This document shows positions 1 to 41,101 of a DNA stretch of 41,101 nt, in pieces. Under the pieces are notes generated by a model. That model was not told the origin of the DNA. It saw only the letters and a list, made by a program, of their open reading frames with translations, and ran no database searches. Each line of letters begins with the position of its first letter. Position 1 is the stretch's first letter. A program made the translations under genes and the position numbers. Source of the DNA: Candidatus Fermentibacteraceae bacterium (GTDB taxonomy: Bacteria > Fermentibacterota > Fermentibacteria > Fermentibacterales > JCC-6); NCBI GenBank assembly GCA_027067855.1, contig JAMOUX010000015.1, positions 1 to 41,101 of the forward strand. The letters are read 5' to 3'.

Positions 1-2319
1 CAAAGCGAAAGCCTGAGAAAGCTCCGACACCGCCCTGGCCAGCCGATTCTTGCCGTCTTCCTGTTTAAGAACATACTCCTGGGCTGCTGGTAGGATCGCC
101 AGACGCTCCATCGGGTCACAGGCAATCCAGGCGGACCATTCGAAACCGTGGAAGATGCCGCAGCAGACCTCGTATTTCTCCAGCATTACGTCCACGGCTT
201 CTTCCTGATCGACGGCGGTTCTGCCCTTGCCCCCACTCTCGGTGTAGGTCGCGAGCGCGGATTTCAACTCGTGAGCAAGTCCCAAATAGTCGACGACCAA
301 GCCGCCCGGCTTATCTTTGAAAACCCGGTTCACCCGTGCGATGGCCTGCATCAGCCCGTGACCGCGCATGGGCTTGTCCATATACATCGTGTGCAGGCAG
401 GGAACATCGAAACCGGTCAACCACATGTCCCTGACGATGACCATCTTGAACGGGTCATCCGGGTCCTTGAAGCGCTTGGCAAGTTCTTCTCGTCTGGTCT
501 TGTTGCGGATGTGCTGTTGCCATTCCACAGGGTCTGAAGCAGACCCCGTCATCACTACTTTTAAGCTTCCTTTGTCGTCGTCGCTATGGTGCCAGTCCGG
601 CCGGAGCCGGGCGATGGCCTCGTAGAGCTCAACACAGATTCGTCGGCTCATACAGACCACCATGGCCTTACCGTCCATCGCTTCAAGCCGGCGCTCAAAG
701 TGATCGACTATGTCCTGGGCGATCAGTCGGATACGCTTCTCCGCGCCGACGAGGGCCTCGAGTTGCGCCCACTTGGTTTTGAGCCGTTCCTTGTGCTCAA
801 CCTCTTCGCCTTCGGTGGCTTCCTCGAACTCCTCGTCCAACTTTGGCCGTTCGGCCTCATCGAGTTCCAGCTTGACAAGGCGACTTTCATAATAGATCGG
901 GACAGTGGCTCCATCCTTCACCGCCCGCTCGATGTCGTAAACGCTGACGTAATCTCCAAAAACGGCGCGGGTGTTCTTGTCTGTTAGCTCGATGGGCGTG
1001 CCGGTAAAACCAATGAATGATGAGTTCGGTAACGCCTCGCGCATGTGCCGCGCGAAGCCGTCGATAAAGTCGTATTGGCTGCGGTGGGCTTCGTCGGCGA
1101 TCACTACGATATTGCGCCGATCCGACAAAAGGGGATGCTGGTCTTCTCCCTCGGTGGGGAAAAACTTGTGGACCGTTGTGAATACCACGCCCCCTGATCC
1201 CGTGTGCAGCAATTCCCGCAGATGAGTCCGGCTCTGTGCCTGCTCGGGTTGTTGCCGGAGAAGTTCATGACAGCGCGCGAACGTCCCGAACAACTGGTCG
1301 TCCAGGTCGTTGCGGTCAGTGATGATCACCAGCGTTGGGTTCTTCATCGCCGGGTGCAGCACCACACGTCCGGCATAGAACGCCATGGTCAGGCTTTTTC
1401 CCGAGCCCTGAGTGTGCCACACCACACCGACGCGTTTGTCCCCGCCGGTCCCAGCCGCCCGAACGGTCGAATCCAGCGCCAGGTTCACCGCGTGGTACTG
1501 GTGATACCCGGCCATCTTCTTGGCCAGCACACCGCCGCCGACGTCCTCGAACACAATGAAGTGCCGGACCAGGTCCAGGAACCGCCGCTTCTCGAACACA
1601 CCCTCCAGTACCACCTGGAGCTGCGGCAGTAGCGTATCGGCCAGTTCCTCACCCTCGATGGTCCGCCAGGGCATGAACCATTCGCGGTCGGACGTCAGCG
1701 TCCCGATCCGGGCCTGCACACCATCGGATATCACCAGTGCCTCGTTGAACGTAAACAACGAGGGTATCTGCTCTTTGTAAGTCTGAAACTGGTTGAATGC
1801 CGACCAGATGGTCGCGCTCTCGGTGGTTGCGTTCTTCAGCTCGATCACCGCCAACGGAAGGCCGTTGACGAACAGCACCACGTCAGGGCGGCGCTCGTGC
1901 CGATCCTCGACAACGGTAAACTGATTGACCGCCAGAAAATCGTTGTTCTCCGGCACCTCAAAGTCCAGCACGCGAACGAGGTCGCCGCCAATGGAGCCAT
2001 CGGCCCTCTGGTACTCGACGGGAACGCCATCGACCAGGTACCTGTGGATGAGATGATTGTTCGCCACCAATGAGGGCATGTCCGGCCGCGTCAGTTTGCG
2101 GAACGCCTCCTCCAAGGCATCGGCCGGCACCTGGGGATTGAGCCGCTGGAGCGCCTGGCGCAAGCGCGATTCCAGAATCACCTGTTCATAGTCTTCACGC
2201 TCGGCCGCCGGTTCTCCCGGGGCGATCTCCGGCCCGGACAGGATGGTGTAACCCAACGCCTCCAGCCAGGCGAGGGCGGCTTGTTCAACAACAGATTCGG
2301 TAAAACTGTCCATGCTCAT
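1..2319 (-). CDS. hsdR: Type I restriction enzyme R subunit HsdR (partial, C-terminus outside window)
   Basis: ATP-dependent translocase and endonuclease subunit of a type I restriction-modification complex. The frame stays open from an ATG at 2319 to the window edge, giving 773 residues; the family is usually about 1000, so the C-terminal part is missing. An N-terminal PD-(D/E)xK nuclease signature is visible (D146, then E160-L-K162 in IELKN). The helicase core shows Walker A as TQGSGKS (near 1395) and a DEAH box as [11 protein letters not shown] (near 1090), followed by GFTGTP. The ATG overlaps the stop of the upstream gene by four bases (ATGA), so translation is probably coupled. An inner ATG at 2313 is an alternative start. 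The identification is firm; only completeness is unknown. Confidence 0.95.
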
Positions 2320-3293
2320 TCGGCCGCGCCCCCTGCCGGCCAAGCTTTCTTGGTGGCCTCATGCTCTGCCGCTATGTGCTCCGCCGCTGCCTTGGTGAAG
2401 AAATCGAAGCAGTTGATGATCGATACCGGATCAAACTGATTCACCAAGAGGTCAGCATTTTCGTCAGGAGATCGCGACCGCAAAAAGTAGCAGTTGTTCC
2501 CATCGTCTCCGGCGATAAACTCTGTATCCGTGAGGGTGATTTCTCCATCCGCATAGGCCTGCTTTAGGTAAACGGAGTCTTCGAAATGAACGAAGCCCAC
2601 GTGTACAATCGTGGGTTCAAGGCAATTCGGATACTTCGCCGACAATTCGTCGAGGCAGTTACGTGATTCCTTGACGGCAGCAGATACGGCTTCGTAAGCG
2701 TTAGGATCAGTAGCGTAAAGAGCCTCGCTCACGGCGTATGGCTGCCCGGCGATCACTACTGGCTCATTTTCCATGTCCAGCAGTTTGTCTACGGTGCTAT
2801 TCTTCGGTGGACGGACATCATCACTAGCCAGTCGCTCTTGGACACGTTCATCAAGAACTTTCTTAGCATCCGGCACGCCAAACAGCATGGCAAAGGTATC
2901 AAGCGCAGCGATCCGAAGTGCGGCCAGATGGTCCGCTTCGGGAATGCCAGGACCTCCCGCGTGGTACTGGGTGTTCCGAATGTCGTGGTAAAACACTACT
3001 TCGTCGTTCGGAATCTTGAGGGTCCAACCCCGCGATTTTGCCTCCTGCTCCAGGAATTCGAGTTTAGTATGGTAGTTGGTCATCCATTTTTCGATATCCG
3101 CCTTGGCGTAAGACTTTTTCTGTCGCTGGATCGGGTTCAGGCCAAGGTAGGTCGTGATGGCTACCTCGATAGCGTTGTCGAATCCGATATGCGCCATGCG
3201 GCGGTCAAAGTCGCCGCCATCGCGCAGATGAAGCTCAGCGTGAACGATGAGTTCGAATGCCGCACGCGTCCACGGCTTGAGAGGCGTTGTCAT
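2316..3293 (-). CDS. Putative HEPN-domain protein embedded in the type I R-M operon
   Basis: A 325-residue protein with no family I can name with certainty. The first 150 residues look alpha-helical and contain R106-N-T-Q-Y-H111, which fits the R-x4-6-H catalytic motif, with a polar residue after R, of HEPN ribonuclease domains. The C-terminal half (about 170-325) is acidic and unrecognised; no membrane segment or ATPase motif is visible. It overlaps hsdS and hsdR by four bases on each side, so it is an integral operon member. Known parallel: the HEPN-type anticodon nuclease PrrC is also encoded between hsdS and hsdR in the E. coli prr locus, where it responds to interference with the R-M complex. 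Unlike PrrC this protein lacks an ABC-type ATPase. A guard-toxin role is inference; it could also be a non-catalytic HEPN accessory. Confidence 0.6.
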
Positions 3294-4618
3294 AGCGCCC
3301 TCCCGACGATCCGCTCGGCATCCGGCACCCGCAACTCGCCGGAGATGAGCTTGGGTAGAAGGGTGTCGCGGATGGAGGAAAGCATTAGAGTTGCAAATCC
3401 ATTCGATTTTATCCGCTCCAACAAGGGCGAAACGAGTTCATCATAAGCGACAGCAACCGTTACTGAAGGAGCAGCAACAAGAATGGTGCTGAAAGTATCT
3501 CTTGTGATTGTATTGAATACGCTACCATGAGTATGTTGCCGTAACGTCGTAACCATTCTATGGAGGTTAAAATAGTTAAAACAATACCCATAGCCACCTC
3601 TACCACGGACACCATAGCACGACTGATTCATGGCCATCGGAACACCTACGAGGGCAACTTTTCCTACAGTCCCTCGAGCAGTAATGATCGTAGTGCCTAC
3701 AGGAAGAACTTTGGCAGCACTATTGTCTACCCCAGCTTGTGTAATGTGTTCCTGTGTGCAAAGCACGAAAACGTTACCCTCATTAGGGACATCTTTCACA
3801 GAAAACCAAGGAATATCGCCACCCCAATAATTGGACTCTGATCGCTTTGGTGTTCCACCACTGATTAGCTCGACTATCTCGGAGAGGGGAGTCACCCTCC
3901 ACCCCTTCGGAATCTTTCCCAGTTCAGAATCTTCGAACGAATCCGGGAACAGGTCGGCGATGTGGGGGGCGAGCCCGGGGGGCTGTTGGCCTTCGGCCTT
4001 GGCGCGGACTGGATCGAAGTCCACGAACCACGATTTGAAGATCGCCCGCGCCATCGCTTCCAGCGTCTCGTTCATCCTCCGGTTCAATTCGATCTTGTCG
4101 TCCAACGCTCCAAGAATGCACGCAATGGCGCGTTGTTCGGAGAGAGGCGGTACTGGAATCTCCAGCTGTACTAGATCACTGCCAGTTATACCGGCAACTG
4201 CAACGTGTCTTAGTATTGTCCCCAGGAGGTAGCGTCCTTGCGGCGAGCTAAAAAGGTAATACAAGAATAAACTGTCTACCTTGTGGGAGTCCGGCCTAGC
4301 CCGAATGATTGAGGACTCGAAGGTGGTTGGCTCGTCCACTTCGAGAACAATACAACACTTACCCGCTCCTTCCGCAACCAACGATCTACGTGCGAACAAC
4401 AGATCTCCTGGTTGGAGAGAAGACTTGCTCAGTTCTGCTGACGTAAGCTGAACTCGTTTCATAGGAATGGCACAGAGTCGCGGGTGCGCAAAAAGTTCGC
4501 CCATATTGACGATCTTCACGCCAGAACCGTGAAAGTTCTTTTTCTTATAAATGCCGTTTCTGGTTTTACCGCAGAGGACTTCACCAAATGGCATGGTTGT
4601 CCACCCGTTACCCACCAT
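3290..4618 (-). CDS. hsdS: Type I R-M specificity subunit HsdS
   Basis: DNA-recognition subunit that directs HsdM and HsdR to a bipartite target site. The 442 residues show the usual two target-recognition domains. The first (about 1-165) ends in the conserved [13 protein letters not shown] segment, followed by a helical spacer containing [19 protein letters not shown] and [12 protein letters not shown]. The second begins near residue 238 with [15 protein letters not shown] and includes [15 protein letters not shown] and ITARGTVG. The gene begins 11 bases inside hsdM and ends in an ATGA overlap with the HEPN-like gene. Parts of it look more AT-rich than the housekeeping genes to the right, in keeping with exchange of recognition domains. 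The target sequence cannot be predicted from the protein alone. Confidence 0.95.
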
Positions 4619-6176
4619 AGCCGATGTCCTCCAGATTGGCCCAGATGATCTGGTCGAGTTTGGCTGACTGCTCCGTCTGCTTGCGCAAGGCGGCGGTCAG
4701 GCGGGCCATCTTTTCCTCGAAAGGCACGCCGTCGTCCTCGACAGGCGGGGTGCCGACGTAACGGCCGGGGGTGAGAATGTGCTGGTGTTTACGGATGTCC
4801 TCGATGGTTGCGGCCTTACAAAAGCCCGGAATGTCTTCGTACTGTTTGTCACAGTCTTTGTCGCCGCGCCAGGCGTGGTAGGTGTCGGCAATCCGGTGGA
4901 TGTCGTCTTCTGTGAGTTCGCGGTGAACCCGGTCGATCATGGTGCCGAGCTTCCGGGCGTCGATGAACAGCGTTTCGCCGCGCCGGTCACGGAAACGGCC
5001 GTTTTTCTTGTCCCTGGCAATGAACCAGAGGCAGACGGGAATCTGCGTCGAATAAAAGAGCTGACCGGGAAGCGCCACCATGCAGTCCACCAGATCGGCC
5101 TCGATGATGTTCTTGCGGATTTCTCCCTCGCCGGACTGGTTGGAGGACATCGACCCATTGGCCAGAACAAAGCCGGCCAGACCGCTCGGGGCCAGATGGT
5201 GGATGAAGTGCTGCACCCAGGCGAAGTTGGCGTTGGATGTTGGCGGTGTCCCATACTTCCAGCGCTTGTCGTCCTTGAGCAGGTCGCCGCGCCAATCGCT
5301 ATCATTGAAGGGCGGATTGGCAAGGACGTAGTCGGACTTGAGGTCAGGATGCAGGTCGCGATGGAAGCTGTCGGCGTGCTCCTTGCCGAGATTGCCGTCG
5401 ATCTGCCGGATAGCGAGGTTCATCTTTGCCAGCCGCCAGGTAGTGTGGTTAGACTCCTGCCCATAAATGCTGACCTGCGCCCTTGCCTCTCCTCCGTTGC
5501 CGTTTCCTGTTGCATGCGCTTTGATGAACTCGACTGACTGAACGAACATGCCGCCGGACCCGCAGCACGGATCGTACACCCGGCCCTTGTAAGGGGAAAG
5601 CATTTCAACCAGCAGGCGGACGACACAGCGCGGTGTATAGAACTGGCCGCCTTTCTTACCCTCGGCGCTGGCGAACTGCGACAAGAAGTACTCGTATACC
5701 CGGCCGAGGATGTCCTTGCTGCGGTTTTCCTTGTCGCCCAGTCCGATGTCGCCGACAAGGTCGATGAGCTGACCGAGACGCTGCTTGTCGAGGCGCGGGT
5801 GTGCGTAGTCCTTGGGCAGCACGCCCTTGAGTGAGGGGTTGTCGCGCTCAATGGCCAACATGGCCTCGTCGACGACCTTGCCGATGGTGGGTTGCTTGGC
5901 GTTGGCCTTGAGATGCGACCATCGGGCTTCCTTGGGCACCCAGAAGATATTGACGGCGCGGTACTCGTCCGGGTCCTCCGGATCGGCTCCCTGGTCCTGC
6001 TCGGCTACGAGCTTGGCGTGCTGCTCCTCGAAGGCGTCGGAAATATATTTGAGGAAGATCAGGCCGAGCACGACATGCTTATACTCGGCGGCGTCCATGT
6101 TGGAGCGGAGCGCGTCGGCGGCCCTCCACAATTCCCGTTCGAAACCGAGATTGGCTCCGGTATTTTTCTTGCTCAT
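4608..6176 (-). CDS. hsdM: Type I R-M methyltransferase subunit HsdM
   Basis: N6-adenine DNA methyltransferase subunit; two HsdM with one HsdS form the modification enzyme. The 522 residues have the N-terminal helical domain ([28 protein letters not shown]) followed by a SAM-binding Rossmann core with motif I as [10 protein letters not shown] and catalytic motif IV as [24 protein letters not shown] just before motif I is typical of the family, and the length is normal. The ATG at 6176 overlaps the stop of the small HTH gene by four bases, and hsdS starts inside its last codons. Confidence 0.96.
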
Positions 6177-6400
6177 ATGTTACCCCCGGGTAACTTCAGT
6201 TTTCCCTGCCTGGCCATCTTGGCGCAGTAACTGTCGAATTGCGCCCGGGCTAACTTCGAAGGCTTGGACTTTCCGTTTTCCCACCGGTTGACCGTGGCGA
6301 AGCTGACTCCAAGCTCACGAGCGAGATCCTCCTGACTAATTCCAAGCTGCCTTCGAACTTCCTTTACCAATTCTGGAAGGTTCTGTTCATCTATCGCCAT
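6173..6400 (-). CDS. XRE-type HTH regulator leading the R-M operon
   Basis: A 75-residue protein that is almost entirely one Cro/C1-type helix-turn-helix (about residues 8-50: [19 protein letters not shown], then [13 protein letters not shown]). It is the first gene of the operon and ends in an ATGA overlap with hsdM. An AAAGGAAAG ribosome-binding site lies four bases before the ATG. By position it is probably a control protein timing R-M expression, like the C proteins of other R-M systems; that is inference. The TTTCGAAA palindrome within 6439-6450, just downstream of the -10 box, is a plausible operator. Confidence 0.8.
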
Positions 6401-6452
6401 TAATCTTTCCTTTGCAAGCAGGCAAAATTATCGTCCCTAATTTCGAAAATAC

Positions 6453-6480
6453 ATTATAACATTTACCACATCATATGCAA
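6453..6480 (-). promoter_or_regulatory. Sigma70-type promoter of the R-M operon
   Basis: Read on the minus strand: -35 TTGCAT (6475-6480), 16-base spacer, consensus -10 TATAAT (6453-6458), about 50 bases upstream of the HTH gene start. The surrounding 6400-6500 stretch is visibly AT-rich. The palindrome TTTCGAAA lies just downstream, around the expected start of transcription. Confidence 0.7.
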
Positions 6481-6585
6481 GAGATTTTTCGACAATCCCG
6501 ATAGCTCACCAGCTCTTTCGGTAGGTAACTCTCAACAAGCACTAAACCGGAGAAATGGCTTCGATAACAAATAGTTTCCGACACT

Positions 6586-6619
6586 TTCTCTGTCTCTCCG
6601 GTAGGTATGGGACAGAGAA
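6586..6619 (+). other. Inverted repeat in the leader of the small lysine-rich ORF
   Basis: A perfect 9-base inverted repeat, TTCTCTGTC (6586-6594) and GACAGAGAA (6611-6619), encloses a 16-base loop and ends a few bases before the AGGAGG ribosome-binding site of the next ORF. CGGTAGGTA within the loop also occurs near 6520. It may be an RNA hairpin in the leader or an operator; no known riboswitch class is recognised. Confidence 0.45.
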
Positions 6620-6641
6620 CGGATAAGCAGGAGGTTATGCC

Positions 6642-6830
6642 ATGGATATCAACAAATTTTTTGAAGGAATCACCAAGGTTGTGAAGCGGTTTGCAAAAGA
6701 AATTGCAGAGCAAAAGTTTCAGGAAAAAGAACAAAAAACCGGACGAGGTCCGAAAGTGGGAGCTGAGAAAGCGGAAAAAGGAGACGGAAAAAAGAAGGGA
6801 ATTAACCCCGATTTCCCAAAAACGGGCTGA
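6642..6830 (+). CDS. Small lysine-rich hypothetical protein
   Basis: 62 residues, rich in Lys, Glu and Gly, with an amphipathic N-terminal half (MDINKFFEGITKVVKRFAKE) and a low-complexity charged tail ending NPDFPKTG. No signal peptide, membrane segment or known domain is visible. Support for a real gene is an AGGAGG site seven bases before the ATG. It diverges from the R-M operon and lies between that operon and the 3' end of the tmRNA gene, so it may belong to an inserted segment. The function is unknown; chance remains possible at this length. Confidence 0.5.
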   Translation: MDINKFFEGITKVVKRFAKEIAEQKFQEKEQKTGRGPKVGAEKAEKGDGKKKGINPDFPKTG

Positions 6831-6880
6831 TCGCGGGGTGAGGTTGCCGAGACAAGGAATGCCGTAACCCCCTGTCACCA

Positions 6881-6935
6881 AAATAAAAACGAACTACTCG
6901 GCATGCCGCGTGCGGCATCCGGACCGGTTCGTCTT
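6881..6935 (-). terminator. Intrinsic terminator downstream of tmRNA
   Basis: On the minus strand, AAGACGAAC (6935-6927) can pair with GTTCGTTTT (6894-6886) with one G-U pair. The stem encloses a smaller hairpin ATGCCG/CGGCAT (6918-6903) and runs into a T-rich tract (6889-6881). It lies just beyond the tmRNA 3' end. Confidence 0.55.
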
Positions 6936-6943
6936 GAATTCAA

Positions 6944-7297
6944 TGGTGGAGGCGGCGGGATTCGAACCCGCGTCCGGGAACAGGGACCTGCCGGCTCTAC
7001 ATGCTTAGGCCGGATTGCTCTCGTGCCGTTTCGGCTCCGGTCGGCCTACGCGGCACCAGCTCCCTTAAATTCTCGCCGCTTGCGCCCGGGAGCAAGGCTC
7101 CGCGGCCAGCCTTCCGTATGACGCCCGGCCCCCGGTAGGAAGGCGGTTCCCGGGGCGGACGGCCGCCCCTGTTTTCGGGACGGCGTGCCGTTACTTACGC
7201 GGCAGTTATTTCTACCCGCGGATTTTTACGAGGGCGCGGATACCCTCGGCATGCAACCGTCAGGCCGCTTCTGAACCCGTCGAGACCTGTCGCCCCC
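6944..7297 (-). ncRNA. ssrA: tmRNA (transfer-messenger RNA)
   Basis: Rescues stalled ribosomes by acting first as an alanyl-tRNA and then as a short mRNA. The 5' GGGGGCG (7297-7291) pairs with CGCCTCC before ACCA at the 3' end, giving a seven-pair acceptor stem with one G-U; CCA is encoded at 6946-6944. The T-arm GGGTTCGAATCCC, the segment GCATGCCGAGG with its partner CCTCGTAAA, and GCATGTAGA near the 3' side are all recognisable. At the usual resume site, after TAGAAATAACT, the frame reads GCC GCG TAA (7203-7195), so the visible tag is only Ala-Ala, whereas known tags are about 8 residues or longer. Either the tag is really minimal here or the tag segment has been lost. The identity as tmRNA is firm; the tag reading is less certain. 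Confidence 0.93.
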
Positions 7298-7315
7298 ACG
7301 TTTTCCTGCAGGTCA

Positions 7316-7345
7316 ATCCTACGAAGTTCCGAAGCTCTCTGTCAA
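7316..7345 (-). promoter_or_regulatory. Promoter of tmRNA
   Basis: On the minus strand: -35 TTGACA (7345-7340), 18-base spacer, -10 TAGGAT (7321-7316), ending 18 bases before the mature tmRNA 5' end. The leader would be removed by RNase P. Confidence 0.6.
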
Positions 7346-7363
7346 CGTTTGCATCTGCCGGGC

Positions 7364-7392
7364 TTGCAAAATCTTTCGGTATCGGTTATTTA
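7364..7392 (+). promoter_or_regulatory. Promoter of rpmB
   Basis: -35 TTGCAA (7364-7369), 17-base spacer, -10 TATTTA (7387-7392), about 40 bases before the rpmB ATG and divergent from the tmRNA promoter. Confidence 0.5.
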
Positions 7393-7434
7393 ATTGCTTC
7401 CGAATCGGATCTCTACAGGCGAAGGAGCCGTAAA

Positions 7435-7623
7435 ATGTCCTGGAAATGTGCTATCTGTGGGAAAAAACCGTCGGTGGGATACAGGGTAAGCCATTCCACA
7501 AAGCATACCAAGCACGTGTGGAAGCCCAACCTTCAGCCCGCGAGAATCATGATCAACGGCAAGGTGAAAAAGGTCAGGGTCTGCGCCGGCTGCATCAAGT
7601 CCGACAAGGTCACCAAGGTCTGA
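7435..7623 (+). CDS. rpmB: 50S ribosomal protein bL28
   Basis: 62-residue large-subunit ribosomal protein. It starts MSWKCAICGKKPSVGYRVSH and continues with KPNLQPARI and VRVCAGCIKSDKV, the usual L28 pattern. Both Cys pairs (CAIC and CAGC) are kept, so this is the zinc-ribbon form. AAGGAG lies seven bases before the ATG. The gene is alone, with its own promoter and a strong terminator directly after it. Confidence 0.95.
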   Translation: MSWKCAICGKKPSVGYRVSHSTKHTKHVWKPNLQPARIMINGKVKKVRVCAGCIKSDKVTKV

Positions 7624-7644
7624 CAACACCGGTTCGCGCCATCA

Positions 7645-7668
7645 AGCGGGAGGAAACTCCCGCTTTTT
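7645..7668 (+). terminator. Intrinsic terminator of rpmB
   Basis: Perfect 8-base stem AGCGGGAG (7645-7652), GAAA tetraloop, CTCCCGCT (7657-7664), followed by TTTT. It sits between rpmB and the convergent radical SAM gene, touching the latter's stop codon. Confidence 0.85.
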
Positions 7669-9314
7669 CATTTTCCGGATTCCGTCAACCGCGACTGGTT
7701 CATCGCCATGGAGGCGTGGTATTCCCTTGCCAGCCTCGTATAACCGAAGCCCATGTTCAGGAAGTTCCATTCGAACTGGATCTCGGGATCCAACTCTTCC
7801 AGCACCCACTTCACGTCGATGCCGGCCTTCTTGAAAGCGGTATTCCAGCCGACCCCGTCAAGACGCTCCTCCAGGGCCGCGGCGACCCTGTGATCACCCC
7901 GGGCCAGCAGAGCCCTCACGTGAGCCTCCCTCGCGTCACCGAACCAGGTGGTCACCTTCCGCATGGAGTCGAGCCGTTTCTTCATGTGGTCCATCCACAT
8001 CCTGAGGTCCGTAGGATTGGCCATGGCGGACCACTGGAAAGCGGTCCAGGGTTTCGGAATGAAGGGAGTTACGAATACCTCCAGCAAGCGCCTGGTCCTG
8101 GCCCTGACTTCCTTTACGAAGCCGACTATCGAGTCCCTGTCTTCGTCCGTTTCGAAGGGAAGCCCTATCATGAAGTAGATTTTAACCTTCTTCACGTCGG
8201 TCCGGTGTTTGTCGACCGTATTCAAAAGTTCCTCGTTGGTGAGTTTCTTGCCGATTATCCTGCGCAGAAAGTCGTTGCCGGTCTCGGGAGAGAGCATGAG
8301 CACCTTCTCCCCGGGGTCTCCCCCCGGGCCCGCCACCTGTATGTACTCGTCGTACTTGTTCGAGTACAGCACCACTTTCATGCCTTTCCTCTCCACCGCC
8401 TCGATTATTTTCCTGAGATCGACGTGCGACCTGGGAGAGCTGCCCAGCAGAGCCACGACCTTCACACCCTCATCCAGATCGTCGATGACGCTTTCCAATT
8501 CCTCTATCTTGCATTCCCTGTAAGGCAGGCTGACATAACCGGGCTGGCAGAACCTGCAGTTGTAGGTGCATCCCCTGGATATCTCCAGCATGACCACCTC
8601 GCTGTTCATGCAGTCGGAAGAGCGGATGTAGGAAGACATGCCCATGCCGTCCAGCCCAGCCCATTGGCGCATTATAGAGTTGACCCTGCCGGGGATGTCA
8701 TGAACGGAAGGAACGTACATGCCGGGAAGGGCGGCCAGCCTGTGGAGAAGTTTCTTCTTGGAGGCGCCCTGGGCGCCCAGGCTCTTTATGGTGTCCAGCA
8801 CCGGCCCCATGGAAGACTCGGTCTCTCCTATGACGAAAGCATCCATGAAGGCGGCCAGGGGCATCGGGTTCGCGGTTACCGTGACTCCGGTGGCCATCAC
8901 CAGGGGCCACTTGCTGGCACGCCTGGAGGCGCGAAGCTCGATGCCCGAGAGCTTCATCATCTCCAGTATCCTTACGTAATCATCTTCACTGAACGGGGTG
9001 AACAGCAACAGATCGCTGTGTTTTATGGGTTTACCGGTTTCCAGGGTAACCGCCGGGTAACCGTACCTCTTCCTCCAGTGGTATTCGTCCCTGAGAGGAT
9101 AAAAGGCTCTTTCACAGCACGTCTCGGGCCACGTTGCCATCTGCCTGAAAATATTCTGAAATCTCAGCGACGACATGGCCGGACCGTATTCCATGGGAGA
9201 GGCGATGATTATCTCGAACATGCCGTCCCTGGATATTTCGACGTCACAGGTCTCCGCCTCAAGCAGCTTCCGGCGACGCTCGTCGTAATGCTCGGCTGCT
9301 GGCTTTCTGCTCAT
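7668..9314 (-). CDS. Radical SAM protein (uncharacterised family with B12-binding-like N-terminal region)
   Basis: 548 residues. The radical SAM core begins near residue 245 with EISRGCTYNCRFC, the Cx3Cx2C motif that holds the [4Fe-4S] cluster and SAM. The preceding 200 residues have the layout of the B12-binding-type domain found in uncharacterised radical SAM proteins related to the TIGR03960 group (for example SDLLLFTPFSEDDYVRILEMM and AFMDAFVIGETES). LSPETGND and YFMIGLPFETDED lie in the barrel as usual. The reaction and substrate are unknown. It follows ftsZ after about 95 bases on the same strand and is convergent with rpmB. The start at 9314 has GGAAGG upstream. I am sure of the superfamily and only moderately sure of the subgroup. 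Confidence 0.85.
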   Translation of the reverse strand: MSRKPAAEHYDERRRKLLEAETCDVEISRDGMFEIIIASPMEYGPAMSSLRFQNIFRQMATWPETCCERAFYPLRDEYHWRKRYGYPAVTLETGKPIKHSDLLLFTPFSEDDYVRILEMMKLSGIELRASRRASKWPLVMATGVTVTANPMPLAAFMDAFVIGETESSMGPVLDTIKSLGAQGASKKKLLHRLAALPGMYVPSVHDIPGRVNSIMRQWAGLDGMGMSSYIRSSDCMNSEVVMLEISRGCTYNCRFCQPGYVSLPYRECKIEELESVIDDLDEGVKVVALLGSSPRSHVDLRKIIEAVERKGMKVVLYSNKYDEYIQVAGPGGDPGEKVLMLSPETGNDFLRRIIGKKLTNEELLNTVDKHRTDVKKVKIYFMIGLPFETDEDRDSIVGFVKEVRARTRRLLEVFVTPFIPKPWTAFQWSAMANPTDLRMWMDHMKKRLDSMRKVTTWFGDAREAHVRALLARGDHRVAAALEERLDGVGWNTAFKKAGIDVKWVLEELDPEIQFEWNFLNMGFGYTRLAREYHASMAMNQSRLTESGK

Positions 9315-9408
9315 GGGTCATACCTTCCGTTCATGGAACCGCAGGTAATATACCATCTAAAGCTCCGTATCGCTAGAAGATGCCTTCAAGTGAATGTATC
9401 ACATACTC

Positions 9409-10572
9409 TTATAGCTTTCTGTTCATGAACGGAGGAAACCTGCGCGAACTTCCCTTTTCGGTCTTCCTGGTTCCGGACATTACGAAAGAAGCGGGTTCGC
9501 TGCTCTCCTTGACCGTTTTCTGCATTCCTCCGGTGAATTCTTCCGAGATATCGAAGTTCAGCGCGTCCTGGCCCAATCCGTCCACTTCGCCGAAACCGGT
9601 GGCGATGACCGTTACCTTCAGCATGTCTCCCATGCTCTCGACTATGCTGGTGCCGATGGACACATCCGCCTGGGGCCCCACGGCCTTCGTCACTATTTCC
9701 ACCGCCTCGTGGAATTCCGAGAACTTGAGTTCCGACGAAGCCTGTATGCTTACCAGGAGCGACTTGGCTCCCTCGATGGAAACGTTCTCCAGAAGCGGAT
9801 CGGAAATCGCCCTGCCGGCAGCCTCCGAGGCCCTGTGCTCGCCGTTGCAGCAACCGGTTCCCATCATCGCGCCGCCGCCGGTGGTTATGACCTTTCTTAT
9901 GTCCTGGAAGTCGAGGTTCATAAGCCCGGGCGAGGAAATGATGTTCGCTATGCCTTCCACCGCATCCTTCAGAGTCCTGTTTCCCCTATCGAATGCCTGG
10001 TAGAGCGTTTCGTCGGTGCCGGCTTCTCTCCTGAGACTGTCGTTGGGAATCACGATGAGGGTGTCCACTTCCTTCCTCAGGGCCGTTATGCCCATTTCGG
10101 CCCTGTTCTTCTTCACCGACCCTTCCACTTCAAAAGGCCTGGTGACCACGCCCACCGTTATGGCGTTCAGTTCCCGGGCTATCCTGGCCACCACGGGAGC
10201 CGCCCCGGTTCCGGTTCCGCCGCCCATTCCGGCGGTTATGAAAACCATGCTGCAGTCCTGCAGGCTCTCCAGGATATCTTCCTTGCTTTCCTCCGCGGAA
10301 ACCTCACCCAGTTCGATATTGCCGCCGGCACCCAGGCCACCGGTCAGCTTGGATCCCAGCTGGACCTTCAAGTCGGCCTTACAGCTTTGCAGCGCTTGCA
10401 GATCCGTGTTCATCGCTATGTAATCGACGCCCACGATATCGGCTCCCAGCATCCTGTCGATGGCGTTGCACCCGCAACCGCCGATTCCCACCACCACTAT
10501 CTTGGGTTTACCGTGGTACTCCTCGGCCACATCGACTATCTGCAACCTCGGTCCTTCCTCCTGGGGTGCCAT
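9409..10572 (-). CDS. ftsZ: Cell division protein FtsZ
   Basis: Tubulin-like GTPase that polymerises into the Z-ring at mid-cell. 387 residues: N-terminal GTP-binding domain with GIGGCGCNAIDRM (from residue 30) and the tubulin signature GGGTGTG (118-124), then the T7-loop region NLDFQDIRKV. The C-terminus ends RRFPPFMNRKL, resembling the conserved tail peptide that binds FtsA; the linker before it is short. The ATG has GGAGG four bases upstream. It is the last division gene, 21 bases after ftsA. The GTP-binding loop carries two Cys residues where many homologues have Ala, Gly or Asn, which is probably neutral. Confidence 0.98.
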   Translation of the reverse strand: MAPQEEGPRLQIVDVAEEYHGKPKIVVVGIGGCGCNAIDRMLGADIVGVDYIAMNTDLQALQSCKADLKVQLGSKLTGGLGAGGNIELGEVSAEESKEDILESLQDCSMVFITAGMGGGTGTGAAPVVARIARELNAITVGVVTRPFEVEGSVKKNRAEMGITALRKEVDTLIVIPNDSLRREAGTDETLYQAFDRGNRTLKDAVEGIANIISSPGLMNLDFQDIRKVITTGGGAMMGTGCCNGEHRASEAAGRAISDPLLENVSIEGAKSLLVSIQASSELKFSEFHEAVEIVTKAVGPQADVSIGTSIVESMGDMLKVTVIATGFGEVDGLGQDALNFDISEEFTGGMQKTVKESSEPASFVMSGTRKTEKGSSRRFPPFMNRKL

Positions 10573-10593
10573 TCTTCCTCCCTCCCCTCTCCG

Positions 10594-11838
10594 TTACCTG
10601 AGTTTCCTGAACAAAGCCCTGATCCCGTCCGTAAACCTCGCCAGCGGATTTTCTCCTACCATTCTCTCCTTCTCCATCTCGTCCCCGGCGGCCATTAGAA
10701 CCAGCCCCACCGCCACGGCAAACCCCGCGCTCTCCACCAGCGGCGACGAAACGTCCACGCCGGAAGGACGGCCTATTTCCACCGGGAGGCCGATTATCCT
10801 CGAGGCCGCTTCCGCAATCCCCCGGAGCCCCGAACCCCCTCCCGTGAGGACCATGCCGGCCGTAACGCTGATCTCTTCGAGACCGGCGTTCTTCAGTTCT
10901 CCGCGGACCGCGGACATTATCCCGGCCACGCTCTTGTATACCATCTGGTTAACCGTTTCCAGGGACACGGACACGGCGCCCCTGCCGCCGAACGTGGCCA
11001 CTTCCACTTCCTCGTTCCGCACCCTGGGAGCCGCCACCAGGTTCACATGCTCCCTTTTAAGCCTCTCCGCCTCGTTCCTCGGGATCCGTAATTGCTGGAG
11101 CGCCCTGGTCACGGTCTCGCCCCCCACCGGCACCACGGACAGGTGAGCCAGGGCACCGGAAAAGTAAACGGCGATGTCGGTGGTTCCGCACCCTATATCC
11201 AGCAGAACCACTCCCATCTCGCGTTCGTCGACGGTGAGCACCGACCGGGACGCCGCGGAAGCGGCGGGATACAGGGCGGTGACACGCATGCCGGCGTCAT
11301 GCACCGCCTGTTGTATGTTCAGTACCGCCGTCCGGTCGGCGGTAACCATGTATATGTCGGCAGTGAGGCGGTCAGCCCGCAGTCCCAGCGGAGGGTTACG
11401 CAAAATATCCGAATCGTCTACGGTATAGCCGCACCTCTCCGTTCTTATCACCATGGATTCCCTGGGAAGATTAACCATCTCCGCGGTCTCGATGGCTGCC
11501 TCGATGTCCTCCCTGGTCACCTTACCGGCCATGTAGTCGTTTTCCCGCCGGACATTCACGGTTCCCCTGCCGGGAAAACCGCGAACGTGGCAACCGCTTA
11601 CCGATACCACCGCCTCGGTGACCTTCCATGACGAAAGCGATTCAGCTTCCTCCACAGCCCGGGAAACCGCCTGAGAAGCTCCCTGCAGGTCGACTATCAC
11701 GCCTTCCCTCACGCTTCCGCCGGTGGGAGCCCTGCCGGCACCCGTAACTCTCATCAACCCGTCTTCCGTCACCTCGGCTATCACGCAGGTCACGTTCTCG
11801 CTGCCCACGTCTATACCGGCGAACACTTCGGGTATCAC
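10594..11838 (-). CDS. ftsA: Cell division protein FtsA
   Basis: Actin-like ATPase that tethers FtsZ to the membrane. 414 residues with FAGIDVGSENVTCVIAEV at the start, the SHS2 (1C) domain, VVLLDIGCGTTDIAVY (phosphate 2 region) and MVLTGGGSGLRGI (adenosine motif). The C-terminal GIRALFRKLR is a likely amphipathic membrane-targeting helix. The start is GTG, overlapping the ftsQ stop by four bases, with GGAGGT upstream. Confidence 0.96.
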   Translation of the reverse strand: MIPEVFAGIDVGSENVTCVIAEVTEDGLMRVTGAGRAPTGGSVREGVIVDLQGASQAVSRAVEEAESLSSWKVTEAVVSVSGCHVRGFPGRGTVNVRRENDYMAGKVTREDIEAAIETAEMVNLPRESMVIRTERCGYTVDDSDILRNPPLGLRADRLTADIYMVTADRTAVLNIQQAVHDAGMRVTALYPAASAASRSVLTVDEREMGVVLLDIGCGTTDIAVYFSGALAHLSVVPVGGETVTRALQQLRIPRNEAERLKREHVNLVAAPRVRNEEVEVATFGGRGAVSVSLETVNQMVYKSVAGIMSAVRGELKNAGLEEISVTAGMVLTGGGSGLRGIAEAASRIIGLPVEIGRPSGVDVSSPLVESAGFAVAVGLVLMAAGDEMEKERMVGENPLARFTDGIRALFRKLR

Positions 11839-12551
11839 CGTTCACCTCCGGCGGCGCGGGAAACCGGGTCGGCCCGCAATATCGCCTGACCCGAGAACCT
11901 CATATCCACTTCGTACCTCTCCGGCCCCATCGACATGGACGACGACAGGAGGGTGTAATCCTTCCACCTTCCCAGCAATCTTTCCTTCCCCAGGAGAACC
12001 CTGTCCCCGTTCTTCAGCACCACGGTGAGCCCGGTTCCCGTGAAAACGAAGTTCATGCCCGCCTTTCCGGCGGCGACCGAATCGAACCAGGCGGAAAGCT
12101 GTCCGAAAATTCCGGGCTCCACGGGAATCATCGCTTTCAGGACCGGCAGGCTGTCGGACATGAACCTGTCTCCGGGCAGTTCCTCCCCCGACCTGGATAT
12201 CACCGTGATCTTCCCGTCCAGGTCCACGGCGAACGAGGGTTTCGATATCACCAGTTCCAGGACCAGGGTGTCGAACGGCTCCCTCCGGACCCGGGCGGAA
12301 TCTATGCCCTGCAGCATGACCAGCGCGTCTCGCAGGCTGTCCGTGTCCACCCGCCAGATCGATACGCCGAACAGCGGACGCACGGCTTCGCATACGGCGG
12401 CGGAATCCGCTTTCCTTATGCCCCTCACGCGGACTGCCTCCAGGTCGAAGGCTCCTCCCCTCTCCATCCATCTGTACGCCATGGAGATGGCGAAAGCGCA
12501 AAGTCCGGAGAACAACAGGAACCAGAATACGTTCTTCCCCCCTTCCCTCAC
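11835..12551 (-). CDS. ftsQ: Cell division protein FtsQ/DivIB
   Basis: Bitopic divisome protein linking early and late division factors. 238 residues: short cytoplasmic tail, one membrane helix (about 8-24, VFWFLLFSGLCAFAISM), then a POTRA-type domain beginning FDLEAVRVRGIRKADS, followed by the beta domain. Sequence similarity in the family is low, so position between murC and ftsA is strong support. The GTG start overlaps the murC stop by four bases. Confidence 0.88.
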   Translation of the reverse strand: MREGGKNVFWFLLFSGLCAFAISMAYRWMERGGAFDLEAVRVRGIRKADSAAVCEAVRPLFGVSIWRVDTDSLRDALVMLQGIDSARVRREPFDTLVLELVISKPSFAVDLDGKITVISRSGEELPGDRFMSDSLPVLKAMIPVEPGIFGQLSAWFDSVAAGKAGMNFVFTGTGLTVVLKNGDRVLLGKERLLGRWKDYTLLSSSMSMGPERYEVDMRFSGQAILRADPVSRAAGGER

Positions 12552-13873
12552 ACTTTCTCCAATTCCGCTATTTCACGGGCCAGGGAATCCACGCTGCCGG
12601 CCCCCATGAAAACCACTATCCCGGCCTTCCTGGCGGAAAGCTCCTCGAATAGTATGCCGGGATCTACGGCGGCGCAGTCTCCCCCCGCTTTCGTACATGC
12701 ATCGCATACCAGCCCGGCGGTCACTCCCGGAATGGGTTTTTCCCTGGCCGGATACACCGGCAGAACCAGGGACCAGTCCGCATCGGCGAGCACCCGTCCC
12801 ATTTCGCTCCCGTGCATGGCCGTTCTGCTGAACAGGTGAGGCTGGAAAACAATACCCACCGGGCCTTCCGCCAATCCAGCGGCCGCGTCCAGGGCCGCCT
12901 TCATCTCGTCGGGATGGTGGGCATAATCCGACACGATGGTCATGCCGTGAAAGTCGCCTATTCTTTCCATGCGCCTTTCCACGCCGGGAAAGGATTCCAG
13001 GGCCCCCACGGCGTCGCGGGTCGATATGCCCACGGCGGCGGCGAGTGCAACGGCGGTTTCCGCGTTCACGAGGTTGTGCTCCCCGGGAACGGGTATTCTC
13101 CCCCTTACACCGTCCAGTTCGAACCGCATTCCCCAGCCGTCCCGATCCAGGAGTTTGCAATGGTAATCCCCCCTGGGACCGGTGGTTACAACTCTTCTGC
13201 CTATCCTTCCGGCCCAGTGAGCCAGCTCGGCGTGCTCCCGGGGAACTATCACAGTGCCGCCGGGAACGGTCATCTCCAGGAATATCCCGAAAGCCATGGA
13301 AAGGGCTTCCGGCGTTCCGTAGCATTCGAGGTGATCCAGGGCGAAGGTGGTCACCGCGGCGGCGGACGGCCTCAACCTGAGAAAGGCCCTGTCGTACTCG
13401 TCGGCCTCCACCACCGTTATGGAGGAACCGGACCTGAAATTGCCCTTCCAGGGTCTCACCTTTCCGCCAAGCATCACGGTGGGATCCAAGCCGTTACCTT
13501 CCAGAATCCACCCGGTCATGGCCGTAGTTGTGGTTTTGCCGTGAGCTCCCGCGACCGCCAGGAGATGGGTTCCGTCGGTCAATTCCGCCAGGGCTTCGCT
13601 TCTCCTGAGCACGGTAAGACCCAAATCCCTGGCCCTGCGGAGTTCCGGGTGATTCTCGGGCACCGCGGCACTGAAGACCACTTTCTGACACCCCTCCACG
13701 TGGGACGGATCATGTCCGGGGTGAACGGTCACCACCGCCGACTGCAGTTCGTCCATGCCGCCGGTGAGATCGGCGTCGCAGCCGTCCACCACGTAGCCCT
13801 TCGCCCAATACCACATTGCCAGCGCTCTCATCCCGCTGCCGCATATACCTACCAGGTGAACCTTCTCAGCCAC
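12548..13873 (-). CDS. murC: UDP-N-acetylmuramate--L-alanine ligase MurC
   Basis: ATP-dependent cytoplasmic ligase adding L-Ala to UDP-MurNAc, the first amino acid of the peptide stem. From a GTG at 13873 it encodes 441 residues starting MAEKVHLVGICGSGMRALA. The ATP motif AGAHGKTTTTAM and FALDHLECYG, VSDYAHHPDEMKA and FQPHLFSRT are typical. A longer reading frame extends upstream into murG, but the homologous part begins at this GTG, which has GGAGG upstream and overlaps the murG stop by eight bases. There is no murB or ddl next to it, unlike many dcw clusters. Confidence 0.95.
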   Translation of the reverse strand: MAEKVHLVGICGSGMRALAMWYWAKGYVVDGCDADLTGGMDELQSAVVTVHPGHDPSHVEGCQKVVFSAAVPENHPELRRARDLGLTVLRRSEALAELTDGTHLLAVAGAHGKTTTTAMTGWILEGNGLDPTVMLGGKVRPWKGNFRSGSSITVVEADEYDRAFLRLRPSAAAVTTFALDHLECYGTPEALSMAFGIFLEMTVPGGTVIVPREHAELAHWAGRIGRRVVTTGPRGDYHCKLLDRDGWGMRFELDGVRGRIPVPGEHNLVNAETAVALAAAVGISTRDAVGALESFPGVERRMERIGDFHGMTIVSDYAHHPDEMKAALDAAAGLAEGPVGIVFQPHLFSRTAMHGSEMGRVLADADWSLVLPVYPAREKPIPGVTAGLVCDACTKAGGDCAAVDPGILFEELSARKAGIVVFMGAGSVDSLAREIAELEKV

Positions 13874-14951
13874 TGCACTCCACCTCCGAAGCCATCCGGC
13901 CCAGGGTTTTCGCGATGGACACCGCCGGATTTTCGGGCATGAATTCCGCGAGCGCTTCCCGCATCCTCCGGATCCTGACGCCGTCTTCCAGCAATTCCAT
14001 GACAACGTTCCACAGGTCCCCGGGGGTAAGACCGTCCTGGCGGAAGACCAGGGCGCCTCCGCATTCCTGCACTTCCCCGGCATTCCGGGCCTGGTGATCG
14101 CCCGCGGCGTACGGGTACGGAATGAAAATCGCGGGAACCCGGAACCAGGCCAGTTCCGCCACGGTCATCGCTCCGGAGCGCGCCACCGCCAGGTCCGCGG
14201 CGGAATACAACAGGGACGGATCGTCGACGAAATCGAATACCCTGACGGACTTCCTGCCCGCCGTTCCATCCTTCACCCTCGCGTAGTCCGCTACACCGCT
14301 CTGTATCACGATGTTCACTTCATCCATTCCGCCGGGATACCCGAGGGCCAGGTCGTTCACCGCGACCGCCCCCTGGCTGCCTCCCATGAAAAGCACCGTG
14401 GGACGGCCGGAAGAGAGACCTAGCCGTTCCAGGGCATCGCCCCTGTCATGCCTCTCCAGGGAGGGCCTGACGGGATTACCCGTGTAAACCGCCCCCCTTC
14501 CCAGCATCGCGGCGGCACCGCGGAAACCCGTCATGGTAACGTCCGCGAACCGGGACATCACCCTGTTGGCTCTGCCAGGAACGCTATTGGACTCGTGCAC
14601 CGCGGAAGGAACCCCATGTCTCCGGGCGGCCAGCACGGGAAAAAAGGACGGATAACCCCCGGTGGCGAAAAGAACGTTCGGCGCCAATTCGTCCAGGAGA
14701 GCGGATGCATCACGGTACGCCGCCAACGCCCTGAACGGAAAGGAGACCAGGTCGGAAAAACCGCGGTCCACTCTCGGAGGATCCAGGATCCGCACGTTAT
14801 CGCGATTTCCGTACATCCTGGCGTCCACCGGCCTCGGGGTGGCCACGAACGTGATCCCGGCATCCCGATAAAGCCCCTCGAAGGCCTCGGCCACCGCTAT
14901 GGCCGGGCTGATATGCCCGCCGGTTCCTCCGCCGACCACGACCAGCTTCAT
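13866..14951 (-). CDS. murG: MurG, lipid II-forming GlcNAc transferase
   Basis: Peripheral membrane GT28 glycosyltransferase that converts lipid I to lipid II with UDP-GlcNAc. 361 residues from the ATG at 14951, starting MKLVVVGGGTGGHISPA (the conserved glycine-rich loop), with FMGGSQGAVAVND and VARSGAMTVAELAWFRVP in the C-terminal donor-binding domain. An in-frame extension upstream lies inside ftsW and is not homologous. The ATG overlaps the ftsW stop by four bases. Confidence 0.96.
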   Translation of the reverse strand: MKLVVVGGGTGGHISPAIAVAEAFEGLYRDAGITFVATPRPVDARMYGNRDNVRILDPPRVDRGFSDLVSFPFRALAAYRDASALLDELAPNVLFATGGYPSFFPVLAARRHGVPSAVHESNSVPGRANRVMSRFADVTMTGFRGAAAMLGRGAVYTGNPVRPSLERHDRGDALERLGLSSGRPTVLFMGGSQGAVAVNDLALGYPGGMDEVNIVIQSGVADYARVKDGTAGRKSVRVFDFVDDPSLLYSAADLAVARSGAMTVAELAWFRVPAIFIPYPYAAGDHQARNAGEVQECGGALVFRQDGLTPGDLWNVVMELLEDGVRIRRMREALAEFMPENPAVSIAKTLGRMASEVECSG

Positions 14952-16069
14952 CGTCCCACGCTTTCCCGGGCCACCCGGGCCACCATTCCCAGGCTCCCCA
15001 GGGTAACCAGCATGTTGGTGCCGCCCCACGAAACCAGGGGAAGGGGCATGCCCGTGGAAGGCAGCATCCTGGTTACGACTCCCACGTGCATGAACATTCC
15101 CAGGGCCATGGACGCGGTAAGCCCGCCCGCCAGGAGAAAGCCGAAAAGATGGTCGGCCCCGTCCGCGATCAACCAGCCGCAGAATATCATGATCCCCAAC
15201 AGGATCAACAGGAACGAGACCCCCATGAGCCCGGTTTCCTCGCCCACGACGGCCAGGATGTAATCCGAAAAGGCCTCGGGCAGGAACCCCCTCTGCTGCC
15301 TGCCCCTTCCTATACCCCTTCCCATCAGGCCTCCGCTGCCCAGAGCTATGCAGGCCTGTTCCGGCTGGTAGTTCGAGGTTTCCGTCTCCTCACCAGGGGA
15401 AAACCAGCTGATCACTCTCTGCCTCCTGTAGCCGGAAGAGAAGACCACTACCGTAGCCAGGGCCAGGAGCACGAGCAGGAGAACCGCCATGTCCTTCAGC
15501 CTGGCCTCCGCGAGGTACAGCATCACCACCATGACAAGCATCATGTACATCCCGCCCGCGAAATCGGGCTGAGCGGCGGTGAGCGCGGCCGGCAGCACGG
15601 CCAGCACGGCCAGCACGGTCACCCCCGGACCGGTCCTGGCACGCACAGTACCTCCGGACACCAGGGCCGCCGCGAGCAACACGTAGGATATCCTGGCCAA
15701 CTCCGACGGCATCACCCTGAGCCCCCCCGGAAGCACGAGCCACCGCGCCGATCCCTTTATCTCCGGAACCCACCTGGAACCCTTCAGCGCAATGAGCGCG
15801 GCCAGCATCATCACGGAAACAACGTAGAGGAATGGGGCCAGTCGTTTAAGAGTCTCCTGGGGCAGCACATAAACCACAATCGCCAGTATCATCCCCAGGG
15901 CCATCTTGACCAGGTGCTGAACCAGGTACCTGGTACTGGAGCCCGAGGCGCTCTCCAGCACCGACTGGTAGGAACTGGCGGTGAACACCGCGAGAGCGCC
16001 GAGCAACAGGACCAGGGCCGTGACCACAACCATGACGTTCCGCACCGTCAACAACCTGGGGTACCTCAT
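14948..16069 (-). CDS. ftsW: Septal peptidoglycan polymerase FtsW (SEDS family)
   Basis: Ten-helix membrane glycosyltransferase that polymerises lipid II with its partner FtsI. 373 residues from the ATG at 16069, beginning MRYPRLLTVRNVMVVVTALV. Family features include QPDFAGGMYMMLVMVVM, VISWFSPGEETETSNYQPEQACIA (shortened here to the idea of the YQ region), GRGRQQRGFLPEAFSDYI and VGEETGL, then PLVSWGGTNML. RodA is a relative, but the location between murD and murG makes FtsW much more likely. The ATG overlaps the murD stop by four bases. Confidence 0.94.
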   Translation of the reverse strand: MRYPRLLTVRNVMVVVTALVLLLGALAVFTASSYQSVLESASGSSTRYLVQHLVKMALGMILAIVVYVLPQETLKRLAPFLYVVSVMMLAALIALKGSRWVPEIKGSARWLVLPGGLRVMPSELARISYVLLAAALVSGGTVRARTGPGVTVLAVLAVLPAALTAAQPDFAGGMYMMLVMVVMLYLAEARLKDMAVLLLVLLALATVVVFSSGYRRQRVISWFSPGEETETSNYQPEQACIALGSGGLMGRGIGRGRQQRGFLPEAFSDYILAVVGEETGLMGVSFLLILLGIMIFCGWLIADGADHLFGFLLAGGLTASMALGMFMHVGVVTRMLPSTGMPLPLVSWGGTNMLVTLGSLGMVARVARESVGR

Positions 16070-17406
16070 TTCAGCGCCTCCACCAGGCGGACGAAATGTT
16101 CGCCCCTTTCTTCGAAGTTTCCATACTGGTCGAAACTCGCGCACCCGGGGGAAAGCAACACCACGTCACCCGGCCGGGAGAGCCGCCTCGCCCTGGACAC
16201 CGCCCCTTCCATGTCCTTCTCCACCCAGGTATCCGCAGCCCCTTTCCACGCATCGGCCAGCATGCCCGCCGCGTCACCCACAAGAACCAGGGCCTTCACC
16301 TTCTTCCGCACGAGGGGTTCCAGGAGGCCATAGTCCGCTTCCTTCGCAAGCCCTCCGGCTATCAGTATCAAAGGCTCCGTGAAACTTTCCAGCGCGACCT
16401 TCAAAGAATCCGGATTGGTGGACTTGGAATCGTTCACCCAGGATACGCCTTCGAACACCCTCACCCTCCGAATCCTGTGGGGCACCCCGGAAAACGTGGA
16501 AAGCCCCCGCACCATGGATTCGGGTTCCAGTCCCGCGGCGCCGGCGAGGGCCGTTACGGCCAGGGCGTTGGCGAGGTTGTGCCTTCCCGGCAGCGGGACC
16601 TCTCCGGTTTTCATCACCGGGGTCACGGTTCCGTTACACTTGAACAGGATATCTTCGCCTTCGAGGAATACGCCGCAGTCCACCGGTTTCTCCAGGGAGA
16701 AGAACCACTCGAGGCCCGAGGTCCTGTCCCGGAGGGGAATCGAACCGGGATCGTCCATGTTCAACACCAGCACGTCGTCTCCGTTCTGGTTCATGAAGAT
16801 CCTCGCCTTGGCTTCCAGGTACCCTTCCATCCCGCCGTGCCTGGACAGGTGATCCGGGGTCACGTTGAGAATCGCGGCCGCCGCGGGACGGAATCTTTCT
16901 ATGGTCTGAAGCTGGTAGCTGCTTACCTCCAGCACCATCCAGGATGCATCGGGCCTCTCGAGCACCGCCCTGCTGTACGGGTATCCCATGTTTCCGGCGG
17001 CCACGGCGTCCATCCCGGCCTCCGCCATCAGGTAAGCCAGCCATTCCGTGGTGGTGGTCTTGCCGTTGGAACCGGTGACGGCCAGTACCGGCACGCCGGA
17101 ATTTCTGAACGCCAGTTCCACTTCTCCTATCACCGGGATGCCGGCTGTCTCCGCTGCGACAGGAACGGGAGACGACGGATCCACCCCCGGGCTCACCACG
17201 AGCCCGTCCAGGCCGGTAACGACTTCCAGGATTCTTTCGTCCCCGGTCACGAACTCTCCGCAATGTTCGCAGCCGTCCACGGAATCCCCGGAATCCAGGC
17301 CCACCACCTCGAATCCCCTGTCCCGCAGAAGTGCGGCGGCGGCCCTGCCGCTCCTGCCGAGGCCCAACACGCCTATTCTTTTTCCGCCGTCGGTCCAGTA
17401 TCCCAC
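16066..17406 (-). CDS. murD: UDP-N-acetylmuramoylalanine--D-glutamate ligase MurD
   Basis: Adds D-Glu to UDP-MurNAc-L-Ala in the cytoplasm. 446 residues: N-terminal Rossmann-like domain (IGVLGLGRSGRAAA), central ATPase domain with VTGSNGKTTTTEW, NVTPDHLSRHGG, and C-terminal VSWVNDSKSTNPDS and LLSPGCASFDQYGNFEERG. The start is a GTG with AAGGTGA upstream, four bases after mraY. Confidence 0.95.
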   Translation of the reverse strand: MGYWTDGGKRIGVLGLGRSGRAAAALLRDRGFEVVGLDSGDSVDGCEHCGEFVTGDERILEVVTGLDGLVVSPGVDPSSPVPVAAETAGIPVIGEVELAFRNSGVPVLAVTGSNGKTTTTEWLAYLMAEAGMDAVAAGNMGYPYSRAVLERPDASWMVLEVSSYQLQTIERFRPAAAAILNVTPDHLSRHGGMEGYLEAKARIFMNQNGDDVLVLNMDDPGSIPLRDRTSGLEWFFSLEKPVDCGVFLEGEDILFKCNGTVTPVMKTGEVPLPGRHNLANALAVTALAGAAGLEPESMVRGLSTFSGVPHRIRRVRVFEGVSWVNDSKSTNPDSLKVALESFTEPLILIAGGLAKEADYGLLEPLVRKKVKALVLVGDAAGMLADAWKGAADTWVEKDMEGAVSRARRLSRPGDVVLLSPGCASFDQYGNFEERGEHFVRLVEALK

Positions 17407-17410
17407 ACTT

Positions 17411-18571
17411 TCACCTTATCTTCAGTGTCGTCAGCCCCAGAAGGCCCAGGATCATGGCCACTATCCAGAAACGAACCACGATTTTGCTCTCGCTCCATCC
17501 CATAAGCTCGAAGTGGTGGTGAAGGGGAGCCATCCTGAACACCCTCCTGCCGGTCTTTTTGAACCAGGCCACCTGTATCACGACGCTAAGTACCTCCGCC
17601 ACGAAGACGCCTCCCACCAGGAACAGCAGAAGCTCGTTCCTGGTGACCACCGCCATCGCCCCTATGGCTCCTCCCAGGGCGAGAGACCCCGTATCCCCCA
17701 TGAAAACCGTGGCCGGAGGAGCGTTGAACCACAGGAAACCCAGGCAGGCGCCGACCATGGCCCCCGCGAATACCAGCACCTCTCCCACTCCCGGAAGGTA
17801 GGAGAACTGCAGGTACCTGGCGAAATTCACGTTTCCGAGCAGGTAGGCCATTACGGCGAAGGTGAGTATCGAGATTATGCTGACACCGGTGGCCAGCCCG
17901 TCCAGCCCGTCCGTAAGGTTGACGGCGTTGGATGTTCCGGCCAGGACCAGGGCCACGAACATGATGTAAAAGAGGCCCAGGTCCACTCTCACTTCCTTGA
18001 AAAAAGGAATGGTGGTCTCTGTGGACCTTATGTCTATCTCGCCGGGATCGGCCAGGTCGACGGTCCTTACCGACGGCCACACGCCGGGGCGGGGAGCCTC
18101 GTCGCCGTTTACGGGAGTGAAGCAGAGCCACGCACCCATGGCTATTCCCAGGAGGAACTGTCCGGCGAGCTTGTATCTTCCCACCAATCCCTTGGAACAA
18201 CGTTTCACTACCTTCAGGTAATCGTCCAAAAGGCCTATCAGGCCCATCCATATCGTCGACAGGAAAACCACCATCAGGAGACGGTTGCTCAGGCGTCCCC
18301 ATATCAGAACCGGCAAAAGCACCGACATCAGTATCAGCAGGCCGCCCATGGTGGGGGTGCCTTCCTTGGAAAGGTGACTGTCGGGACCGTCCTTCCGCAC
18401 CGTCTGGCCCAGTTGATGTTTCTCCAGGAACCGGATCACCAAGGGGCCCGCGGCGAAGGCTATGAGCATCGCGGTAAAGGTCGCTCCGGCGGCTCTGAAC
18501 GTTATGTAACCGAAGAGGTTGAAAATCGAAACCGTTTCCCGCAGCGGGTAAAGGAGCCAGTACAACATCAT
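17411..18571 (-). CDS. mraY: Phospho-N-acetylmuramoyl-pentapeptide transferase MraY
   Basis: Integral membrane enzyme that transfers phospho-MurNAc-pentapeptide to undecaprenyl phosphate, making lipid I. 386 residues with about ten membrane helices. Signatures: KEGTPTMGGLLIL, GLLDDYLKV, AVNLTDGLDGLA and the C-terminal FRMAPLHHHFELMGW. About 50 residues in the middle (periplasmic loop, rich in charged residues) are somewhat longer than in E. coli. Its ATG overlaps the murF stop by four bases; a second ATG follows at once. Confidence 0.96.
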   Translation of the reverse strand: MMLYWLLYPLRETVSIFNLFGYITFRAAGATFTAMLIAFAAGPLVIRFLEKHQLGQTVRKDGPDSHLSKEGTPTMGGLLILMSVLLPVLIWGRLSNRLLMVVFLSTIWMGLIGLLDDYLKVVKRCSKGLVGRYKLAGQFLLGIAMGAWLCFTPVNGDEAPRPGVWPSVRTVDLADPGEIDIRSTETTIPFFKEVRVDLGLFYIMFVALVLAGTSNAVNLTDGLDGLATGVSIISILTFAVMAYLLGNVNFARYLQFSYLPGVGEVLVFAGAMVGACLGFLWFNAPPATVFMGDTGSLALGGAIGAMAVVTRNELLLFLVGGVFVAEVLSVVIQVAWFKKTGRRVFRMAPLHHHFELMGWSESKIVVRFWIVAMILGLLGLTTLKIR

Positions 18572-19881
18572 TCGACCCTTTCGAGTGAACGGACCAGCCT
18601 GTCCAGGCCCATGGAACGGGAACCCTTCACCAGGACGGCGGTACCGGGCCCGGCCCTTCTCCCGAGTATTTCCAGGGCTTCCTTCCAGTCTCCGGCGGTG
18701 AACACTTCCGAATTTTTCACGGCATCGGCCACCGAACCGTATATCCCGCCCACGAGAACCAGGAATTCCAGCCCCATGGAATCGGCCTTCTCCAGCACTT
18801 CACCGTGATACGCTGGCGCATCTTCCCCCAGTTCCAGCATGTCACCCAGCACAGCGGCCTTCTTCCCGGCCACACTTCCCAGCACTTCGAGGCAAGCCAT
18901 GGTGGAGTCGGGGTTGGCGTTATAACTTTCGTCAAGTATCAGCAGCCCTCCCGCCTTCACCACCCTGCCCCTGCCGGGCTCGGGCGGAACGGACTCCACG
19001 GCCGAAGCCGCTTCCGCCGGCGCGATACCCTGGAGCACCGCCATGGTCACCGCCGCAAGGGCGTTCCGCATGTTGTGTCTTCCGCGAAGCCGCGGATGAA
19101 TTTCCACGCCCCACGGGTGCAGCAGGCACCTTCCTTCATCCAGTATTTCCAGCCAGGCGTCCCCGCCGTCACCGAAAGTTTTCACCGTCAGGCCCCGTCT
19201 ACGGGCCGCCTCCAACAGGATGGGCCGTCCCGCCGGAATCACGCACCGTCCCCCGGCCCTGGTGACCTCCAGCAACTCGGCCTTGGCCCGGGCGATGTCC
19301 TCGACGGATTCGAAAAATTCCATGTGGGCGCGACCGATGCCGGTCACCATGCTGTCCGTGGGATCGGCCACGCTTCCCAGTTCCAGTAATTCCCCCGCAT
19401 GGTTCATGCCCAATTCCAGCACCATGAAGTCGGGAGGGGGATCCGGCGCATTAAGGATCACCAGGGGCATCCCCAGGTCGTTGTTGAAATTACCCGTGGT
19501 CTCGTACACCGTGCCGGACGTTCCGAGCGCGGCGGCCAGTAAACGCCTGGTGGTCGTTTTGCCGTTGGAACCGGTAACGGCCACGACCCTGCCCGGGATA
19601 GCGGACCTTCTCCATCGCGCCGCGGCGGACAGCGCCTTCTTCACATCGGCCACCACCACCACGTCCCGTCGGAGCCCGCCCTTCTCGACCACGGCCATTC
19701 CGTTCTTGCGCAGCACCCGGTCGACGAAATCGTGTCCGTCCGCCCTGCTTCCCCGCAGGGCGAAAAACAGGTCTCCCGCCTCCGCCTTCCTGGAATCGAT
19801 CACGCACTTCCCCACCGGTCGCCGGGCACTCCCGGGAAGGACCGCTCCCCCCGCAGCCGCGGCCACATCTCCCAGCATCAT
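18568..19881 (-). CDS. murF: UDP-MurNAc-tripeptide--D-alanyl-D-alanine ligase MurF
   Basis: Completes the cytoplasmic pentapeptide by adding D-Ala-D-Ala. 437 residues with VIDSRKAEAGDLFFALRG, the ATP motif VTGSNGKTTTRRLL, NNDLGMPLVIL, LGMNHAGE and ILDESYNANPDSTMA, all typical. No ddl for making D-Ala-D-Ala is in the window. It overlaps murE by four bases. Confidence 0.95.
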   Translation of the reverse strand: MMLGDVAAAAGGAVLPGSARRPVGKCVIDSRKAEAGDLFFALRGSRADGHDFVDRVLRKNGMAVVEKGGLRRDVVVVADVKKALSAAARWRRSAIPGRVVAVTGSNGKTTTRRLLAAALGTSGTVYETTGNFNNDLGMPLVILNAPDPPPDFMVLELGMNHAGELLELGSVADPTDSMVTGIGRAHMEFFESVEDIARAKAELLEVTRAGGRCVIPAGRPILLEAARRRGLTVKTFGDGGDAWLEILDEGRCLLHPWGVEIHPRLRGRHNMRNALAAVTMAVLQGIAPAEAASAVESVPPEPGRGRVVKAGGLLILDESYNANPDSTMACLEVLGSVAGKKAAVLGDMLELGEDAPAYHGEVLEKADSMGLEFLVLVGGIYGSVADAVKNSEVFTAGDWKEALEILGRRAGPGTAVLVKGSRSMGLDRLVRSLERVE

Positions 19882-21326
19882 CGTCCCACCACTCTCCCGA
19901 GGGCGGCGAGCGCTTCTTCCCTGTCGTCAAAATGAATTTTCCCCGTACCCAGTATCTGGTAGTCTTCGTGACCTTTTCCGGCAATCACCACCACGTCGCC
20001 GGTGCGGGCGGTCTCCACCGCCTTCGTTATCGCCGCCCTCCTGTCGGGCTCCACAACGAGTTCGGCCTTCGCATCCCCGCCCATTCCCTCCAGGATGTCC
20101 GCTATTATCGCATCCGGGTCCTCGGTCCTGGGGTTGTCGGCGGTTACTATCACGACGTCGGCTATGGAGGAGGCTATGCCTCCCATCAGGGGTCTCTTGG
20201 TCGAATCCCTGTCGCCTCCGGCTCCAAAGACCGCTATGACCCTTCCCCCGGTGAGTTCCTTCGCCTGGAGCAGGACCCGTTCCAGGGCGTCCGGGGTGTG
20301 TGCGTAATCCACAACCACCAGGAAATCCTGCCCGGCGTCAACCGGCTGGAACCTGCCGGGAACTCCCTTGAAATTCTCCAGGGCCGCCGCGGCTTCGGAC
20401 GGTTCGATTCCCAGCGACGCGGCGGCTGCCACCGCTCCGGCGGCATTGTAAATGTTGAAACGCCCGGGAACCTTCATCCTTACCGGTACGGTCCCCCCCG
20501 GATAATCCAGGCCGAATGAAACGCCGTCCATAGAAGTACGCACGTCGCGTATGCGGTACGAGTCTTCCCCGGAAATCCCGAAGGTCACAGCCCCGGGAAC
20601 TTCCGGGATGTTCCCGGCATAGGTGCCCACCACGGGAGTGCCTCCCGGTTTCAGGAGGTCGAAAATGTGCATCTTCCACCGGAGGTACTCTTCCATGTCA
20701 TGGTGGTAATCCAGGTGATCCCGGGTGATGTTCGTAAAGACCGCCGCGTCGAACCTGATCTCTTCCACCCTGTATTGCGAAAGAGCGTGGCTAGATACCT
20801 CCATAACGCAATGAGTATCGCCGGCATCCGCCATCCGCATCATGAGCCTGGCGGTTTCGGGGGCTCCCGGAGTAGTCAGGGACGCCCTCTCCTCCCTGCC
20901 TCCCACGATGCAGCCCACGGTCCCCATCACGCCGGTCTTCATCCCCGAGCTTTCCAGTATCCATGCCAACATCCTGGCCGTGGACGTCTTGCCGTTTGTG
21001 CCGGTGACGCCCACGGTCACCAGCCTTTTCCACGGGTACCCGTAAATCCTTGCGGCGAGAATCGCCAGCAACCTGCGGCCGTCACCTCCGGGGTTCGGCA
21101 GTACCCGGGGTCCCGCCATGGACGGGTCGTCCGTAACCGCCGCCTCGGCCCCCCTCTCCAGGGCGTCGGCTATGAATGCGTTCCCGTCGGCTGACGAACC
21201 CTTGACGGCTACGAAGAGTACGCCCGGACCGGCCTTTCTCGAATCTTCCGTCACGTCCCGGACTTCCACCGGGGCGAGTTTTCCGGGATCCACCCCCGTG
21301 GAGGCCAGTAGTTCACCCAGTTTCAT
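19878..21326 (-). CDS. murE: UDP-MurNAc-tripeptide synthetase MurE, probably meso-diaminopimelate-adding
   Basis: Adds the third stem residue. 482 residues with VTEDSRKAGPGVLFVAVKG, VTGTNGKTSTARML, MEVSSHALSQYRV, NITRDHLDYHHD and VDYAHTPDALE. The C-terminal segment TADNPRTEDP carries the DNPR motif associated with meso-diaminopimelate specificity rather than lysine, which suggests a Gram-negative-type peptidoglycan. Overlaps ftsI and murF by four bases each. Confidence 0.95.
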   Translation of the reverse strand: MKLGELLASTGVDPGKLAPVEVRDVTEDSRKAGPGVLFVAVKGSSADGNAFIADALERGAEAAVTDDPSMAGPRVLPNPGGDGRRLLAILAARIYGYPWKRLVTVGVTGTNGKTSTARMLAWILESSGMKTGVMGTVGCIVGGREERASLTTPGAPETARLMMRMADAGDTHCVMEVSSHALSQYRVEEIRFDAAVFTNITRDHLDYHHDMEEYLRWKMHIFDLLKPGGTPVVGTYAGNIPEVPGAVTFGISGEDSYRIRDVRTSMDGVSFGLDYPGGTVPVRMKVPGRFNIYNAAGAVAAAASLGIEPSEAAAALENFKGVPGRFQPVDAGQDFLVVVDYAHTPDALERVLLQAKELTGGRVIAVFGAGGDRDSTKRPLMGGIASSIADVVIVTADNPRTEDPDAIIADILEGMGGDAKAELVVEPDRRAAITKAVETARTGDVVVIAGKGHEDYQILGTGKIHFDDREEALAALGRVVGR

Positions 21327-23044
21327 TCCGTCACCGCCGCAATCATCCGGGTTCCCTCTCCGACCGGGGAAAGAGCCAGTTCCGGCTCCGTGGAAATGAT
21401 GCGGGAGGCCATCCTGGCGAAGGTCGGCGCAGCGGAAGCGCTCCCCCAGCGGTAGACGTAATCGGGACCGTCTATGATCACCGCGAGAACGAAATTGGGA
21501 TCCTCGGCGGGCACCAGTCCCACGAAAGCGCTGAGATACCCGGTGTCACCGTTGAGCCTTTCCGCCGTACCGGTCTTTCCTCCCACCGAAACACCGGCCA
21601 GGGCCGCCGTGGTTCCGGTACCCTCCTCCACCACGGCCCTGAGCGTTCTCCGCACAACCTCAGCGGTTCGCGTTGAAAACGGAGTCGACCTGACCACGGA
21701 CTTCTCCGCGATCCAGCGGTCACTTTCCAGCCTGGCATGAAGAAGCCTGGGATAGTACAGGATCCCCCCGTTTGCTATGGTGGTGTACGCCATGGCCAAC
21801 TGTAACGGCGTGACTACCACTTCCTGGCCTATGGCAAGCTGTGCCAGGGAAACGCCGGACCAACCCGCGCTTCCCGGTTCGGGAAGTATGCCCCTGGATT
21901 CGTCGGGATATTCCACCATGCTTTTAAGCCCGAATCCCAATCTCCGACAGTAATCCACCAGGGTGGTGTCTCCCAGTATTTCGGCCATCATGACGGTGCC
22001 GACGTTGCTGGAATTTATCATGACCTCGTCCCTGCCCAGCACTCCCAGCCTGTGGGAGTCGGAAATCAGTTCCCCGGCCACCTCTATGAAACCTTTACTG
22101 CAGTCGAACATCTCGTCGGGCGCGATCAGGCCTTCCTCGATGCACGCGGCGTACGTTACCACCTTGAACGTGGAACCCGGTTCATGATACCCCTGGAAAC
22201 AGTGATTCATGGCCAGCGAGCTGTTTTCGGCCCGCACCGGAACACTGCCCGCCGCCAGTATCTCACCGGTACGGGGATCCACCAGCACCGCGGCGGCCCA
22301 AGCACCCCCGTACTCCTCCAGGGCCTTCTCCAGTTCCTCCACCAGGATGCACTGGAACCTGGCGTCTATCGTGAGCATGATGTCCGTGCCGTCGACAGCG
22401 TACACGTTATCGGCATCCGGGTCTATCATTATGCACTTTCCGGATCCGCTTCTTCCCATGTAAAGATTGCCGTCCTCGCCACTGAGTTCGTCGTCGAACC
22501 ACCTTTCCACGCCCTCGGAACTCTCACCGTTGTAACGACCGATTATCCCGGCGGCCAGGTCGCCCATGGGGTACGTCCTGACCTGGCGGAGAACCATGCT
22601 CACTCCCGGCGGCAGTCCCCGCCCCGCGAGTTCCATGGCGGTATCGAAAGCAACGGCGCCCGCAAGTATCATGTTCCCGCCGCAACGGTCGCCCGGCTCG
22701 ACCACGGCCAGATCTCCCAACCCGGCGACGAAACTGTCAACGGCGGCTTCCCCTCCCTTGGGAACCTGGGGCCAGAAAACCTGGAACGCGGCCACGGTGC
22801 GGTTCCCGGCCATGAGGTAGCCGTTCCTGTCCAATATCCTGCCCCTCCTGGCCTCCACCCTTACCCGGGTGGTGTGCTGGTGGCTTGCCATCCTGGCGTA
22901 TTCCCTGTGATGCAACAGCTGTATGTCCACAAGCCTGGCGATGCACGCGAGAAAACCCACAAGGGCCACCGCCATCATGAGCTTCAGCCTGGCGGAACGC
23001 CTCTCCGGCGATATTTCACTGCTCCAGGCAGACAACGGCATCAC
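21323..23044 (-). CDS. ftsI: Septal transpeptidase FtsI (class B penicillin-binding protein)
   Basis: Crosslinks septal peptidoglycan with FtsW. 573 residues: one N-terminal membrane helix (about 20-40), dimerisation domain with RVEARRGRILDRNG, then the transpeptidase domain with SxxK at S291-TFK294, SxN at S345-S-N347 and the KTG motif as GGKTGTAERL near residue 508. No C-terminal PASTA domain is visible, so FtsI is preferred to a Firmicutes-type SpoVD. The start is a GTG at 23044 followed directly by an ATG at 23041; either may be used. It overlaps ftsL by 29 bases. Confidence 0.93.
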   Translation of the reverse strand: MMPLSAWSSEISPERRSARLKLMMAVALVGFLACIARLVDIQLLHHREYARMASHQHTTRVRVEARRGRILDRNGYLMAGNRTVAAFQVFWPQVPKGGEAAVDSFVAGLGDLAVVEPGDRCGGNMILAGAVAFDTAMELAGRGLPPGVSMVLRQVRTYPMGDLAAGIIGRYNGESSEGVERWFDDELSGEDGNLYMGRSGSGKCIMIDPDADNVYAVDGTDIMLTIDARFQCILVEELEKALEEYGGAWAAAVLVDPRTGEILAAGSVPVRAENSSLAMNHCFQGYHEPGSTFKVVTYAACIEEGLIAPDEMFDCSKGFIEVAGELISDSHRLGVLGRDEVMINSSNVGTVMMAEILGDTTLVDYCRRLGFGLKSMVEYPDESRGILPEPGSAGWSGVSLAQLAIGQEVVVTPLQLAMAYTTIANGGILYYPRLLHARLESDRWIAEKSVVRSTPFSTRTAEVVRRTLRAVVEEGTGTTAALAGVSVGGKTGTAERLNGDTGYLSAFVGLVPAEDPNFVLAVIIDGPDYVYRWGSASAAPTFARMASRIISTEPELALSPVGEGTRMIAAVTE

Positions 23045-23333
23045 CCCCGTTCCCGGGGACGGACCCCGGATCGAAAACGGATACCATGTCCAGGGGGACG
23101 GGCCCCATTCCCAGGCTTTCGCCTACCTCCTGAAGCCTCGCGGGGTTAAGAAGCATGGCCCTCTCCACAAGCAACTCGTCACGTCTGCGCTCGAGGCCCC
23201 GGCATTCCTCGACCAGGTCCCTGTAACGAATCGCGAGACTGAGCCTCCAGTTGTATATCACCGTTTCCAGGACCAGGAGAAGGAGAAATCCGCCGGCCAC
23301 CACCAGTATGGTCCTCTTCATCCCCGCCTTCAC
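23016..23333 (-). CDS. ftsL: FtsL-like divisome protein
   Basis: Small bitopic protein that with FtsQ and FtsB activates FtsWI. 105 residues: one membrane helix (about 8-24, ILVVAGGFLLLLVLETV), a coiled-coil-like stretch rich in Arg, Glu and Leu (about 40-62), and NPARLQEVGESLGMGP, similar to the segment seen after the coiled coil in FtsL. Sequence in the family is poorly conserved, so the call depends partly on position between rsmH and ftsI. It overlaps the rsmH stop by four bases. Confidence 0.85.
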   Translation of the reverse strand: MKAGMKRTILVVAGGFLLLLVLETVIYNWRLSLAIRYRDLVEECRGLERRRDELLVERAMLLNPARLQEVGESLGMGPVPLDMVSVFDPGSVPGNGGDAVVCLEQ

Positions 23334-24271
23334 AGTCTTATTCCCATCCTAAGCCTCGCGGACCTGGCCCTCGGGTTCGAAAGCGTCTCCTCCCGCCGGG
23401 GAACGAGCCATTTCGGAGAATATTCACGGAAAGACGGATCGTCCCTGAAAAGCAGTTTAATCTTTCTGTCCTCCACTGAATGAAACGTCAGGAAGGCCAG
23501 CCCGGCGCCGGACCCTGTCCATCGGTGAAGATTTTCCAGGAGACGGTCGAGTTCGTCCATCTCCCCGTTGACGGCTATTCGCACCGCCTGGAACACCCGT
23601 GAGAGAACCTTGACCCTTCTTCCACCCACCGCCGCAACCACGGCGCGAACGAGATCGGCGGTGGTTTCAAGTGGCCTGGAGCGCACTATGAACGCGGCTA
23701 TCCGCCTGCTGCGGCGTTCCTGCCCGTAACGGAATATCAAGTCGGCCAGTTCCTTTTCCGGCAAGCGGTTGAGAAGGTCCGCGGCGGTAACGCCACCGGT
23801 GGTGTCGAACCTCATGTCCAGGGGCCCTTCCATCGAGTGGGCGAAACCCCTTTCCGGAGAATCCAGTTGCGCCGATGACAGGCCGAGGTCGAATAGGGCG
23901 GCGGCAGCCGGACCAAGCTCCAGTTCCTCGATGATCTCCGGAATCCGGGAATAGCTCGCCCGCCTAACCGTCACCCTGTCAATCTTCCCGAACCTTTCGG
24001 CCAGGACCGCCGCCGCCTCCGGATCGCGATCCACCGCCAGGAACCGTGCGTCGGGCATCTTATCCAGCAGCGCGGACAAGTGTCCGCCCATTCCCGCGGT
24101 GCCATCCACCACCAGTCCGTCGCGCCCTTCACCGGCAATGAACGAAACCACCTCATCGATCATGACCGGTGAATGCCGTCCGCCCCGGACATCTCCCGTA
24201 TCGTGCGAGCCGCCCCCGGTCCCGTCGGTAAACATCCCAACAAGGCCTCCCGCCGAGGATAACATCTCCAT
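23330..24271 (-). CDS. rsmH: 16S rRNA (cytosine1402-N4)-methyltransferase RsmH
   Basis: Methylates N4 of C1402 in 16S rRNA using SAM. From the ATG at 24271 it has 313 residues, the usual size. RHSPVMIDEV, VDGTAGMGGH (SAM motif I), LAVDRDPEA, FDLGLSSAQLDSPERGF and the C-terminal FLTFHSVEDRKIK are characteristic. The ATG lies two bases after the mraZ stop, but a better ribosome-binding site (GGGAGG) precedes an inner ATG at 24235, so the real start may be 12 codons later. A longer upstream frame runs inside mraZ and is not homologous. Confidence 0.94.
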   Translation of the reverse strand: MEMLSSAGGLVGMFTDGTGGGSHDTGDVRGGRHSPVMIDEVVSFIAGEGRDGLVVDGTAGMGGHLSALLDKMPDARFLAVDRDPEAAAVLAERFGKIDRVTVRRASYSRIPEIIEELELGPAAAALFDLGLSSAQLDSPERGFAHSMEGPLDMRFDTTGGVTAADLLNRLPEKELADLIFRYGQERRSRRIAAFIVRSRPLETTADLVRAVVAAVGGRRVKVLSRVFQAVRIAVNGEMDELDRLLENLHRWTGSGAGLAFLTFHSVEDRKIKLLFRDDPSFREYSPKWLVPRREETLSNPRARSARLRMGIRL

Positions 24272-24273
24272 GG

Positions 24274-24714
24274 TCAGTAAATGTCTATCTCGATGCCCTC
24301 GATGGCATCTTCCAGGGAGGATACCCGCTCCTGGCTTCTTTCGCGGTATCTTTCCTCCGACCATATCTCGATGGAATCGAGCATCCCGAGAAAGACTACC
24401 TCGTGTTCCAGGCCCGCGATCTCCACCAGGTCCGCGGGTATGGAAACCCTTCCCTGGGCGTCGATATTCACCTGCCTGATGTACTGGGAGAACTCCCTGA
24501 CGATGTTCCTGTTCTTCCTGCTGTTGCGTGAGAGCGAGGCCAGGGCGTTCCTGACTTTCTCCCATTTCTCGGGAGGGTAGAGTATGAGACACCCTTCCAT
24601 ACCCTTTCCAAGGTACAGTCCCTCTCTGGGAAGCTGGCGCCGGAACTGGGCCGGAACACTGACTCTGCCCTTCTCGTCCAAGGTATGGACGTGCCTGCCG
24701 GTATACTCGTTCAT
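24274..24714 (-). CDS. mraZ: Transcriptional regulator MraZ
   Basis: DNA-binding repressor of the dcw cluster in bacteria where it was studied. 146 residues with two SpoVT/AbrB-type swapped-hairpin domains, marked by LDEKGRVSVPAQFR (about 12-25) and DAQGRVSIPADL (about 85-96). It is the first gene of the cluster. GAGGG lies eight bases before the ATG. The upstream TGGG boxes suggest autoregulation. Confidence 0.95.
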   Translation of the reverse strand: MNEYTGRHVHTLDEKGRVSVPAQFRRQLPREGLYLGKGMEGCLILYPPEKWEKVRNALASLSRNSRKNRNIVREFSQYIRQVNIDAQGRVSIPADLVEIAGLEHEVVFLGMLDSIEIWSEERYRERSQERVSSLEDAIEGIEIDIY

Positions 24715-24721
24715 ATAGCTA

Positions 24722-24767
24722 CCCTCTCTCGCCCAATTCTATCCCATTATTTACCACCGTCAACCCA
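24722..24767 (-). promoter_or_regulatory. mraZ promoter with phased MraZ-box-like repeats
   Basis: On the minus strand a promoter is visible: -35 TTGACG (24763-24758), 16-base spacer, -10 TAGAAT (24741-24736). TGGG, TGGT, TGGG, TGGG and AGGG occur across the same stretch at steps of 11, 10, 11 and 10 bases. Known MraZ operators are direct repeats of TGGG about ten bases apart, so binding here would cover the promoter. Confidence 0.75.
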
Positions 24768-25089
24768 CTTTATGGGATTTCATACCACATGAAAATCGGC
24801 GAAAGAGGTCTTCTGTTTGTATGTCGTTGACTTACAACATTATGATGGCACGCGATCGGAGCAGAACGGTGATGTGTATTCCCGGTGTGAAGCAACTGGA
24901 ACGAAATCGGTGTACCCTATTCGGGTCGGAAGGTCCCCCGGCCCATCCTCCGTTCTCCGTGGCGGATCAGGACCTCGGCCTTCTTTTCCTTCCCTTCCCC
25001 GTTCCGTCGGAAAGCAAGCGGCAACCGTACGAAATGCGGGGAACGGACGAACCGGGGAGCATCGCGATATTATGACGACCGGACGTATG
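24768..25089. other. Intergenic stretch upstream of the dcw promoter, no gene seen
   Basis: About 320 bases between the mraZ promoter and the end of the nucleotide-sugar dehydrogenase gene. Open frames here (for example 24821-25075) lack a ribosome-binding site and recognisable composition. I see no tRNA, known small RNA or clear terminator. Confidence 0.5.
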
Positions 25090-26403
25090 TCAGGCCTTTA
25101 CCACTTTTTCCGATCCCCTGGATATGCCCGCGCAGGCGTTCCTGGTATCCACCACCAGGGATGAGTTGTCCACTATCCACTGGTAATCGTAACAGGAGTG
25201 ATTCGTAATAATCACCACGCAGTCGTAACCGGCCAGGGATTTCTCGGTGAGTTCCACCGAGACGGGCCTCCTGTGAGTCTGCCTGGTATGGCCTATCTCG
25301 CCTACGTAGGGATCGTTGTAGTCAACTTCGGCCCCGAGTTCCAGAAGACCGTCCATGACCTTCAGGGAGGGAGTCTCCCTGATGTCGTCTATGTCCGGCT
25401 TATACGCCATGCCAAGTATCAATATCTTGCTGCCCTTCACACTCCTGAACCGCTCGTTGAGCGCCCTGGTCACCATGTTCACAACGAACCCGGGCATGGC
25501 CGTGTTTATCTCGCCCGCAAGTTCGATGAACCTGGTGGGCATCTCGAACTGGTGAGCTTTCCAGGTAAGATAGAACGGGTCTATGGGAATGCAGTGCCCT
25601 CCCAGCCCGGGCCCCGGGTAAAACGGGGTATAGCCGAACGGCTTGGTGGATGCGGCTTCTATGATTTCCCAGATATCGACGCCCATCCGGGTGGACAGCA
25701 TCTTCAACTCGTTCACCAGGGCTATGTTGACCGCCCTGAAAGTGTTTTCGGTTATCTTGGCCATTTCGGCCACTTCCGGCGAACTCACCGGAACAACGCG
25801 GTCCACGGCGTGAGAGTATATGGATTCGGCCAGTTCCAGACCCCGGGGAGTAAGGGCTCCGACCAGCTTGGGAATCGTCCGCGTGGTGAATTTCTTGTTG
25901 CCGGGATCCTCCCTCTCCGGGGAGAAGGCCACGTGGAAGTCGCTGCCCGCGGTCAACCCGCTCTCCTCCAGAATGGGAACCAGGCATTCCCTGGTAGTTC
26001 CGGGGTAGGTCGTCGATTCCAGCACCACAAGCTGACCCTTCCTCAGGTACTTAGCCACTTCCCGGCCGGTATCGATCACGTAACTCAAGTCCGGCTCCCT
26101 GGATTTGCCCAGGGGAGTGGGTACGCAGATTATGACGGCATCAGCCTCGCTCATGAGCGAAAAATCGGTGGTGGCGACGAACCTGCCGGTTTCCACCGCT
26201 TCCGAAATCCGCCGTGACGGTATGTGCTTGAGGTAACTCTCACCCTTTGCAATGAACTCCGATTTCCCGGGATCCACGTCTATCCCGGTGACGGCGCATC
26301 CGCCTTCCACGAACTCCAGGGCCAGGGGGAGCCCCACGTATCCGAGACCTATAATCGCGACGCCCGGAAGTTCCCGGTTCCCGGACTTCTTATCCTCAAT
26401 CAT
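25090..26403 (-). CDS. UDP-N-acetylglucosamine/mannosamine-type 6-dehydrogenase (WbpA/WecC/TviB family)
   Basis: NAD-dependent four-electron oxidation of a UDP-N-acetylhexosamine to its uronic acid, for surface polysaccharide. 437 residues: N-terminal Rossmann fold (VAIIGLGYVGLPLALEF), ICVPTPL, the central helix region, GPGLGGHCIPIDPFYL with the catalytic Cys in GHCIP, and the C-terminal domain with LGMAYKPDIDDIRETPS. The HCIPIDP form separates it from UDP-glucose dehydrogenases. It follows the next gene with a four-base ATGA overlap. The exact substrate isomer is not determined. Confidence 0.88.
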   Translation of the reverse strand: MIEDKKSGNRELPGVAIIGLGYVGLPLALEFVEGGCAVTGIDVDPGKSEFIAKGESYLKHIPSRRISEAVETGRFVATTDFSLMSEADAVIICVPTPLGKSREPDLSYVIDTGREVAKYLRKGQLVVLESTTYPGTTRECLVPILEESGLTAGSDFHVAFSPEREDPGNKKFTTRTIPKLVGALTPRGLELAESIYSHAVDRVVPVSSPEVAEMAKITENTFRAVNIALVNELKMLSTRMGVDIWEIIEAASTKPFGYTPFYPGPGLGGHCIPIDPFYLTWKAHQFEMPTRFIELAGEINTAMPGFVVNMVTRALNERFRSVKGSKILILGMAYKPDIDDIRETPSLKVMDGLLELGAEVDYNDPYVGEIGHTRQTHRRPVSVELTEKSLAGYDCVVIITNHSCYDYQWIVDNSSLVVDTRNACAGISRGSEKVVKA

Positions 26404-27704
26404 GCGTTTCTTCCGATACCGTAGTAGGTGAACCCGAGATTCTTCAGCTTGGTTTTGTTGAACAGGTTCCTGCCGTCGAAGATGACCGGCTGCTTCATCA
26501 GTTTCGCCATCCTTGCGAAGTCAGGTTCCCTGAACTCCATCCACTCCGTCACCAGCACCAGGGCGTCGGCCCCTTCCAGCGCCTGGTACGCCGACCCGGC
26601 ATACGTTATCCTGTCACCCAGTACCAGGGCCGCGTTCTCCATGGCCTGGGGATCGTAGGCCGTGACCGATGCTCCCGCTTCCAGCAGGCCATCCACCACT
26701 TTCAGGGCCGGAGCTTCCCTTACGTCATCGGTACTGGGTTTGAACGACAGCCCCCAAACGGCGACCCTAAGGCCGGAGAGATCGTCCCCGAAATGATTTT
26801 TAATCTTCTTTACCAGGATTTTCTTCTGGGCCGTGTTCACCTCGGTGACAGCCCTGAGTATCTTGAGGTCGATCCCGTGCTCCGCCGCCGTTCTGAGCAG
26901 GGCCCTGATGTCCTTGGGGAAACACGAACCCCCGAAACCCGCCCCGGGAAACAGGAAACTCGGCCCTATCCTGCTGTCGGAACCGATACCTATCCTGACG
27001 TCCTGAACATCGGCTTCCACCACATCACACATGTTGGCTACTTCGTTCATAAACGATATCCTGGTGGCCAGCAAGCTGTTGGCTACGTACTTGGTCATTT
27101 CGGCGCTTCGGTTGCTCATGACCAGGATGGGATTGTTGGTGCGAACGAACGGCGCGTAGAGTTCCTTCATGGTTTCGGCCACTTCCGGGGAATCCGTTCC
27201 TATGACGACCCTGTCCGGCTTCATGAAATCATCTATGGCCGATCCCTCTTTGAGGAATTCGGGGTTGCTCACCACGTGTACCGGGTGATCGGTACCCTCC
27301 ATTATGCGTTCCCGGACCAGTTCCGCGGTACCCACCGGCACCGTGCTCTTGTTCACCACTATCCTGGAACCGTCCATGTACCTGGCTATATCGGACGCAA
27401 CGGCCAGCACGTGCTTCAGATCGGCGGAACCGTCCTCGTCGGGAGGTGTTCCCACCGCGATGAATATGATGCCCGATTTCTTGACCGCCCCGGCTATATC
27501 GGTGGTGAATACCAATCTTCCTTCCGTGGTATTCCGCTTTATCATGGGTTCCAAACCGGGCTCGTATATGGGAATCACTCCGTTCCTGAGGTTTTCTATC
27601 TTCTTACTGTCCTTGTCAACGCAGATGACGTCGTTACCCATTTCGGAAAGACAAGTCGCGGCCACCAGACCTACGTAACCGCTTCCAACCACGGCAATGT
27701 GCAT
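26400..27704 (-). CDS. ugd: UDP-glucose 6-dehydrogenase
   Basis: Makes UDP-glucuronate from UDP-glucose for exopolysaccharide, capsule or LPS. 434 residues: MHIAVVGSGYVGLVAATCL (NAD-binding), IAVGTPPDEDGSADL, FLFPGAGFGGSCFPKDIRAL with the catalytic Cys in GGSCFPKD, and GLSFKPSTDDVREAPAL in the C-terminal domain. GGAGG lies four bases before the ATG. It is first in a two-gene operon with the other dehydrogenase. Confidence 0.93.
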   Translation of the reverse strand: MHIAVVGSGYVGLVAATCLSEMGNDVICVDKDSKKIENLRNGVIPIYEPGLEPMIKRNTTEGRLVFTTDIAGAVKKSGIIFIAVGTPPDEDGSADLKHVLAVASDIARYMDGSRIVVNKSTVPVGTAELVRERIMEGTDHPVHVVSNPEFLKEGSAIDDFMKPDRVVIGTDSPEVAETMKELYAPFVRTNNPILVMSNRSAEMTKYVANSLLATRISFMNEVANMCDVVEADVQDVRIGIGSDSRIGPSFLFPGAGFGGSCFPKDIRALLRTAAEHGIDLKILRAVTEVNTAQKKILVKKIKNHFGDDLSGLRVAVWGLSFKPSTDDVREAPALKVVDGLLEAGASVTAYDPQAMENAALVLGDRITYAGSAYQALEGADALVLVTEWMEFREPDFARMAKLMKQPVIFDGRNLFNKTKLKNLGFTYYGIGRNA

Positions 27705-27748
27705 GTTTCCTCCACTGCGAATGACTACGGTTGTCGAAACGAGCTTAT

Positions 27749-27777
27749 AGAATAAAAGACGGGGTGATTGCTGTAAA
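27749..27777 (-). promoter_or_regulatory. Candidate promoter of the ugd operon
   Basis: On the minus strand: -35 TTTACA (27777-27772), 17-base spacer, -10 TATTCT (27754-27749), about 45 bases before the ugd ATG and just after the selB stop. Confidence 0.5.
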
Positions 27778-27780
27778 CAG

Positions 27781-29661
27781 CTACCCTTTCTTCCCGTATC
27801 TCTTGTTACCTCTCCTCACCGTCCATCCCAGGGCATCGAAAAGCTCCGCCCAGCGAAGAGCTTCCTTCCTGGAGCCTCCCAGAAAATCCCTGAGTTGAGC
27901 CAGTGCGAATCCGTCGTCGCCGAATTCCTTCCGAACCTCTTCCATAAGCCTTTCGGCGTACCCGGAAGTAACCACGAGGCCGTCCGCCATCTCCAGCAGC
28001 AACCCCCTTTCCACGAGGGCCCTCGCAAGGTTTTCGTCTTCCAGTTCCACCGCGGGGAAGCCGTCGCGTCCCATGGACTCAACGGTGGAAAGCATCTTAT
28101 TCACCCTGTCCCCGTACTCAGTCGGAATACCCGCAGGATGCCCGGCGGAGGCCAGCCAGTCGCCCCTTCTCTCCACCTTTCCGGTTTCCAGCAGTTCGTC
28201 AAGCATGTACCTGACCAGCCACTGGGGATACCCGTTCAGTATCCTGGCAGGCTCGGAGAGAGGAATCCCCGGACTCAACGGGTTTTTCGAATGGTGATGC
28301 GAAAGACTGTCGAGAAAAGCCTCCCGCGCGGCGTCCAACACCGCCCTTCCCACCGCCTTGACCGACGAGCCGGAACCCTTCAGGATCACCATCCCCTTTT
28401 CCGCCATATTCTCCAGCGCCGCAATCACGTCGTCCACGGACCTGGAAGTCCGCGAAGCCGCCTCCGACGCCGTAAGCCCCGATCTTCCCGCTTCTTCCAG
28501 CACCTTGTCCAGTATCGTCTCGAGGTCGCCTTTCTCCAGTACCTCCAGGTGTATTATCCTGTCATCAACGTATTTCTTACGCACCTTCCTGGTACCGGTC
28601 TCCAGTATCTTCCCTCCCCCTATGGTCACGATGGGCGAGTAGCTGCGGATCACGAACCTGTCCTCCGGTATCGCGGCCACCGGAGATTCCAACTGGAAAT
28701 GAACATAGCCCGTGGTACCCGGAGCGAGTACATCACCTTCCACCGGCACGGCCCTTGCCATGACCTCAGCGGTTCCCGTATGAAAGCGGACCCTTTGGTG
28801 CCTTTTAAGAGGAACAGCGGTAGGTACCATCGAAAGCTTGGTGTCGAGGCTGTTCCTCACCTTCATGTACCCGGGTTCGGCCACGCAGCAACCCCTGTAG
28901 ACGTCCTCTTTACGCAAGCCGACGAGATTGAGGGCCACCCTGTCGCCGGGAATGCCCAGGGGCACTCCCTTCCGTGCGTTCACCCGCATGTCCCGAACCC
29001 TGTATTTCCTGCCCCCGGGTTGAATCTCCACTTCCCGGCCCACCCGTATGGTGCCGGATATGACCGTACCGGCGACTATGGTTCCGAACCCCTCCAGGAC
29101 GAAGACCCTGTCTATGTCCAACCTGAAGGCTCCACCGGTCTTCCTCTCGCCCACCCCGGCGGCCATGTCCACTATGGCCTTCCTCAGCCGGTCCATTCCC
29201 TCACCCGTCAACGAAGACACCCTGAACACGGGAGTACCCTCGTAGGGGGTCTCCTTCAGGTAGTCCCTTATCTCCATCTCTACGAGTTCCTGCATCTCGT
29301 CGTCGACGAGGTCGCACTTGGTCATAGCCACCAGGCCCTTCTCGACCCCCAGCAACCTGACTATGTCCAGGTGCTCCCGGGTCTGGGGCATGATACCTTC
29401 GTCGGCGGCCACCACCATGAGGAAGCGGTCCACCGTGGCGGTGCCGGCGACCATCTGTCTCACAAAATTCTCATGCCCCGGAACATCTATGAAGCCCACG
29501 ATCCCCCCGCCGGGGATGGGCATGAACACGTACCCCAGTTCGATTGTTATTCCCCGTTCCCTCTCTTCCTTGAGCCTGTCGGGGTCTTCACCGGTGAGGT
29601 ACTGCACCAGCCGGCTCTTGCCGTGGTCTATGTGGCCCGCCGTACCTATGACTACGCCCAT
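27781..29661 (-). CDS. selB: Selenocysteine-specific elongation factor SelB
   Basis: EF-Tu-like GTPase that brings Sec-tRNA to UGA codons followed by a SECIS hairpin. 626 residues: G1 motif GHIDHGK (9-15), RERGITIELGYV, DVPGHENFVRQMV, TKCDLVD, domains 2 and 3 (to about 350), then winged-helix repeats at the C-terminus (for example GLTASEAASRTSRSVDDVIAAL and DDGFALAQLRDFL) that bind SECIS. It starts 10 bases inside selA. Confidence 0.96.
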   Translation of the reverse strand: MGVVIGTAGHIDHGKSRLVQYLTGEDPDRLKEERERGITIELGYVFMPIPGGGIVGFIDVPGHENFVRQMVAGTATVDRFLMVVAADEGIMPQTREHLDIVRLLGVEKGLVAMTKCDLVDDEMQELVEMEIRDYLKETPYEGTPVFRVSSLTGEGMDRLRKAIVDMAAGVGERKTGGAFRLDIDRVFVLEGFGTIVAGTVISGTIRVGREVEIQPGGRKYRVRDMRVNARKGVPLGIPGDRVALNLVGLRKEDVYRGCCVAEPGYMKVRNSLDTKLSMVPTAVPLKRHQRVRFHTGTAEVMARAVPVEGDVLAPGTTGYVHFQLESPVAAIPEDRFVIRSYSPIVTIGGGKILETGTRKVRKKYVDDRIIHLEVLEKGDLETILDKVLEEAGRSGLTASEAASRTSRSVDDVIAALENMAEKGMVILKGSGSSVKAVGRAVLDAAREAFLDSLSHHHSKNPLSPGIPLSEPARILNGYPQWLVRYMLDELLETGKVERRGDWLASAGHPAGIPTEYGDRVNKMLSTVESMGRDGFPAVELEDENLARALVERGLLLEMADGLVVTSGYAERLMEEVRKEFGDDGFALAQLRDFLGGSRKEALRWAELFDALGWTVRRGNKRYGKKG

Positions 29662-31046
29662 AGTTCCCCCGCGGCCTCGTTGACAAGCCGCGCCAATACC
29701 TCGGCTTCTCCGGGCTGAACCGTTCTCATATCCATCACCAGCAGGTTATCGTCCATTCTCGAGGCCACCGCCGGGTCACCAAGGCGCAGGCGCTTCGCCA
29801 GGACTTCTCCATCGGGTGTTTTCAGTCCCACCCCCGCCGAGGGAATCGGGTAGTCGGGAAGGGACCCGCTGCCCACGTAACTGTCGATATCCATCACCAC
29901 CGCGGAGCACGAGGGGGGGAGATCCAGCATGGAAGCGAACTCCTCAGCCGCCCTCCTGAGTTCGTCCCTGCCGAGCGAGAACATGCGGTAAACCGGGTGG
30001 TGCTTCACCAGGTAATCCTTCCCCCTGAGGAACACCATCAAGGAGGCTTCCAGCGCCGAAATGGTCAGTTTGCCCACCCGCAGAGCCCTTGCCAGGGGAT
30101 GCTTTCTTATCTTCTCGATATACTCTTCTTTCCCGGTGATGATGCCCGCCTGAGGCCCTCCTATCAGCTTGTCCCCGGAACTGGTGACCACCGCGGCGCC
30201 TACCTTTATGCTCTTCTTAACCGTAGGCTCAGACGGCAGGCCGAAGTTAGCCAGGTCGACGTAGGAGCCGGCCCCCAGGTCGTCCACCACGGGGATGCCG
30301 TATTCGTTGCCAAGGGCCACCAGGTCCTCGAGCGGAACCTCGGACGTAAAACCCCTTATCCTGTAATTGGACGGGTGAACCCGGAGGATGACGGCGGTAT
30401 TCTCGTTGATCGCTTCCCTGTAATCGCGGAGATGGGTCCTGTTGGTACAACCCACCTCACGCATTACGGCCCCGCTCTGTTCCATAACGTCGGGTATCCG
30501 GAACGAACCGCCTATCTCCACCAGTTGTCCCCGGGAGACTATCACTTCCCTGCCCTCCGCAAGGGCCGACAGCACCAGGAGCGTCGCCCCGGCGTTGTTG
30601 TTGGCTATAGTGGTCGCCTCCGCCCCGGAGAGAAAGCAGATGAGCCTCTCGGTATGAATGTCCCTGCAACCCCTCTTGCCGGTTTCCCTGTCCCATTGCA
30701 GCACGCTGTAACCTTTCGCCACGCGGTGCACGGCCTCGACGGCCGCGTCGGGAAGACAGGCCCTTCCGATAGCCGTGTGCAAGACCACTCCCGTGGCGTT
30801 TATCACGTCGGTCATCGTCGATGCGGTAATGAGTTCCAGCTCCCGGCGGGCCATGGAGACCATCTCCTCGAAGGGAACACCCTCGCCGGTCTTCCTTATC
30901 CGTTCCCGGGCCGTGTCCACGACCTTCCGGCACGCTTCGGTGAGCACCTCGGCGAAATCATCGGGATATTCCCCGGAGACCGCGTCCACCAGTACGTGAA
31001 CCGCCGGCAACTTCCTCAGGAGATTCTCAGGACCGCTCTCGCTCAT
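29652..31046 (-). CDS. selA: L-seryl-tRNA(Sec) selenium transferase SelA
   Basis: PLP enzyme converting Ser-tRNA(Sec) to Sec-tRNA(Sec) with selenophosphate. 464 residues from the ATG at 31046. [40 protein letters not shown] and [13 protein letters not shown] (K293 the probable PLP lysine) are family hallmarks. A longer frame upstream lies in rnfB and is not homologous. The ATG overlaps the rnfB stop by four bases, with AGGAG upstream, so selA appears to be in the rnf transcript. selC and selD are not in the window. Confidence 0.96.
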
Positions 31047-32104
31047 ACGGGAAACTCCTTTCCCTGCCTGTAAGATATCGCGCCTATGAGGTTTATCGAG
31101 TTCTTGGGGCATTTCGGAACGCACAGGCCACAGCCGATGCACTTGTCGGGATCCACGGCATGCTTCTCTTTCAGCCGCCCCGATATGGCATCCACCGGGC
31201 AGACCCTGGCGCAAAGGGTACACCCGACGCAACTACCGTCTATGTAAGCCTTCGGCCTAGCAGGAGCCCTGTCCACTATGGCCCCGGTGGGACATTCCTT
31301 GGCGCACAGGCCGCAGTTGATGCATTTCACCGGGTCGATGACGGCGAGGAAATCCTCCACCTCGATGGCATCCACAGGACAGACCTTCTTGCATTTCCTG
31401 CAGCCTATACATGCAACGGAACAGGCCTTCCCGGCCACCCCTCCCTTGTCGAGGCTGGAACAGGCCACCACTACCTCGTGGTCCACCGGCCAGAGTTCTA
31501 TGATCTTCTTGGGGCACGCGGTCACGCACTTTCCGCACCCGGTGCACGCCTTCACGTCCACCACGGGAATGCCGTCATCACTCATGCGGATGGCGTCGAA
31601 AGGACAGGCTTCCACGCAATCGCCGAATCCCAGGCATCCGTAGGAGCAGACTTTGTAACCACCCATAACCATGGCTGCGGACACGCAGTCCCGGGGACCC
31701 CGGTAATCGAAAGCATCCACCGCCGCCCGACCGCCGTTGCAATGGACAAGAGCCACCATACGGACGGAATCCGAGACTTCGCCGCCCACCGCCTCGGCTA
31801 TACGGGCGTTTATCTCCGCACTGGCGGCTACGCACCCGTCGACCGGAGCCTTTCCGGCGGCCACCGCCTCGGCGAACTGGAAACAGCCGGGGTACCCGCA
31901 ACCGCCGCAGTTGGCGCCGGGAAGTATGTCGTTGATCTTTTCCACCAGGGGATCCCTGGGCACCGCCAGTTTCCTGGCCGCGAACGCGAGGCCCACTCCA
32001 AGAAGCAGGCCCATGATTCCCAGCACCAGCACGGGCTGCACCACGGCGGAAACCGTGCTTTCCTCCACCATCGAAGCCTGAAGCATCACGTACAGATGTA
32101 CCAT
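31043..32104 (-). CDS. rnfB: Rnf complex subunit RnfB (multi-cluster ferredoxin)
   Basis: Electron-entry subunit that takes electrons from ferredoxin. 353 residues: N-terminal membrane helix (about 23-45), the CGGCGYPGC-type motif of the Fe-S domain (residues near 66), then several [4Fe-4S] motifs ([48 protein letters not shown] and [12 protein letters not shown]). It carries more ferredoxin-type motifs than the short proteobacterial RnfB, as in clostridial-type proteins. It starts a few bases after the rnfA stop. Confidence 0.94.
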
Positions 32105-32105
32105 G

Positions 32106-32753
32106 TCACCCCCCCAGCCCGGCGAAACCCAGGAAGGCTATGGACATGATCCCGGCGACCAGGAAGGCTATGGGCTTACCCCTGAGGGCCGGGGGCACGT
32201 CGGCCAGTTCCAGCCTCTGCCTGAGACCAGCCATCAGCACCAGGGCCAGGGTGAAGCCTATTCCCGCCGCCACGGCGTTCACCAGCGAATACCCCAGGCT
32301 GTACTTCTCGTCGATATTGAGCACGGCCACACCCAGTATGGCGCAGTTGGTGGTTATCAGCGGAAGAAATATGCCCAGAGCCTGGTAGAGCACCGGGCTG
32401 AACTTCTGCAGTATCATCTCCACCAGCTGTACCAGCGAGGCTATTATCAATATGAAGGCTATGGTCCTCAGGTAAGTCAACCCCATGGGAACCAGCAGCA
32501 GATTGTAGACCGTCCACGAACCCAGGGTGGCCAGGGTCATCACGAATATGACCGCCGCACCCATGCCCACGGCGGAGTCCAGCTGTTTGGAAACCCCCAG
32601 GAAGGGGCATATGCCCAGGAACCTGGATAACACATAGTTGTTTACGAATATCGCGGCGATAATTATCGCCATCATCCTGCCCACGTCGAAGCCGGTGCCC
32701 GATCCGCCGGGCGCCGCCATCGTCAGCGTTAAAATCAGGTTCGAACCCGTCAC
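32106..32753 (-). CDS. rnfA: Rnf complex membrane subunit RnfA
   Basis: One of two homologous six-helix subunits of the Rnf membrane core. 215 residues from a GTG at 32753; [20 protein letters not shown] carries the conserved Cys of the intramembrane Fe-S site shared with RnfE, and [15 protein letters not shown] the second. The GTG has GGGGAGG six bases upstream and overlaps the rnfE stop. An ATG at 32720 is an alternative. A longer upstream frame in rnfE is non-homologous. Confidence 0.94.
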
Positions 32754-33358
32754 TTGGCACCTCCCCTGCGCTTCTCGAGGATGTTGAAGACTCCGAGAAT
32801 GAAACCCAGGAGTATGAACGCCCCCGGGGCCAGTATGGCTATGAGCAACGGCTGGTTGGCGTAATTCCGGCCGAGAACGTTCATGTTGAGCCACGTGCCG
32901 CTGCCCAACAACTCCCTGAACGTGGCCAGTATCACCATGGCCAGGGTGAAACCTATTCCCATCCCCACGGCGTCGGCCACCGAGTTCAGGACCGGATGCC
33001 GGTTGGCGAAACCTTCCGCCCTGCCCAGTATGATGCAGTTCACCACGATGAGGGGGATGAATATTCCCAGGCTGCGGTGAAGCTCGGGCAGGTAGGCATT
33101 CATGACCATGTCCACCAGGGTCACGAAGGTTGCTATTATCACTATGTAACAGGGAATCCTGACTTTAGAGGGTATCAGGTTGCGCAGCAGCGAAACCAGG
33201 AAATTCGAGCAGATGAGCACGAAAGTCGCCGCCGCGCCCATGCCCAGGGCGTTCTCCACCGAAGTCGTGACGGCCAGGAACGGGCACATTCCCAGCGCCA
33301 GCTTGAAAATGGGATTCTCCCTGAAAATTCCGTTGGTCAAATCCTTGGCCAGGCTCAT
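32750..33358 (-). CDS. rnfE: Rnf complex membrane subunit RnfE
   Basis: Partner of RnfA in the membrane core of the ferredoxin:NAD oxidoreductase. 202 residues, about six membrane helices, with NPIFKLALGMCPFLAVTTS near the N-terminus and GIFIPLIVVNCIILGRAE, the two Cys-containing half-sites. Overlaps rnfG and rnfA by four bases each. Confidence 0.94.
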   Translation of the reverse strand: MSLAKDLTNGIFRENPIFKLALGMCPFLAVTTSVENALGMGAAATFVLICSNFLVSLLRNLIPSKVRIPCYIVIIATFVTLVDMVMNAYLPELHRSLGIFIPLIVVNCIILGRAEGFANRHPVLNSVADAVGMGIGFTLAMVILATFRELLGSGTWLNMNVLGRNYANQPLLIAILAPGAFILLGFILGVFNILEKRRGGAK

Positions 33359-33993
33359 TCCACGCCTCCTTCCCGGACTTCACCGGAATCCGTGTCACCG
33401 GTTCCCCGGAACAGGCCGGCTTCCGCCATGGCCTGGAGGCCCTTGCGTACCGACACGGTAACGGCCCGGGAAGTTATGGTGCACCCGGTCATGGCGTCTA
33501 TATCGCCTCCGTCCTTCCTGAGCAGTATCTCGTCGGCGGACCTGCCGATGAATGCCGCGGTGAGTTTCGAGGGGTCCGTGACATTGGCGCCCAGGCCCGG
33601 AGTCTCCTGCTGATAAAGGATCTTGGTACCGGCCACGGTGCCTTCCGGGTCTACCGCCACCATGGTCTGTATGGTGCTGGAATATCCTTTTCCGTAAGCT
33701 ATGAAGATGTAACCGGCGACGGAGGTATCCGGCGGAACGGAAACCTTCACCACCCTGAGTTCCTCGTCCACGGAGGCATACGGGTTCTGCATGCCTTCCA
33801 CGACCAGCGAATCGAAACGCATGCTGTCCGCCTCCACCAGGCCCATGGCCACCAGTCTCATGGCATCCTGCTTCTCCTGTTCCTTCTGCAGGGCGATGAT
33901 GGGAGCGGTCTTGCCGTTGACTATCCCCAGGGCTACGGCGGCCACGACCGCCACCAGCATGAGGACCAGTCCCAGCCTGAATATCTCACCCAT
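33355..33993 (-). CDS. rnfG: Rnf complex FMN-binding subunit RnfG
   Basis: Extracytoplasmic flavoprotein with covalent FMN on a Thr. 212 residues: an N-terminal membrane helix (about 7-26), then the FMN domain. The flavinylation segment reads DAMTGCTITS, whereas the usual motif is (S/T)GAT; the acceptor Thr is kept but Ala is replaced by Cys. QQETPGLGANV is also typical. It starts inside the last codons of rnfD. Confidence 0.92.
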   Translation of the reverse strand: MGEIFRLGLVLMLVAVVAAVALGIVNGKTAPIIALQKEQEKQDAMRLVAMGLVEADSMRFDSLVVEGMQNPYASVDEELRVVKVSVPPDTSVAGYIFIAYGKGYSSTIQTMVAVDPEGTVAGTKILYQQETPGLGANVTDPSKLTAAFIGRSADEILLRKDGGDIDAMTGCTITSRAVTVSVRKGLQAMAEAGLFRGTGDTDSGEVREGGVE

Positions 33994-35113
33994 TCTTCTT
34001 CACCTCCCCGAAGAACTTCGGCCTGGTGAGCCGGTTTATCAGGGGAGTGGTAAGATTCATGAGCAATATGGAGTAGGAACAACCCTCGGGATAACCGCCC
34101 CACCTGCGTATGATCATGGTGATGAGGCCAGCGCCCAGCCCGAATATTATCCTGCCCCGGGGTGTTACCGGGGTCGTCACCATGTCGGAGACCATGAAGA
34201 TGCCTCCGAGGACCACTCCTCCCGAAAGAACGTGGAACAACGGATTACCGTCGAACCAGCCGCCGCCGCCGAACACCCATCCCAAAAGGGCCACGGTGCC
34301 GAGGTAACTGAGTGGCAGCCTCAGTTCCAGTACCTTTCTCAGCACCAGGTAGATCCCCCCGAGGAACAGCATCACTATCGAGGTTTCGCCCAGGCATCCG
34401 CCCCGTTTCCCGATCAGGAGATTCTTCAGCGTTCCGGCTCCGTACAGCGCCCGTCTCATCGACGCCGCCTTCAGACGCATCTCGTCCGCACCGGCGCGAT
34501 CTCCCTCCAGCTCCACCGCCCCGGCTCCCGAATCAAGGTCGAAGGACTGCTTGAGAACATTCAGGGGAGTGGCTCCCGATATGGCGTCGGCCCCGGGAAC
34601 TCCGGCCAGTTCCACCACGGGGATGCCGTGGGTATCGGAATACGTTCCGTCCCCGTCCCGGTTTACGGGAGCCGTCCAGCCCGCCGTCATAAGCACCGGG
34701 AAGCTGGCCATCAGAAACGCCCTTCCCAGCAGGGCCGGGTTCACGATGTTGTGGCCCAGGCCGCCGAAGGCCTGCTTGCCGACCACTATGGCGAACGCGG
34801 AGCCCACCACCGGAAGCCATACCGGCACCCCCGGCGGCAGGTTGAAGGCAAGGAGTATGCCGGTAACGACGGCGCTGCCGTCCAGGACGAAGGATACCGG
34901 CCTTTTCATGAATTTCAGGCTCAGGTACTCCGAAAGCACCGCCGCGGCAACACTGGCAACCACCAGGAGCAGCGCCCGGGGGCCGAAGAACCACACGGCG
35001 GCCGCCAGCGCCGGAAGAAGCGCCACGGCCACGTCGTACATTATCCTGCGGGTATCAAGGTTCGAGATCACGTGTGGTGATATCGCCAGCTCGAACCTCC
35101 TCGGTTCAGCCAT
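33986..35113 (-). CDS. rnfD: Rnf complex membrane subunit RnfD
   Basis: Membrane subunit with covalently bound FMN and a probable role in ion movement. 375 residues from the ATG at 35113, beginning MAEPRRFELAISPHV. About nine membrane helices; the flavinylation motif is DAISGATPLN, and GKQAFGGLGHNIVNPALLGRA and LFHVLSGGVVLGGIFMVSDM are conserved. AAGGAGG lies four bases before the ATG, whose last base is the first of the rnfC stop read (TGATG arrangement). Confidence 0.94.
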   Translation of the reverse strand: MAEPRRFELAISPHVISNLDTRRIMYDVAVALLPALAAAVWFFGPRALLLVVASVAAAVLSEYLSLKFMKRPVSFVLDGSAVVTGILLAFNLPPGVPVWLPVVGSAFAIVVGKQAFGGLGHNIVNPALLGRAFLMASFPVLMTAGWTAPVNRDGDGTYSDTHGIPVVELAGVPGADAISGATPLNVLKQSFDLDSGAGAVELEGDRAGADEMRLKAASMRRALYGAGTLKNLLIGKRGGCLGETSIVMLFLGGIYLVLRKVLELRLPLSYLGTVALLGWVFGGGGWFDGNPLFHVLSGGVVLGGIFMVSDMVTTPVTPRGRIIFGLGAGLITMIIRRWGGYPEGCSYSILLMNLTTPLINRLTRPKFFGEVKKNG

Positions 35114-36423
35114 CACGCCTCCTTTCCCATGCCGGCCCTGATCGCGTTCTGAGCCTTTTTTATGTAATGGACAAGATACCTGCCCGCCGGGCAGACGTAG
35201 CCGCATGTTCCGCATGCCATGCAGTTCAGGGCTCCGAATTCCTTCGCCATTTCCCACCTTCCGGCGGCCGCGGTCATGGCGATCATGTTGGGTGTCAGTT
35301 TAAGAGGACACGCGTCCACGCACTTTCCGCACCTGATGCAGGGCCCCTCCTCCGACGAACGCACCTCGCCGGAAGTCAGCGCCAGCACCCCGCTGGTGCT
35401 CTTGGTCACCGGCACCTTGTCGGTGAACAGCGACACGCCCATCATGGGCCCGCCGCTTATCAGCCTCCTGACGTCTTCCCCGTAACCCCCGGCCGCTTCC
35501 ACCAGCGCCGAGAACGGAGTACCCACGCAGACATCGTAGTTACCGGGGGAAACCACGCCCCTTCCCGTAACGGTGACGATCCTGCGCAGGGAAGGCATCC
35601 CATCCCTTACCGCCGCCGCCACGGCCGCGGCGGTTCCCACGTTATGCACCACCACCCCGACGTCCATGGGCAGGCCGCCGGGAGGCACCTTACGGCCGAC
35701 AGCCGCGTCTATCAGCTGCTTCTCGGCTCCCTGCGGGTACCTCACCTTGAGGGGAACCACCTTGCAGCCCCTGGAACGCATCGTCTCGATGGCGTCGGGT
35801 TTGTTCTCCTCTATGCCCGCCATGTATTCGGAAACTCCCAGCACGTGGGCCATTATCTTCATTCCCAGTATGATGTCGTCGGGATTTTCCAGCATCAGCC
35901 TGTGGTCCGCCGTAAGGTAGGGTTCGCACTCCACCCCGTTTATTATGAGAGTGTCCATCTTCTTGTCCGGCGGGGGCGAGAGCTTCACGTACGCGGGGAA
36001 ACCGGCTCCCCCCATGCCGCACACACCCGCGAGCCTTATTCTCTCGACCAGTTCCTCCGGAGAATGAGACGAATAGTCCTCCCACGGCTCGAAAACCCGT
36101 CCGCCCTCCTCGGACACGGTTTCGATGATCACGGCGGGTCCCGTCCGCCTGTGGGGCATGGGATAATCTTCCACGGCCTTCACGGTACCATTCACCGGGG
36201 CGTGGGTGGGCAGGCTTATGAATCCGTTCTGTTCGCCTATCTCCTGCCCCTTACGCACCTCGTCACCCCTGGAGACCACGGGTCTGGACGGGGCTCCAAG
36301 GTGCTGGCAAAGGGGTACGACAACGATCTCCGGGGCCGGAAACCTCTTTATGGGCTTCCCCGACGAGAGGTTCTTGTGCCCCGGAGGATGAGTACCTCCC
36401 CTGAAAGTCCTGGCTTTGCTCAT
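35113..36423 (-). CDS. rnfC: Rnf complex NADH-binding subunit RnfC
   Basis: Peripheral subunit where NAD is reduced or NADH oxidised. 436 residues from the ATG at 36423, starting MSKARTFRGGTHPPGHK. Family features: GVCGMGGAGFPAYVKL (nucleotide-binding loop), INGVECEPYLTADHRLM, and two [4Fe-4S] motifs (CIRCGKCVDACPLKLTP and CMACGTCGYVCPA) near the C-terminus. GAGGAGG lies just before the ATG. It begins the rnf genes, 61 bases after nrdR. Confidence 0.95.
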   Translation of the reverse strand: MSKARTFRGGTHPPGHKNLSSGKPIKRFPAPEIVVVPLCQHLGAPSRPVVSRGDEVRKGQEIGEQNGFISLPTHAPVNGTVKAVEDYPMPHRRTGPAVIIETVSEEGGRVFEPWEDYSSHSPEELVERIRLAGVCGMGGAGFPAYVKLSPPPDKKMDTLIINGVECEPYLTADHRLMLENPDDIILGMKIMAHVLGVSEYMAGIEENKPDAIETMRSRGCKVVPLKVRYPQGAEKQLIDAAVGRKVPPGGLPMDVGVVVHNVGTAAAVAAAVRDGMPSLRRIVTVTGRGVVSPGNYDVCVGTPFSALVEAAGGYGEDVRRLISGGPMMGVSLFTDKVPVTKSTSGVLALTSGEVRSSEEGPCIRCGKCVDACPLKLTPNMIAMTAAAGRWEMAKEFGALNCMACGTCGYVCPAGRYLVHYIKKAQNAIRAGMGKEA

Positions 36424-36484
36424 GCGCCTCCTCGGTTGTTGCGTGCGGGAGCCGATCTCCCCGCAGCAGTCATGAAACGCCACT

Positions 36485-36934
36485 TTACTTCAGGAGCCTG
36501 TCCAGCTCCTCCTTGAACTGTGAAACATCCTTGAATTTCCTGTATACGCTGGCGAACCTGACGTACGCCACCTGGTCCACCTCCTGAAGCAGTTCCATAA
36601 CGCACTCGCCGATGAACTTGACGGACACTTCCTCCGGGAATTTCTCGGTTATCCTGGATATCACCCCGTCCACCAGTTCCATAACGTCCTCCGCGGAAAC
36701 CGGCCTTTTCTCGCAGGCCCTGCTTATGCCCTTCTCCAGCTTGCCCCTGTCGAAGGGCTCACGCCGTCCGTCGTTCTTGACGACCACGGGAAACGACTTC
36801 TCGATATACTCGTATGTCGTGAAACGGTACCCGCACTCGTTGCATTCGCGCCGTCTCCTGGTAGCCTCGCCGTCACGCACCATGCGCGAGTCTATGACCC
36901 TATCGTTCATATTGGAACAACGGGGGCACTTCAT
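36485..36934 (-). CDS. nrdR: Transcriptional repressor NrdR
   Basis: Zinc-ribbon/ATP-cone repressor of ribonucleotide reductase genes. 149 residues from the ATG at 36934, with C3-P-R-C6 and C31-N-E-C34 forming the zinc site, then the ATP-cone (VVKNDGRREPFDRGKLEKGI) and VAYVRFASVYRKFKD. GGAG lies seven bases upstream. It leads the rnf genes but no nrd genes are in the window, so linkage to rnf is positional only. Confidence 0.96.
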   Translation of the reverse strand: MKCPRCSNMNDRVIDSRMVRDGEATRRRRECNECGYRFTTYEYIEKSFPVVVKNDGRREPFDRGKLEKGISRACEKRPVSAEDVMELVDGVISRITEKFPEEVSVKFIGECVMELLQEVDQVAYVRFASVYRKFKDVSQFKEELDRLLK

Positions 36935-37047
36935 CAGTACGCTCCAACTTCCAGGGTTCGGAACCACGCCGCTTCTCCCGCGGCCGGTACCGCCACGATA
37001 CCTTCACGGCAACACGGTACGGGTACGCGGAATAATAGTAAATATCC

Positions 37048-37076
37048 TTGACGAGGAACACCGTTATACTTAGAAT
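37048..37076 (+). promoter_or_regulatory. Promoter of the tRNA cluster
   Basis: -35 TTGACG (37048-37053), 17-base spacer, -10 TAGAAT (37071-37076), ending 14 bases before tRNA-His. A GC-rich stretch (37080-37090) follows the -10 box, as for stringently controlled promoters. Confidence 0.65.
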
Positions 37077-37090
37077 TTGCGGGCTCCTGC

Positions 37091-37167
37091 GGTGGGAGTA
37101 GTTCAGTTGGTAGAGCCCCTGACTGTGGATCAGGTGGTCGCCGGTTCAAGTCCGGTCTCCCACCCCA
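37091..37167 (+). tRNA. tRNA-His (GTG)
   Basis: Cloverleaf with acceptor GTGGGAG/CTCCCAC, the extra 5' G(-1) opposite C73 that marks tRNA-His, anticodon loop CTGTGGA with anticodon GTG, T-arm GGTTCAAGTCC and encoded CCA. Confidence 0.96.
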
Positions 37168-37172
37168 TCAAT

Positions 37173-37248
37173 GCGTCCCTAGCTCAATTGGCAGAGCAAC
37201 GGACTCTTAATCCGTAGGTTCCGGGTTCGATTCCCGGGGGGCGTACCA
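37173..37248 (+). tRNA. tRNA-Lys (CTT)
   Basis: Acceptor GCGTCCC/GGGGCGT (two G-U pairs), anticodon stem ACGGA/TCCGT with loop CTCTTAA, anticodon CTT, T-arm CCGGGTTCGATTCCCGG, encoded CCA. Starts five bases after tRNA-His. Confidence 0.95.
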
Positions 37249-37252
37249 TCCG

Positions 37253-37285
37253 GTTCCGCGGGGTCAGGCACCCCGCGGAACTTTT
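37253..37285 (+). terminator. Intrinsic terminator between tRNA-Lys and tRNA-Arg
   Basis: Perfect 11-base stem GTTCCGCGGGG (37253-37263) and CCCCGCGGAAC (37271-37281), seven-base loop, then TTTT. It directly follows the CCA of tRNA-Lys and lies upstream of tRNA-Arg. Confidence 0.85.
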
Positions 37286-37289
37286 GAAT

Positions 37290-37366
37290 GCGCCCGTAGC
37301 TCAGCCGGATAGAGCAGCGGACTTCTAATCCGCAGGTCACAGGTTCGAATCCTGTCGGGCGTACCA
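37290..37366 (+). tRNA. tRNA-Arg (TCT)
   Basis: Acceptor GCGCCCG/CGGGCGT, D-arm GCTC..GAGC, anticodon stem GCGGA/TCCGC with loop CTTCTAA, anticodon TCT, T-arm CAGGTTCGAATCCTG, encoded CCA. It starts five bases after the terminator. Confidence 0.95.
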
Positions 37367-37369
37367 GTC

Positions 37370-37393
37370 AAGGGGGGCGCATGCCCCCCTTTT
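37370..37393 (+). terminator. Intrinsic terminator after tRNA-Arg
   Basis: Stem AAGGGGGGC (37370-37378), loop GCAT, GCCCCCCTT (37383-37391), then TT. It also separates the tRNA cluster from the convergent secreted-protein operon. Confidence 0.75.
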
Positions 37394-38220
37394 CATCTTG
37401 CGACAGTGAAAAGAAAACGACACGACGAGTTTTCATCGTCGTGAAGCATCATGACGTAAACCCCGGAGGGCAGCCGTGATACGTCGATTCCGCCGTCACC
37501 TCCCCGGAGTTCCCCCTCCAGCAGCAACCTGCCGTTCACGGAGTATACCCGGAAGTTCCAGGGTTTCCATACCGTCACGTCCAGCACGTCGACAGCCGGG
37601 TTGGGACCGAATTCCACTCCTCCCGGCGCGAATCCACCCGCATCCTTCCAGTTGACGGCGACCACAGCGTCCAGGTCGAAGAGCCCTCCGTCCTTGACCG
37701 CTTCGCCGCAATCGGTGAGACGGACATAGGCTATCCACGGCAGGCCCACCCGGGACAGGTCGAAACCGTCTCCACCGGAAACCTCCGGGTTCGTGGGATC
37801 CTTGCCGGTGGTGGGCCGGACCCCGGCGAGCCCCTCCAGGGTCTCCGGGTCCCACGGGAACATGGTCCAGTTCTCGCCGTCGGCGCTCACTTCCACGAAG
37901 GCGCACTCCCTGAAATATCCCGAACCGGTCCGCATGACGTTCTCGAACACGGAGAAGTCCACTCCGGGGCCGTCCACCACCACGTTGTCCGCGAACTCCA
38001 GGACTATCCACCCTTCGGCGCCCAGGGTGAGCAGTTCCGTTTCCGAGCAGGAGGGAACCGTGGCAGTGGCCCCCGGGTCAGGGGGGCCAAGCACATTATC
38101 TGGGTAGTAATCCTGCCCGAATCCCGCTCCTTCTCCGTACCACACCGCCGGTGAAGCGTCCGCCCACGGGTCGGACGCGGCCACGGCAACGAGATACGGC
38201 AGGAAAAGCGCAATCGTCAC
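37393..38220 (-). CDS. Secreted protein with C-terminal sorting-like domain, second gene of the riboswitch operon
   Basis: 275 residues. A signal peptide is evident (TIALFLPYLVAVAASDPWA, cut near residue 15-16). The main domain (about 17-190) has the pattern IVLEFADNVVVDGPGVDFSVFEN, then FVEVSADGENWTMFPWD, seen in secreted proteins of unknown function; I cannot name the family. The last 70 residues (NPAVDVL..., then VYSVNGRLLLEGEL and ISRLPSGVYVMML-like VSRLPSGVYVMML) match the layout of type IX-secretion-type A sorting tails. The GTG start lies five bases after the propeller gene, so the two form an operon under the cobalamin riboswitch. A role in cobalamin capture is inference from that context. 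Confidence 0.75.
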   Translation of the reverse strand: MTIALFLPYLVAVAASDPWADASPAVWYGEGAGFGQDYYPDNVLGPPDPGATATVPSCSETELLTLGAEGWIVLEFADNVVVDGPGVDFSVFENVMRTGSGYFRECAFVEVSADGENWTMFPWDPETLEGLAGVRPTTGKDPTNPEVSGGDGFDLSRVGLPWIAYVRLTDCGEAVKDGGLFDLDAVVAVNWKDAGGFAPGGVEFGPNPAVDVLDVTVWKPWNFRVYSVNGRLLLEGELRGGDGGIDVSRLPSGVYVMMLHDDENSSCRFLFTVAR

Positions 38221-38225
38221 GGGGG

Positions 38226-39413
38226 TTACCTCACTACCGAGAACCTCGCCGCCGTACCGCCCGATACGGCCGTGTAAACGCCGCGGGGCAGGCCGGAAAC
38301 GGAGAACACGGCTTCACCCTCGCCGTCCGCCCGCGCCGTTCCCACGCACCTGCCGGAAATCTCGTAGAACGCGACACTCGCGAAGGGTTCGAGCCCGGAC
38401 ACGTTCACCCGCGCCACCGCGGGGCAGGGAGACAGCGTCAACGAACCAGGGACGGGAACCACGCCCTCCCTTTCAATGCCGTTGGTCTCCACCACCACCA
38501 GCGCGCCTGGATTGCTGACGGAATACGTAGCCAGGAGCTTGTCTTCCTCGTCGTAAATCCTGACCTGTCCGGCCTTGGAGTCGGACACGTAAAGGTTGCC
38601 GGACAAATCCAGAGCGAAACCGGTTCCACCGGTGAACACCGGGTCAGACTGGGAATGAAGCACCTGGTGGGTTTTGGTATCCACCACGTAAACTCCGGCA
38701 CCCCATCCGTCTCCGATATAAGCCTTGTTTCCCCTGATACAGATTATGGAAGGGAAACCTCCCAGGAAAAGCGTGTCGGTCACGGTACCCGTGGCCGGGT
38801 CGACCACGCTGACAGAGCCCTCGTCGTTACCGTACACGCCGCTGTTCACCACGAACAGTTCCCCGTCCTCCCAGTCGCAGGCCACCGACTGGCAGTTCGT
38901 CCCGACCTCGATGGTGTCGGCGCTCGAGTAAGTACATGCGACCAGGTTGTTATCCTTGCCCCATCCGCCGCACGCCACGAACAGGCACTCGGGCCCCAGG
39001 CACATCCACTCCGGGTTCGGGCCGATTCCTTCCGCTTCCGTAACGATGGACATGGAAGACGTGGCCACCGCCACCAGGGAATTGTGCAGGGCCGCGCTCA
39101 CGACCAGCGTGTCCTCGGCGACGAAAAGGCCCGCCCAGCAGTTGTATCCGGTGCCTATGGCCAGGTTCCGGATCTCGAAGGTAGCGGCGTCTATCTTTTG
39201 AAGCGCCTTGTCGTCACTTCCCGAGTTGATCACGTAGAGATATCCCCCACTGTAAAGTATGTCGTTGGGATACTTGCCCAGCTGAGCCACCTCCGGGTTT
39301 ACCGTACCCGTTTCCAGGTCTATCTCCGCCAGTTTGCCGTTGGTATCGATGACAAATACCTTGTCCGCCGCACAAACGGCCGCCAGTAGAAAAATCAACA
39401 GGATGAATCTCAT
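38226..39413 (-). CDS. Secreted beta-propeller protein, BtuG/YncE-like, under a cobalamin riboswitch
   Basis: 395 residues from the ATG at 39413, chosen because GGGAGG lies six bases upstream and a signal peptide (MRFILLIFLLAAVCAADK) starts there. Residues about 20-310 consist of repeated beta-propeller blades such as VFVIDTNGKLAEIDLETG, LYVINSGSDDKALQKID, LFVVNSGVYGNDEGSVSVVD and LYVSDSKAGQVRIYD. The C-terminal 75 residues (SPCPAVARVNVSG..., VAFYEISGRCVG, VSGLPRGVYTAV) resemble a sorting tail. In Bacteroides the surface propeller BtuG binds cobalamin with extreme affinity and is made from riboswitch-controlled btu operons. This gene has the same fold type and the same regulation, so a vitamin B12-binding role is a strong hypothesis, not proven. 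No btuB or btuFCD is in the window. Confidence 0.72.
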   Translation of the reverse strand: MRFILLIFLLAAVCAADKVFVIDTNGKLAEIDLETGTVNPEVAQLGKYPNDILYSGGYLYVINSGSDDKALQKIDAATFEIRNLAIGTGYNCWAGLFVAEDTLVVSAALHNSLVAVATSSMSIVTEAEGIGPNPEWMCLGPECLFVACGGWGKDNNLVACTYSSADTIEVGTNCQSVACDWEDGELFVVNSGVYGNDEGSVSVVDPATGTVTDTLFLGGFPSIICIRGNKAYIGDGWGAGVYVVDTKTHQVLHSQSDPVFTGGTGFALDLSGNLYVSDSKAGQVRIYDEEDKLLATYSVSNPGALVVVETNGIEREGVVPVPGSLTLSPCPAVARVNVSGLEPFASVAFYEISGRCVGTARADGEGEAVFSVSGLPRGVYTAVSGGTAARFSVVR

Positions 39414-39495
39414 TTCCATCCTCCCATGTGTTGCCACGCTCGGAGCGGAAAAAACACCGTGTTTTCTCCACCCTCCCGCGAAGGTGAAAAAACAG

Positions 39496-39645
39496 CAATC
39501 GGCAGAAGGCCTTCTGACTTCCGGGCTACCTAATCCCGAGCCTTCTCGCCTTTTATAAATAAGCAATGGCCTGTTCGGTTTCGTTCCCGGTTACAGCGGC
39601 GGGGCCGTGCCGGATTCTCACCGGCTTTCCTGACGCTGCCGACCG
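39496..39645 (-). promoter_or_regulatory. Cobalamin riboswitch
   Basis: On the minus strand the conserved core is clear: GCCGGTGAGAATCCGGCACGG, written here as GGTGAGAATCCGGCACGG (39625-39608 region), then CCCGCCGCTGTAACC (B12-box region), and GTCAGAAGGCC near the 3' end. The ends CGGTCGGCAG (39645-39636) and CTGCCGATTG (39505-39496) pair over ten positions, forming P1 (two G-U). A T6 tract (39492-39487) follows P1 after CTG, so control may be by transcription termination. The next gene starts 82 bases downstream. Confidence 0.9.
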
Positions 39646-39652
39646 TGTTACG

Positions 39653-39679
39653 ATACTACACAGCCGTGACCGGATACAA
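39653..39679 (-). promoter_or_regulatory. Candidate promoter of the riboswitch operon
   Basis: On the minus strand: TTGTAT (39679-39674), 15-base spacer, TAGTAT (39658-39653). Transcription would start almost exactly at the riboswitch 5' end (39645). The spacer is short, so confidence is limited. Confidence 0.35.
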
Positions 39680-39758
39680 CGAATCCCCTCCATATCGCCC
39701 GCCTGAAGGAAAACCGTCCACCGTCATCGGGCCGTAAATAAATACAGGAAAAATCTGG

Positions 39759-41101
39759 AAATGCATGGAGCCGCGATCCTAAGACCGCGGAAACGACTGT
39801 GCGTCTCTCGTTCAGTACTGCTATCGGAGGCTTCAATGGAGCCGCGATCCTAAGACCGCGGAAACGCCATAGAGGCCCTCTGGGCCATCCCGGGGAGCGA
39901 GGCTTCAATGGAGCCGCGATCCTAAGACCGCGGAAACGCGTGCCTACGTGGGGGAGCATGTGGCGCGTGTGCGGCTTCAATGGAGCCGCGATCCTAAGAC
40001 CGCGGAAACGGTTTCTTCAAGGTACAGTTTATAACAAACATCAACCTTGCTTCAATGGAGCCGCGATCCTAAGACCGCGGAAACGAACGTGATAGCGCCC
40101 ACCCGGCCGATAGCTCACCTCGCTTCAATGGAGCCGCGATCCTAAGACCGCGGAAACGCGCCGAACAGAGTAGGATCATCCGCTCCCAACAGGCGCTTCA
40201 ATGGAGCCGCGATCCTAAGACCGCGGAAACGCTATGAAAAATACAGGAAACAGAAAAGGCCCGTTGAGCTTCAATGGAGCCGCGATCCTAAGACCGCGGA
40301 AACTAGATTAAAGGTTAAAGGCTTCATGTTTTCTTTCCCGGCTTCAATGGAGCCGCGATCCTAAGACCGCGGAAACCCGAGGCGTATTCGCGGCTGCAGC
40401 TCGGGCAGTACCTCGCTTCAATGGAGCCGCGATCCTAAGACCGCGGAAACCCGCGAAGGCGAACGAGGTCATCCGGGAAACGTTCTCGCTTCAATGGAGC
40501 CGCGATCCTAAGACCGCGGAAACCGAGCTGCCGAGTGCTATGCAGCGGGCGACGCTTCCACGCTTCAATGGAGCCGCGATCCTAAGACCGCGGAAACGCA
40601 GTTGCGAAAACTCTATGCCGTTTTCGCCACGGTGCTTCAATGGAGCCGCGATCCTAAGACCGCGGAAACTCCCTCGTCGAGGATACCGCCGCGACGTGGG
40701 ACGGAGCGCTTCAATGGAGCCGCGATCCTAAGACCGCGGAAACCCAGACAGTCGCCCCCCCTGCTGGAGGCGCCCTATGAAGCTTCAATGGAGCCGCGAT
40801 CCTAAGACCGCGGAAACGCCTATGTGCGGGAGCAGGCTCAGGCGCGCAGGGTCGCTTCAATGGAGCCGCGATCCTAAGACCGCGGAAACGATCATCCCGC
40901 TTCTAGATGCCGGGTAGTGATCGACTGCTTCAATGGAGCCGCGATCCTAAGACCGCGGAAACAGCATCCGCGAGAAGGCGGAGGCGCACGCTGCGGAGCG
41001 GCTTCAATGGAGCCGCGATCCTAAGACCGCGGAAACCAGGACATTCTGGGGAGACCTTCTGTGCTACTGTGGGGCTTCAATGGAGCCGCGATCCTAAGAC
41101 C
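39759..41101 (-). CRISPR. CRISPR array, 19 repeats and 18 spacers, open at the window end
   Basis: A 36-base repeat begins GCTTCAATGGAGCC on the plus strand and ends GACCGCGGAAAC; inside it CCGCG and CGCGG can pair. Repeats start at 39759, 39830, 39902, 39974, 40049, 40122, 40195, 40268, 40341, 40415, 40488, 40562, 40634, 40708, 40782, 40854, 40927, 41001 and 41074 (the last cut by the window). Spacers are 35-39 bases and all differ. The first repeat has a degenerate first six bases, marking the leader-distal end. Read on the minus strand the repeat ends ATTGAAGC, like the 8-base 5' handle of type I and III crRNAs, so transcription probably runs leftward from a leader beyond the window. No cas gene is present. 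Confidence 0.98.

Follow-up and report, generated by a model that had tools for sequence, protein, structure and literature searches.

The locus raises the question of what a cobalamin-controlled pair of secreted proteins does when neither a TonB receptor nor an ABC transporter is encoded beside it. The window, i.e. the whole analysed stretch of 41,101 nucleotides, is part of a 1.86 Mb genome (44 contigs, 98.9% complete) from the genus Aegiribacteria of the Fermentibacterota, with Candidatus Aegiribacteria / Fermentibacteria as the nearest relatives. On the minus strand, at 37393-39655, a cobalamin riboswitch is followed in the order of transcription by a 73-nt leader, a propeller gene, a 5-nt gap and the gene for a 275-residue protein, termed p275 here:

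39487..39655, minus strand: cobalamin riboswitch aptamer (RF00174); full-length cmscan match with 88.1 bits and E 1.4e-20
39414..39486, minus strand: riboswitch expression platform or leader; conserved in 9 relatives, folding
39400..39425, minus strand: Shine-Dalgarno/start-codon hairpin GGAGGAUGGAAAUGAGAUUCAUCC; 6-pair helix, 9 relatives
38226..39413, minus strand: secreted seven-bladed beta-propeller, BtuG-like, 395 aa, with a C-terminal Ig-like/T9SS-type tail; AF2, Foldseek, profile search
37393..38220, minus strand: p275, 275 aa, with a predicted secreted BtuH-like domain of an unnamed family (about residues 16-195) and a T9SS type A tail; AF2, Foldseek, hhalign, PF18962
37421..37443, minus strand: terminator-like hairpin that overlaps the p275 gene at its 3′ end; from the consensus scan only

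Three tRNA genes on the opposite strand (37092-37366) flank the operon on one side and a CRISPR array, which starts at about 39760 and runs off the contig, on the other; none of the neighbouring ORFs encodes a TonB receptor or an ABC transporter. The propeller ORF runs from an ATG at 39413 to 38226 (395 aa); the ATG is preceded by GGAGG and followed by the coding sequence of a Sec signal, and in-frame TTG starts also exist upstream. The p275 ORF extends from a GTG at 38220, 5 nt past the propeller stop codon, to 37393 and contains the VDGPGVDFSVFEN motif as first written down. A sequence-only reading of this DNA had described a well-formed cobalamin riboswitch upstream of two secreted-protein genes, no receptor or transporter next to them, and a phylum other than that of Bacteroides, all of which holds.

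The RF00174 match covers model positions 1-189, the full length of the model, and its 88.1 bits compare with a gathering score of 31.5. As the host genome contains exactly two cobalamin riboswitches in 1.86 Mb, it is no coincidence that one of them lies 73 nt ahead of an ATG. The leader sequence is conserved in the nine relatives and folding allows for alternative hairpins, of which one forms around UUUUUUCACC-UUCGCGGGAGG-GUGGAGAAAA, with a 5′ arm that overlaps the final bases of the aptamer match, and this element can, according to the proposed alternative pairing, pair instead with the following GUGUUUUUUCC. The six-pair helix closer to the gene has 96% of its cells paired across the nine relatives, and three of the pairs are changed on both sides, in one cell each. 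Because this conserved helix covers both the Shine-Dalgarno sequence and the start codon, the operon is probably controlled at the level of translation. A terminator-type mechanism was also considered, and the consensus scan gave no convincing terminator after the aptamer, which leaves the hairpin as the favoured element.

The upstream gene product resembles the B12-binding surface protein BtuG in its overall fold. Its AF2 model (pLDDT 90.5) has 28 strands, seven blades of four, before the Ig-like tail, which corresponds to a seven-bladed beta-propeller. In a Foldseek search of the PDB an archaeal propeller takes rank 1 and BtuG1, BtuG2, BtuG3 and the BtuG orthologue 3dsm take ranks 2-17, with target TM-scores to BtuG of mostly 0.72-0.77. 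While a single-sequence search gives a weak signal to BtuG (E 0.017), a profile from the Fermentibacterota propeller orthologues alone retrieves BtuG chains as the top PDB matches (E 2e-9), and a mixed profile with other riboswitch-linked propellers added has BtuG as the best whole-length PDB match (E 5e-28), ahead of YncE and the hydrazine synthase beta subunit. Judged by these profiles, the propeller sequence is closer to BtuG than to other propellers, and the earlier suggestion of a BtuG-like propeller under cobalamin control is borne out by the riboswitch, the profile searches and Foldseek together. In the comparison with BtuG structures, which had also been proposed, the fold matches while the residues of the ligand face are only partly kept. 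With the BtuG2 pocket residues numbered after PMC10404256 and located by chain alignments, Trp272 and Tyr239 correspond to F220 and Y194, both positions remaining aromatic, Trp194 and Tyr335 have no counterpart in the window's propeller in these alignments, and the position of Tyr316 is occupied by F or M in the propellers here. Some of the pocket positions also vary among the Bacteroidota BtuGs.

For the second protein, the resemblance to a known cobalamin binder becomes apparent only from deep profiles. The p275 domain (about residues 16-195) matches neither any Pfam family nor, specifically, PF14717, and DUF4465/BtuJ was discarded as an identity for it (hhalign P 0.2). A search of Pfam and the PDB with the single sequence returned only the sorting tail and ribosomal-protein noise, and a 12-sequence profile only pectin lyase noise; the homology to BtuH is therefore invisible without deeper profiles. 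In a Foldseek search of 350,542 chains with the AF2 model of p275 (pLDDT 91), 8blw_B, which is BtuG1 with its BtuH domain, comes third at a probability of 1.0, a match that is weak taken alone given its low TM-scores (0.37/0.18), and a T9SS tail domain matching the tail of p275 ranks above it. The profile of the p275 domain finds a sole PDB sequence at E ≤ 10, namely 7biz, the complex of BtuH2 with B12, at E 0.19 and exactly over the hallmark motif. When the p275 family is compared by hhalign with BtuH domains of Bacteroidia genomes, recognised by their matches to 8blw_B (E 1e-113) and 7biz (E 1e-95), the alignment has a P of 7e-8 and a score of 56.8 and spans the first ~100 residues only, against scores of at most 24.8 for 60 column-shuffled versions, 17.4 for the reversed profile and at most 16 for DUF4465 and the propeller. 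At the level of sequence profiles, p275 is a remote homologue of the B12-binding BtuH domain.

The B12-contacting residues of BtuH2 (PMC8941943) can be located in 7biz by adding 100 to the chain index, which puts Gln333, Asn399 and Phe401 in PAPGQF and QGNAF with all three letters and spacings in agreement. The residue in contact with the phosphate of B12, Asn399, is matched in p275 by N94 of the VFEN motif, and N94, D88 and E105 are invariant in 64 members of the family. The position of Phe401 is M96 in p275 and F in many family members, and Gln333 may correspond to Q35 after a shift of one residue. For the corrin-ring contacts Tyr510, Trp511, Trp577 and His476 the alignment yields no counterpart in p275, where the region is missing or unalignable. 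By alignment with BtuH2, the Asn of the VFEN motif would hold the nucleotide-loop phosphate, and the notion of p275 as a new cobalamin-binding partner, put forward by the sequence-only reading, was a good guess at what is now a putative binder.

It is possible, if rather doubtful, that p275 alone binds the corrinoid and that the propeller serves as a scaffold or a receptor lid, docking to a BtuB-like receptor or to p275, with a BtuG pocket that it has lost or never had. Such a division of labour would fit the invariant phosphate-site Asn of p275, the common use of propellers as a scaffold fold and the only partly kept BtuG2 pocket in the propellers of the window and of KSB1, given that the Bacteroidota BtuGs keep Tyr316/Tyr335. 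However, the propeller has conserved aromatic residues of its own (W93, W136, W151, Y194 and W237) that could form another pocket, and its net charge in the mature form is -25, similar to the -18 of BtuG2 (PMC10404256). We infer that the BtuG-like propeller, too, binds corrinoid outside the cell.

The location of the two proteins can be approached from their termini. Both have Sec signals, and the N-terminus of the propeller, MRFILLIFLLAAVCAADKV, contains no proper lipobox, the Cys being absent in the orthologues. Sorting-type tails had been proposed for both proteins; that of p275 is above the cut-offs of PF18962 (Por_Secre_tail, 28.1 vs 27 bits) and TIGR04183 (27.4 vs 23), whereas that of the propeller stays slightly below the TIGR04183 cut-off (21.2 vs 23). 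The 12 C25-peptidase matches in the host genome fit a T9SS-like system, and the SprA match is weak and below cut-off, which leaves T9SS as a candidate route of export. From the Sec signals and the T9SS-type tails, the proteins probably sit on, or are shed from, the cell surface. As to charge, p275 has the lowest value per residue of all but one among the ORFs compared, and other secreted proteins of the host genome are also acidic, which makes the net-charge argument a weak one.

The p275 family is evidently widespread. At E ≤ 0.001, 37 of 99 genomes contain relatives, some of these being tail-only matches, and an alignment-based scan of public genomes found them in at least 385 places, whereas a scan of public genome contigs with the single p275 protein gave no match. 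Among the 106 loci followed up, which are mutually related and include 80 that are the best-scoring of the at least 385 places, a cobalamin riboswitch lies upstream on the same strand at 54 of the 70 scanned with Rfam; as the sequence of five of the 16 loci without one stops within about 1 kb upstream of p275, a fair figure is 54 of 65. The other 11 have enough upstream sequence and no riboswitch, and five of them are also without a receptor or propeller match. For comparison, 36 Fermentibacteraceae genomes (~3 Mb) have 44 cobalamin riboswitches above cut-off, about 1-2 per genome, which corresponds to an expectation below 0.01 for the 6 kb preceding a random gene. The p275 homologues are thus mostly found with cobalamin riboswitches, and the tie of the family to cobalamin regulation, which had been suspected along with a check of this co-occurrence, agrees with its remote homology to BtuH. 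The loci belong to Fermentibacterota, KSB1, Zixibacteria, Gemmatimonadota, Myxococcota, Planctomycetota, Sumerlaeota, Binatia, Chlorobiota/Ignavibacteria-Bacteroidota and WOR-3, the riboswitch-linked ones representing at least ten phylum-level lineages.

The neighbourhoods point in the same direction. HMM matches to TonB receptors lie near 51 of 106 p275 genes and matches to propellers near or in 76, and in 10 loci, nine complete and one cut by the contig end, propeller and p275 are fused. Where upstream DNA is present, the order of the fusion loci in KSB1, Zixibacteria and Gemmatimonadota is riboswitch, TonB receptor, propeller/p275 fusion. The BtuG1 of B. thetaiotaomicron is likewise a natural fusion of a propeller and a BtuH domain (PMC8941943), the halves of which each bind B12 alone (PMC12751083). 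The order in four Bacteroidota operons (L181-L184) is TonB receptor, DUF4465 (BtuJ), p275, propeller; labels of fusion to BtuJ at p275 loci were disregarded, as they arise from a sorting tail shared with that HMM. Cobalamin riboswitches elsewhere also control cobalt uptake and B12-independent isozymes, and jelly-roll-like and propeller folds bind many ligands, so the pair might be B12-controlled and yet handle something other than corrinoids, such as cobalt, or replace a B12-dependent function. This appears improbable, as neither protein matches enzyme or metal-transporter families in a family search and the family as a whole co-occurs with TonB receptors, BtuJ and BtuG-like propellers, besides being homologous to BtuH.

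Of the curated families, NF033170 alone, the LIC_13355 family lipoproteins of Leptospira, reaches into the p275 domain; it is matched by all 64 of 64 p275 members (best E 2e-13), although the window's p275 reaches 21.5 bits, far under the 120-bit cut-off. The paper on the binding activity of LIC_13355 contains neither the words vitamin B12 nor cobalamin (PMC11891782). In L. borgpetersenii, the locus tag of the LIC_13355 gene, LBJ_RS15535, is near that of a cobamide gene, the dimethylbenzimidazole phosphoribosyltransferase LBJ_RS15545, and both are found in one list of regulated genes (PMC8055020). On balance we lean, by a little, towards p275 representing an unrecognised family, present in at least ten phyla, whose compact domains bind corrinoids outside the cell. 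BtuH of gut Bacteroides would be one derived branch of this family, the LIC_13355 lipoproteins of Leptospira would also belong to it, and together with BtuG-like propellers, sometimes fused, it would form a capture module that predates the systems of Bacteroidetes and is more widespread than they are.

The remaining components of B12 uptake are encoded elsewhere in the host genome. The second cobalamin riboswitch, on contig C7, precedes genes for a TonB receptor (650 aa, L003:13304-15256, Pfam TonB barrel and plug) and a lipoprotein propeller (333 aa, L003:12298-13299). The best NCBIfam model for the receptor is TIGR01779, the vitamin B12 receptor, though far below cut-off, and the lipoprotein propeller beside it is a better candidate for the BtuG of this genome than the 395-aa propeller of the window. 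On contig C44, three adjacent genes have BtuC-, BtuD- or corrinoid-ATPase-, and BtuF-type models as the best or among the best matches. The sequence-only reading had suggested a separate or pared-down system without a receptor; because the receptor, the lipoprotein propeller and BtuFCD-like genes are present elsewhere in the genome, the operon is instead an accessory part of an uptake system that is spread over several loci. The same findings, and the presence of the receptor within the p275 operon in other phyla, make it very unlikely that the pair is self-sufficient, for instance as a secreted B12 sponge working without any TonB receptor, even though no receptor adjoins the operon, the tails suggest secretion, and in most genomes of the sister genus that have the operon it carries the only above-cut-off cobalamin riboswitch. 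The host probably scavenges cobamides and is without corrin synthesis of its own, since family searches, on which such genome-level absences rest, found no CobS and a single match to TP_methylase, several of which are needed by the de novo corrin pathway. Ten B12-binding domains are present in the genome and would make use of the scavenged cobamides.

Taken as a whole, the operon quite likely encodes a B12-starvation-induced accessory capture pair of the outer surface that feeds a BtuB-type receptor encoded elsewhere. At low intracellular cobamide, the unbound riboswitch would let the leader permit translation of the two-gene mRNA, probably by freeing the Shine-Dalgarno hairpin. The two proteins would leave the cytoplasm via their Sec signals and be placed on the surface, or shed, by means of the T9SS-type tails. 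There the two acidic proteins, the BtuG-like propeller and the BtuH-like p275, would bind and concentrate corrinoids, p275 gripping the nucleotide-loop phosphate with the VFEN Asn, and the cofactor could then be handed over to the BtuB-like receptor and lipoprotein propeller of the other riboswitch operon and onward to BtuFCD.

BtuG homologues have been reported only from Bacteroidetes, under the BlastP parameters of that study (PMC6143338), and the work on BtuH concerns gut Bacteroidetes (PMC8941943); no description of either outside Bacteroidetes was found in the literature searched. DUF4465/BtuJ was recently established as a B12 binder that occurs in multiple phyla (PMC13398666), and p275 would be the second such family, unnamed save for its sub-threshold match to the LIC_13355 model of Leptospira. 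The logic of a propeller plus BtuH appears to extend across many uncultured phyla, and the unnamed domain family, which has no Pfam entry, gains a ligand that can be tested and a candidate residue for contacting it. If the assignment is true, it would explain what hundreds of "cell surface" proteins do, add another small B12-binding scaffold to that of BtuJ, and show that competition of surface binders for extracellular B12 reaches far wider than the gut.

Compared with known systems, the propeller shares with BtuG (B. thetaiotaomicron BtuG1/2/3; PDB 8ptd, 8bmy, 8okv, 3dsm) the seven blades, the cobalamin-riboswitch operon and the strongly acidic character, while it differs in lacking a lipobox, having a T9SS-type tail, retaining only part of the B12-pocket aromatics, and being about 17-20% identical over the propeller; the riboswitch is present, but btuB is absent from its operon. 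With BtuH (BT_1956, PDB 7biz, and the C-terminal part of BtuG1, 8blw_B), p275 shares the LSLG-GG-I-x-F...DFxVxxN core, the invariant Asn at the place of Asn399 and the pairing or fusion with a propeller, whereas its domain is shorter (~180 aa against ~270), has neither PKD domains nor a lipobox, and belongs to a family found far outside gut Bacteroidetes. BtuJ (DUF4465, PF14717) is likewise a secreted beta protein of riboswitch-controlled B12 operons in many phyla, often with a T9SS tail (PMC13398666, PMC12751083), but in Bacteroidota DUF4465 and p275 are separate genes that stand side by side.

The genome's other operon under a cobalamin riboswitch lies on a second contig, C7 (locus L003, 12298-15256), where it encodes a BtuB-like TonB receptor and a lipoprotein propeller; of the two operons it is the stronger candidate for a genuine BtuBG pair. 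In nine loci of other genomes (L057, L078, L079, L080, L083, L084, L086, L089 and L090), from hosts that include KSB1, Zixibacteria and Gemmatimonadota, the BtuG-like propeller is naturally fused in one protein with the domain of p275, the secreted 275-residue BtuH-like protein, and the fusion genes stand immediately downstream of a TonB receptor gene, which itself follows a cobalamin riboswitch. Four-gene operons in Bacteroidia genomes (L181-L184) run from a TonB receptor through DUF4465 (BtuJ) and a p275-family protein to a BtuG-like lipoprotein propeller.

Related Fermentibacterota genomes carry two back-to-back divergent cobalamin riboswitches per site (L048, 6161-6615; L053, 5100-5517), one member of each pair serving p275 and the other pointing the opposite way, in L053 at a broken-up propeller frame. 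Within the window, several further features were noted, the Rnf- and NrdR-type assignments being drawn solely from the translated sequences:

27781-29661, minus strand, ORF with a SelB-like (selenocysteine elongation factor) N-terminus
33986-36483 and 36485-36967, minus strand, ORFs resembling RnfD/RnfC-type electron transport subunits and, after them, an NrdR-like regulator
39760-41101, CRISPR array, extending past the contig end

The resemblance to SelB suggests that the host may use selenocysteine. The array starts about 100 bp from the cobalamin riboswitch and displays about 20 copies of the repeat GCTTCAATGGAGCCGCGATCCTAAGACCGCGGAAAC; no cas genes were recognised among the window ORFs examined.

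Finally, all 64 of the 64 p275-family members match the NCBIfam model NF033170, built for the LIC_13355 lipoprotein of Leptospira, previous studies of which have dealt with other binding activities; the Leptospira lipoprotein may act as a corrinoid binder.
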